Source: Phanerodontia chrysosporium
Taxonomy: Eukaryota > Basidiomycota > Agaricomycetes > Polyporales > Phanerochaetaceae
Length of the DNA stretch: 64,000 nucleotides
Reading direction: 5' to 3'
NCBI GenBank assembly: GCA_001910725.1
Contig: MJGA01000011.1
Location: 620,001 to 684,000, forward strand
This document shows, one piece after another, positions 1 to 64,000 of the stretch (within the stretch, counting starts at the first letter, position 1; the number at the start of each line of letters is the position of its first letter). The translations under genes were made by a program, and so were the position numbers. Under the pieces are notes generated by a model. It saw only the letters and a list, made by a program, of their open reading frames with translations, did not search any database and had not been told where the DNA came from.

Positions 1-3000
1 GAGCCACTGCCGCTCGTCCATGGGGTAAACCTTGACACGCCGTCTTTAGTCCGCTCAATTGCAGTGAAGGGGGCACTGACGTTCTCATTGTCAGGATCGT
101 CCGAGTGCTCTTCCAGGACGGCGACAGCCTGCTCAACGTAACGCAGAGCCTTCGCTCTGTCCGCCGAGGAGTTCCTAGACAGGAGTATCGTGCAGATTGC
201 GCGAAGCCACCGTGAGAACTTTTCTACGGATAGTGATGCGCGGTCCAGGCTGGCGTGAAGAATTGCCTGCAAAGAGGTGATCAGTAAGACTCCACAGCTA
301 CGAAGCTGCATCGTTCTATCACCTCCAGGGCTGCGAAGAGCACTAGACGACCGCTTGCATTGTAAGTGGGGGAGTCAGAGAGGACGATGACAGGAAACAC
401 ATGCCTTCGACCGGACAATCCTTCTCGACCCACTATCAAGAGGTGGCGGTAAGTACCCGAGCACATCACGTTCCGGATATAGCAGACGATTCACCAATAT
501 GTCCGCGAACGCTTCGAACGTATTGGTGGCCAGTGCATCAGATCTGACTGCTTCCTGGTACAAGGTTAGCGTTACGCCCGTAAGGCGGAGATGGCGTGAT
601 CCTTACTTGGATCACGTCGAGAAGACTCCTCCAATTCTTCATTAAACAGCACACCTCTGCCTGGAACACTCTGAGAATGTGAATGAAGGATCTTGCGCGC
701 ATGACGTCCTCATCGGATATGAGGCGGTTGTTTGCGAGCATGCCTTGTAGCCGGGTCATGCAAGAGCAAATGTCGTGGAATGTAGCGTTCACGTACTGCC
801 AAACACGGGTCAGCCAAGAGCAGATCCCGGTAAGACACTTGGCGGACGCACAGCGCCGTCTTCGGAGCTATCGAGTTGCCGACGTAGCAGGAACACTGCA
901 CAGGGAAAAATATATCAGGACGCGTGGGAATGGTTGGAAACTGAGACAACACACCTTTTCCTGCGATTGCCGCAAACGACGCGTTCGCGATGTAGACGTG
1001 GATACTGGTGTCCACATCCGTAACAGAAGAAGAACAATATATCTCGAGTAACTGGGCACATGTCAGCACGCGCGACTCTCGCAGCTAGTTGGAAGAGAAG
1101 GCCAACCTCGCGTGCAATATCGAATAACTTTGTCACGGCATCTTCCGCGCCCTCCCAATCTGCGCAGCCTCTTATGGCACAGTTATAGGCTGTTCTCCAT
1201 AACCACGAGAGATCTTTTGCGGCGACCGCACGTTGTGGCTTGGGCAAAGATTCGATCAGAGTCTTCCCTTTGTTTGGTGGCGGGCGATATGAGATCATGA
1301 CGTCGGCGCCGAGTATGGGAGACACGCTCACCGGTGATGAAATGCCCTATCAAGGTGGGAACAAAGCCGTTGCTTGTCAGGGAACATTTGCATCAGAAGC
1401 CACGGGAACAGCTAACTGGTTCCGCACGTACCTGTTAGCCCCAGGCTCCGCCATGAGCTTGACCGTCAGTCGGATGATGCAGCGGATCAGCGTCAGCGTG
1501 TCCAGATGCGACTGGGGTCCATCTTGTTGTCGGACGGTGTCCAATAAGGTCTGAAGCACCGCAAGAAGTAGCGACTTCATGTCAGAGTCGTTGGCAAGCT
1601 GGGTGGCGAGCAGGAGCATCTTCCGATCGAAATCTGGTGCCTCGGCCATCCCGCGCACCGCTTCGATAGCTAGACAACAGGAGCATGAGATGGAGCGCCA
1701 TATTGTCACTGAAAACCGTTGACCTTCAGCCTCTGACCCTGAACGAACAGTCAGCTGCGTGGCAAAGGGCCGTGGGACATTCAACGGTACCTTGATGGAC
1801 TGCCACAAGCAGCGCGACATACCGGGTGGCAGCGTCGTCATTTTGACAACGGCGGAGAATCGCAGACGCCTCGAGTATTCTCGTTGCTGGATGTGGCAGA
1901 GCGCCGCCTTGCGAAAGCACTTAGCATGGCTTGAACGAGCCATACTGACGAAAACCGGATGGGTACCGCAGAGGAACCAGTCCGCAGCGTCTGACCATCG
2001 TTTTGCATTGTAGTGCCTGTCGCCGAATTGCCACAACAGCTGGTTTGGTCAGTCAGCTGCAGGCGTCAACGCGGTTTGGTAATGATCCTGCGAACCGTCA
2101 GACAGGCTGTAGCAGGCACTTTCGGGAGAACAACCTCGGCGCTGTGGATGCCTACTCGGACGTTGTATGGTAAGCGTGGAGTTGCTGAGGCCTCATGGAC
2201 GTACAAGCGAGAGCGGCCTCGACATCTTGCATCGCTCTGGTGTGGTTCTCATCTTTAGAACAATGGAACAAGAGCGACAAGAGCAGACGATCCACGCAAG
2301 GGGGACAGCCCTCGCCCTCGGAGACCACTGCCTTCTGTAGCGCATGCTGATGAACCGCAGTAACGAGCGTGCTAAAAGAGTGCCTATTCAGCGACAGACG
2401 CCACGACATCATAGGGGCGCCCACGCACTGATATTGGGCTAGCGTTCTCAACTCCTGTAAGATGCTGCGAAGGAGATCCGGTGAGCCCGACACCGGCCGG
2501 CCGGATATCCATTGTCACAGGAGACGCACTCGGTAACGTTACTGTCAGAGTAGCTCATGTGATCGATGATAGATTTGAACGCTAGACGGCGTGTGAGTCC
2601 AACCATCGATGAATGAATGCACAGCACACAAAAAAGGACGGACCATCGAGCAATTGAGACTCCGCAGCTTTCCGCCGCTTCAAAACAGCTATTCGCATCC
2701 AACGAAGCTGTTGGTGCTCCGGTTTCTCCTGCACGGAAGGGGTAAGGAGTCTGGTACCCGTCCCAGAACAGCCATGCAGCGCACCCGGTCTGTAGCGGAG
2801 TCCAGTGTGTCGATCAGTTCGTTCAGGGCTGTCTCAGCCCGGTCCAGATTGTCTGCATCGTAAGATGAAGACAGGTAATAGGCCCGTGCTGTAAGGAGGT
2901 GAATGAGGGTAAACGGTTTAGTCTCCCCGACCGTCGCTTACCCAAACTTCGTAGGATTGACCGCTTTGTATGGGGACCTGAGGTTATCGATGTACGCGCG

Positions 3001-4396
3001 GAGCATGAAATGCAAACGATACCTTGAGGTCCCCTAGTCCGGCAACTGATGTGTCTTCCGACGTCTCAATGATGGAAAACGCCTTTTGCATCCATTTGAC
3101 AGCGCTTGGAGTCGACAATGCCTGCCCGGCGTCGCCAGGACCGTCTCGGGTGGTTTTCAAAATAGACCTCCCGATTTCCAGAAGCTTGGCCGCGAGAGCG
3201 ACCCGCTGCGGACATAATGCTCAGTAAATCATAACAATGATGTTCCTTCACACTTGCATCTTGGGGTGGCAATAGGCGCACGCGCTGATCGTGTTCTATG
3301 TGTCCCACTGAGCGACCGGACAATCGTGTGGGCGCAGGGCACTAACCTGTAACTTTCTCTAGCATGAACTCCGCCACGCCAGCGTTCCCTTCCCTCCATG
3401 CCTAATATCGTAATGATCACCGCAGGCGCATGAGAGCACGTGCGGCATCGCGGCATCAGGCACTTACCGCCTCCATACGGCTCGAATAGTACAGCACGAC
3501 GGCCTGTGCCCTCGTTTGCTGATGAGAAGGTTCCGAGTCATCCACCGCCCGAAGCTGGTCTTCATACTGGTATGGGAGAGAGAGAGAACATCAGAAGTTC
3601 GCTCGGTGCTCGCTGACGGATGTTCAGGAACCTTTGCTGCACATGCCAGGATGCTCGCGGCCACGTCGTGCCGACCAACCTCTGACCACGGAAATTGGAC
3701 GATCGGTATGGGCAGGGACGTCGACGTTCAGTTTACTCACCGGACAGGCTCGCACCCGCCTTACTCGCCAGACGGAGCACGTGGACCAGACCTGCATTCA
3801 TTCGCGTTTGAATAACAGGCCTTTCAATGGCTGAAGAGGAGCGAAGACCCACCTTCGAATGGCTGGTGGTGCTCGAGCCCTGCCTCGATAAGGCGGAACC
3901 CTGCCATTCGCACTGCGGGCGGGGGGCGGTTCAGCGCTCAGGTTCGCAGGCATTTGCAAGTCGACAGTGTGCTTACACGCCGCCACAACTTCTGGGCCGA
4001 CGTCGCTCTCGGCACCCTTGATAGTGCTGGCAGCATTCCAGAGATACACGCCTGCATTCAGACCGCATATAGTCAGGGCTCGGGAATGCTTCCGCCGACG
4101 AGACGCGCACCCTCCCTGTCTAGGGTATCCGCAACATCCTGCCAGTCTTTGTTTGCTTTTGGGCGTTGCTGCGATATGGCCTCAGCACGCGAGGCGACCT
4201 TGTCTAGGTCTGGAATGAGGAGCGACCAAGCGGAGCGCTTGGCCTCGCCGAGGCGCGGTTTGATGACGAGGAGCAGGTCTAAACGCGAACGCCGGTGAGA
4301 GGGAGCTCGGTACTTGTCGTGTCTCGTGCCAGCCTCACCCTGGATCTCGCGGAAGATAGGCTGGATCGCGGCGGCCTTGCGCTTGCGGGCGGACAT
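1..4396 (-). CDS. SPO22: SPO22/ZIP4-like meiosis protein, 3' end outside window
   Basis: This gene codes for a TPR-rich protein of the SPO22/ZIP4/TEX11 family, which in other fungi works with the synaptonemal complex to promote meiotic crossovers. I chose the ATG at 4396 (MSARKRKAAAI). After intron removal I read LLVIKPRLGEAKRSAWSLL, then YLWNAASTIKG, RVALAAKLLEIGRSILK, TARAYYLSSSYDADNLDRAE, RHYNAKRWSDAADWFLCGTH, DLSWLWRTAYNCAIRG and LQAILHASLDRASLSVEKFS, in the order seen in the family. About a dozen introns of 45-70 nt separate these blocks. The last exon in the window reads YPMDERQWL and runs off position 1, so the C-terminus is missing. One frame break lies near 1869-1880, where QREYS must shift by one base to continue as EASAILRRCQ. 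Expression is probably meiotic, but nothing in the sequence shows this. I am confident of the family and less so of each splice site. Confidence 0.88.
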
Positions 4397-4582
4397 GGTC
4401 GACGGTGGACGTCGCGGACGAAACAAAGGAGCGAGGTTAGGGTTCGTGTGACCGGCGACGGCGCGCGAACGGTTACAGGGGCGTGACTGTCGGCTGCGTT
4501 TGGCAGGCGCGTGACGGGACCGCGTCTCCGCGGAGGACGGCGTCACGCCGCTTGTTCCTCCGGAAGTTGACGTGAGCGTAGG
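4397..4582. promoter_or_regulatory. Short divergent promoter between SPO22 and the 107-aa membrane protein gene
   Basis: Only 186 bp separate the two start codons, which point away from each other, so both promoters must lie in or overlap this stretch. It is GC-rich and has no obvious TATA box. I see no motif I can name. Confidence 0.5.
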
Positions 4583-5143
4583 ATGGCATCCGCACAAGAC
4601 TCGCAGGCGACAAGCACAACGCATCTCCCCGTCGAGGCCGTCGCAAGAGCAACACGGGTAAGCACCGGTTCGAATCAGACCGCCGCCGTTGACCCACGCC
4701 CAGCCCTTCTCGAACACAGGAGGCAAAGCAGGACGGCATCTTTGCGGGCCTGTCTGCAGGCTTGGTCGGAGGTGAGTGCGCCTGCGTTGTCCTCCGGGAT
4801 TCGTCCGGCGCATGGGAACGCTCTGACGGCCGTCTGCAGCCTTGATCGGCCAACGCTTCTACAAGTTCAACAGGAACAAGACGATCCTCTGCGGCGTTGG
4901 TGTGTAATCCGTTCAGCTAGCACGAGGCCCGCCTGACCCCGTTCATTGCCACAAATCTCGCGTAACGCCACGATCACCTGCGACCGCTGACATCTTTGCG
5001 TTCCAGTAACCGGAGCCTTGGTTGGCTATCAGTTCACCCAAATTTTCCTTACGTCCAATCTCGCCCGACTGCGCGTGGAGCAGGCACAGCTCGCCAAGGC
5101 AGACGCCGCCGAGCAGCCCTCAGGAGCAGAGCCGGGCGTATGA
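4583..5143 (+). CDS. Small glycine-rich two-span membrane protein (uncharacterised)
   Basis: Four exons (4583-4657, 4720-4771, 4840-4899, 5007-5143) join in frame to give 107 residues. The middle of the protein is a hairpin of two hydrophobic, glycine-rich stretches: DGIFAGLSAGLVGALIG (about 29-45) and CGVVTGALVGYQFTQIFL (about 57-74). They are separated by a basic loop, QRFYKFNRNK. Small-xxx-small spacing of Gly and Ala in both stretches suggests tight helix packing or oligomerisation. The N-terminal 25 residues are polar, and the C-terminal 30 are charged and Ala/Glu-rich. There is no signal peptide. I do not recognise a named family. The intact splicing and the strong membrane pattern argue that the gene is real. 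It is divergent from SPO22 with 186 bp between the starts. An organelle membrane is a reasonable guess only. Confidence 0.78.
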
Positions 5144-7023
5144 GCCCAGATAGCCCGCCGCCCCACCAGGGCGGACGCAGTGCTGTCGTAGCCAGAACAA
5201 GTACAATACCGGCCCTGTCTTGACCCAAGTCGCACGTCCGAAACAGCCCAAACCGCCGAGTTTCTTCTTCCGCGCCGTGCACGCACATGCCTCCCAGGAC
5301 GTACAGAACCCGTCCTCCGCGCGCGTGCGCGAGCCTGTCCCTGCCAATCGCCGCCGCCCCAGGAAGGCACACCCGCACGCCCGCAGACGCTTCCCCCTGA
5401 GGAAGCGAGGGGCGCGGGACCGGCTTGCTTTGCCTGTGCGCCCGGCCGCCGCGCCGCGCGAACGCTGGCTGCCTGTGGCTCTCGGGCGCAGTAGCGCGAG
5501 AGCACGGCGTGCTCGGGTGCCGTGGCTTCTGCGGGCGTGGCCAGCACGCGTGCCGGCAGGCCCTTGTCTCGCGCACACCAAGCACGGGGGACCCCTTCGA
5601 CCCCGTCGCAGGCGCGTTTCGCGGTGTGCACGACGCCGCCACGCACCGTCCATGACGCTGCACACGCCGTCACCGTTGGGGCCCTGCGCTGTGCACACAC
5701 GCGCGGGGGGCGAGCCCCCTGTAACGCTGTCCGCCGGTGTTTCTGCGAGGCCTGAGGTGGCCTCACACCCGGGGGCTGTGACACGCTGCGGGCGCCGCCC
5801 CAGCCCGCAATCTATTTCGCGACGGCACTCGCGCGGACGGATTGCGCAGCGGCGCAGGCTGCTGCCGCCGGAGGGGAGGGGCGGCGCAGGAGGGCCCCTG
5901 TTGGGGCCGCACGCCCCCCGACGGCCGTTGGTGTGGCCCTCTCCCTCTCCGAATAGTTCTACATGTCTCACATTCATTCCCTTGCGCCGCCCGCGCGCCG
6001 CCCTGCGGCACAGTAGTGCGAATAGTGTGCTCCTCGGAGACGTTCCATGGGGGAGCTCAGCTGTTTGCTCGATCTTATTAGGAGCGGCGCCTGCCCCGCA
6101 GCAGCGCGCGCGAGGCCGCTCGTCAGCGGGCTCAGCGGGCTCAAGGAATAGGCAATCCACTGGTGCCAAGGGGGCTCTCATTGTGCACGCACCATGCCTA
6201 GGTTCATCCGCACAACTATTCTCGCGGGGGCGTTCCAGCCCCGGGGGGACGTCGAATGCTGTGCATGTGGGCTCCTGCGTCCCGGCGTAAGTACCAGTCG
6301 CGCGCGCGAGACCGCAAACCCCTCATTTTTTTGCGTCCCTGGGATATGATGCAGCGGATGACGGTGGGGTGGGATGTGCGCGCGATCCCGGAAATTACGA
6401 TTGCTATCAGTCACTGTGTCTCGAAGTTTCCGCCAGGTTGCGCATTGAGACGGCCGGCCGATGGGGCATGGGGTGGCATGCACGCGGGAAAAGAGCCTCC
6501 GCTGCTCCCACCGAAACCTGTCCGCCTTTTTGTCCTGGTACACGCCTGCTTCGTCAGCCACAATCGGATGTAGCTGTTGAGGTGACGACGCCTGCTGCCC
6601 TGATCAACATCCGCCGGGGGAACCGCCACCCGGCTTCGCAGCGTTGGATGGGGAAACGTGTTTCGCGTGTTACATGTAACTCTGTAGCTATCGACAGTTT
6701 ATGAATACAGGGTGTGGCAATGTTGGCTTCTACGGGAGATGCGGTACGAAGTGTGATGGGATGCGTGACTGTATGCAAGTTGTGTGTGCGACAAAAGGGA
6801 AACGGCTGGCAATGTGACGACAATGCAAAAAAAGGAAAAGAGGGTCAAGGACGACTACGACGGAAAGCGAATCACGAGCGCAAAATATATGGCATGTACA
6901 GTGTGGAACGGAACGACTTTGGGTCGTGATGAGAATACATAGGTGCGACGAAAAGTCTGGAGAGTGAGTGTACGATATGCGAAATTATAAAGATAATCGG
7001 AGAGGGGATTACACTCGACTGTT
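5144..7023. other. GC-rich gene-free stretch between two convergent genes
   Basis: No supported gene. The left two thirds are very GC- and CpG-rich and carry open frames of more than 350 codons on both strands at once. These are Arg/Pro/Ala-rich, without splice logic or recognisable domains, which is what high GC alone produces. The right end (6.7-7.0 kb) is less GC-rich and probably holds the 3' UTR of the cyclin gene. Confidence 0.6.
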
Positions 7024-9163
7024 TTAATGGCGATTATACAGAGGCGACGGCCGCTGAGGCGCGTCGTTAACATAGAAGTGCACACCTGGCGGACCAGCGT
7101 TCGCAAAGGGTGCAGGAGCGACGCCGTTCTGGACAGGCGCGTGGTGGTAATGCACGGGAGCCGGCTGCTGGTGATAGTGGTGCTGATGGACATGCTGGTG
7201 GTAGTGCTGTGCAACCGCGGAATGCACAGGCGCGGGAGCAGGCGCAGGAGCGCGGGGTCGATTCCATGCGAGTTCCGAGAAGTGGGGGAGCGTGGGTACA
7301 TTCTCGCGGAGATGACCATGCACTTCTTGGGGACTCGTAGACGCGGACTGGACAACCATGGGCACGGACGGCTGTGCTGCGTAGCCATAGTCGGCCGTGG
7401 TCGCCGGTGGCTGGTGGTACCGCAGCCGCGCCTTCCTCGTACGATTCTCCTCCTCAGTGGGGGAGCACGCGAGGGAATAGAAGTACAGGTTCTGGAGCCA
7501 ATATCAGTTAGAGTTCAGACGTAGCATGCAACTCATGGAAACTCACCTGCGGCGCCGCATAGACGCGTTGTCCGTCAACGCGGTACGCAGACACAAGTGT
7601 TTGGGGGGCAACCGGCTGCCTGACAGTCGAAGACCACGCCGGGCTCGGGTGCGCTGAGGCAGGCTTGACACCGCTTGGCGAGGCACCGAGCGACAGCTTC
7701 GAGAAGTGCTGCAGCGGCTCGGACGGAGAGATCGAGTTCGCCGATCGGTGGCCGTGATGGCGCTCCTGGGGGATCTCGAGTGAGAGGTTCGTCGGCCGCC
7801 TTGGTGCCTTTGCGGGGTGGGAGTGCGCGGGGGTGGGCGAGAAAGCGTCGTTCGCGGAGCGCTTCGCGCCCGGGCGTGGCGGAGTGTGGTAGTCGGCAGA
7901 CGCCGAGGCGACGGGCTGGTGGCTCTCGTGCGCGGTTAGAGCATAGGCGGGTCGGCTCGGAGAAGAGGACCGTGCTCGCTGTGCTGGCGCGGCGTGCGAA
8001 GGATGTACAGCGGGTCGGTGCGGTCGTGTATGCGGATGAGCGCGGGCGCGCGGCGTCCGACGCCACTGCCTCGAGTCCCGCTCCTTCGCCATGACGAGAC
8101 CCTGGAGGAGGTTCAGCCAGGAGATGTACGTAGACTTGTCCACATATAGACCGAAGTCAATGCCGAGTAGGAACTCTCGCTCCATGCGGTTAATCTCCTC
8201 CAGGTTTATCCCCGAAACTTCGGACCAAGTCTTGTTGGTGTACGTGTTGCTGTAAACGGCTAGTGAGACGGGTGTTATATATGTTTGGGGACGGACAGGT
8301 TACATACTCGTCGAGGAACTTGTTCGCCATCATGAGCGCCGCAATAGCTACCCTGTACTCGCTGCCAGACTGGCCGTTCGTGAAGCGGTTGCGAATTTTA
8401 AGGCGATAGATGTAGTGTAGTGCGAGGACGATGACAGACTGGCTGACTTGGGTTGTTTCCAGAACTTTTTGCATGAACCGAACAAAGTCGGGCGAGACAG
8501 CCAGCTGTAGCGATGCGGTAGCCGAACTGGGCTTGGGTATCGAGGACTGCCGCGACGTCGAGGGCGACGCGTCGCGCGAGAGCGACGAGAACCAGAGGTA
8601 GCAGACCATCTCGCACATCTTCTCGGCGAGGAAGTGTGAGGAGCGGTGACAGGACCTGGTGAGCCAGTCGACGGGTTCTGGCGGTGGCGAGAACACCTGA
8701 GGGCGCGGCTCCTCGTCGTAGGGCTCGACGTCGGGCTCCATGGGCGACGGCGGGCGCGACGCGGTGCGCATGGGCGGGAGCTTGACGGAGGCAGAGGCGT
8801 GCGGATGCCATTGGGAGGCGTCCTCGAGCTGTGGCGGCGTTACTAGAAAAGTCAGTCAGGCCGGGTTCGGACAGGCGCTTTGGGGTGCAACGCGCTAATT
8901 TAACGCGACTCACTTGGCGAGATACGCGACAGCCTGCTGTCCAGGTGCGAGATGGGTGGCAGGGTGGTCTGTGTCTGCGCGAGAGGCTCTGCGACGCGTC
9001 GGTGCGGGGCCACGGAGAGCGGCGGGGTCAGGGGCAGGTCCGGCTTGTGCGGCCGCCAGGCTGACCAGGCGTGCGGGACGTCGACGGGCACGGGTCGTGA
9101 ATGGTGGTGCATGACGGGGCGTGAGGGCGTCGGAGGCATTGACGGGGGCGTATATAGAGCCAT
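7024..9163 (-). CDS. PHO80-like cyclin (PCL family) with low-complexity tails
   Basis: Four exons (9163-8914, 8842-8308, 8249-7547, 7491-7024) give 651 residues. A PHO80/PCL-type cyclin domain spans about residues 140-310. It includes PVDWLTRSCHRSSHFLAEKM, the helix FMQKVLETTQVSQSVIVLAL, ALMMANKFLDDNTYTNKTW (read across intron 2) and LLGIDFGLYVDKSTYISWL. The splice GA|gtatgt was chosen because it restores the family motif DDNTYTNKTW. Such cyclins bind a PHO85-type kinase and tie cell-cycle start, polarity or phosphate and glycogen control to nutrients. The N-terminal 140 residues are Pro-rich. The long C-terminal tail is Ser/Pro-rich, then rich in His, Gln and Ala, and probably disordered. 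The gene sits alone in a GC-rich island with about 5 kb of gene-free sequence upstream, which suggests elaborate transcriptional control. Which PCL subgroup it belongs to is not clear. Confidence 0.9.
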
Positions 9164-10416
9164 GGCGGCGAGGTAGGGTAGAGTAGAGGGCGGGCGGGGG
9201 ACTTCAAACGAGAGGAAAGGAAGGTAACATAAGGATGGCGGAGTGGTTTAAAGAGAAAAGGACGGGAGGAGGATCATGGCAGGGGAGTTCGGGCTCGGGA
9301 GCGGAAAATTGTGAATATGGTGAAATTCTCGGCTAGAAACGAACAGGGGACGCGGGACAAGGAGAAGGTTGCCTGAGTTCGGTGTCGGTGGGACATGGAA
9401 ACTGGCTCGTAAGCGCAAGCACGGCGGACAGCGCTCGCCCAACCCTTTTTCGCTTATTTTTCTCGAGTGATCAATTCTCCATCAATTTCATCCGAATCCG
9501 TATCCGAAATCTAGCTCCTCCGTCTCGCAGATCCCAGTCCCAGTCCCCCTGATGATCTCACCTGGCGGCTTTTTTTCCACCTCCGCTGCACCTATTATTT
9601 TCGTTCTTGCGGACCATCCTCCGCCGAGACCGATCACCCGCCCGGTGATGGGGATTCCCCACCACACCTGGCCCCTCGCCCGCCCCAAAGAGGTGCAAGT
9701 CTGCTCACGTGCCGCCCCCGATGTGGCAACTGCGGCCGGCCAGTGCCCGGCAGACCCTGCGGGGACGCCCCCGATTTGGGTGACTCCCCCGCCGCGCCGA
9801 CATGGGCTCGCGCTGTGGCGTCCGCGGGCGTTGTGCGACGATGGCGTCCGCGGGCATCGACGCGCTGCCTATTGCGTCTGCCAGAACATTCAGGGTGTCT
9901 TCCAGCCCGACTCAATGCGCGTTGCGTCCATTCTTGTGCCCAGCAACGCCTCATCTGCCCTGCGAGCTCCATCTCCGCCTCCGGCCGCGCGACTCGCCTC
10001 GCCCGTACGTACATCCTTTCCTCCTGCTCCCAGCCTTCACAGAAGTCCTCCTCCTTCCGCCGCGACAGTTCATACGCTCTTCGTCTTTCGCCTTGCCAAT
10101 TCCCTAGCTACCCATTCCTAATCTCCTCCATCTCGGTCCATCGCACCGCCTGTTTTCTGTCCGGCACCTCGCAACTCGCCCCAGCGCCGCACATAAATTG
10201 GAACCCTACTGTCGCTCGATGACGAGCGTCCATCGACGCCTGGGCACGCACACCATGCTCCTGTGCAGTGCTGCGGCCCCGCTTCTGTATCCGGTCTGAC
10301 GCACGCAGCTGCCGTGTGTGCGCATCCCCCAAAAAGCTTGCTTGGAGCACAATGAGTGGCGGCCGCCCTGAAACGTCCCAGTGCCATTTTGGCGGCCCAT
10401 TGTACAGGTAGGTGCC

Positions 10417-10449
10417 TATGCGCGCGCGTGCGCGTGCGCATGCGCGCAC
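10417..10449. repeat. 33-nt perfect alternating pyrimidine-purine tract
   Basis: Every step from 10417 to 10449 alternates pyrimidine and purine, mostly CG and TG/CA steps. The right half contains the palindrome GCGCATGCGC. Such tracts are classic candidates for left-handed Z-DNA under negative supercoiling. It lies about 1.25 kb upstream of the cyclin start codon. Confidence 0.75.
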
Positions 10450-12260
10450 CGGCCCTCCCTACCCTGACGAGCGATGCGGCCTGCGTTGGGTGTGGGTCAC
10501 ACGTAAGGCCCGTCCGCCCGTCGAGCGACGGTATCTCCGACTGCCCCACGGGCCACGGCGCAATAGCGTAACGGCGTCGGGCTCGCGAGACAGGCCCCGA
10601 CCGCCCGCGCAGAACAGGACACCGGCCCTGCCGTCAGGCCCATGGCGCTGCCGACGCCAATGGGCACACGTACGGGCCCGTGGCACCGCTGTACATCCTC
10701 CGTGGGCCCTCTTCGGTGTGCTGCGCGGGCGTGTGCACACACCGGGCCAGGCGCCTGAGCATGCAGTCGGTTCGGTAACTTGCCTACGCGCATGGTTGTG
10801 CCGAGAGTCTCCCCTCATTTGGGCGATCAATCTGAGATGTTTTGTTTCTTTCCTTGTCGGTTTTTCCCTGTGTGCCTAATCCCGTTCTGTGCTAGGGTGC
10901 CGCAACGGGGGAATTGGTCCGCCAGCGCGGAACGGGCCCTGCACACACAACAGACTTCAATTAAATTAGCTCAGCTTCCCGCACCGGACGGGGCTCAGGT
11001 ATCCACGGACATGGCCCGTCCATCAGAGCACGTCGGTGGATGCTAAATGCATGATCACAGTTGAGACAGGTTGCAACGCACGAGCGATGCTCGCCATGCA
11101 GGCAAAGGCAGACAGGCAGCCATGTCGGACGCGCAGCGGGCACGCGCAGCGGCGACGGACCCCTAACCCCACGCGGGGTCTTCGAATTCCTGGGCGCCCT
11201 GGACCGGCCGACGGACTCCTGCCCAGCCGGTGTCGCCGCGTGCGTGTGCGTGCCTGTGCGCGCGGCGGGAACGGCAGCAAACAGCGCAGAAATTTTTCGC
11301 ACGGTAAATACTTTGGAGACGGTAACACGTATCAGGATCAGAACCTGTTTTGTTACGAGAGGCCCCGCGACCCGCGTCCGGAATTGACAGGGCAACTGGT
11401 CCCGAGCGGCGCGTGCGTGTGCTGCGTAGTGGATGGAGGCGGGCGCCCGGACGGGGCAGGCTAGCGGTGCGGTTGCGGGTGCGTGCGAGGGAGTGTGCGA
11501 GCGAGAGGCTGCGTGCTGCCGTGGCCGGTTCGGGGCTAGCGGCGAGCCTATTCGCATAAACACGCCGGAGAGACACGCGAGCATACTGGCAGGAGCAGCG
11601 CACGCGCGCGATCCCAAATGGGCCGATCTGGCATCTCCGCAAAACTCTGACGCCACCCGGGTGTTGAGATCGCGATCGGGCGGGCTGCGCGAGGCACCTC
11701 CTTTGCCCGCGAACGGGACATCCGCCATCACGCGCGCGCGCGCCAACCGCGGCCCTGCCCACCGCGCCATCTGGCATTTTGCTGCTCCGCCCCAAAGACC
11801 GGCTGCCATGGGAGAGATCGCCCACAAGGTGGCAACACCGCCCTGTCTCGCTCTTACTATCTCCGGCAATTGTTTTTGGGCTGCGCGCCCGAGGGTGGCA
11901 CCCCCGCCCCGACGTAATGACGCCAGCCGCGGCCAGCGCCGGTGCGTGCTCGCCACGCTCGGCCGTCCAGCACCAGCGGGCACCCTGGTCCAGACCCCCC
12001 AGCCGCCCGCGCATCGCCCGCGTCGCCCCGTCCGCCACGGGGATTTGCCTCGCGCATTTTCTGCGCTGATTTTCAATCTTTTTTTCTGGTTGGTAAACCG
12101 TCTTAGCGACGGGGCGCGCGTCGCCCGTTGCTGCTCCCCTACACACACCTCCGCCTCGCACGCCTGCGAACAGCCTAGAACCACGCCGCCCGTCGGCCGC
12201 TTCGCGCGCCCCCATTGTTTATTTTTTTCCAGCGCCGCGGCGACTAGCCGCCACGCGCAG

Positions 12261-12287
12261 TGTGTGTCGTGTGTGTCGTGTGTATCG
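12261..12287. repeat. Three tandem copies of a 9-nt unit (TGTGTGTCG)
   Basis: Two exact copies of TGTGTGTCG are followed by one copy with a single change (TGTGTATCG). This is a minor short repeat in the GC-rich island, with no coding context. Confidence 0.8.
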
Positions 12288-14278
12288 GGTACAACGGCAG
12301 CCGAATTAGTCTTTTTTCCTCTTAGTGGGCGCACGCCTGCCGATGGTGGCAAGGAGACACGCCCCCGTTCCCGGCTTGAACGTCTCTTCCCGCGCGCGAG
12401 CGACTCAAATTGCCAGACAAAATCAGCGACAAAATCAAAGGTCTGTGCTGTGGCCAGCGCGCCTCCGCGTTGATACAGGGACACACACCACGCCGAGCAC
12501 ATCGATGGAAAGCAGGCGTCGAAGGGCTGGGTGCACCGTGCACCCTCGCGACCCCCCAGCACGCTGTCTCAGCCGCGCCATGCGAGGCGCAGTGCGGGCT
12601 GAGACAGCACCGCCCGCCCGTCAGCAGGGCCCCCTCTGCATGCCCTACGCAGCGCAAGAGCCTGGCTCGCGCGCGGCGGGGCCCATATCCAGCCAATCGG
12701 GGCTGGCGCCCACCTTCTCGCTCAGATGACCCATTGTCCCTCACTGCCGGTGGAACGTCGTCGAATGCGCCTCCCAGCGTGCCCAAAAATGGGCGGCGCG
12801 GCTGCTCCTGCCGCGGGGGCTTTGCCTGCTGGCTTGCTTCTGCACCGGGGCCTGCAGGCCGTAAATCGGCGCGGCGATACGGGAAGCGCAATATAACTTG
12901 CGTTTGTGCCTCAGCCTCGAATGGACAGACGGTGCGGTGCGCAAGAGGAGTGGTGCGGCGCACACCCCGCTTCATTGTCTTGCTCTTCTGGAAGTCTGGC
13001 ATAGTTGCGGGCCCGTCGTGCCGCGCGCATTGCAGCAGAGAGAGAGCCAGGTTGAAAACATGAAGCGCGGCATTTGTTTCCTGGGGGCGCGCACGGGGGA
13101 ACAACGCAGAAACCAGTGGCACCTTCTGCGCCGCCTGCGCACGACGTGCGAGTGAGACCGGCTCCATTGCAGGCGCAGACCCTGGCCGTGGCGATTAATG
13201 GAAGTTCTGCGCGCTGCTGCACGTCCTGTGCCCCGGGCTGGCGTGCACGGAATGCAGATAGAAAACCGCGCAGAGAGGGCCGTGCCCAGATTGCGCGACA
13301 CGGGTGTGCGCGCGATAGTTGAGATGGGGGCCCAATCGATATTGATATGAGTCCAAGACAGGAACAGGAAATACCCAGAGCCAAGGCCCGTGTCCCGCTC
13401 GCCCAAATGGAGCAGCAGCAGGAGTAGTAGCTGGGGCTGTGCGCGCAGACCGGGTGGTGTGTGTGCTATCTTCGCGACGCATCGCAGCACCCGACACACA
13501 ACACACATCGACATCGGACGTTCTGTTCGCCTGCCGGGTCCCGCTGCAGAACTGGCCCTGCCAGCGAAGCTCGGGGCGTCGCCCTGCCGAAGGGGGTGCC
13601 TGCGCACGCGTAAGGGCGTCGGGCCGTGCAGAGGGTGCTCACCAGGCAGGCAACGCAGGCAGATGTGGGGCGCGAGGTCGGCTGGTGGGCGGCCGGCCGT
13701 GCAGCCTCGCTGGGGGCACGTACGGCTGGCAGCGCAAGGGCCGTCTCGCGCTGGCGCACTGTGTAGATGCCTTGTTGATCATGTACACAAAGCGTCAGCG
13801 CAGACAGGCGGGCACAAGAGTCCATTGCAAGAGGAGGGTGGGGTGTGTAGGGCCCATGGGGTGCAGGAGGAAAGTCTGCCACGCAGGCGACGGCGGCGCG
13901 GCGTCTGTGCGGCTGATGGCGGGACGCCACAAACACCGGACGCCGACGCTGACGCGCTGACGGACGCCGGGCACCCAGCGGCGTCCATGCCGTATCGCCT
14001 TTGCCCGTGCAGGCACCTAGACTTGCTGATACCGGACTGGAATCGTGAGTGCAAATGGGTGCTCATCTTGCTTGCAGCTCGCCATCAGAACTGACCGGGA
14101 CCCTCAGAATCCCCGGTCACCCGAATCGTCCTCAAGAATCCCCTCTATTGGTATATACTTTTACAATTCCCGGTATATGTGCGATCTAGACCTCCAGCTA
14201 GAACTTTTGACTCATGCGTGCAACCAGGAACGCGCATTCGCACACGCCATTTTACAGTGTACAGCCGCGGCGAGGAGC

Positions 14279-15734
14279 TCACTGGCAGACGACGGACCAG
14301 TCCTCGAACTGCTCGTGGCCCCACTGGATGTTCGTGAGCTTCGTGTACACCGCGCGCGCGAGCGGGCCCATCTGGCCGTCGTGCTTGGGCAGCTCGAGGT
14401 CGTCCTTGCCCTCGAGCCCGATACGCCCGACGGACGCGACGACGACAGCCGTGCCGACCGTGAACGCCTCGAGCAGGCGGCCTTCCGCGGCCCACTGCGC
14501 GACGTCCGTCGTCGTCACCGTGCGCTCCTCGACGTGGATCTTCTCCGCAATGCCCTCCAGCGTCGTCGACGTGCCGTGCGCCCGCAGCAGGCGGATGACG
14601 GAGTCGCGTGTGACGCCGGGAAGGATGAGGCCGTCGTTCGGGGAGTGAAGACGTCGATGTCTGTGTGCAACACGTCAGATATCGCTCATATACCATGCAC
14701 ATACCTTGTATACTCACCGCCATCCTCACGCTTCAGCGCGACAAAGAAGTTCATGGCACCTGCCTCCGTGATCTTGTCGCCGATGCACCAGAGGACCTGG
14801 TCGTAGCCGCGCTTCGCGGCCTCCGCCTGGGGCATGAACGTCGGCGCGTAGTTGCCCGCGAGCTTGTAGCCGCCAGTGCCGCCGGGCCAGGAGCGGACGT
14901 GTTCGGACACCGCCATCAAGGACAGCATGCGCGACACGCGGAAGAAGGGGCCTGTCGGGCAGCAGACGACGTACAGGATCGCGTGGTCCGACGGCGCGAC
15001 ACCGAGCGCTGCACGTGTGGGTCAGTCATGGGATGGCGCGGGAAGCGGCGATGACGCAGGTGCTCACAGGGCCGTGTGCCAATGATCGTGGGGCGCACGT
15101 ACAGGCTGTGGCCCGGCGCGGTGGGGATCCAGCGCTGCTCGACCAGCACGAGCTTCTGGATCAGCTTGAGCAGCTCGTCCGTGTCGAAGCTGGGCAGCGC
15201 GACGCGGTCGCGCGACCGCCGCATCCGCGCCATGTTCATGTCCGGACGGAACAGGCGCGGCTTGCCGTCAGGGCCAATGTACGCCTGAGAAGAGTCGCGT
15301 TCAGGATGGGCTGTGGCAGATAAGAGGTGGGAATGGCGCACCTTCATACCCTCGAACAAGTTGGTAGAGTACTGGAAGCACGAGCTCACGGGGTCGAGAA
15401 CGAAGGGCCCGTAGGGCTTGATCTCGGGGTCAGACCAGCCAGTGACAGGGTGGTATGTCGACACCATCATATGGTCGGTCATATGCTGTTCAAAGATTTA
15501 GTGGCAATCTTCGGTGCTGGAGTAGTGAACACACCTTGCCGAAGACCAAGTCCTCCGAGGCCGGTATAGGCTTCAGTGACTCGCTCAGAGTGATCTTCAG
15601 CTTCGAGGCCTGTGCAGGGTCGAGTCATGAGCACAGTACTGAATGCAGAGGATGTGGAGCGAACGTACATCGAGGGGAGCTGGCTTCTGCTCAGCGTGGA
15701 CGGCGTGTCCATTGCCCTCACTTCCGTTGGCCAT
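14279..15734 (-). CDS. BCAT: Branched-chain amino-acid aminotransferase (fold-type IV PLP enzyme)
   Basis: The enzyme catalyses reversible transamination of leucine, isoleucine and valine with 2-oxoglutarate. Six exons: 15734-15669, 15609-15535, 15485-15342, 15284-15068, 15008-14718, 14660-14279. Family blocks include GPFVLDPVSSCFQYSTNLFE, RPDMNMARMRRSRDRVALP, LYVRPTIIGT, RSWPGGTGGYKLAGNYAPT (containing the PLP lysine), QVLWCIGDKITEAGAMNFFV, LPGVTRDSVIRL and QFEDWSVV. The N-terminus (MANGSEGNGHAVHAEQKP) lacks an amphipathic basic presequence, so a cytosolic form like yeast Bat2 is more likely than a mitochondrial one. One base appears to be missing in the last exon. A run of four Cs (14640-14643 on the complement) must be five for DVFTP to continue as PNDGLILPG. 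With that repair the reading is complete to TGA. It is divergent from the GPALPP gene. Confidence 0.93.
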
Positions 15735-16229
15735 ATCGTAAAGCAGTGACGAGTATAGGGAAGGACAGCGAGGAACGAGTAGATGGTGGTATGGGCGTGA
15801 GTCGGACTTCATTGTGAGCCTGCAATTTATTTGGTGACTCCGCAACAAAATTTCAGGCTCGAGTGCCGGCGGGAGAGCGATCGAGTAATGATGTTCCGTC
15901 CCACGGAGATCAGCACCGACTCGCGCGAGCTTCGAGCTGTAGACAGAGATGCAGCGACTGCTCCTCTCCGCCACGACCCACTGCAACGACAGAGGAGCCG
16001 ATACAAGATGCGTGTCGGTGAAACAGCGTCGAAGCAGTCGCAAATGCAGAGCACCCCACGTCGGCGTTGTCTGCGGTCCCAGACGTCGATGACACAACCA
16101 GTCAATCTAATCATATCTCCCTCCGCCAAGCAGAGATCTAATCTAATCTGAAAGCTAGGAACCGCGCAATTAGCAGGCGCTTACACGTCTTGCTCTCAAC
16201 TCCCAGCCTGTCTCTTGCACTCTTTAGTC
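15735..16229. promoter_or_regulatory. Divergent intergenic region between BCAT and the GPALPP gene
   Basis: The 495 bp between two outward-facing start codons must hold both promoters. Open frames of about 100 codons occur here but have no coding character. No recognisable binding site was identified. Confidence 0.45.
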
Positions 16230-17363
16230 ATGATAGGGCCAGATATTCCAGCACACCTCCTGCAGAACAGGTCTACGACGCCAGAGGACGAACAGGAGGA
16301 GGCGGGGCCATCGCAGCCGCCGTCATCCATCGGTCCTGTGATCCCTCCGGAGCTTCAGAGCCGTGACCGTACCCCGCAGGCTAACAACAATGAGGACGAC
16401 GAGGACGAGGACGACTATGTTCCGGAGCTGCCTCCTGACCTGGCCGCAGCACGCGCCAGCCAGGATCTTGGCGGCAAGCGCGTGCAGGGCCCTTCGTTCC
16501 CTGGCGCCGCGCCCCGAGCGCACTACGACGACGATTCCGATGAGGACGTCGGCCCCATGCCGCTTCCCGCGGGGGTGTACGTGGAGGAGAAGGACGGGGT
16601 GGCTGAATTCCTGGAGAAGGAGGAACGGAGAAGGAAGCAGATTGAGGTGCGTCATTCCATGCGTTGCTCCCGTGCCCATTTCGAACTCGTGAAGTATGAC
16701 TTGGGTTCTCATGTCGTCTAGGAAGCATCGAAACCAAAAACATTGCAACGCGAGGAATGGATGTTGAAGCCTCCGTCGTCATCGGACCTACTTGCATGTA
16801 TGTGCCTTTTGAATGCTTACCGGGAACAGACGTAACATTGCACGAGCAGCTATCGACCCTACGAAGTTGACAAAACCTCGTCAATTTGCTCGTACGTCGG
16901 CGCCGTCACGCGACGTCGACAACTCTCTATGGACGGAGACTCCGGCAGAACGGCAAGCACGGCTGGCTGACGAGGTGTCTGGAAAGCGCCGCCGGGCGGT
17001 CAATGCTGACCCGGACATGACGGAAGAGAAGGCACTCGAGGCGCGAAAGCGTGCGCGATACGAGGAGGAGATACGCAAGGGTGTGGAGCAACACACGGTC
17101 AGTAGCAGCGTGTACCTGCACGATTGGTGTGGCTCACAGAATTACAGAAAAGAGCCCGCGGAGCTGCTCTGCTCGACCAACATGCTGAGAAGACCAAGAC
17201 CGAGAAGAAGAAAGACGACGAGCCACCTGCCTTCTGGGACCACAGCAGAGACATGGCCTTGGGCGGCAGACTCATGGACGACAGCACGAGGAACAAGTTC
17301 ATCAACGATGCCCGAGGTCTGTCGGACAGGTTTGGGTCGGGAAAGAGTGGCAGTTTCCTATAG
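16230..17363 (+). CDS. GPALPP motif-containing protein (DUF3752)
   Basis: Four exons (16230-16646, 16722-16797, 16850-17097, 17148-17363) give 318 residues. The protein opens with MIGPDIPAHL and repeats the signature as SIGPVIPPEL and VGPMPLPAGV, matching the I/V-G-P-x-x-P motifs that give GPALPP1 its name. The C-terminal DUF3752 part includes REEWMLKPPSS, LASIDPTKLTKPRQFAR, DNSLWTETPAERQARLADEV and DHSRDMALGGRLMDDSTR. It is acidic and low in complexity between the motifs and basic or coiled near the C-terminus, with no membrane segment. Family members are nuclear proteins of unclear role, often linked to splicing. I took the ATG at 16230 because it places the first GP motif at residue 3 and there is no upstream in-frame ATG. 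Splice phases all agree. Confidence 0.9.
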
Positions 17364-17774
17364 TGTAGCTCTCACAGCGTCTTCGGAACGTCGGCTCTTC
17401 GTCGCAGCGTAATACATAGCAGCGAGTAATGGCATGTGCAGTAACTGTAGGTTGTAATATGAACATTGTGTTATTGGACATAGTCGCTGTCCCCTAGGTC
17501 GTACGAGCTCGGCAAGCTTCGCGCTACATTATTCTCGTGTTACTTGGCTCGCACTGATTCCGAGCTGTTTCCTTTCACTCCCCAACCAGTAGCTCATGCA
17601 CGCCGAACGTGCACCATGCAGCGACTAACTGACGGAGGTCGGGTTCCGGGATCGAGAAACCCGGAATCACGACCATGAGACTCGGCGCCGACCATATAAT
17701 GCCCGTCACGCGCAGATGGCACTCCTATCCCCACGGCCTCTCCAAAACCGACTATCAGTTGAACATCCCGGACG
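17364..17774. other. Intergenic stretch before the SDR gene
   Basis: It holds the 3' UTR of the GPALPP gene and the promoter of the SDR gene. I see no further gene or repeat. Confidence 0.5.
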
Positions 17775-18940
17775 ATGGCTGCGCAACGTCTCTCGCAGGT
17801 ATCCGGTCACCTCTCTGGCAACTACCCAAGAGGTCTCCTGAAAGATGAGGTCGCCATCATAACTGGTATGTCGTCACCGCTCATCCGGAGGTTCCGGACG
17901 CGAGCTGACCAACTCTTGCAGGTGCGGGACAGGTATGCATTCTATCAGTAGCAACTGGGATACGCGTTCATCTTCGGCTTGTAGGGTATTGGACGCAGTG
18001 CTGCTATCCTCTTCGCTAAGGAAGGCGCGAAGGTTGTGGTCGCTGAGTACGTCATGCGGGCTTCAGTTCGCGTAGTATGATAGCTTACGATCTTCGTGCA
18101 GCCTCGAGGAGAAGAAGGCCCAGGAGGTCGTAGACGAGATCAAGGCACAGGGCGGCGAGGCCATTGCCATTGGCGGCGACGTCGCTGCGGACGACTTCCC
18201 ACAACGCGTTCTCGACGCGACCATTAAGTATGTTCGCCCTGAGCGGTGTATTGGCAATGTTCTAATGAGTGTGCGATAGGAAGTATGGCAAGCTCAACCA
18301 CATAGTTAACAACGCGGGCTTCACGTTCGACCGCATGTTGCATACGACTCCAGATGACGCTTGGGACATCATCCAGAAGGTCCACGTCCGTGCACCATTC
18401 CGTCTTATTCGCGCTGCCGCACCATACATGCGTGTAAAAGTCGGTCTCTGCCATTCGAGCAGTTAGTGATGTCTGTGCTAACCGTCTTACGTACAGGGTG
18501 ACCAGAAGGAGAATCGGTCCATCATCAACGTGTCCTCGACGACTGGTCTGCACGGGAACGTCGGCCAGGCGAACTATGCAGCAGCCAAGTCGGCTGTCAT
18601 CGGCCTCACGAAGACAATCTGCAAGGAATGGGGTCCCTTCGGCGTGCGGGCAAACACCGTGGCGTATGGCTATGTTATGACGCGTCTCACTCAGGCGAAG
18701 GAGGCTGGCGCGACCATCGAGATCGAGGGCAAGAAGGTCGCCCTCGGCATCCCCGGCGGTCGCTCGTCGGTCACGAACACGAACCAGCAGGGAGGTGGTT
18801 CGAGTGCGGCGCCTGGCATTCCGCTGGGACGCGGTGCTACACCTGATGAGGCGGCGGCAGCTATGCTTTTCCTCGCGTCCCCGCTGGCGTCGTTTGTCTC
18901 GGGACACACTCTTGAGGTTACTGGAGGTGCAGGTATCTAG
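17775..18940 (+). CDS. FabG-like short-chain dehydrogenase/reductase with an 11-nt microexon
   Basis: Six exons (17775-17865, 17922-17932, 17985-18046, 18102-18227, 18280-18439, 18497-18940) give 297 residues. This is a classical SDR with a Rossmann fold. The nucleotide-binding motif TGAGQGIG is built across three exons, with an 11-nt exon supplying AGQ. NNAG follows, then the catalytic Ser in INVSSTTG and YxxxK in ANYAAAKSAV. It ends with LASPLASFVSGHTLEVTGG. It is closest in style to 3-oxoacyl-ACP reductases (FabG) and related fungal reductases. An insert near residues 240-265 is rich in Gly, Ser and Asn (GGRSSVTNTNQQGGGSS). There is no clear targeting signal. The true substrate cannot be read from sequence, since this family includes fatty-acid, quinone and polyol reductases. 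Confidence 0.92.
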
Positions 18941-19147
18941 GCATGTAGTCACATCTTGTATTATTCGGAATGCGGAAACCTTGCCATTATTACGGATCGT
19001 TGGGTTGAACCAACGCGGTCGAAGGATGGCATGGAGCTATTGAAGGCCATAGAGCGTTGCCACAGGGTGACTAAATGCGAAACGACGTGAATTCAGCGAC
19101 TCGGCCGACTTCAGTTCGGTGACGGTGATCAGCTGGGGTGTTGGGAT

Positions 19148-19167
19148 CACTCGAACCGGTTCGAGTG
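19148..19167. promoter_or_regulatory. Perfect 20-bp palindrome upstream of CHS7
   Basis: CACTCGAACCGGTTCGAGTG is its own reverse complement over all 20 bases. It lies 216 bp before the CHS7 start codon, in the 442-bp gap after the SDR gene. Its size and symmetry fit the binding site of a dimeric regulator. The factor is unknown. Confidence 0.6.
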
Positions 19168-19382
19168 CCCAAACGCGGCGAGCTGTGTCCCCACTGTGAC
19201 GCCCGTCGCCAACGCCCCTCCAGCTTTCTCTCCGACGTCGTGCACGACGACAAGCACGCACCCTGCGGCGCCCTCACGACCAGCCCGGCCCACAACCGCC
19301 GTCTATTCTCCTCTTCTGGCTCTGATCTGACACTGTCTGTCATTGTCGCTTCCGCTCGTTCATACCTTTTTCTCCAGCCATC

Positions 19383-20671
19383 ATGGGCATCCAGTTTGGC
19401 AACTTCGACAGTATATGCCAGACCGCTGCGCTCGTCATCTGCCCGCTCGTAGGCCCTGACCGAGGCATCGAGCCTTCGTGCTACAGCAGGAATGTGGAGA
19501 TCTCTGGCACTCTCATCTTCCAGCCCTGTGAGTCGTGTCCTCCTTCCGTACATCGGTCTTGACGTCCTCATCCACCCATGAAGCAACATGTTTCGTTCAT
19601 ATTGTTGCCATTATTATGACCGCTATCATGATCTTCCACATACGAAGCAAGTACACGGCGATCGGTGAGTGGGAGCAGATTGTCGGAGCTGCAGCACGCT
19701 CTGAGGATATATGCAGGTCGGAAGGAAATCATCATGTTCTTCTACCTCTACGCCATCATCGAACTTCTCGCCATCTTCCTTGACTCCAACGTTATTCCCA
19801 CGGCGAACGTCAGCTATCCGGTGAGTTACAGAGTCTTGAAGCTCACTATATACAGCAGTCAGCTAATTTTGCGTACGAAGTGGTTCGCAGCCGTGTATAC
19901 AGGGCTCGTCGCGGCAGCTTACGCCTGTCTTCTCATCAACGGCTTTGTAGGATTCCAATTCTTTGAGGATGGGACGCCAGCATCGCTTTGGGTGCGTCCC
20001 TCTGTTCACAATTCTTTGGGGAGACTCACCCAATATTTGCGCTGTAGTCCCTCCGGATATCTTGCCTCGTTGTCTTCGGTGTCAGCTTCTTTGTCGCCAT
20101 CGCTACCTTCAAGGAGTTTGCGGGCTTCAAGTATGCGAAGCCGCTTGCCCTGTGGATCATCTATATCCTGTGGCCACTCATCTGCGCTGTCATCTACATC
20201 GTGTCGCAACTCGTCCTCGTTTTCCGTACTCTGGAAGACCGCTGGCCTATCGGTGACATCGTCTTCGGTACCGCCTTCTTCACCATTGCCCAGGTGATCA
20301 TGTTCGCGTTCAGCGTGACCATCTGCGACGCCATCAAGCACTATATCGACGGCCTCTTCTTCTTCACGCTTTGCATGCTCTTGAGCGTCATGATGGTTTA
20401 CAAGTACTGGGACAGTATCACGGTAAGCATTATACATCTCGCTTCATCCGTGCGGACATTAATCGCTACCATATAGCGCGAAGACCTGGAGTTCTCTGTC
20501 GGTTCGAAGGCTACCGTATGGGAGGTCAAGGACCCTCTTCTCGCCGGCGCAGAGGAGCAGTACGAGGACACGGCCAGCGGATACCACGGACCAGGCAGCC
20601 TTGTTGGTGGCGTTAGCGGTGGCCAGCTGTACCAGGGCGGAGGAGGATACCCACCTTCCGAAAGATATTGA
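19383..20671 (+). CDS. CHS7: Chitin synthase export chaperone CHS7
   Basis: Six exons (19383-19527, 19584-19664, 19717-19820, 19881-19991, 20048-20422, 20477-20671) give 336 residues with all phases consistent. In yeast, Chs7 is an ER membrane chaperone required for chitin synthase III (Chs3) to leave the ER. The protein starts [20 protein letters not shown], the conserved luminal N-terminus with the C-P-L-V-G-P block. About seven hydrophobic spans follow, including [73 protein letters not shown] and [20 protein letters not shown]. The cytosolic tail is Gly/Ser-rich and ends [10 protein letters not shown]. Length and topology match the family. Confidence 0.95.
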
Positions 20672-20971
20672 CCATTTAGTGCCACGGACACTTAGATTTA
20701 CCCCTTGCAATACCGTATGTTATCTAGCTGTGGACTCGCTACGGTTAATGCACGTTCAGACTTTGTATAGCCGGAACACTATTCCCTTCAATATATGTAC
20801 AACAGACATATTTTTATCACACGTCTCAGGCGACTTCGTCGCGGGATGGTGACATCTGAGTGTAGGGACCGGAGAGACTCTCCGGAGCGCTAGTAGCTAA
20901 AGACGTGACTCCAATCGTATACCCTTTTGTAACTTACTCTCATCTGCCTCCACCTTTCCCGCTTTGCGAGA

Positions 20972-22213
20972 ATGTTGGCCTACGACATTGCTGGCTATGC
21001 GGCTAATGCGCTGAACTCCCTGAGCACAGAGGAAGTTGAATTTCTGCGCGACCTGCCGAAAGCAGAGCTGCACGCGCACCTGAACGGCTGTATCCCCATC
21101 TCGCTGCTGCAAAAGCTCGCTGCAGAAGCCGACCTCTCCTCGTCCGCCATCGGCTCCGCGGCAGTGCAGGCAGGCATTGCGCAGCTGCAGGCGGGCGTCG
21201 AGCTCAACGAGATCCACGATTTCTTCGGGCTCTTCCCCGCGATCTACGCGCTGACCGCGACGCCGGCGACGCTCGCGGCGGCCGCGCGCGCGGTGCTCGC
21301 GCAGTTTCTCGAGCCGGACCCGGTCGCGCCGCGCGCGCAGCCCCAGGCGGCGTACCTCGAGCTCCGCACGACGCCGCGCGCGACACCCGCGATGTCGCGC
21401 CGCGCGTACCTCGAGGCCGTCCTCGCTGAGGTCGAGCGGTACCCGCCCGCACGCGCGGCGCTCATCGTGAGCCTCGACCGCCGCATGGAGGCGGCCGCCG
21501 CGGAGGAGGTCGTTGCGCTGGCTGTGCAGCTCAGGAAGGAGGGCCGCCGTGTCGTCGGCGTCGACCTCTGTGGGGACCCTCTCGTGAGTGTGCCTGTCCT
21601 GCTCTTGTGTTCGGGCGTAGTGTGCCACCGACTGCGCTCTGCCAGGCGGGGAATATGGCCGACTTCGAAGGGCACTTTAGAACGGCGAAGGAGGCGGGCT
21701 TGGGGTCACGTTGCATATCGCGGAGGTATGTGCTGGTTATCTCTATCTCATTTGGGTGTTGTCGACTACCGCGTAGACCCCGGAAAACACGCATGAAGAT
21801 ACCCTGAAGTTGCTGTCCTTCCAGCCCGACCGCCTGGGACACGCAACATTCCTCGACGCCGAGGCACGCGCCGCAGTATTCTCGAACAACGCCTGCGTGG
21901 AAATCTGCCTGTCGTCGAATCTCCTCTGCAAGACCGCGAACAGCCTCGAAGAGCATCACATCCGACACTACCTCGAGGCGAACCACCCGATTGCGATTTG
22001 TGTATGTTTGCGTTGTTTTTGTATCTGAGACCCCGGCTGACGGGGCCATGGCAGACGGATGACACCTTGCCGTTCCGGAACAACCTGCTCGGCGAGTACG
22101 CACTGCTCCTGGCAAAGGCCCCTCTGGGTCTGGGTTTGACCCGGGCGGAGGTCGAGCGTGTAGCGCAGATGAGCATGGCCTCGCGCTTCGCTTCGCTAGG
22201 GGATAGTTCCTAA
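20972..22213 (+). CDS. ADAL: Adenosine deaminase-like protein (ADAL/MAPDA type), one frame break
   Basis: Four exons (20972-21583, 21646-21725, 21777-22001, 22055-22213) would encode 358 residues. ADAL enzymes hydrolyse N6-methyl-AMP to IMP, clearing modified nucleotides from RNA turnover. The zinc motif KAELHAHLNG is near residue 30. Substrate and metal blocks follow: VDLCGDPL, VTLHIAE, DRLGHATFLD, VEICLSSNLLCKT and the aspartate block ICTDDTLPF. The length is usual for the family. In exon 2 the frame breaks at a G run (21702-21705): GLG must gain one G for VTLHIAE to be read. Everything after that, including two introns, is open and conserved, so recent mutation or, more likely, a consensus error explains it. 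The N-terminal half is unusually Ala-rich. Confidence 0.85.
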
Positions 22214-23280
22214 GTCGTCAGTCGTTTCTACCTACCCGTGCTATTGTTACAGGTAGATGTTGAGAATGATAACCCCGCTCGTTCTGTTTTAGATGTACCG
22301 TATACATCAATATTCCATATAACGGAATGAACTACAACTTTACTCTACCGGCTTCGTGCAACGGTCTACATAACCCCGTGAGGAACCATGCAAGTAAAAT
22401 GTCAAGGATGGCCGCAGTGGAAAAGAAGTATGAGGTAACCCGAGGAGTCACGGGTGTTCGCACTGTGATCCGCCTCCTCTTCCAGCTCTATCTGGTGTTG
22501 CAAAGTACTGTCATGATTTAGCAATAGGCTTCGAATCTTCTCGCCTGCGGTCAAACGTTAAAGTAGCAAGGCTCTATCACCTGTCCGTGGCGGCCGGGTG
22601 CGCTCCAATGTAAGTCGTACCTCCGATGCCTCACATTATGTGTCGGAGCATTATGTACGTCACCCAGAGGCGCACGTTTCTCTTGTTTTCTGATGTTGCG
22701 CATGCAGCGTTCGTGGATGTGGCTGTCGCTCATCTGTTCTCCAGCTGCTCCGGAAATGCATGCTCTCTTTCCCCGTGCTTCGCGAAGCTTGTGTGGGCTG
22801 TATGTCAACCGCCTCAGTCACCCCTGATGTGGCGATGTTGCAATCACAGTCTAGGGCGAACTCTCGGATGGCCATTTCGCTCGTTTCTACGTGCTTATTT
22901 TCCTGATACATAGTGACATTTCATACCCGTGCGTGCACTGGGCTTTGCACGCTGGATGCCTCGAGCGTCAGCCCGCAGCTTCGTTTCCCAATGTCTACTC
23001 ACGGGCCCGCAGGCTCGACGAGAAAAGAAAGGCTACATGGCTTTGTGGTGAGAGCCCTGAATATCAAGGGCATACCGAGCTGCTAGCACCACTTACGGCC
23101 AGACACGTTTGCCGCAAAATAACACTCCGCCTGAACAGGGTAATACCCTATGGCAAAGGCGGAGGTGGAGGCTGGTGCGATGAGACGCTTGCAGAAAGAA
23201 TAAAAGGCTCGTATCCAGAACCCGAGGCCTCCAGAGCCAGGTCTCCTCTGAACCCTTCGCTCACTGCACCAGACTTCACC
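22214..23280. other. Gene-free stretch before the first LysM gene
   Basis: About 1.07 kb without a supportable gene. Short open frames carry no recognisable motif. The right end holds the promoter of the LysM gene, with a TATA-like AATAAAAGG near 23199. Confidence 0.5.
23199..23206 (+). promoter_or_regulatory. TATA-like box of the first LysM gene
   Basis: ATAAAAGG lies about 75 nt before the start codon at 23281. The second LysM gene has TATAAAAG at 32765-32772 in the same relative place. Confidence 0.5.
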
Positions 23281-23923
23281 ATGTTTGCCGCCGCTCAGCT
23301 TGTCGCTCTCGCTATCTTCGCGGCCGCCTCGTTCGGTAGGGCTTGCTACTAGCCTGAGCCTAGACAATGAGCTAACCACACACGTCTCACGCTACAGTGC
23401 GCGCCGGCGTTCCCGCGGACTGCACTCGCACGTACACTGTGCAGGCCGGCGACACCTGCAACGGTATCAGCGCATCCCAGAAGGTCTCTACGTGAGTTGA
23501 GGGCATCGTGCGGGCTGGGATGCTGTACGCTGACGAGTTGGACAGCTTCCAGCTTGCGCACGTCAATCCCGCGATCAACGTTGGGTGCACGAACCTCGCG
23601 CTCGGTGCTGTGCGTGCGACGTGTGCTTCCCGGCCCTTTCGGAGCGGGCCCGCTGATGCCTGTTTGCAGGAGCTTTGTCTCGGCGTCAAGGACGAGGACT
23701 GCACGACTGTGCAGGTCGTCAAGAGCGGCGACTACTGCGCGCTGATCGCGGGCAACGCGGGCATCCCGCTCGCGACGCTGCTCGCGAACAACCCGAACGT
23801 GAACAGCGGGTGCACGAACCTGGGTGTCGGAGAGGTATGTCGCCGCTGCTGCTGCCGGTGTGTTTGATGCTGAGCCGAGCGCAGGTCTTGTGCACTTCCA
23901 GCACCGTCTTACACTACACCTGA
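23281..23923 (+). CDS. Secreted protein with two LysM domains (copy 1)
   Basis: Five exons (23281-23335, 23398-23491, 23546-23609, 23670-23834, 23885-23923) give 138 residues. A signal peptide (MFAAAQLVALAIFAAASFV) is followed by two LysM modules, which bind chitin-type N-acetylglucosamine chains. Module 1 spans about 27-73 (YTVQAGDTCNGIS ... GAELCLG). Module 2 spans about 80-130 (VQVVKSGDYCALIAG ... VGEVLCTSS). Both end in a C-T-N-L or similar core with NPA/NPN. Eight or more cysteines fit the disulfide-stapled fungal LysM type. No catalytic domain or membrane anchor follows, so it is a free secreted LysM protein, the form used by fungi to shield or mask chitin. The intron positions match those of the copy at 32842, so the two are paralogues. 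Confidence 0.93.
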
Positions 23924-24097
23924 GAGAGTTGGTTAACTGTGTAGGATAATAGTATGTCGCCGTGAAATGGATCGATTTGAGAGACGCCGGTGATCGGGAA
24001 AGAGCGACGCCACAAAGACGAACGCCGTGACGTGTGTGACTCTTCCGTGGTTGGTCTCGGTCGGCCATCACGCGTCACGTCTTCGCTGGGCAGCGCC

Positions 24098-24743
24098 ATG
24101 CTGCAGGAACTCTCGCATATGGACCGCATCACTCAGCTCCAGGATGAGATACAGCAGGTAACCCTACCCTCGCCATCGCCTCCTCCTGCTCACCTCCTCC
24201 CGTCGCAGCTCTTGACCATCATGTCCAGCAGCATCGCCTACCTCACCTCCAAGGCCAACTTTGCCCAGGTCAGCGAGGACGTGCCCATCACAAAGGCACG
24301 CAACCCGGAGAAGGTAGACCCGCCAGACGTCTTTGAAGGTCATGCGAGCCACTCCAGTCTCGCCGCCCGCTGACGCTCGCACCACAGAGAACAAGAAGGA
24401 GCTCGTCACCGACCTGATCGTCAAAGCGAAGCAGGTCGAGTATCTCATCAACTCACTCCCTGCGCCCGAGCCAGAAGAAGCTCAGGTGCGTCCGGATACA
24501 TTGTGACGCGGCCAGACCCTGACGCGGCGTCCCCAGGCGATGCGGCTGCAGGACCTGGAGCAGCAGATGTCAGAAGCCAACGAGGAGTACATACGAGCCG
24601 TCGCTCGTGCAAGTAGGTATTGTGTTGTTCTTTTGCTACCTCTTGCGCTAACCACGTCCTCTTCAGGAAATTTGCACCAACGAATATCGGAGGTGCTGCG
24701 GAACATGCTCGACGAGGCAGACGGAATGGACAACCCAGGATAA
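24098..24743 (+). CDS. MED21: Mediator complex subunit 21 (Srb7)
   Basis: Five exons (24098-24157, 24209-24338, 24388-24485, 24537-24612, 24667-24743) give 146 residues in frame. MED21 pairs with MED7 in the middle module of Mediator, which links transcription factors to RNA polymerase II. The hallmark N-terminus is present: MDRITQLQDEIQQLLTIMSS. It is followed by AYLTSKANFAQVSEDVPITK, a central helix KELVTDLIVKAKQVEYLINS with LPAPEPEEAQ, and a coiled C-terminal helix. Length is normal. The ATG at 24098 adds MLQELSH before the usual MDRITQLQD. The start at the inner Met (24119) is equally possible. The gene begins only 174 bp after the LysM gene. Confidence 0.95.
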
Positions 24744-25651
24744 AACCCTCGCCGTTTTTAGAGACTTTTCTGTGATACATTGCACGCTATTGTTGTGTTT
24801 TCCTTCTGTAATATTAGAGGTACGTCGTCAAGTAGTCTCGTCCCTTCATGGCTAACGTTGCAGAACGTCTAGTCGCAAATGCCCATAGAGGTTATCATAT
24901 AGAACAATAAGCGAGAATGCCACACAACCAGCTAATTTGCGACAACCGGATTCCGATTGACATCGGAGGCCTCTACGACAGATTTTCGGCTACGTGATAT
25001 TTTCTTGACAGGTCGCCGATGACTTGAGCAAATAGGCATTACATGGCTTATTCTACCGAACGGCTGGGTATGTTCAGACCAATAGCCACGGGATCGTGCC
25101 TAGCTCAACAGCATATCGTCGCTTGAAGCCATGTCCGAGCCCGGTCGCAAATCCTGACAGCTGGCGCCCACGGTATGAACAGGTTGTGCTCGGACCACAT
25201 AGTACAGATCGCCAAGCGGACGCAGATCCATGCATCCTATGCTTGAGGCACATCGGCACTACTGTCACCCGCGGAAGCCCAGACGTATCTGCGAGGATTT
25301 CTGCACTGGAGCCAGGGCACGTGCTGCGCGACCACACAGGCGATGTTTAGTTACAGCAGCAGTTCGAGGTGCCGGCCTGCCGACATGACAGTCGCAATTC
25401 TCGTCTGCTGTGTACGACTTTCGGGAGGCACAACTCGTCGGGCTCGTGTCGCCGCTGTGTCGATAGCAGACGGAGGCCAAGTCCACAGCCGGACGTCGAG
25501 GCGGACGGTGGCGGCAGGCTTGCCGTCCAAAATGTGTATAAAAGCCTAAGGTGACTGTGCCTCATATCTCCAACAGCCTGCAAGATTCTCCAGCTCCAGC
25601 ACCACTTTCTACACAGTCCCAACTCTCAGCACGCACTCAGCAACTAGTACG
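24744..25651. other. Gene-free stretch before the cysteine-poor secreted protein gene
   Basis: About 0.9 kb with no supported gene. A TATAAAAG box at 25537-25544 lies 108 nt before the next start codon. CT-rich DNA and a run of CAA/CAG-type triplets near 25560-25640 fit a 5' UTR. Confidence 0.5.
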
Positions 25652-26721
25652 ATGTCTGCCCTCCGCCTGCTTTCCGCAACGCTCTTCGCCGCGCTCGCCA
25701 TGGGCGCGAGCCTGCCGCGCCAGAGCGCGTCCATCTGCGGCAGCGCACCCGAGGTCCCCATCAGCGGCGTGCCCGCGATCGAAGTGTGGAGCGGCGCGAC
25801 GCGCATGGGCTACCTCAGCACCGCCGTCTTCGAAAACGGCCCGCCGACCGCGTACGGCTGGCTCACGTACAACTACAACGACGCGCTCAACGGTGTCTTC
25901 TCGTGCGGCGCGCCTGGCACGGGCACGTTCGTCATGGGCGCTGCGGTGCGTCGCTCTCCACACTGTATCTGCCGCGGGTGCTGACGGTCGTGGTGGCTGC
26001 AGAACGCGCGCACGGTCCCCGGCAGCGACAGCAACGCCATCGGGCTCGTCGTGAACCAGTGGAGCACGACGCTCGGCCCCGGCAACCCCAAGTGAGCCCC
26101 CGCATCCTTGCCTGCGTCCGCGCGCCATCACTGACTGCATGCGCTCGCCGCCAGCTGGGGTGTCCTCGCCCCGACGTTCGCGACCGCGCCCGGGGCGACG
26201 CCCGACTCGACGAGCGTCGGCTCGTTCGACGGCTCCTCCGTACGTGCCTTCTCGCCCACGGTCTCGCTGCGCGCCTGACCATCTTGTCGTTGTCACCTAG
26301 TTTGAGGGCTCCGTCTGGACAATCCAGAGCGGCACCGACAGCGCGGGCAAGGCCCACCAGTACCTCATCCGTAAGCCGCACCCCCTCCTCGTCGCATGCA
26401 CACGCCCGCTCATCTCGTGTCTCGCTGCCCGCAGCGACCTGGGTCAACCCTGACGGCTGTGAGTCTCCCCGCTGTGTTGCTCGATGCGAGGATTGCGAAT
26501 GCTGACATGATGGCAGCTACTGTCCATCTCGACGTCGCGGTGCTCCCCGCCCAGGGCGCGATCGCCGCCACGGGCGACTTTGCCACGTTCCTTTCGCAGA
26601 ACGACTATCTCGGTGACTGGATCCAGGTGGTGCGTCGCGTTCACTTTTTTATGGTGCATATCGTCTGTCGTTGGGCTCACGCATCGCTGTGCAGAAATTT
26701 GCTGTTGGCTCCTCTGTCTAA
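25652..26721 (+). CDS. Secreted protein of unknown function, 7 exons
   Basis: Seven exons (25652-25945, 26003-26091, 26155-26239, 26301-26370, 26435-26458, 26517-26626, 26695-26721) join to 232 residues with all phases consistent. A signal peptide (MSALRLLSATLFAALAMGA) precedes a mature region starting near SLPRQSA. The rest is soluble and rich in Gly, Ser, Thr and aromatic residues, with only two cysteines (in SICGSAP and FSCGAPG) that could form one disulfide. Strand-like segments such as AIEVWSGATRMGYLSTAVF, EGSVWTIQSGT and STVHLDVAVLP suggest a beta-rich fold. I recognise no domain. The short exons of 24 and 27 nt are supported by the reading frame and GT-AG borders. A broken second copy lies at 31440-31760 next to the second LysM gene. 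Confidence 0.82.
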
Positions 26722-27137
26722 GTGCAGGATGATCGGCGGTGTGCAACCTGAAGGACTGCTTGACTTCGGATACGGACTGTGCTAGCATAGCATTGGCTTG
26801 ACGTCGTACTTGTTGTGCCGTCTTGCTTCCCCGCGTAATGGCACAATTATGACCTTCTCATTCTCGATTAGCATGCAGTGGCAGAGGTCCCGCAGCGTCT
26901 CGTAGGTCTTCAACTTTCAGTCTCGCGGTTACCATCGCCCACAGAGCTAGATATTTACATGTCCCGCGTCTAACCCAGCTCCATCTCCAGTCATTCGGTT
27001 CGCCGCATACGCGCAGCCGAGTGTACCGGTCGTTAGACTTGTTCTACCCTGTGGGCGTCTTCGGCTTTCCACTCCCTCACCATCTGCAGCGGTGATAAGT
27101 AAACGAATGTTGCAAGGAGTACTATAGCTGACAATAT
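26722..27137. other. Intergenic, between tail-to-tail genes
   Basis: A 416-bp gap holding the 3' UTRs of the secreted protein gene and the GNAT gene. Nothing else is seen. Confidence 0.45.
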
Positions 27138-28037
27138 CTATAGCAATGGGTTGCTCTTTCCATGACGGATTTTCGCCCCGAGATAGAAGGTGTCGACTAT
27201 TTGAAAGCCGAGATACTGATAAAAGCCTCGGTTAACAGTGTTGCTGGACGCGAGCCACGTCGGGACACCTTGTGCATCCGCCTGCGAAGGCGCCCGTCAG
27301 TAGCAATTCTGTTGGTCGTGTTGATGAGACGAACCGAACTTGTGGCCACACGCACGAGTGCCGAAGCATAGCCGCGTTCCCGATATTCGGGCGCCGTTAC
27401 GAGGCTGCTAATCTCGAAACTCTGAGGGAGCCGGTGTCCGAGGTGCGCTTCCGCGGAGGCCTGCATCTTGATAACAAACTCCTTGGTGCGCTGAATCCGG
27501 CACATCAGACTCGGCGCCGTAGTTCAATGGGTTACGGAGATCACCAGCCTTTTTCTGCTCCTCGGTTTGGAATGCCCCACGAATCCCTCGAACGAGACGT
27601 CGATACACCGGGTCTATGAGCTTGTTGATGGGCCGCCGTGCAGTATTTGGGTCCCCGCTACAGCATTGCGCGAGGGTCAAGGGCAAGAATATTCACTGTA
27701 AGAGGTTTGCACTTACATGACCATCACAGACTGCCCGTGGTGAATTGTCCATGCGCATTTGTCCCAGATGCTACGATAGAACTGCAGGCGGATAGAATAC
27801 GTGTCCCCGTCCTATATCGCTTGGCGTCCTTGTGGTCGCTCTGCGTACGGTCGGTGCACGCCGCCACGCTCATGAAACGGGACGTACCGGAGTGACTTGG
27901 AGGTAGCGCTCTAACGGATCATCTTCCACTGTACCGCTCTCGAGGTCGCGCAAGCGTTTGGGACGTCTCCTGCCGGGCGCACTGCGTAAGTCTCGATTGG
28001 CGTGGCTCAGTGAGGATTGCTGCGTACCATATTGCAT
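27138..28037 (-). CDS. GNAT-family N-acetyltransferase, two frame breaks
   Basis: Blocks in order on the minus strand: MQYVRPAGDVPNACAT, EDDPLERYLQVTP, FYRSIWDKCAWTIHHGQSVM, PINKLIDPVYRRLVRGIRGA, ISSLVTAPEYRERGYASALV and ASSNTVNRGFYQYLGFQIVD. The R-x-x-G-Y-A core in YRERGYASAL is the acetyl-CoA pyrophosphate loop. Six exons (28037-28028, 27981-27888, 27811-27717, 27657-27545, 27490-27335, 27281-27138) fit. Two single-base breaks occur. One base is missing near 27930-27937. One base is extra in the T run 27550-27554 (A run on the coding strand). Removing the extra base also turns a non-canonical donor into a proper CTG|GTGATC site, which favours a read error over decay. The repaired protein has 203 residues. 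The substrate is unknown. The first coding exon of 10 nt is the least certain part. Confidence 0.7.
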
Positions 28038-28525
28038 GAGCGCGGGTTTTACTTTCTCGATCTCGCCGGCTCTAGCGTCGTGGACGAGCGTGTCCTGCGA
28101 CACAGTCCAGTCATGCCTTGGCTCCAGGGAGCCCGGGAGACCAATCCGCGAGTGGAGAGGCATAGCAGGACAGTGGTCTTCACAATTTGCGTCCTGCTCC
28201 TGCTTTGTATGTCTGATACGGTAGAGCACAGCAGGGCCGCAGCCAGTGCACGTTCTGTTCGCAGTACCGTCGTGATCTCTTCCCAGAGATTGCGCAGGGA
28301 CACGGCTCACAAAGCGCCTCCGACGATTACCCGAGCGCTATCGCTGGAGGCTGCCTGAGACAGTACGAGAATAGTGAACCGACCATGTTTCTATATGCAA
28401 TGCTGATGTTTCGCGGAGTTTGCTACTCGCTGTCGCGGTCCGCCACAGAGATGTTATTTTACTCCTACCACACACGAATGATCGATAAGTGCCACCTCTA
28501 TCCTCAACACAGATATGTTCCCCAC
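28038..28525. other. Intergenic stretch upstream of the GNAT gene
   Basis: A 488-bp gap with short open frames on both strands but no motif or splice logic. It likely holds the GNAT promoter and the 3' UTR of the coiled-coil gene. Confidence 0.4.
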
Positions 28526-30646
28526 CTAGCCGCCGTCACCAAGCCCACACAGCCGAATCGCAGCCTCCAGGAGCATCACGCGGTTCTCGAGCTTGTCGCA
28601 CTCTGCCGCTGGAGCGTGCTCTGGAAGGCAACTTGACCCTCCAGCTCGCGGTTCTCCATGTTGAACTGCTCGAGCCGACGCCTGTACGCCTCGCGGAGCC
28701 GTGCAGTCTCGGCCTCCTCCTCAGCGAGCTCGCGTCGTGCCTTGGTGAGCTCCGCAGAGGCGTCCGCAATTTGCGCGTCCCGGGTGGCGCGTTCGCGAGC
28801 GACCTCAGCGGCGTCTGCGAGGACGGCGTCCAGCTTGCGTTGTGCCTCGTCGAGGGCAGTCCGGCCAGAGAGCTCGGCCTCCAGATGCGTCGATACGCGC
28901 CTGCTCCTGAGCGATCTCTTGCAGGAGCTCGTCCGCGAGCGCGTCGTTGGCGCGCTGCTCCGCCTGGTACGCGGCGATGTCCTTCCAGTGCTGGCGGCGC
29001 TCCTGCTCGTGCGCGGCCTGGACCTTCTGGAGCTCGTCCTGCGCAGCGGCGAGCTTGGCGCACTCCTCGGCGTAGCCCTCGCTGACCATCTTCAGGCGCC
29101 ACTCGAGACCTCGGAGCTCGGCCTCGAACTCGAGACGCTTCCGCTGCGATTTCGGCTTCGAGCGCTGCAACTTCTTCGTTGAGTACAGCGAGTCGAGCCT
29201 CCTCGTTAGCGGCATGGGTCTCAAGTGTGGCAAGCTGTTGGACATCCTCGGCGCATTGGTGCTCGCAGGTGTGCATGTGCAGGCGATGTTCGACGACGCT
29301 GAACTCGAGACTATCTTGGAGGTCGTTGTACTCCATCGTCGCCCGAGCGAGAGCCTGTTCAAGTGCAATAATATTCTTCTCGAGCACGACAGCGGCCTCG
29401 CGATCGGCAGTGCGCAGATCGTACACGGCCATGAGCATAGCAGCTTCGGCAACAGCAGCATCCTCGAGTTCCCGACTAAAGCGTTCCCGGTCAGCCGAAG
29501 CCTCGAGCACAAGACGGTCGTGCTCGGCGACAAGCGACTTTTTGCGGGCGGCGGTCGCGGCCAACTCAGAGTTGAGAGCGGCGAGCTTGGCTTCAAGGGA
29601 AGCCAGCTCAGCATTGAGGGTGGAAACCTCGGCGACATGAGACTCCTGGGCAAAGCGTTTCTCGGCAACAAGCGCGGCATGCTGGAATGCAGACTTGCAG
29701 TGGCGACGCTGGTTTTCCGCTAGCGCTTCCTCGTGCGCGGCATCCTCAGAAGCGATTTCGTTCTGGAGGGCGGCGAACCTGTTCTGTGCTAAGCGCAACT
29801 CGAGTACAGCCAGCTCCCGGGAGAGGGCAGCTTCCGTGGCGGCTGCAGAGGCCTTCTTCTCGGCAAGCTTCCTCTCGGTCGCCGCGATATAGGCGAGCCC
29901 TTGAGCGTTCAGCTCCTTGATGTCTTCGACTTCGGTGCGCAGCGTCTCCGCCTGCGTTTCGTTCGCCCTGAGTTCGTCCTGTGTTATGTCAGAGCCTGAA
30001 CCGCTCGCTATATGCGCAAAGACACGCACCTCAACGGCCTGAAGCTTCGCTTCGTTATCGATGTTGACTTGCTTCAGACGCTCCACCTCGATTTCCTCAT
30101 GAAGCAGCTGGCCTTCAATCGGGCCTATGGAGACAGTGAGCTCCATGAGCGCGGCAACCTTTTCAGTGTGGATTTCCTCAAGCTTAGAGGCGAGAGCGGA
30201 ATAGTGTGCGATGCCATTGTCGAGACGGGAGATGCCAGTGATTTTCTTGTAGGTTTTCTTGGCAAAGTTGACCGAGAGCACCTGTGCCTGTGTTAGCCGC
30301 GTTTGAGAAAACAAAGACAAAGAGCCTTGCTTACTGTCGTAACCCAGGCCGTGATCAGGACGATGCAGCATATGAGCCATGGCCACACCAAGTCCACCAC
30401 GTCCCGAGCGAGCGTAGACAGTCCGACCTGGCGGTACATGCCGCCGTCGATGCATAGCGCGACATTGGTCTCGAGGTCAGCGGGGTGGCAAATGTATCCA
30501 AAGGAGGGTGCAACAGTGTCGACGGAAGGATACAGAGGAGGGAGAGAGAGCGTGCTAAGCGTGCCCAGATTTGGCACGGCCAAGCGTCCGATCCAGTCTG
30601 CGAGGGCAAAGACGGGATCGGGGATCTTGTCCAAGACGGGGAACAT
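28526..30646 (-). CDS. Membrane-anchored long coiled-coil protein, three frame breaks
   Basis: Exons 30646-30335, 30281-30030 and 29978-28526. The first exon encodes about 104 residues ending in one transmembrane span (LVWPWLICCIVLITAWVTT). From about residue 150 to the end the protein is an almost unbroken coiled coil rich in Ala, Glu, Leu, Arg and Lys, for example AALNSELAATAARKKSLVAE, ELRGLEWRLKMVSEGYAEEC and LEQFNMENRELEGQ. The short tail ends CGLGDGG before TAG. The frame shifts three times (near 29135, 28890 and 28615). Each shift passes from one heptad pattern directly into another, and the net change fits a 671-residue protein. Such a protein could act as a tether or scaffold on an endomembrane, which is inference. 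I know no named family. Confidence 0.65.
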
Positions 30647-32841
30647 GGTTGTTCTTGAGTATGAGGTTCCGTAGGACCGGCCAGCATATATGTAGCCCGT
30701 GGCTGACTGTCAGCCTCTCGGTTGGCATTGAGATGACAGTCAGAGGCTGGGCCGACTTGGACTGTGGGATTTGCTGTCCAAGTACTCCATGCATATTGAC
30801 AACACGAAGGTTCAACCACCAGGTTTTTATGGCAGAAGGCATGTGTTGAGATCTATGTATGTGGTGTCAGAGGTGTAGGGATGGCCAACACTGCGCTCAA
30901 CACAGACCTCCACCAACAGACCAACGCAGCACTGCTCTATCCGTCACATAGAGCCCGAAGATGCTGCTCGCGGCTTTCCATAGTATGATTGACGAGATAT
31001 TCTGACCGTTTGCATAGGAACTGGAATGGCGTCGATGCAGCACAGTTGAGGGCGAGGTGAACGTGAGCGTGCGCGTGGGCGCCGAAAGCGACGCGTCGAA
31101 AGAGTAGCGCCCGTTCTTTGTCTCTTCCGTACGGTCATCTTCGAGACCGTGAGCATGTTTCGTTGATTGTCGAGCAGAATTGACCAGTTAGAAAAACATG
31201 AACCGAGACTGAGGTTGTGAACGTTAACTATCTGAGTCGTAAAACCGTCTGGTGAAATTCACGCAGAGCGACATAGACAAAAGTTCGCTACCCGCGCGAT
31301 GACGCGCCCATAAGCCGTATTCTTACCACATGCGGGCCGACACTGCACGCCGGAAGCGTGCATTCAACTTTCATGGTATGTTCTGCCTCCTTCCTCCTAA
31401 CCAAAGTTGTTGAAACCGGTCTCCTCAAAGTCAGGGTTGGATCGCTGCGGACCTACATCTCCCCTTCTGGAGTCGGACCTGCCCCCGCCGATGTCGATTG
31501 TGACGGTTGCTCCGTGAGATCTATGCCATCCTGAAAATATGCCCTAACTACTAACTTACCGGTACTGCAGTTTGAGGGTCGATGGGGACCGTCCAGAGCG
31601 GCACTAGCAGTACGGGCACTCACCAGTACCCCATCCGTGAGCAGCACAGTCCTGCAATATCGCACGCAAGCGAGCTCAACGATGTGTTTCTCCAACAGCT
31701 CTCTGGGTCAATCCCGACGGATTTGACTCTTCAGTCTCTGTCCGACGTGTGCTGTGGCCACATTTTCAATTATCCTGATTCCAACTGTACCATCCCGGAG
31801 CAGTTCAACTTGTTTTTAACCTGCCCCAAGTCCGCTTTCGCAGTGTGTCTTGTGCAGCGCTGTTGCAGACCCAGGTTGCGGGGCTTCAGTAGCCCAGTTA
31901 TAACTCTGGCTTCCAGGACACACGCATCGGCTCACCGAATGAGATACATCTCCGTGGTCTTCGGTTCTACTCGGCTTCCGCATCTTCCCACCGTCAATCT
32001 ACTAGACAGAGGGACACTTCCTAGTCGTCACCTCTTCACTACAATACACGCCCGAGTTCTCATGCTCGACCCCTTGGCCGCGTAGGCCGCAGTGTCAAGA
32101 CACGACTCCTTGATGATCATCATGGTGTGCGCTCCGGTACAGCTCGCGCATTTGCTGGCTCGCAAATATCCCGGATCGCTACAGGACGTCCGCGGATCTG
32201 CGGTGAGTACTCTTAGTGATGCGTAGAATATTGAAGCTACTGACGTTGACATGAGATGGGTCTCTAGAGTGCTACACGATCGTCGACTCCATAGTGAGCG
32301 GCCCGTTTAGCATATGCAATGGCTACTATGATGGTATTCCGAGTATACAGTACGGAACCGGGGCCATAGCGGCTTTGTCGGGGCCGCGAAAGATCCCAGA
32401 ATAGCTTGTATGAGAGCAGCGCTGTTCCTCTGGCACTGCGACACACTCTTGCGAGCGAACTTGTTCGCCATCGCACGCTCGTGCGAGCGGGCCCAAGTGC
32501 CAGCGCGCGTCGGCGTCAGTGACAGTGATGGGCACACAGTTGGCCGTGGGCATGCGAGGACAGCCAGCGCGCATTTGCCCTCCAAGGATAGTGCTGCAAG
32601 ATCACGCAACGACCATACCGGCTTCGAGTGTTTCCGGAAAGTTTCCCACGGGCGGCATCCTACAGAGAGGTACGTTCCGTCGCGTTGGTCGCGGTGACTT
32701 GTCAGTGATGAGCTTTCATCCAGACGGTGATGATTATTCCGCAGTGGGCACGTCTGTGTGAGGGTATAAAAGGCGGATGGAATGCTGGAAGAAGCCTCAG
32801 CGACCGTCGTCAAAATTCCGCCGCCGCCTCTGAAATTCGCG
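30647..32841. other. Gene-poor stretch with a broken gene copy
   Basis: About 2.2 kb between the coiled-coil gene and the second LysM gene. The one clear item is the pseudogene fragment at 31440-31760. Two further patches on plus look weakly protein-like: 32113-32202, opening MIIMVCAPVQL and ending at a possible donor GTGAGT, and about 32500-32670 (VMGTQLAVGMRGQPARICPP). They cannot be joined into a gene and I do not call them. Confidence 0.4.
31440..31760 (+). pseudogene. Fragment of a second copy of the 25652-26721 secreted protein gene
   Basis: The stretch aligns by eye with the end of exon 3, exon 4, intron 4 and exon 5 of the gene at 25652. Shared landmarks, in order, are GACGG(C/T)..CTCCGT before an intron, TTTGAGGG at the start of exon 4, GTCCAGAGCGGCAC, CACCAGTAC, the donor ATCCGT(A/G)AG, an acceptor CAG, and CTGGGTCAA(C/T)CC(T/C)GACGG. 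A one-base shift after TTTGAGGG and substitutions destroy the frame. Exons 1-2 and 6-7 were not found. It lies 1.1 kb upstream of the second LysM gene, which suggests both arose in one local duplication. Confidence 0.75.
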
Positions 32842-33522
32842 ATGTTCGCCGCTTTCTTCTCCATTCTCGCTGCGTTGTCTGCAGGTGCGACGACCTGTCG
32901 GTGTTCTTCCTGTGCGTGACGCTGACATGCATCCCACCTTCAACCTGCCGTAGTGCGTGCCGACATTCCCGCGAACTGTGCGCGTACCGCTTTCGTGCAG
33001 GCTGGCGATACCTGCAACAGCATCTCTGCCGCACATGGCGTTTCAACGTAAGCCGCGTGTGCTACCTCGACGCAAGCCCGCCGCTGACGCGTAGCTAGCT
33101 TCCAGCTGGCGTTTGTCAACCCGACAAGTATTGACGCGAACTGCGACACGCTCATTGCTGGAGAGGTGTGCGCTCTACGCATTGTTTTCTCCACGACTCG
33201 TTGACCATGATAATGTGGCGCAGGCTCTCTGTCTGGGCGTGACCGGACAGGACTGCACGGATGTGCACGTCGTCGAGAGCGGTGACTTCTGCGCGCTGAT
33301 CGCCAGCAACGCGGGCATCGAGCTCAATACCCTGCTTGCGAACAACCCGAACGTCAACAGCAACTGTACGAACCTTGGTGTGGGCGAGGTGCGTGGTCGT
33401 AGCTTGTGCCTTCCCCGCACGCGCGCAGCTTTGAACTCACCCACGGCATTGCTTTGTGGATGGTCCAGGTCCTGTGCACTGCAAGCAACGTTATTCGTTA
33501 CATTATCGAGGGAAAGGACTGA
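32842..33522 (+). CDS. Secreted protein with two LysM domains (copy 2)
   Basis: Five exons (32842-32884, 32954-33047, 33099-33165, 33224-33388, 33469-33522) give 140 residues. The intron positions and phases equal those of the gene at 23281, and the fourth exon has the same length (165 nt). A signal peptide (MFAAFFSILAALSAV) is followed by LysM 1 (FVQAGDTCNSISAAHG ... GEALCLG) and LysM 2 (VHVVESGDFCALIASNAG ... VGEVLCTAS). The second module is nearly identical to copy 1 over LLANNPNVNS and CTNLGVGEVLCT, while the first has diverged more. The C-terminus is longer (NVIRYIIEGKD). A TATAAAAG box sits at 32765-32772. Like copy 1 it should bind chitin oligomers outside the cell. Confidence 0.93.
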
Positions 33523-36334
<2,812 letters not shown>

Positions 36335-36586
36335 GCCTGGTCTCACCACTCTATGCCTGAATGTTGAGCACGAGTACACACTAGTCATGCTGCATATGAA
36401 TGGATGTGTATTCAGCTACAAGTGCGGGATGCAGAAAATGGTACAGGTGATGCTTTGTAGGGTGCGAAGATAGGAGTTCTACTGCGTGTGGTGGTGGATG
36501 GAGAGCGAGGCGCGACACATGCAAGGCATCGATGGTGAACACAAAACAAAACGATCATAGTCTAGTTCGCGTCATGAGTGGGGTGA

Positions 36587-39500
36587 TTATAGCGACTCCC
36601 AGCCGCCGTTGTCTACCGTGCTTTCGAGTCTCCGGGCGATGAGTGTCGGGATGCCGTGATGCAGCCACAACCGGCGTACTTCTTCCCAACGGGCGTGATG
36701 CAGGTATTGCCTCCGACCACGCCTACCACGGCAGCAGCGTCAGTACGGTGGCCGATACGGAAGCAGGTGCGCTCACCTCATGGAAATGTCGGCTTCTCCG
36801 TGAACATCTAAGTATGGCGACTGCCCAAATGTGCCGTTATTCGCATAGAGATACAACATCGAGCAGCGCTTCACAAGGAAGTAAATGCCTATAGGCCCCG
36901 CGCAACTGCGAGCAAGTCTGAGCACCTAATGATGGTTCATATAGGCAAGGACTTACTCTCTCATGTGCATGTTGCAATCGCCTTTGCCTTGGTTCGCACG
37001 ATCGACGCAACAATGGCTCTGGAAGCAGACGGTGGTCCCGCAGACGAGGCAGATGGCTGCGTCCTGCGGTACTGTCTTGCAACGCGGGCAGATCATCGTC
37101 TTATCCTGCTCTAAGAAGAGGGTGTCCAAGATCAGCGGAAGCTTGACGATCTGGTACACCAGCGGGTAGTCCAGCACGACGCCACAGTTGAGCTGCGACG
37201 CCGCCGGCGAGTGACCGTAGTGTGCGCACCAGCCCGAGAGTGCGTTCTGTAGAGTGTCCTGGTTCGGCAGATCAGATAGCGGTGGGATGTCCAGCATTTT
37301 GAGGAGCCGGCGGTATTCGCAGACGCCGTCGTCCATGGAGGGTGAGGGAAGGCAGAGGGGAGAATTGCACGGCATAGGATGGCTGCGCGGCGCAGGAAAG
37401 GGAGTGTAAAGGTATACATGAGTTTTTCTATCCTTGCGTCGCCGAATGCCTGGAAAGCAACTTCGGCAGCGTGTTCAAAGACGGGTGATGGTCGAATGAC
37501 AGACATGAAGAACATCCTGATATCGCCAAAGATGTCTTCATACTGCCGTGGCGGCGGTGTCGCTGGGGACACTGAGCGAGTCTTGTTCAAGATATAGAGG
37601 AGGCCGACCACAGTCCGAGCCAAACAGGCGTAGTATGTGAGGACGAGGACGTGCTTGATAATTTCTGGAGCGACACTCGCTGTCTCAACCAAGATGGTAA
37701 AAGGATCCCGGAGGAGGAGCGGGTAAGAATACGACGTGAATGAAGAGCGACTCCATTCAGGCAGCAGCCGCTTGATGATGGCTTGTTTGACCGCATCACG
37801 CCCTTCGTCAGGTCTGCCCTTGAAGTGCAGTGCGGAAAGTTGGGCGAGAGAGGTGACAAGGCCCTGGATCATCTTGCTCTGTGATTCTGACAGGGTATCC
37901 GCAACTGTGCTGCCAGGGGCACCAGTACCCCGCTGAGCGACTTCTAAGCACGCGATGGTGTAACCGACCAACTCCTCGGGGAGGTACATCCCAGCTCCGC
38001 GTTCGCCCATCTCCGGCTCGGGTCGATCCCGTAAGTGCCGGGTCTGTGACGAGACGGTCTTGACGACGGCCATGATCGAATCGACCATCTTGAGTGCGGA
38101 AGGCAGTTCTTGGCCGTATGGCTTCACGAATTGTGCATACGCCGGATCCATCGCACCCCAAAAGACAAACTCGCCTGTGCCATTCCGCGATTGCAGAGAG
38201 TCCAGAAGCGGATCCGGTTTTGACTTGAGTATGCTGATGCCAGCAGCACGAATCCAGTCGGGGAAGGGTACAGAGTTCAACTCGACGGTGTTGGGCGTCG
38301 TGACCACGGGGATGATTGCATTGCCCAAGCTCTTGCAGAGAGGACAGATGTACTCCTTCCTGGGGATACTCTCGGGATGATTCCGCGTGGTCTGCGTGCG
38401 ATGTCGCTGGCGGATGGACACGTTGTAGACAACGAAGCATTCCAGGTGCATCAAGTGCGTGCACACCGATGCGTGCAGGCCGAAGCGTGTTGACTGGGAC
38501 GGGAATCCCTCGAGGCTGACGGTGCGGGCCTCTGCATCGGCCTTCGCGGGAGGGAACGAGCTGTCGATCGGCTCGGCAGACGAGCGATCCATGTTCTCTG
38601 GGGCAAACAAGACATCGTGCATATGTCCCTGTTGCGTCTCTGGGTATCGACGAAGGAATCGGCTCGGCTGAATGAGTGCAAGCGCACCCCAACCGCGCGA
38701 GTTGTTGAGCTCCTCTTGGCAGACAATGCATGTGCCGTAGGAAACGGGGGTGTCCGTGTGCTCCATGTCTTCTTCGTCCTCTTCGTCCTCGAGGTCTTCG
38801 AACTGATTGGCGAAGCTCGCCTGCTGGGCCTTCATCTGCTTCATGAGAGCTTCCTGGCGCGCCTTTGCTGCGCGCTTCTTGGCTTCCTCCGGGTCAACCT
38901 GCATCGCAGGCTCTGGAGCCCTGCGTGCCTGGACCTCCTGGGGCTGGTGCGCCTCGAGCTGCGACAGGATCCACTGCACCCGGGACTTGTAGTTCTTGTG
39001 GTACGTGGTGTTCCGTTCTAGGGAGCATATGGCGTCAAGCAGGGTCTGGTTCTCCTCGAAGACCTTGTTGACGGCGATGTAGCTGAACGATTGAGGCCGT
39101 TCAATGAGGGCAAGCATCAACAGATGGAGACATTGGTCTAGAATCGCTTCGGCGGAAGGTGGTGCAGATCCCGTGGCCTCGGTGATGCTGATAACGTTAA
39201 AGATGCCGTAGAAGATGATCTGGAGCAGAACCTCGGATTCGAAGACGGAAGACAGAACGGTGAACGGCCCGTGGGTGATGTTCAAAGGTTTGGGTACGAG
39301 CACTGGATCCTCGACCCCGGTGCGCTTCTTCAATCGATTCTTGAGCACGACCTCGACCTCTTCGCGCTTGTTCCGGGTATGATGGTAGAAGAAGGGGTTG
39401 ACTTCGTCGAAGGCCTCGTCCTTGAGCTCGTACATTCCAGAGTCAGACGTTGACTCGGGTGCCTTGAAGTTGGCCACTTCCTTGAGGACACGATCGAAGC

Positions 39501-42313
39501 AGACATCGTCCGACTTCCGTTCAGCAACGCGCTTCACCAGCTCCGTGTATGTGCAAGGGCCCAACGCAAGCGCGTGCACGATCTCCCGCCTAACGGACTG
39601 CGGTAACGGCATTTTCGTCGCGTTCGCGGTCTCTGTGAGGACAGTGATGAGCACGTAGAGGAACTCCTCGACCATGTTCGCCATCTGTGTGTTGTCGTAG
39701 ACAGGGTGGAGGGTGGCTCCGGAGAAGTAGCCTGTGAGCTGGAACCTGTCCAGCATGGTGACGATGACGGAGTTGGGGTCGAGGATGACCATAGCAGTCT
39801 GCAAGATGAACAAGTCCTGGTCGTAGCAGAGTTCACGCAGCATGAAGTCGCGGTAGTGCATTACTTGCCCTCGGATAGCGAAGCCGTTCCGCACCCATAG
39901 GCCGGCACGTATCTGCGCTACCATCGCGATGACTGTAGTATGCGGCAATAAGCACCGTGCAGCAATCCAAATCGCTTCCAAACGCACCTCGCAAAGGGTA
40001 GTCAATGATAGTCTGGATGGCCTGCACACTCGCATTCCGCAAGCAAACGTCACGCAGACTGCCCATTCCAATCTCCCGCAGGTGCTCATCGTCCAACAGG
40101 TCGATGTGCTTGAACAGTTCCGCGAGCAACCATTGGAGCGAATGGTGGAAACTGACCCAGCCCTCCATGACGTCGAAGTCAACGACTTCGTACGTCGTGT
40201 CGCCAAAGTTGACGTGGTGGAAGGACACACGGGGGAACCGCGTCGGGTCCCGCTCCTCGTCGTGGAGAGCTGAGACCATGAGAATGTGGTGCATGACCGT
40301 CGAGATCGCAGTCACAAGCTCCGCGGTCGTCGCCCTCGAGAACGCTTCGCCATAAACCTTGATGACCCGCGAGAGCGACAGGGTGACATTGAAAACGCTG
40401 ATCCAGACGTCTGTCTCGTACTCGACGTGACTGACCACAGCGCGCTTGTTGGGGTTGACGCACATGAAGAGCTGACATACCCGCGCGAACTGCTGAATGA
40501 ACTCGCGATTGTGTGCGATGAGCTGCTGCACGGGGTCATTGTGGCAGAGATAGCGAAGATCGCTGAAAATAGTCATGAACCGCTTGGACTTGAAGGGCAT
40601 AGCGTCGACATCGACCTCTGCCTGCGGGTTGCTCGTAATGACGATGCGATTGTCCTGTATTTGGTTTGTGAAGAAGGACGTAATGATAGAGAGAAGTCGT
40701 GATACAATGTTGTGGTTGCGAACAAGGTAGAGCGCCACAGAGGGTACCGTGAACAGCTGGAGGGCGAAATACTTGATTGATGTCTCTGCTTCCCGGTCAG
40801 TCAGCAGGTATGCGTCTATAACTCTGCTGTATACGTTGGCAAAGTGGGTCGCTATGGATTGATTGGTGAGATACTCGGAACCACGAAGACTAACGGACGT
40901 ACCCATAGCCAGCTTGTGATCATGGCTCAGGTTCAGCAGGGAAGCATAGATCTCCTTAAAGTTCAGCCGCGGCTTCTTCCACAGGCGAACATGGTATAGG
41001 AAGAGCCAGTCAAGCCTCGCTGGATCGCTCACATCCGCAATGAAGGGGTGCGAGTCCGTAAATCCGCGTGCATACGTCTGCCTTCTCGGTGAGAGCAGCT
41101 CCTGTGCGATGATCTCCCGAATGGCCAAGGTGTCGGATCCGAGACGGCTACGCGTGAGGTCGAGGAGCCACTCGATGATGACCGCGCTAACCTGTTCCCG
41201 GAAGGTGTCGTATGCGCGCCGGATGGTCACGCCAAGATCTATCTGCTGTATCGTCTGCCCAATCTCAAGTAGGCGGGGAATGTTGCTGTTCATCTCGATG
41301 ATCTCCCGACCTTGTTCGTCGATCCTGTCCGCAATGTCCGATGCCTCCTCCTCCGTGCGGCCGGTCAGATCGACGAGCAGCCGGATGACCTCGTCGAACG
41401 AGTGCTTGTCGTCGTTCCAGAGCACGACGCAGAACTGGTCCTTCATCATCATGGGGTCGCCCGTCGGCTGCTTCCACAGGTGCTCCTCCTTCGATGGCGC
41501 GATGGTGACCTCGGGAGAGTAGTCCAGGGTGTCTAGGATGTAGTCGATGGCGTATCCTATCGTCCTGCTCATCGACTCGCGCAGCTCGTCCGGAATCGCT
41601 GCGCGGTCGGGGTAGTTCTTGACTGGTGGGACCTCGGATCCGGGAATGACACGGGGCGTCATCTTAGGCGTCGACTGGATCATCCGTGCAGTGAAGTCCT
41701 TGATGTGTTCGATGCTCTCGGCGGTGGGGGGATGGTATGGGCAGTCGATGGGGGTCCGCCACGCCTCGACGTCGCCGCAGTCGCAGCACCCGCCGGACTG
41801 CTGGGCGATGAAGAAGCTGACGCTGTGGTCCGTGTGGTCCGTCGCCTCGAAGCATCGCGAGCAGAACACGCAACTATCGTCGAGCGCACAGTCCCTGGGT
41901 GAACACGGTCAGTCAGACGACACAGTCCCTGTGCGGGATCGCCAATGTGGGACGCACTTGCACCGGAAGCACGCCTCGCCCTTCTTGAAGATGTGCCCGC
42001 ACGGCCGCCCCGGCGTGACGGACGGCTCCTTGGCGGTGCCGGCCTTTGCCTGGACCTCGCTGAGCGTCACGTTGAGCGGGAGACTGGAGTTCGAGTTGGG
42101 CAGGAAGAGGTGCGCATACGACCCCCAGAACGAGTCGTAGAGCTCCGCGAGGATCTCAGCCCGTGTGGACGGGGTGAAGACGTACTTGCGCGACCCGGGC
42201 ATGGTGTCGAGCGCAAAGCGCAGCCGCGCGAGCGAGTTGGATTGGCTGCCGCGATCGCGAGGCTGCATCGAGCCCAGAAACTTGGACGGGAAGAACGAGG
42301 AAAGAGAGGACAT
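36587..42313 (-). CDS. UBR1: UBR1-type N-recognin E3 ubiquitin ligase, one frame break
   Basis: Five exons (42313-41958, 41894-39988, 39932-36957, 36905-36777, 36722-36587) encode 1834 residues after one repair. UBR1 recognises destabilising N-terminal residues and, with an E2, sends proteins to the proteasome. The UBR box lies at about 105-180 (PCGHIFKKGEACFRCKDC ... GGCCDCGDVEAW). A ClpS-like N-domain lies at about 270-340 (FCVVLWNDDKHSFDEVIRLL). A RING-H2 lies at about 1150-1290 (GTCIVCQEELNN ... CTHLMHLECFVVYN ... YICPLCKSLGN). The C-terminal cap holds CPRCKTVPQDAAICLVCGT and YLDVHGEADISMRRGRRQYL. A charged, coiled stretch precedes the RING. Near 37332-37361 one base is missing in a C-rich run, where AILPS must shift to reach DDGVCEYRRLL. 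The gene is tail to tail with GluRS. Confidence 0.95.
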
Positions 42314-43147
42314 TCTGGGGGATGCCCACAAGTCCCTCAGCGGATCGTCAGTCCAGAGATGTGCAAGTGAATCAGATTGGACGGGACTACAGCGTTGGTC
42401 GAAAGCAAGCACGGCTCGAGTATGCGTCCTCTGTCTCACTCATCGCCCGGGGCACACGTCATCCTGGTTAGGGCTTATTCATCATGGGTTAGGGTTTCCA
42501 TACAAGGGATCATCCAATAGGAAAAATCGAATTTCCAGCCCAATTCCCCCTTCCCAGCGCTTCGTCAGTTCTCGCACAACGCTGTCCTGGGCAGGCGCAG
42601 ATCACACTCGCGGTGACGACGACATGAGAATACATTAGAGAGGGTCTGTTGTATAACGAACACATAAAGCAGCCGGCCGCGCACACAGCCCGGGAGTGGG
42701 CGCACACGCAGAAGCCGCAGACGGTCGTAAGGTATGGTACATGCACATTGGCTTGCGTGGGGTGCGGGTGGTATCTGCAATGTCCGTGCGTATACTTAAG
42801 ATTGGATTTTCCCCCCTGCAACGTGTCGGCGCCACCTCGGCCGACCTCCATCGTGGCCCCCACTGAACTGAAACCGAGCCGCTCCTGCAACACCCAACCT
42901 TCCAACAGCGGATGGGAAACGTCGACCAAAAGCCCAATGAGAGATGCCAGCAGGCGTGATGAAGTTGATGCGATCGCGGGCCAACGACCCACATCGCCGC
43001 CGCGAGTCACGCGAGGTCGGTCAGAAGCCCCCCAAGCAGCCCATGTCTGGCACATCCAACGTGCAGCCCGCGAGCATACTCCGTTCTGAGAGATTCTTGT
43101 ACCTTGTCTCGAGTTCGCTCGGGCTAACAGGGCTGCCCACGCACTGC
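42314..43147. other. Upstream region of UBR1
   Basis: An 834-bp gap between the UBR1 start and the 3' end of the next minus-strand gene. Several overlapping open frames occur, but none has splice or domain support. Confidence 0.4.
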
Positions 43148-44093
43148 CTACTCCGTCTCGACTTCGAATGGGAGCGTCGGCGACGGGACGGAGATGAGGA
43201 CGGGTTCGTATCCCGGCAGGGCGAATGGGAGCGCGAGGACGCGGGATGGGATGTGAAACGGGAGAAGGAGGCGAACGCTCTCGAACGGAAGGGCAAGGGT
43301 GTTGTCGGGCTCGATATCGGACTGATGTACAGGGACTGCTCTTGTTGGGGAATGGGCAGACCTGGAGGCGATGACGTCGCTTTCGAGTGTATTGAGGAAG
43401 CTAAAAGGAAAACGGCGCAGATCCAGTCAGCATACGTGTTTGGAAATGCGGGAAGCAAAGCAGCCAGCAGGGCCGCAGATAAGAGAGTAAGGAAGCGAAG
43501 ATCGCGGCGTACTCACACATTGGCGCACAATCAAGCGGTGGACTTGTGAAGCCGTCCGATTCGTCAGACTCTGAGGAAGACGACAGGTCTGGAACCAGCG
43601 GAGGCATTGGGTGCGAGTACGCGCTCGAGCTTGTTGAAGCCCGTGGGGTGAGCTCGTCGTCGTCGTCGTCTGCGGCACCGAATGGTATTTGCACACGCAC
43701 GGCGCGTGGGTGGAGGTGCCTGCCCGTACTGCTGCCCCCGAGTGGGCTGCCGTCGTACGCTTTGGCCTTCGTGGGCGAACGCGCCGCGTCGTCTCCGGGC
43801 AGGTAGGTCTTGCCGGGACAGCCACGTGCGGGAAGCGAGCACTTGTTGGGGGTGACGACGATAGGCGAGCGGTCGTATATTGAGGGGGAGTACGCGGTGA
43901 AGGTGCGCGTAAGGTCGCTTGTTGAAGGGAAGCGGACGAGCGGCTGGAGGACCGAGGGGTCGATGCTGAGCAGCTGGGCTGACTCATCGCGTGGAGAGGG
44001 GATGGTCGGTGTCGAGGGGAGCTCGACGGACGACGGGGAGCGGTGCTTCTTGAGGATGGGGCGGGGACACGGGCAGGTGGTAGGTAATGGCAT
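43148..44093 (-). CDS. Uncharacterised Pro/Ser-rich protein, start uncertain
   Basis: Two exons (44093-43519 and 43400-43148) give 275 residues. Exon 1 reads PRPILKKHRSPSSVELPS, then FPSTSDLTRTFTAYSPSIYD and RSPIVVTPNKCSLPARGCPG, an Asp run (DDDDD), and PPLVPDLSSSSESDESDGF. Exon 2 in the chosen frame is hydrophobic with acidic residues (LALPFESVRLLLPFHIPSRV). The alternative donor GTGAGT two bases away leads to an SR-rich frame with a different end, so exon 2 is uncertain. Just upstream, a different frame reads GIPTFYDPAHDAITYHLP, which looks coding. The true N-terminus may therefore lie further up and be cut off by a one-base break near 44060-44080. No domain is recognised. It looks like a largely disordered regulatory protein. 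Confidence 0.6.
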
Positions 44094-47000
44094 CGTGGGC
44101 TGGGTCGTAGAAGGTTGGAATGCCGGAGCAGGTGAGGTGTGTGTGGGGGTGGGTGTGCTGTGATGGATTGGCGAGGGGGGTATATGAAGGGTGTGGCGAT
44201 ACTGTCAAGGCGTGAAAGTAGTGCACGGAGGACGGTTGCGGTATATCGGTGATTGGTCCCTCGGGAGCTTGGGAAGCGGAGGGGGCGTCGGACTCGGAGG
44301 GATGAGAGTGTTTTCTGCAGGAAGCGGAGAGAAGACCCCTTGAATAGTCCAAAGGCGACCGGCGGTAGGAAGCGTGTGTTAGCAGATGATATTCATCTTG
44401 AACACCGCGAAGAGATGGAAGTATGGGTGGAAGAGCGAAATAATATACGCAGGGAGGGAGAGGTCGATGAGAGAAAACCCAGAAAGAAAAGCGTTCGGAC
44501 GGGCGCTTTCCCGTTTGGCCTGCCCGCGCGTGCCGGCTCCTGCCCGAAACAAGCCCCGAAGCGCCCAAACTCTCCACCGAAACCGACAATAAATAATGTC
44601 TGCTGCTGCGCACGCTTACCGGCTGCATATGTTGTATTTTGCGAGGATTTATTGTCTGCGCATGCTCCGCGTCGCCAATATTCCTATCTGACTCTCATCT
44701 CTCGGCAGACATCGTTCGAAATCAGTAATCAGGCCCTTTCTAGTGCTTAGCCTGTCCTCGCCTCCGGTCCCGTTCCCGGTCCTCTCTAGCACATCCAATT
44801 CAGTCTCCGTGCCCCATGCAGCCGTGAACCCATGACTGCGTCCGCCATCCTCGAGTAGCGTAACCTGCGCGCGCATGGCCAGCTATCAGTTCCCTCACAG
44901 ATGGGCAGCTCCTTGTTCTCTTTCCCATCAGGCTGCCTCAGCCACGACTGATCATCATCACACTCGTACAGCTTCCTCGCCGCGCGCGCACACCCGAGTG
45001 GCATGCACAGTTTCCCCTCTGGCTTATTCGTATTTACTCTGCACCGAATATACATGCATACCTCGCCTCGAGGCGCGCCGGTAATCACAATCACCAAGCA
45101 AAATCCACGCTGCCCTGCCCTTACTGGCCTGCCACCCCGACCTATCTACTCGCTCTGTAGCCCTGAGTTGCTCTTCACACTCGTCATCGCACCCTCGAAC
45201 GTTCCACTATCAACGCGTTCCCACAGGCGGGCAGTCTATCCTTACGTGCGGCTTTGCACTTTGCGGCGGCGCGTCGGACGACGGGCAGGGCAGGGGAGAG
45301 TCCGAGCATCAACCCTCTGCCGTTGTGCATGCTGCCCATGCGAAAAAGAACGTCGTGGTGGAATGCGCAGCACACTTATGACGACCGACGATCATCGCGC
45401 CCCCAGCTAGTGTGCGTCCGGCTAGTCCGAACGTTCCAAGGATGTACCTGGCTGGCGGCGCGACCGAACCGCGGCTTGTACGAAACAGCCCGCAGGTTCG
45501 CAAAATCTTACGAGGGCGCACCGCCCGTGACGTCGTCTGCCAGTGGCAGAACGCTCGTGCCTGTGTGCGTCCGCCACGCCTCACGAGCTGCCACCAGCAA
45601 CGTTGCTTGCAGCGCACGCATGGCGACCCGTCTGCGCGCCGTCGCCACACGGGGCGCCCTCGGGGTCAGTCCCCAGCCTCCCAGCCTTTGCGCACCCGAT
45701 GCCAAGGCGATTCATTGCTGTCGGGCGTGCATGTTCCATACGCCCGAAGCAGTGAACCCGCGCCGTCTCTGGCCTCTGATCCGGCTCTCCGCAAAGCACC
45801 GGCCCCTCCCCTGCTGGCAGCGGCACGCCGGGAGCCGCGCACACAGCCAGCTACAGCGCTGCTGCAGTAAGCTGCACCAAAAGCTGCGGTAATCCGCTGA
45901 CTCCAGCGGGCATGGCCGTGACCACGGCTGCTCAGCAACAAGGTTCTGCGGGGTAACGCAGGGCCCCGTGCTTCTGCTAATCGCACGAGACCGTCGCTAT
46001 CGCGAATGAGGAAAAGTCTCGGAGTAGCCTGGCCATGCCAGAGCCTCGCGTTCTTCATTCGGCGGCACACAACGCTTTCGCAGACTGAACCTCCGTCCAG
46101 GGCCCCCAGGGCGAGCCCAGCCGTCCGCCCCCGAAGGGCTTCGCGCGGGCACAGGCGCGGCCGTGGGTAGCGGAGACAGAAAGGGACCCTGGGTCTGCTG
46201 GGAAGCCGTCCGGTCAAGTGAGAGCCCGACAAAGGCAAGGGGGACAGAACCTTGCCTGCAACGCCTCGGGCGACGATACAGTCGGCAATTGGCATCGCAC
46301 CACGGTAGCTGTCGGACAAGCGTTGGGGGGAGGCCAGACGTCCCCGCATGCATCGACTGTGGCGCCCCCCTGCGCACCTTGTCCCAAACGCCTTCTCGTC
46401 GGGCGGGTCGCCGGCTCCGAGAGCCAGAAGCCGCCAAGGGCGCCGCGGTGCGCCTTTGCGCACGAAACACCCGCATTTCGATGCGCGGTCGGAGGCGTGC
46501 AGCAGCGACGCGGGCGGCCGGCCTGTGCAGGAGCGTCTGCGTCGAGGGAAGCGCAGACACCGCTTCTGCCGCAGTTCGTCCCGGGCCACAGTCATGCGCC
46601 GCGAACAAGCTCGCCTGCGTGATAGACAGGACGCGGGCGCCAGGGCCGTCCTAGAACAGGGCACACCTGCTGTATATGGCCGGGGCCTCTCGTGGCGTCC
46701 CCCAGGGGGGGCCTCCTTCCCACCCAGGGTGCGGCGGCGCGAGCACCTGACGCAGCGCGTGCGTGCGTGTGCTTTGCGTGCACGGGCTGCAGCGAGTGCC
46801 AGGCCCCGCGGCGTTGGCGTGTAACGGCATCCGCGCTCAGCTGGACGACCGTACCGCTCCCGCGGCAGGGCGTGCGCCCACGGCCCTACGGGCAGGATCG
46901 CCCATACGCGGCGGGACGGGCTCAGAATCAGGCAGGTGCGTCCGAATGCGCTGCGAAGCGGCCTGCGTGAGCGCGTGTGGCGCCCGCCGGGGTGGCCACA

Positions 47001-47298
47001 AGACTCGCTGGGAGAACACCCGTCGTCGGGACGCCTCCGCCGAGTTGCAGGGCCCTGTGCGCAATACAGTCCTCTCCACGATCGGGCTCAGGGACACGCG
47101 GCGACGCTCGCTCGGACGGAGCTACCGAGGATTCATACAGAAGGCAAAGAAGGCTGCGCGGCAGTTTCGTCCCCATTGAACGAAGCTTCAGGCGAGTGAT
47201 TGGCAGTGGCTATGGGCGCTGCCCTGGTCAGGAGGCTGCACACAGGGTGCATGCCCGTGGAGCGTTGCTAACGTACCGATCGTCCACACATCCGTTCA
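44094..47298. other. Long gene-free upstream region, GC-rich from about 45.2 kb
   Basis: About 3.2 kb with no supported gene. The part next to the start at 44.1-45.2 kb is mixed in composition and may hold a long 5' UTR or an upstream exon. From 45.2 to 47.3 kb the DNA is GC-rich with long Arg/Ala/Pro-rich open frames on both strands (for example 332 codons on minus at 45666-46664), like the island around the cyclin gene. Confidence 0.5.
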
Positions 47299-48661
47299 TT
47301 AGCACACAGTTCCAAGATTATAGGCTCGAGGGAAATCACATTCACAGCGGAAGACGCCATCTCGTAACGACTCTCTCCAGTGACTGCCCACGCCAGACTC
47401 GCCCGGATCGATATCGCTCCTGCCGACCTTCCGCTGCACGACCACGCTCGGTACAACCGAGTAGCTACGGACTCTTCCCGAAAGGATCAACCACGAGTAC
47501 GCCTGGTCGAGGGCCCGTGAGTACGCAAATGGCACGTAACGTAAGTGCTCGACTAGTCTGCGAGCACCTGCTCGCGTGACCGCGTAGGCGTGTGTGCACT
47601 TGGGGGCGCGCGACGGGTGCAGGGACGTGCCCTTGTCGGCCGTGGGAGCATGAGGTAACGCAGCGTGGTAGGTCTCGTTCGACCAGCAGTGCCCTAGACA
47701 GACGTTACGTGAAGCCAGTGAACAGGTGGAAGAGCAGCTTGCCAAGGAAAACCATGTCCCACTGTTCCGGCAGCGCACCCCATATGCTCTCCAGCCTCTC
47801 CTGCACGTCCCTTTCCACATCGATGTCATCCTCCAATATCACAGCGACCTCGGCGTCCGCGCTCGCGCGGTCACGGCTTTCGGCTATCGCGCGCAGTACC
47901 GCGACATGAGAATACCAGCAAGCAAGCTTCGAGCGTGTCAGAAGCTGGTATGAGGGCAGTGCAGGGCTGTAGGGCGGACCGCTGACGTAGTTCTGGCTCG
48001 CACAGGTCAGAGGCGAGGCTCGCGGGAGTGGGTCCAGGTTATTGCCGTAACTCGCGGGTCGCGTCGCCGTAGAGAGAGTGGCCGTCTCAGTAGCTAAGGC
48101 GGTCGTAGCCCAGAGATCCGCGCCTTCCTCGCCCAGCGTGCTGTGCGCGAAAGCCGAGACGTGTGCAGGCCAGGAGAAAGTCAGTGCGGTGCGCGATGAC
48201 GTCGCGTAGGCTTCTCTTGTCTGTTTGACACGGTCGTAGATCATGGAGATTCGCCGGTCGTCGGCGGGTGTAGCATCAAAGTAGGAGAAGTTGAGCAGTG
48301 GGACAGCATGACGGATCCTCTCCATGTCGGCACGTCGGTCGGCGCGGGATGGGAGTGAAACAACGAAGATGTCAGAGAACGTTGGCAGAGGGGTGGTGCC
48401 CGCCAAGCCGGGAGAGCTGGCCTGAGACGGTTCTGTGGGCTCCAGTCCTGGCATCGGCAAGACAGAATATTGGGAGGATTCCGCAGGATTACCGTGCGAG
48501 TCGCGTAGGGGCGTCTGAATCAAAGAAAGAGCGTCGCCTAGGAGTCCGCCAGCCGCGTCAGACATGCCGAGCCCGAGCGATGTGGTGCTGAACAGGATCC
48601 AGGAAGACCAGGAGAGGGTGAGGACAGTCAGAAGGAGGAAGATGGAACGTCGATGAGACAT
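47299..48661 (-). CDS. Glycosyltransferase family 25 protein with a GC-AG intron
   Basis: Two exons (48661-47743, 47693-47299) give 437 residues. The N-terminus is a type II signal anchor (SIFLLLTVLTLSWSSWILFS), which places the catalytic part in the Golgi lumen. GT25 blocks follow: DIFVVSLPSRADRRADMERI near residue 95, LACWYSHVAVLRAIAES, the metal-binding VILEDDIDVE near 285, WDMVFLGHCWSNETY across the intron, and PSRAPKCTHAYAVTRAGARR, AYSRALDQAYSWLI and PSVVVQRKVGRSDIDPG. The family transfers galactose or similar sugars. Fungal members are poorly studied. The single intron (47742-47694) starts with GC (TTG|GCAAGC), and the phase requires it. The start is divergent from TRS33 with 941 bp between. 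Confidence 0.9.
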
Positions 48662-49602
48662 GGCTGCGAGCGGAAGAGATTTTGCGTGCTTGCTAGTCTC
48701 GCTAGTTTGCGAGATGGAAGTTGCAGAGAAGAAGTCGGTGACGAGGTCGCCAGCAGCCAGGCGACGCAGGGCGCATCAAAGCGCGTTACATCAGCACCGA
48801 TTACCGATAAAGGCAGGTCTTCTAGTTGCGGCTCAGGTTGCGGCCGCCGTACTGGGGGACGGTGTTACAGGCTCAATACACATCGACAAGGTTTCTGAGA
48901 GTGCTCAACCCCGCCGCGGCGGCTCCTCTGCGACCCTCGGTGAGACCGCTCCCCGCTGCGAACGCGCACAGTCGCCGCGAGATTCCATTCCTGGGCCGGA
49001 GAGCAGCCACTCAGCGAAGGCAGAGAATTCGAAGGCCCCGTCGGGACGGTGCTGGGTCGGCCGAGTAGCGTGCGGCCAGAGGCGAGAGGGGGCGCAGCGT
49101 GCGGTCTACTCCACCTCGGCGCGCGTCGGAAAGAGTCCCGAGGGCGGGGTGCACACGGCATGCACGGCGATGGGCACAGGGTTTCAGAGAAAATTTAGAC
49201 GTCCGTGTGGCGGCAGAGCATCGCAGTGCACATCGATAGCGACAGGATTTTGTGGCGTCCGCAAGCTCCGGGCTTTGCAAAATGGCGATCCTGCTCCGCC
49301 GCTGACTTATGTCACACGGCTGCTCCCAGGGACCCGTGTACGCGCCTGCACAGGTCAATTTGGCGACGAATGGCAGAATCCGCGTCTCACCTTCTTGCAG
49401 CACAGCAGCGCCTCCGCTCCACGCCGCTGCGCAACCTTGACGATGAGGGCAAAATCACAACATGAGAGAGCCACCCTGATATATCGACGGCCGTCGGCGA
49501 TAGACGCCGGCGCGCCCGGCGGTAGCGCCGTTGCTGGCGGCTTTGTCTCCGCGTACACGAGCCCCGCCGCGCAGCGCACCCGCCCGCCCGGAGTTCACGA
49601 CG
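48662..49602. promoter_or_regulatory. Divergent region between the GT25 gene and TRS33
   Basis: The 941 bp between outward-facing starts must hold both promoters. A plus-strand open frame of 402 codons runs through it into TRS33 exon 1 in the wrong frame and is not called. No named site is seen. Confidence 0.4.
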
Positions 49603-50535
49603 ATGTCGGCCAGGACGTCCTTCCAGGGGCCCGCCATGTCCGCGACGCCTGTCCCCAGCCTCGCCGCGCTCGCCGACCCGCCCCCGCGCATGATGGACGC
49701 CGCCGCGATGGACTACTTCCTCATCGAGCTCGTGAGCACCCTCCGTGCATCCTCCGCCGTCGCCGTCGCCCGCACCAAGAAGGTCGAGCAGGAGATGGTC
49801 GACGCGGGCCTCCTCCCCGCGCCGCAGCCCCCCGCCGCGGCACAGTCGAACCGCGACTCGATGGCTAGCAACAGCTCGAAGCCCGATGGCAAGGGCCCCG
49901 TGGACGAGGCAGAGGAGGCGGTAAGGCTCAGGCTCGAGTCCATTGGCATGCATGTAGGCGCAAACGTGGCGGAAAGGTGCGTCGAGCCCTTCGTAAGCAC
50001 GGCGCACTCGGCCTCAACGGGCAAACTCGCAGATTGTGTCATGACCGCCAGCTGTTCTCTGATACCCTGGACGCAATCAAGTTCATCTGCAAGGACCTCT
50101 GGTCGGCATGCTGGGATAAGCAGGTAGACAATCTGCGTACAAACCATCGAGTATGTGGCGTGTTGGTATTGGTCGATACCGGGATGCTCATACGCAGCAG
50201 GGGGTGTATGTACTCCAAGACAACTCTTTCAAACCCATACAACGGATATCGAGCTGGGAAGGACGGCCTGATGCATTGAGGAAGGCCAAGATAGTGAGGA
50301 CTTTCATTAATATGCTACAGTCGAAGCCATGCTCAAGCTCGCGTCCGCTCAGTACGCAGCAATGCCTGCAGGGATCATCAAGGGTGCCCTCTCACGCCTC
50401 GGGTTCCAGGCTGTGGTCGTGCCAGAGATTACAACTCTCCCGCAATGTGCGCTTCTTGGCTTACCTCGCCAATATCACTTCTTAACCGGCCATCGCATAG
50501 GTACATTCCAAGTGAAGCTGCCAAAGGGCTCGTAG
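49603..50535 (+). CDS. TRS33: TRAPP complex subunit Trs33/TRAPPC6
   Basis: Five exons (49603-49976, 50033-50150, 50201-50293, 50353-50446, 50501-50535) give 237 residues in frame. Trs33 is a small Bet3-family subunit of TRAPP, the tether and Rab exchange complex for ER-Golgi and later traffic. Family blocks are MDYFLIELVSTLRASSAVAV, LRLESIGMHVGANVAERLC, FSDTLDAIKFICKDLWSACW, DKQVDNLRTNHRGVYVLQDN, SFKPIQRISSW, PAGIIKGALSRLGFQAVVVP and EITTLPQCTFQVKLPKGS. A Pro/Ala/Ser-rich insert between the first two blocks makes it longer than the yeast or animal proteins. A second Met at 49636 could also be the start. The 3' end is only 64 bp from the stop of UTP18 on the other strand. Confidence 0.95.
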
Positions 50536-50599
50536 CTGCATTGAAACTGGCTAGGAAAGGGATCTACGGCCGAGAACATCGCGCCGCGCTCCGCGACGG

Positions 50600-52642
50600 T
50601 TATTGCTGCGCAAAGTCTCTGAGATGGTACAACAAGGCGCGCCCACGCGTGTTGCCGATCGCAACGTACTCGCTGCCAGTCGAGAAGTCCATGCTCGTCA
50701 CATGGCCGAGCGGTGTACCTGACGTCGGCCAGTTGGAATATGCCGTGAGCGACGGCAGGTGGATCTGCGGGGGACGAGCGGTCAGCGTGGATGATAATTG
50801 GGCGGAATTTACGGCTAGGACGCACCATCCGCATCTGATCCTTTTTGGTGTTGCTGGCAATGGCAAGCAGCTGCGAGTCATGGTTGAACTTCATAGCAGA
50901 AATAGATGTCGTCAGGTTGCCGATCGCCTTCAGTGGCTTTGGTCGTTCTGTGCCCATAGCCAACGCAGCATCCGCGCCGTACACGTTCACAATGCCGTGC
51001 CGCGACCTGAGTGGCAGTGAGCAACGACCATCAGCACCTAGAGCGCGTGCTGCACTCACCCAATCCCCAAATATTGGCCTGCACGGTCCCCCGCAAACGT
51101 CGTCGCGCCAAAGCCGCCCTCGTCCTTCCACCGCCGCGTGCAGCGGCGCGTGCCAACGTCCCACACGTACACCTCGGCGTCCTCACCCAGGCTCATGAGC
51201 TCCGCGCCCGAGCCGCCGCGCGCCCACCACACGCCCTTCACATTGGAGTTCATCTTGACGCTGCCGACGACCTGCCCCGTGCCGGACCGCCAGTCGACGA
51301 GGTGCACGTACCCGCGCCGCCCCGCGACCGCGAGCACCTCGCCCGTCGGATTAAATGCGCAGATCTCCATGCTGCCCTCCTTCATCTGGTTCCCCGAGAA
51401 GGTCGTGCCCCACAGACCGCGCGGCGAGCGCGTCGCCGCGCCGGACTGCAGGTCGTAGGTGTAGAAGAACGGCCGTGGCCCGGTGAGCAGCACGGTGGAG
51501 CCTGCTGGGTGGAAGAGCGCAGTTGTCATCGGCATGTCGGATATATGCACCGTCTGAAGGTGCGGATTTGTGTGTCCGTCAATCTGTGAGGCCCGTTAGT
51601 ACCGCGAGCAGCGTATACGCACTTCAAGGAGCAACGTACGTTGAAGAATCGTAGTCGTCGGTCCTCGCTTGCAGTAAGCATGACCGGTATTTGGGTCGAG
51701 GGATGGAACTGAATGGCATTGATAGCGCCTTCTGCAGGGGCCGCAATGTTCGCGTCTCGCAGTCGCTCGATCGCAAGCGTACCAGAGGCAAGCTTCTTCG
51801 GTCTTGGCCCAAGAACACCGCCAGTGTCGCCTAGCAGCTCAGTCAGGTCCTCGTCCTCGTCCATCTTCTCGTCTTCGTCAGACGAGACTGACGGCCGCCG
51901 CCGCTTTTGCTTCGACGGGTGCAGCTTGCTCCTTGCCTTCTGCGCCCACTCGGGAGTCGGGTTGATGCGCTCGAACTGTCGACGAAGCCGTCGCTCGTAT
52001 TCACGCCCGCCAACGACATTGTCTGAGGGAGCATCCCGCAGTTTGCGGAGGCGAGTGTTGTCCGCTAACGACACGGAGATGTTCTTGTCATCGGGGTCTG
52101 TCCATGCGGGAGCCTTGCGCCCTTTTGAGGATGAGGCGATGGGTTCTAGCTCTATGACTTCTTCCTCGTCGCTGTCTGCCTCCTCGGCATTGTCCTCCTG
52201 TTCAGATTTCTCTTCTTCATCCGCTTCTGCATCAGACTCCTCAGACTTTGCTCCCATGTCTGCAGCGAAGTCGAAAGAGGGCTGCTCGCCAGAGGAAGCG
52301 CCTTGTGCATCATCTACAAAGAACAACTGGTACGTATTCAGCAAAGGGTGAGTGACGATGGTTATGTGAGGCGTACGTCTGTGTCCATCAAATTCTGCAG
52401 TTCCTGCCCTCCTTCGACCTCCTCAGGCTCCTCGTCCGAGAGTACAAGGATGTGGTCCTCGTTGCGCGGCGCAGAACATACTTGGTCCCAAACAGCATCG
52501 ACTCCAGGCGTCTCTCCTCGTCATCTTTGTTTGCGTCGTCGAGGAGAGCTGCTGTCGGCTGCGTAGATCCAAGAGGCTGCAGCGGCACCCGCGCCTTTGC
52601 CTGCTTCTCCAGCTTTTGCTTCTTGTTGACGCGCTTCCCCAT
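50600..52642 (-). CDS. UTP18: UTP18-like U3 snoRNP WD40 protein, one frame break
   Basis: Five exons (52642-52377, 52326-51640, 51583-51060, 51006-50826, 50764-50600) give 607 residues after one repair. Utp18 is part of the small-subunit processome that cleaves pre-rRNA in the nucleolus and helps recruit the exosome. The N-terminus is basic (MGKRVNKKQKLEKQAKARV), then ERRLESMLFGTKYV and a long acidic stretch. After REYERRLRRQFERINPTPEW come the WD repeats: INAIQFHPSTQIPVMLTASE, FHPAGSTVLLTGPRPFFYTY, ICAFNPTGEVLAVAGRRGYV, LGEDAEVYVWDVGTRRC, SRHGIVNVY and TSMDFSTGSEYVAIGNTRGR. Near 52464-52475 one base is missing in exon 1 (GTKYVL to PRNEDHILVLSDEE). Confidence 0.93.
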
Positions 52643-53138
52643 CGCCAAAAGTGTTGCCTAAGTCAAGCTGCGCGTAAATTCCAAGTAATTTCGAGGAGTC
52701 AGAGGACAAGCAGAGGGTACAGCAGCAGACGAGAGTAGTGCAGACCGAGCCCACCGAGCCGCCGAAAATGTGCTCGAGGATTGATCGCGCTTGCCTTCTG
52801 CGGTTAGCGGAACTTGCCGGAACTCCGCATATGGCATTCGCTGTTGTTAGATGTTTAACCCTACCTAGCTCGTTGTCGCTCGAAGACTGAAGCATGATGC
52901 AAGTATCAGGATAATGGGTATATGTTTTGTTGAGAAAACGCATGAGGGATGCGCAATCGCAGGACTCATTTGCGAACAAGAGCTCACATGATTTGGCTAG
53001 CTTTTCGTTTCATTACCGACTGTGCTGACTGGACTCCGTCGCCTGAGCTGCGGCTGGCAGCTCCGTCGGGGCAGCATATGGTATCGTACCTCTCAGTACG
53101 ATATTCCTCCTCCTCCTCTACCCCGGGCAATTGCCATC
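52643..53138. promoter_or_regulatory. Divergent region between UTP18 and the small membrane protein gene
   Basis: A 496-bp gap between outward-facing starts. The right end is CT-rich (TCCTCCTCCTCT near 53105-53117), typical of a fungal promoter or 5' UTR. Nothing else is recognisable. Confidence 0.4.
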
Positions 53139-53833
53139 ATGGCCCCTGCCGGTCTTTACACGACTTCGACGCATATGCAGATCACGGACTCGAACCCACC
53201 GCCGACTCGTCCTTTGGATGTTCTCTTCTACATCGGGCTCGGGGTCGTTGCGGTCATGCTTCTATGGTTCTCCATCTATATGAGCGCGAAGATCTATGTC
53301 CTTCTCGGTGGCTCGAGAAGCTGGCTGTGCTGCTGCATGCGTCGAAGGGGGACACCGCCCTGTCTGGTACGTGTCTACACCAGCTATTACAATCAAAACT
53401 CCCTGATTTCAGCCCTCAGACGATGCGCGCGGGAGACGAAGATGCGGCGAGACTACCAACTCCGAACTTCGCGACGAGATACCACCCTTACCTGGACTCT
53501 CCGGACTCTGAAGGCTCGAGCACTCCCGGCAGCAAAGTCCAAGGCTTGGGGATCGACTTCGGAGGCGCTTCTCCCATTACAACGTTGGACAAGCACGTCG
53601 GCAGCGCTATCGACTCTGCTGAAATACTTGGACCCGATGCCGGTGCTCACCGGCGAAATGCTGAGACGTACGACAACCTGCTCGACATCACACGCGTCGC
53701 CTCGTATCAACTCTTCAGAGTCATGGTCGCCTATCGGCATTGCCAAGTAACACTAGGACGCGCACGGGTCATCCTCGTCCTCATCATATGTGCGGTACAG
53801 TGGTTGCTGAGGGAGCGGAACGCATCATTGTAA
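53139..53833 (+). CDS. Small single-pass membrane protein with a juxtamembrane Cys cluster (uncharacterised)
   Basis: Exons 53139-53366 and 53413-53833. The N-terminal 26 residues are polar. One transmembrane helix follows (DVLFYIGLGVVAVMLLWFSI), then SWLCCCMRRR, a Cys cluster beside basic residues of the kind often palmitoylated. Exon 2 reads DEDAARLPTPNFATRYHPYL, then DSPDSEGSSTPGSKVQGLGI and DFGGASPITTLDKHVGSAID, a Ser/Pro/Thr-rich probable cytosolic tail. Linking the exons in these frames needs one G fewer in the run at 53347-53351, giving 215 residues. Without the change exon 2 would stop after about 32 residues. The last 30 residues, with a second hydrophobic stretch (VILVLIICAVQWLL), are less certain. 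No family is recognised. Trafficking or signalling at a membrane is only a guess. Confidence 0.6.
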
Positions 53834-54090
53834 CGCAACCATCATACATCAGACGTTCGGACACTTGAACTGCTGCAGTTTTCGCGTGAGATACCAGTGT
53901 ATTCTAGTGCATGGCATAGTTCTGAGACATTATTTATGATATCTGCGACAAATGGAATGGAAGTCGTGTGATAGCTACTTCTATGGACCTCAAATGGCTG
54001 TAAGGCAGTTGCGTAACCAATTACTGAAGGCGGACTAACACGAGGCTGAGTGCAATGTAATGACACAGCGTTCTATGGAAGGTCGAGGCA

Positions 54091-54721
54091 TCACTCCTCG
54101 ATGTAACCCATCTGGACGGAATCAATAGCGTACTCCCAGAACCCGTCAGGCTGAAGACCATAATCAACAGTTGGCCCAGCGAATTGGGCCAAATGGACGC
54201 ACCGGACACCCTTCAATAGTCTCGATGACGGCCAAAAATACTGCTCCCTCGGTCAGTTGAGAATCTTCGAGATTTGGCATCTGCAAAGTCGACGGCGGTG
54301 GCGTGCCCTGTGAGGGCATACCTGGATGGACAGAAGTTTACACGCTCGCATTAGAAGAATCAACAAGCTTTCAGAACGTACCAGCGACGTTGATGACCAT
54401 ATACTCCCCGAAATAATGCAGGAAGTCGCTGAACCCGTAAGTGGAGTTCAGGTCAGATGCTGTCGGCTGATGGTCCAAGAGATAGACATCAACGGGGGTG
54501 TAGGCGGGATGGCAATGGTTCCACTCAGGAACGGTGATGTCGAATGCCACATCCTCGCCTGCGGTCATGAAAGTGCCGGCATCGGGGGAAGTAATGCTTC
54601 CGGGGCTCTCGAGTACGGCTATCGGCAATCCCGAAGGTGGCCCTTGCCGCTTCACTGGTGACGCAGAGACCAGAGTCGCCATTACTGAAGCGACCAGAGA
54701 GAAGAACGTGATGAAGTACAT
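54091..54721 (-). CDS. Small secreted protein, tandem family copy A
   Basis: Three exons (54721-54382, 54321-54203, 54150-54091) give 172 residues with no frame break, so this is the cleanest copy. A signal peptide (MYFITFFSLVASVMATLVSA) is followed by SPVKRQG, a Lys-Arg site of the Kex2 type. The mature part holds LESPGSITSPDAGTF, TVPEWNHCHPAYTPVDVYLL, LNSTYGFSDFLHYFGEYMV, QGTPPPSTLQMP, VIETIEGCPPDGFWEYAIDS and the end VQMGYIEE. Only two cysteines remain after the signal peptide (NHCHP, EGCP), so one disulfide is likely. The pattern I-T-x-P-x-x-G-T near the N-terminus recalls Kre9/KNH-like beta-sandwich domains, but this is weak. The core promoter has GTTAAAAG about 60 nt upstream. I know no function. 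Confidence 0.82.
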
Positions 54722-56546
54722 GAGTGGATGTGCGGATGACTTGATTGACACTGGCAGCACTCACCTCTCGACACCGTTCTTTTAACGTGCCCGACGGTCT
54801 CAGCGCACTCGCGGCCGCATCGCAGCTAGGCTGTGACCTTGGTTCATGTCTGCACCGCATGGTAGAACTACGAAGGGACGCTTGCGGCCATAAATAGCCT
54901 CCATACTTGCACGGATTGTGCATTGCTACGGCGCAAGTTCCGCACGGCACTGAACTTCATACCCTGTAGCTCCAGGAAGAGCAGCTACCCGGTAATTAGT
55001 GCCAGACGTAAGAGATTGTGGGATGACGCAGACATACAGTTCGTGGCCTCATTACTATTCGGAGTGCTGTACTGACGCACTGGTATTGCTAGCATTGAGT
55101 GCACGCATACTGGAAGGCAGTGCATGTTGTGAAGGAGTGCCGTTAACGCGTCAAATCCAAGAGGTAACACGCAGGTACGTACAGCTTCGTGTCGCCTAAT
55201 ATGCAGCCGGACCGCTACCCGAAACTGTCCGTCGCAGGGTTCAGTGAGCTGCGGACGATACCGACTCAAGAGAGAGACGGGGGATCAATGTGAACCGGTC
55301 TACAACTGCAGGTGGTGGTGTTATCGTCAGCATACTGTGTCGCTGCATGCCCCCACGTACACGTCATGCAGAATATGTTGGGTCAAGTAGAATTGCTCTA
55401 TGATCCGACTGGTGTAAGTTCACAATCAAAGGAAGACATAGAGGGGGAAGAGTACTTACAGGGAAGACCATACAGTCCTGAGCTACTCTCGGCTGCTCTC
55501 CGTGGGCCCGAGTTTTCGCGCCTTAAGTTATGGATCAGCGATAAACTGTAAGGCAGCTTGTATAGAATCACATGTGTGTATCAATGCGCAACGAGTCAAT
55601 ATCTCATGACTGATTCGCAGGAGAATATACATCGTACCGAAGACGGCTGCTCTGCGTTAGAAGTCCGAGTCTAGGACTTCGCCCGTCGTCATGCTTGAAC
55701 TCTAAATCAAGATGGAACAGAGCGCATAGTAATCACCATACACTTGCATAGTTGACGTGCTGAGAAATGTATACCATGGCATCGCTTCAGTTGCTTTACA
55801 GTACGTTGCTTACTTTGCCCATTCTCGCTGTACTGGCAAGCGTTCTCGGTGTACCTTTCTCCCCTTCTCTCGAAGGAGGGGATACGCCTGATATTATACT
55901 ACCCTGATATAACTTAGTCACAATACGTTGAATTGAAAGGCCAGCCATACCTAACGATTTGAACGACCGTCGAGCGTGGAAGCGTCAACGCTGTAGGCGA
56001 CTTTCGCGTGCGGGCTCTCCCTTTCCCGTCGGTGATCGCCGAAAATCCGAATATAGTATGTATGCTTGATTGACTTAGTACCATCCTTGCCGCATTGATC
56101 CTCAGAGCAACGACGTCGCAAGACATGCGGGAGCAGCGGTGGAAGTTATATATCATAGCACTTGAGAATAGGATGCATCATGCCACGGTTGTCTGAGAGT
56201 AGCGCCCTTCCAATCTATGCGTCTATTCAGTGCAGCCTCGCAGGTGATACTCTGTAAGATGGTCTGGACGGCGCAAAGTTATGTAAGCTCCGTGAGACAG
56301 GCATTGGCCGAGTCTGGCCTGTGGTGGATACAGTTCAGGGCCTTGGGTCTCATGCCTACGCTTACGATGTTCCGAACAAGCCCGAAGTGATGTTTATGAG
56401 TATGCTATTCACGAACTAGAATGTACAGTATTCTACAAACAGTGAAGAGTAGGTTTCATACTGGGATATGACAAGTCTAGAAACGTCATTGAGTGTATCG
56501 ACATGGGAACAATCCAGAATTTAATAGTCCGGACGTTGAGCAGCTC
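54722..56546. other. Gene-free, less GC-rich stretch between array copies A and B
   Basis: About 1.8 kb with no supported gene, and visibly less GC-rich than the housekeeping blocks. A plus-strand open frame ending at 55551 (RPYSPELLSAALRGPEFSRL) looks weakly protein-like but has no partner exon. No further copy of the secreted family was seen. Confidence 0.4.
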
Positions 56547-57164
56547 TCAGGCATAGGTCAACGCTACTGAATCGATCGCGTACTCCCAGAAGCCGTCTGG
56601 CTGGAATCAGGTGGTCAGTCTAGTGCAACAGGGGCTACAAAACTCTAGATTAGGCTTACCGGACAGCCCTCAATCGTTTGAATTGTAGCCAAGTACACTG
56701 CTTGTCCCGATGCCCGAGCCTCGGGGCGGTCAAGCTGGAGGGAGGAGGCGTGCCCATGGGCGGAAGACCTCCTACACAATGCGTAAGGAGATATTGCGAG
56801 AATGCCAGGTTCTCGCAGGCTTACCAGGGAAGTTATTGACCAGATAGTCCCCGAAGAAGTATAGGTAGTCATTGAAACCGTACGTGGAGTTCAGGTCAGA
56901 TGTCGTGGGCTTATGGTCCAGGAGGTATGTGTTGACGGGCGTGTAGCCAGGGTGACAGTGATTCCACTCTGGAACAGCGACGCTGAATATGAAGGGTTGG
57001 CCTGCGCCTATGACGGTACCATCCGAAGGAGCCGTGATACTTCCAGGGCTCTCAAGGGTCACGATTGGAAGGCCCCCAGGTGGACCCTGGCGCTTTGATG
57101 GGGATGAAAAGGCGGGGGCCGCGAAAATGGCAGCGGCGAGCGCAATGAAAAGTGTGAAGTACAT
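56547..57164 (-). CDS. Small secreted protein, tandem family copy B, one frame break
   Basis: Three exons (57164-56825, 56771-56660, 56600-56547). Exon 1 has exactly the length of copy A (340 nt). The signal peptide (MYFTLFIALAAAIFAAPAFS) is followed by SPSKRQG. The mature part reads LESPGSITAPSDGTV, VPEWNHCHPGYTPVNTYLLD, LNSTYGFNDYLYFFGDYLV, MGTPPPSSLTAP, VYLATIQTIEGCP and PDGFWEYAIDSVALTYA. In exon 2 a run of four Cs (56723-56726 on the complement) must be five for SSLTAP to continue as EARASGQAVYLA. The rest is intact. The minus-strand TATAAAAG at 57221-57228 lies 57 nt upstream of the ATG. Two cysteines are conserved as in copy A. Confidence 0.8.
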
Positions 57165-58804
57165 GAGTGAATGAGTAGGATGTCGAGGTTGGTGTGTGTT
57201 GGTGTCGCCGTAGGGCGACGCTTTTATACTCGTCTGTTGGTCCCGACGTGCTCGAGAGCCGCCTCGCAGCAGAGCTATGCGGTTCCTTACATCAACTCGA
57301 TGGCACAGCTTGGAGCTCTGGACGATACTCACCGTCCGAGGCATCGCCTAGATCGGACCAGCAGGTTGCATATTACCTCTACAACCACGAGCGCGCAGCT
57401 CGAGAGGAGAGGGAACGGGCATGAAAGCCGTCACCGTCGGCGGCCGTCGAGCGACGAACGACGCCAGGCGCTCCAGAGGATAACACGCCCCAGCTATGAT
57501 CAGCGTTGTACAAACTTGCGGGTATATGCATGAAAGCGCTGAGTGATTTAAGCATCGCCTCGAGGCCTGCAGTCGCGGCATCTCCAGGTGAGAAAGCAAG
57601 TCGCGGGATGGCCTGTGAAGAAAAGCTTATCAGACTTATTACCAGGATTCAAATGAGGGACTGGCAGGCACATTGTGCCTCGTTGACACATACGTAGATG
57701 TAACAATGCAGACACGCGTTGGACGCCATACGGTCACCGTGGGAGGGTTATTGGCCCGTCTGCCACGGAGCCGACTGGAATGGTACGTGGCCGCTTTGTA
57801 GCGTTCCCTGCATCGAGGACGCTGAGGCGATTTCAAGCATGTAAGTGTACCCCAGTTACGGAGTCCAGCATGCATGCAAGACCCTGCGAGCAAGCAGGAA
57901 CACATAGAATTGCAATGTCCGTTGTGGTTCCTCTTGAAACTCCCGCGAAAAGATGCGTGTCCCTGTCAATCACCGTTAGGTATTCGCGTCAATACACCAT
58001 CGTGTCACTACAGAGAGCTTTGACCAATGGCAACCAAATCAGTTGTGGCCTCTGCGCCTACGCTGAGTGGAATTGGGGTGCAAGCGGATGCGTTGTTGGG
58101 TAGCCTGACAAATGACGTCCCTTCGTGTCGCTTTCTCCACTAGTAGACACCATCCGATCGAACACGGGTATGACACGGTCTTTCACAGTTCTATTTCACA
58201 CGGCTGCCGATGCGCTTCATATTCCCAAGGGGCAGTAACCTGTGTGTGGCACGCACTCAGGACGACTTCACCGCCTAAGGATTACTTCACGCACCTCTGG
58301 TGAAGCATTTCCCCATGCACAGTCTCCCCTATGCGAGCATTCACGCTGCCTTTCGGGCCCATGCGTCAACGCCCAGCGAAGTTCGCCTGGGGAAGAGCGC
58401 GACCGATGGGAGTGCGTTCTGCCACTATGGGCGTGCGAGACGCGGTCGGGCGCCGCCCAGGGCGCAAATGGCGCGGGCCCTAGAGCTCTCTGTGACCATT
58501 CTTCAGCAGTGCAACTGATGGCTAGACCCAGCTATGAGGATGGTCGCTCGATTGCAGTCGTGGTACAAGCGAGACGGGGAGCGACGCCGCGCTGAGGGAG
58601 TTGATCGAGGTTACCCTCATCCATGTTTGGAAAGTGTTGTCATTCGTTCGCAGCTCTGCACCCAGGCTTCCAGTACCAAGTCCGACAGGCAAGCACGTTT
58701 CGTAGACCGCAGCGAATACATTTTCTACTTTACTCTATAGTCCTATGAGTAGTCCTGTCCCTGAGATCCCGCTGCCACTACAATCCCGGCTGCATGCTCG
58801 ATGG
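57165..58804. other. Gene-free stretch between array copies B and C
   Basis: About 1.6 kb. The left end carries the copy B promoter (TATAAAAG on minus at 57221-57228). No supported gene follows, and I found no degraded copy of the secreted family. Confidence 0.45.
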
Positions 58805-59391
58805 CTATTCGTCGTAAACATACTCGAGGTAATTAATGCCGTATTTCGTGTATCCATTGGGCTACGATATAGTGAGCAGTCACGCACAGGAGAGGGTTAG
58901 TATAGCTTACCACACATGAGCTAACAGTCGCTACGGTGACGAGGTATACTGGCTGCCCAGAATACGTAGCACCAAGGTCAGGCATCGTCAATGATGACGG
59001 CGGCGGCGTGCCCATGGACGGAAGGCCTGGAGAGTACCTGTTATTATCTCGCATAGGCACCTAGTTTAGTAAGGCACTGACCATCCACATTTCGAATAAG
59101 GTAGCTCCCGAAGAAATACAGGTAATCATCGATGCCGTAAGTGGAGTTGAGGCTGGACACTGTTGGCTGGCTGTCGAGCATATAGACGTCTATCGGCGTG
59201 TAGCCAGGATAGCAGCCAGGAAGCCATCCGCCAGGGGTGAACGGGGTCGACTGGCCTTCTGCCAGGAGAGTTCCAGGCGACCCAGGGGTGCCAGTCACTG
59301 TAATGGGGACACTCTGCCGTTTAGCGGGGAGTGCAGCAGCCCCTGCTGCAAAGGCGGCGAGGAGGATGAAAATGCTCTGTGTGAAGTACAT
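58805..59391 (-). CDS. Small secreted protein, tandem family copy C (most divergent)
   Basis: Three exons (59391-59082, 59026-58911, 58861-58805) give 160 residues, all in frame. The signal peptide (MYFTQSIFILLAAFAAGAAA) is followed by LPAKRQS. The N-terminal strand region is shortened (TVTGTPGSPGTLLAEGQS). The first cysteine sits in LPGCYPGYTPIDVYML rather than NHCHP. The core LNSTYGIDDYLYFFGSYLI and MGTPPPSSLTMPDLGATYSG is kept, followed by VYLVTVATVSSCV and PNGYTKYGINYLEYVYDE. ETIEGCP has become ATVSSCV, and the PDGFWEYAIDS block is changed, yet both cysteines and both intron positions remain. GTATAAAT lies about 55 nt upstream on the minus strand (59442-59448). It probably kept the fold but diverged in surface and partner. 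Confidence 0.8.
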
Positions 59392-59947
59392 CGCTGGAGT
59401 GCAGGTGTGGGCTGCTGCAAAGTCTATGAACTTGGCCTGGATTTATACTGTGCGCTGCGCGTTCGGCGTGTTCTAACCTGACAGTCGCGCTGAACGGCCT
59501 CCGAACAGACCGGTCATCGCAGTTGGCAGCATGCATCACGATTGTGGCAGGCCCTGGATTCATAAGACAGGAGGGAGTCAAGAGCGTCACCCCCTGAGCC
59601 GACTGTAGACTGGGCTGGCCGCGTTCGTCCCTGAGGCGCTCTACACAGCGGGTGCGGGACTGCATGGAACGGCCATGAAGGCCATTGAACCTTGGAATAA
59701 TGAACGGAGCGCATAGCAGTGCGCAGGCCAATCAATGCTTACATTGGTGAGAAGGAACGCACGCACCCGCTTTCCTGTCCAGAGCGCCGCCTTATCAGCG
59801 TTTTGTACGTTTGAGCCCTTGATGCGGCTTGACGTGCCCTGGCTGTCATCGGTATAATGGGAGTTGGATTGACAAACTGGTCTGACACAGTCTCGGTCCA
59901 CATAGTGCGTAGCAATCTAGTTATGAGAGTGGCCGACTGCGAGTCGC
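59392..59947. other. Gene-free stretch between array copies C and D
   Basis: A 556-bp gap that contains the copy C promoter. No other feature was found. Confidence 0.45.
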
Positions 59948-60565
59948 TTATTCATTATAGATCAATGGGGCAGAGTCAATGGCAAACTCGAAATGGCCAT
60001 CGGGCTAGAGCATGTTTGTCAGCAGCAGCCGCACAGTCATACAAGTCGGCGTACCGGGCAGCCCTCAATAGTCTCAATAGTCGCCAGATAGACGGTTTGT
60101 CCGATGAATGATGCTCCAGCTCCGGAGTCGTCAGCGTGGCCGGCGGAGGTGGGCCCATAGAGGGCAGATCTATGGCACGAATAACTAATGTCAGCGTCCG
60201 AAGGGGTGTACAAGCTGACTGTACGAACTAGGGAAGTTGTAGTGAACAAATTCTCCGAAGTAGTACAGGTAGTCGGTAAATCCGAAGGTGGAATTGATGC
60301 TCGCCACCGTCGGTTGAGAGGCGAGGAGATACGTGTTGACGGGCGTGAACGGATCCTCGCAGTGGTTCTGCTCGGGAACCGCTATGCCGAAGGCGAAGGG
60401 CTGTCCTGCCTTCACGGCGGTGTTGTCTGCGGGCGCAGTGATGCTCCCGGGGCTCAGCAGGACGAATGGCTTCGTTCCCACAGGCCCCTGCCGCTTGACT
60501 GGGGTAGCGAGCACTGGAGTAGCCAGGGCGGCCACGACGAGAGCGAAGAACTGGGTGAAGCGCAT
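59948..60565 (-). CDS. Small secreted protein, tandem family copy D, one frame break
   Basis: Three exons (60565-60229, 60169-60055, 60004-59948). The signal peptide (MRFTQFFALVVAALATPVLA) is followed by TPVKRQG. The mature part reads LLSPGSITAPADNTAVKAGQ, VPEQNHCEDPFTPVNTYLLA, INSTFGFTDYLYYFGEFVHY, MGPPPPATLTTPEL, VYLATIETIEGCP and PDGHFEFAIDSAPLIYNE. In exon 2, TPEL continues as GASFIGQTVYLA only if one G is added in the CTGGAG at 60113-60118 (complement). That restores the LGA-x-x-x-GQ match to copy C. The minus-strand TATAAAAG lies 52-60 nt upstream (60617-60625). It is divergent from the OPT transporter gene. Confidence 0.8.
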
Positions 60566-61829
60566 GAGTGAATGGGAATGTAGAACTTGGGTATCGGTCA
60601 TACTACTCGGAGGACTGCTTTTATACGAGCCAGCAGCTGCGATGGGCTTCGCACTTGTTGGAGGCGATGGCTGCGTGAGACCAAACCCCGGCGTGACAGA
60701 AGACGGTATATCCCAACTGTCTCTGGTGCATCCGGTATATCCGTACGCCAAGCATTATAGTCCGTTGTCCGACCGCTGTCTCGCTGAGTCCAATTATGCG
60801 TATAGAACATAGTCCTGCTTGTAAGCATAGCGATTGACGTGGTGAGGTAGCACTCACGGGTGACTTGGTCGAGCAGAGCTGCCTTGAATGCGACATGCGG
60901 ATTCCTGGCTCGCATGCGCTCTTACCTACCACTTCAAGCAAGTACCTTGGTCAGTATGATTCAGTAGTAACAGTACGATGAGGGTTATTACCGACCGGAC
61001 TGTCTCGTACGTGAAAATCGCCAAGTTCGAGGCGTATCTCTGATTGGGAGAGGCAAGTTAGAGTCTCGCAGGACTTGCTGGGAACGCTCGGTGAACTACC
61101 GCCAATGCGGCGAAAGGTACCACGCCCGGTAGCGTCACTCATGATGTTACCAGAGGAAGTTGCAGGTGCCCTGCATCAGTGCAGAAGCCCCGGAGTCTGT
61201 GAAGCTTCTCAGGGTTCACGAGATGCAACCGGGTATCTGTCAAAGTCGCCATTTGAAAGACAACAATGCCAGCGATACCCACGGGAGGTATATAAAGCGG
61301 TTATCTGCGGAGATGCTGCGTGAACTCCATGGAACCTCTGTGATACCTTGTGCTGAGCACGCCATGGTTGTTTCTACATGGATTAAGAGTTCTTCAGATG
61401 ATTTTGAGGTAATATCACCGAGCCAGTAGCCAATCCATCCCTCGGGAACCCGAAACGCTCGGGCAGAAAGCGTGACGGGAGCACGGAATTTGGGGTCTTC
61501 AGCCACAGAGGCAGGCGAGGTCATTTGTCTCGGTCAAGTGGCGACAACTGGTATGTATGACTGAGGTCCATGTTGTGCACAGTGTATAGACTGCACAGGC
61601 CTGGCCATGCTGGCTGGACGTGGGATAGCAGAGGACAAACCGAGGATGTGATAGAGTTTCGGGATAGAGGTTGTAGATGCCGAGTTTGGGACTTGTCGAC
61701 ACGGAAATTCGGCGAACGTCGAGCGTAGCGCTGCTCAGGCACCGCCGTCGGCCTGCCTATCACTTGAGCTTGAACCTTGGGCATGGCCTCTTCGTCTCTC
61801 GACCCCCCATCTCCTGCATAGCCTGGTCT
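60566..61829. other. Region between the secreted array and the OPT gene
   Basis: About 1.26 kb. It holds the copy D promoter at the left and the OPT promoter at the right. The middle carries two protein-like minus-strand frames (61240-61524 and 60951-61142) that cannot be joined with confidence. Confidence 0.4.
61240..61524 (-). CDS. Possible small hypothetical protein
   Basis: An ATG-initiated frame of 94 codons opens MTSPASVAEDPKFRAPVTLS and includes VPEGWIGYWLGDIT. Its composition is more protein-like than neighbouring frames. GTATCA after ACSAQ could be a donor leading to a shorter exon. No family, signal peptide or partner is recognised, and the frame could be chance. Confidence 0.2.
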   Translation of the reverse strand: MTSPASVAEDPKFRAPVTLSARAFRVPEGWIGYWLGDITSKSSEELLIHVETTMACSAQGITEVPWSSRSISADNRFIYLPWVSLALLSFKWRL

Positions 61830-64000
61830 ATGTCTGACACAGACCCACCGTCCGGTCCAACCCCAGAGCCTCCCAAGGCTCTCTACGAGTTCGATTCCGT
61901 CAAGTGGGAGCTCCAGCAGGACGCAGAGCATGGCGGCACTGGTCGTGCGTGATATCTCTATTCGACTGTGCACACCACATTGATCCCACCCGTCCCCCTA
62001 GCCGTTGTCGTGAGTCGCCTTCTGTCCCATGTGCACTGCGCTTCTTGACGCTCGAGGCAGAGCATAGTAGACGACGAGTACTACGGAGATCCAAATATCG
62101 ACCTGGACGCGGAATACCTCGGTAATGTCCGTTATCTTGCTCTCACGACGCACGCTAATCCGCAAGGCGAGTAGAAGATGAGTCTCCGTATCCCGAAGTA
62201 CGCTCCGCCGTGGCCAATACGGACGACCCCGACATGCCCGCGGGGACGCTACGCGCATGGATGCTCGGGCTGCTATGGGCAATCGTAATTCCAGGCGTGA
62301 ACCAGTTCTACTTCTTCCGATTTCCAAACATTACCGTGGGACCGGTATGTCTTGGTTGCACGCATCGCGCTTTCCACGAACTCAACCGCGTCCGCAGCTC
62401 GTCGCGCAGCTTCTGACATTTCCCCTCGGACGTCTGGTTGCCCGTTTCCTCCCACACAGACGAATATTTGGGCACAGTCTCAACCCAGGGCCATTCACAA
62501 TCAAGGAACATGTAGTGGTCACGATCATGGCGGGCGTTGGTGCGGTCTCTGCTTACGGGGTAGGCATTCTGTTTTGGAGGTTCCTCACAGTTTGTCCATA
62601 TGCTCATGTACTCGTTAGACTGATATCGTCGCGGTCCAGCGATTCCAATACAACCAGGTGTATGACTTTGGATACCAGTTCCTGGTAGTGATGTCGACAC
62701 AACTCATAGGATTCTCAATCGGCGGTATCGCGAAGCGCTTCCTTGTTTCGCCGCCTTCAATGAGTAGGTGCTTCTAGCCTGTCTTCGAGCATAGGCACTC
62801 ACCTAGATGGACCAGTCTGGCCTTCGAACCTGGTTTATTGTGCCCTGTTCAACACTCTACATGCCCAGTGGTATGTGGGGTTTGGCAAGCGGGGCGGCGT
62901 CAGCCGAGAGCGGTTCTTTGTCCTAGCTTTTACCGCTGCCACGGTCTGGTGTGAGTGCTTTGTCTCCTCCCGACGATTGGTTCGCTTAACCTGGCTGGGA
63001 AGACTTCGTGCCTGGCTATCTATTCACAGCCCTCTCGTACCTCTCCTGGGTATGCTGGATAAGACCGAATGATGGTACGTGCTGCCCTGATGCGACCCTT
63101 GTGCTACCCTGATGGAGCTTATGATGTATCGCAGTTGTACTCAACCAGTTGTTTGGTTATCAAAGCGGCCTCGGCATGTCGCTGATAACACTTGACTGGT
63201 CCCAGATCGCCTTTATCGGCTCCCCCTAGCCACGCCATGGTGGGCAGAAGGAAACGTAGCCTTCGGCTTCGTTTTCTTCTTCTGGGTCATCGTGCCTCTA
63301 CTCTACTACACGAATGTCTGGGACTCGCAGTTTATGCCAGTCCTCTCCCGGGGGACCTTCGACAACACTGGAGCGCCTTACGATGTCAACCGCATCTTGA
63401 CCGACTCTGCCTTCGATATGAAGAAGTACCAGGGATACAGTCCCCTCTTCCTGCCGACGGCATTCGTTATCTCCTATGCCCTCAGCTTCGCTAGCGTAAC
63501 GGCCACGATCGTACACGTCTTCCTGTACTATCGCAAACAGATCATGGTGCAAGCCCGCCGCTCCCTCGCAGAGCAGCCCGACATCCACGCGCGGCTCATG
63601 TCACAGTACCCGCAGGTCCCCGACTGGTGGTACCTGTGTATCTTCGTGACCATGTTCGCCTTCGGGGTCATTGCCATCGAGATCTATCCGACGCAGATGC
63701 CGGTGTGGGCCTTCGTGCTCGCGCTTGCGGTTGCATTCGTCTACACGATCCCAATAGGCATCATCCAGGCGGTCACCAACCAGCAGATTGGACTCAACGT
63801 GATCACGGAGCTGATCATTGGATATGCTCTCCCGGGACAGCCCCTCGCGATGATGTTGTTCAAGACATGGGGATACAATGTAAGTACGTTCACCGTCTGT
63901 ACTAGAACTTTACTTACCATCTGCTACAGACGATGTCTCAGGCGTTGACATTCACTTCGGACATGAAGCTAGGGCATTACATGAAGATACCGTGCGTTTC
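61830..64000 (+). CDS. Oligopeptide transporter (OPT family), 5' part, one frame break
   Basis: Nine exons are visible (61830-61941, 62068-62121, 62172-62344, 62398-62559, 62619-62763, 62807-62950, 63003-63074, 63135-63879, 63930-63991 and on). OPT proteins are proton-coupled importers of small peptides such as glutathione at the plasma membrane. Family blocks are VRSAVANTDDPDMPAGTLRA, FFRFPNITVGPLVAQLLTFP, NPGPFTIKEHVVVTIMAGVG, QRFQYNQVYDFGYQFLVVMS, RFLVSPPSM, GPVWPSNLVYCALFNTLH, LSYLSWVCWIRPNDVVLNQL and LPTAFVISYALSFASV. PVWAFVLALAVAFVYTIPIG and GLNVITELIIGYALPGQPLA follow, with at least nine membrane spans. In exon 8 the C run 63222-63226 must gain one C: as written, IGSP is followed by TAG, while the repair gives IGSPLATPWWAEGN. 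The last exon stops at a donor GTGCGT near the window end. Confidence 0.93.

What the first reader, a model, noticed from the sequence alone, without database searches (positions are those of the whole stretch)
54091..60565. Tandem array of four paralogous small secreted proteins of unknown family
Four minus-strand genes in 6.5 kb share three exons with the same intron phases, a signal peptide, a Lys-Arg site about 5 residues later, and blocks such as LNSTYGF, GTPPPS and EGCPPDG. I recognise no named domain. Tandem birth with divergence (copy C) is typical of secreted proteins under changing selection, such as host- or rival-facing factors. A role is inference. What is seen is the array and the shared architecture.
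Basis: partly seen in the sequence, partly recalled or inferred. Interest (0 to 1): 0.85.

Follow-up and report, generated by a model that had tools for sequence, protein, structure and literature searches.

The report
White-rot fungus secreted-protein gene array
Four neighbouring genes in a wood-rotting fungus encode small secreted proteins of a family without a Pfam domain, whose predicted shape most resembles a plant-pathogen effector called NIS1, although two of the four copies look broken in this assembly.

The parts
54091..54721 (-). Copy A: exons 54721-54382, 54321-54203, 54150-54091; intact, 172 aa; Lys-Arg at 24-25; after it 147 aa with 2 Cys, 1 N-glycosylation sequon, pI 4.05
   Evidence: 158 of 159 residues identical to intron-free public protein P0001
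56547..57164 (-). Copy B: exons 57164-56825, 56771-56660, 56600-56547; frame broken in exon 2 in this assembly
   Evidence: exon-1 product 113 of 114 identical to P0002, a full-length intron-free relative whose frame is intact
58805..59391 (-). Copy C: exons 59391-59082, 59026-58911, 58861-58805; intact, 160 aa; after Lys-Arg 135 aa with 2 Cys, 1 sequon, pI 4.05; lowest identities to the other copies
   Evidence: identical to intron-free public protein P0012
59948..60565 (-). Copy D: exons 60565-60229, 60169-60055, 60004-59948; frame broken in exon 2 in this assembly
   Evidence: in the tree set its highest exon-1 identity to another row is 65% (P0018)
54779..54785 (-). TATA-like box of copy A (TTAAAAG, starts 64 bases before ATG)
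57223..57228 (-). TATA box of copy B (TATAAA, starts 64 bases before ATG)
59442..59447 (-). TATA box of copy C (TATAAA, starts 56 bases before ATG)
60620..60625 (-). TATA box of copy D (TATAAA, starts 60 bases before ATG)

Best explanation
The array holds old paralogues of an Agaricomycete-wide family of small secreted proteins. Shown from sequence: a leader-like start, a dibasic site, a conserved Cys pair, shared exon structure, one array in this genome. Predicted: a compact all-beta domain closest to NIS1 among solved structures. Inferred: the leader is cut off, a Kex2-type protease cuts after Lys-Arg and leaves an N-terminal Gln, the two cysteines form one disulfide, and the protein acts outside the cell by binding another protein or a wall glycan, not as an enzyme. 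In a saprotroph the likeliest partners are the fungus's own hyphae, rival microbes or plant debris rather than a living plant's immune kinases. The NIS1-like shape would then be an old secreted scaffold that plant pathogens re-used.
Confidence: 0.5

Rival explanations
1. The proteins are plant-facing effectors like NIS1 or BASIDIN/MrB1, acting on living plant cells in an undetected endophytic or early wood-colonising phase.
For: Best PDB fold match is NIS1; MrB1 and BASIDIN cause necrosis on plants (PMC13358014 and PMC10380501, abstract and passages); Nis1-domain proteins are reported in the polypore Ganoderma boninense (PMC9409662, passages).
Against: The fungus is a wood-decay saprotroph (recalled); the family occurs in many wood-decay species (names, lifestyles recalled); no Nis1 profile match; BASIDIN's closest group lacks cysteines, this family keeps two.
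Confidence: 0.12
2. They are self-facing regulators like the Pleurotus ostreatus ssp1-6 family, secreted at a growth-phase switch and tuning the ligninolytic system. This is a more specific form of the best explanation.
For: Similar size, secreted, multicopy, white-rot host. PMC5674062 and PMC7105643 (passages and one section) report that ssp knock-down lowers aryl-alcohol oxidase expression, and cite over 40 P. chrysosporium small-secreted-protein genes induced by oak extracts.
Against: The published table of Ssp1 homologues lists no Polyporales, so this is likeness of role only; no expression data for A-D were seen.
Confidence: 0.25
3. They bind a polysaccharide or a metal, as CBM- or LPMO-like beta domains do.
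Against: Foldseek TM-scores by query length are 0.40 or less for the listed LPMOs, against 0.47 for NIS1; the expected mature N-terminus is Gln, not the His of a copper brace (brace recalled); none of the 11 invariant positions in 38 rows is His.
Confidence: 0.13
4. The array is decaying: B and D are true pseudogenes, leaving A and C as the working pair. This concerns gene state and can hold together with any of the others.
For: Frames of B and D are broken in exon 2; no near-identical spliced relative of D was seen among P0001-P0064.
Against: A frame-intact, spliced relative of B exists (P0002), so B is intact in some strain. The distant paralogue L022 also seems to change frame near its start, which would fit small assembly errors.
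Confidence: 0.3

Closest known systems
NIS1 effector family (Pfam PF19271; structure 8xgl)
   Same: Small secreted fungal protein, all-beta; best PDB match of both models
   Different: 14% identity, no Pfam Nis1 match; host here is a saprotroph (recalled); binding to BAK1/BIK1 untested
BASIDIN / MrB1 of Moniliophthora
   Same: 162 aa, leader, no known domain, basidiomycete; MrB1 has nearly the same NIS1 match statistics
   Different: BASIDIN and its closest relatives have no cysteine; this family has a conserved pair. Direct sequence comparison was not made
Pleurotus ostreatus poSSP family (ssp1-6)
   Same: About 18 kDa, multicopy, secreted, white-rot fungus, no identifiable motif but a leader
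   Different: Published homologues are mostly Agaricales and Auriculariales, none in Polyporales; fold and sequence not compared
UniRef automatic names 'Ubiquitin ...' (P0005, P0011) and 'Phosphatidylgl...' (P0048, P0049), cut short in the output and read by me as But2-type and PG/PI-transfer names
   Same: Names given to four family members
   Different: No such Pfam match in the members scanned; the names look unsupported

Membership tests
NIS1 (PF19271) | Match to the Pfam Nis1 profile | tested here: not met
   Not among matches up to E 10 for copy A or for 11, 23 and 38 members (filters drop most matches above E 0.1); own-genome search 0 matches, though no control genome rang
NIS1 (PF19271) | NIS1 fold | tested here: inconclusive
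NIS1 (PF19271) | Binds plant kinases BAK1 and BIK1 | not testable with these tools
   Function as stated in PMC9409662, passages
BASIDIN/MrB1 | Small secreted basidiomycete protein without known domain | tested here: met
   A 172 aa, C 160 aa; Pfam 0 families for A and for P0012, identical to C; named relatives are Agaricomycetes by my reading of their names; secretion judged by eye
BASIDIN/MrB1 | No cysteine residues | tested here: not met
   42 of 46 filtered members have exactly 2 Cys after residue 25; the other 4 have 3 or 4
BASIDIN/MrB1 | Sequence similarity to BASIDIN | not tested
poSSP (ssp1-6) | Sequence similarity to P. ostreatus Ssp1 | not tested
   No Ssp1 sequence was at hand; published homologue table lists no Polyporales
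LPMO / X325 copper proteins | N-terminal His of the mature protein (recalled) | tested here: not met
   Residue after Lys-Arg is Gln in 4 of 4 copies; this assumes dibasic processing
But2 (PF09792) or ML domain (PF02221) | Match to the Pfam profile (accessions recalled) | tested here: not met
   Neither listed at E up to 10 in 38 members, which included P0011, P0048 and P0049, nor in the 11 and 23 that included P0005

The most novel reading that the evidence does not exclude
NIS1, BASIDIN/MrB1 and this cysteine-paired family are branches of one ancient fungal superfamily of secreted beta proteins that first served saprotrophic life (hyphal competition or self-signalling); plant-immune suppression is a later use. 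P. chrysosporium, in which six searches found only this array and one distant paralogue, would then be a clean genetic model for the original role.
Probability: 0.3. Interest if true: 0.7.

Novelty: new variant of a known kind. Interest (0 to 1): 0.45.

Why it matters
Small secreted proteins make up a large share of fungal secretomes and many have no known domain or role (PMC7105643, abstract start and passages). A family that is widespread in wood-decay fungi, has a fairly confident predicted fold, and resembles a core plant-pathogen effector gives a testable route to what such 'effectors' do where there is no living host. It would also give a named family to many 'hypothetical protein' entries.

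Tried and rejected
Pfam scans for a named domain gave nothing firm: Big_7 (2 of 11, 3 of 23, 1 of 38 members) and Big_9 (L022 piece), both bacterial Ig domains, at E 0.019-0.28, hint at an Ig-like fold only; VanW in 2 of 38 and single weak matches to DUF1816, Proteasome, Cyclophil_like, DUF3275 and the Metchnikowin family were treated as chance. PDB sequence search gave 0 matches with the first profile and 4 weak ones (E 0.19-1.6; three membrane cofactor protein/CD46, one GTP-binding protein) with the broad profile; treated as chance. The viral fold library gave mainly phage proteins, best E 1.5e-4 to an uncharacterised protein of Achromobacter phage Motura, several others named Ig-like or fibronectin-like; not followed. 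'Changing selection' was not borne out by dN/dS; of six YN00 estimates two gave numbers, one returned none, three failed. A splice reading that rescues B or D was looked for by eye and not found. Searching papers by gene identifiers gave 163 papers, and the 20 listed held only the number 376376 by chance; NIS1 with Phanerochaete gave 0 papers. No paper on this array was seen in the listings of searches, which cover open-licence PMC only. PMC10705924 (passages) gave nothing to compare. Folds not listed by VIA-align are not excluded.

Rows dropped: A3 used 23 and A6 22 of the 33 proteins then known; A7 38 and A8 34 of 64, leaving out fragments and rows that read into introns (A3 kept some of the latter, A6 kept four N-terminal fragments). 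The tree used 28 of 64 plus the four copies, cut to the exon-1 part; the cut for Hermanssonia P0039 came out short (77 residues), so its place is unsure. The cysteine and dibasic counts use 46 of 64 by a length and motif filter.

Full report
What is there. Each has three exons; intron 1 is in phase 1 and intron 2 in phase 0 in all four, and the eight introns are 49-60 bases long. Copies A (172 aa) and C (160 aa) are open from ATG to stop. In copies B and D the exons as assembled do not stay in frame: homology to the other copies is lost in exon 2 and stops follow downstream. The similarity is far above chance: in exon 1 all six pairs score 183-400 against at most 56 in 200 shuffles each, with 44-69 identical residues over 99-112. 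TATA-like boxes start 56-64 bases before each ATG in 4 of 4.

Is it expressed? A search of 5.8 billion proteins found P0001 (158 of 159 residues identical to A), P0002 (113 of 114 identical to exon 1 of B, and full length with an intact frame) and P0012 (identical to C) in contigs of 1074, 1164 and 1242 bases from one source, marked lgn, with both exon junctions spliced. Other proteins of that source seem to read into introns; P0022 and P0026 look like spliced and unspliced forms of near-identical genes. So the intron-free forms probably come from RNA libraries. This is inference: I could not see the contigs. No such relative of D was seen. P0002 shows that B is intact in some strain; whether the break here is an assembly error, an allele or decay cannot be told from this assembly. 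The distant paralogue L022 also appears to change frame near its start, which would fit assembly errors.

Which organism? A peroxidase exon of the same genome (L040) matches manganese peroxidases in the PDB; the two printed alignments (1mn1, 1mn2) show 2 differences in 123 positions, one of them the start codon letter, and 1mnp scores the same 265.4 bits. I recall these as P. chrysosporium, so the genome is that species or very near. It has 39.0 Mb in 145 contigs. The best named relatives of the array are from P. sordida and P. carnosa.

How wide is the family? Three searches gave 64 proteins (in one search only the 7,995 candidates sharing most words were scored). None has a precomputed Pfam domain in those tables. 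Named members come from Phanerochaete, Phlebiopsis, Hermanssonia, Irpex, Trametes, Ganoderma, Gelatoporia, Obba, Dichomitus, Lentinus, Mycena, Favolaschia, Stygiomarasmius and others; that these are Polyporales and Agaricales is recalled. In an alignment of 38 of the 64, 11 positions never change, among them two cysteines, and the Pro-rich loop (PPP..L..P) is nearly constant. Of 46 that passed a full-length filter, 42 have exactly two cysteines after residue 25, and 28 have a dibasic site early on. In this genome six searches, with A, P0034, P0016, P0003, P0043 and P0059, find the array only, plus one weak locus on another contig, L022 (E 1.4e-3 and 0.12). A profile comparison supports a 74-residue piece of L022 as a distant relative (hhalign probability 97.0, E 1.1e-10 over 71 columns); that piece lacks the first cysteine.

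History and selection. A tree of exon-1 products puts A and B together (94/82) and C with P. sordida 142600 and 142590 (94/95), both just under the tool's mark of 95/80, and leaves D unplaced. So the array does not look like a burst of recent copying. NG86 gives dN 0.26-0.57 and dS 1.36-2.80 for the six pairs: constraint on average, with saturated dS. This cannot exclude selection at single sites.

How it most likely works. Shown: leader-like start, dibasic site, one cysteine pair, shared gene structure. Suggested: transcription of three copies. Predicted: the all-beta domain. Inferred: Kex2-type cutting, one disulfide, action outside the cell by binding. In a dead-wood decayer the partner is more likely the fungus itself, a rival or plant debris than plant immunity. 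I give the effector-like binding reading 0.5, a self-facing regulator 0.25 as a more specific form, a glycan or metal binder 0.13, and a plant-facing effector 0.12. These overlap and are judgement.

Surroundings. Of eight neighbouring open frames scanned, four matched Pfam: an OPT oligopeptide transporter beyond copy D, and on the other side a GT25-type gene and two frames of a UBR1-type E3 ligase; the other four matched nothing at E 0.01. Nothing there points to a shared pathway.

Noticed in passing
63292-63945 (+): Part of an OPT oligopeptide transporter gene (PF03169, E 1.6e-58), beyond copy D on the other strand.
   Followed up: no
37135-41869 (-): UBR1-type E3 ubiquitin ligase in two overlapping open frames (zf-UBR, ClpS, UBR1-like wing, PRT6_C); probably one gene with an intron between.
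   Followed up: no
L022 (G000 contig C64, about 120547-120789): Distant paralogue; a 74-residue piece without the first cysteine has hhalign probability 97.0 to the family. Its open frame does not join the upstream ATG frame as assembled.
   Followed up: partly
L040, L041 (G000 contig C68, about 80-88 kb): Two peroxidase-family (PF00141) matches about 7 kb apart; the L040 exon is nearly identical to PDB manganese peroxidases.
   Followed up: partly
P0048, P0049, P0005, P0011: UniRef automatic names beginning 'Phosphatidylgl...' and 'Ubiquitin ...' are given to members of one family; Pfam supports neither, so these names look wrong.
   Followed up: yes
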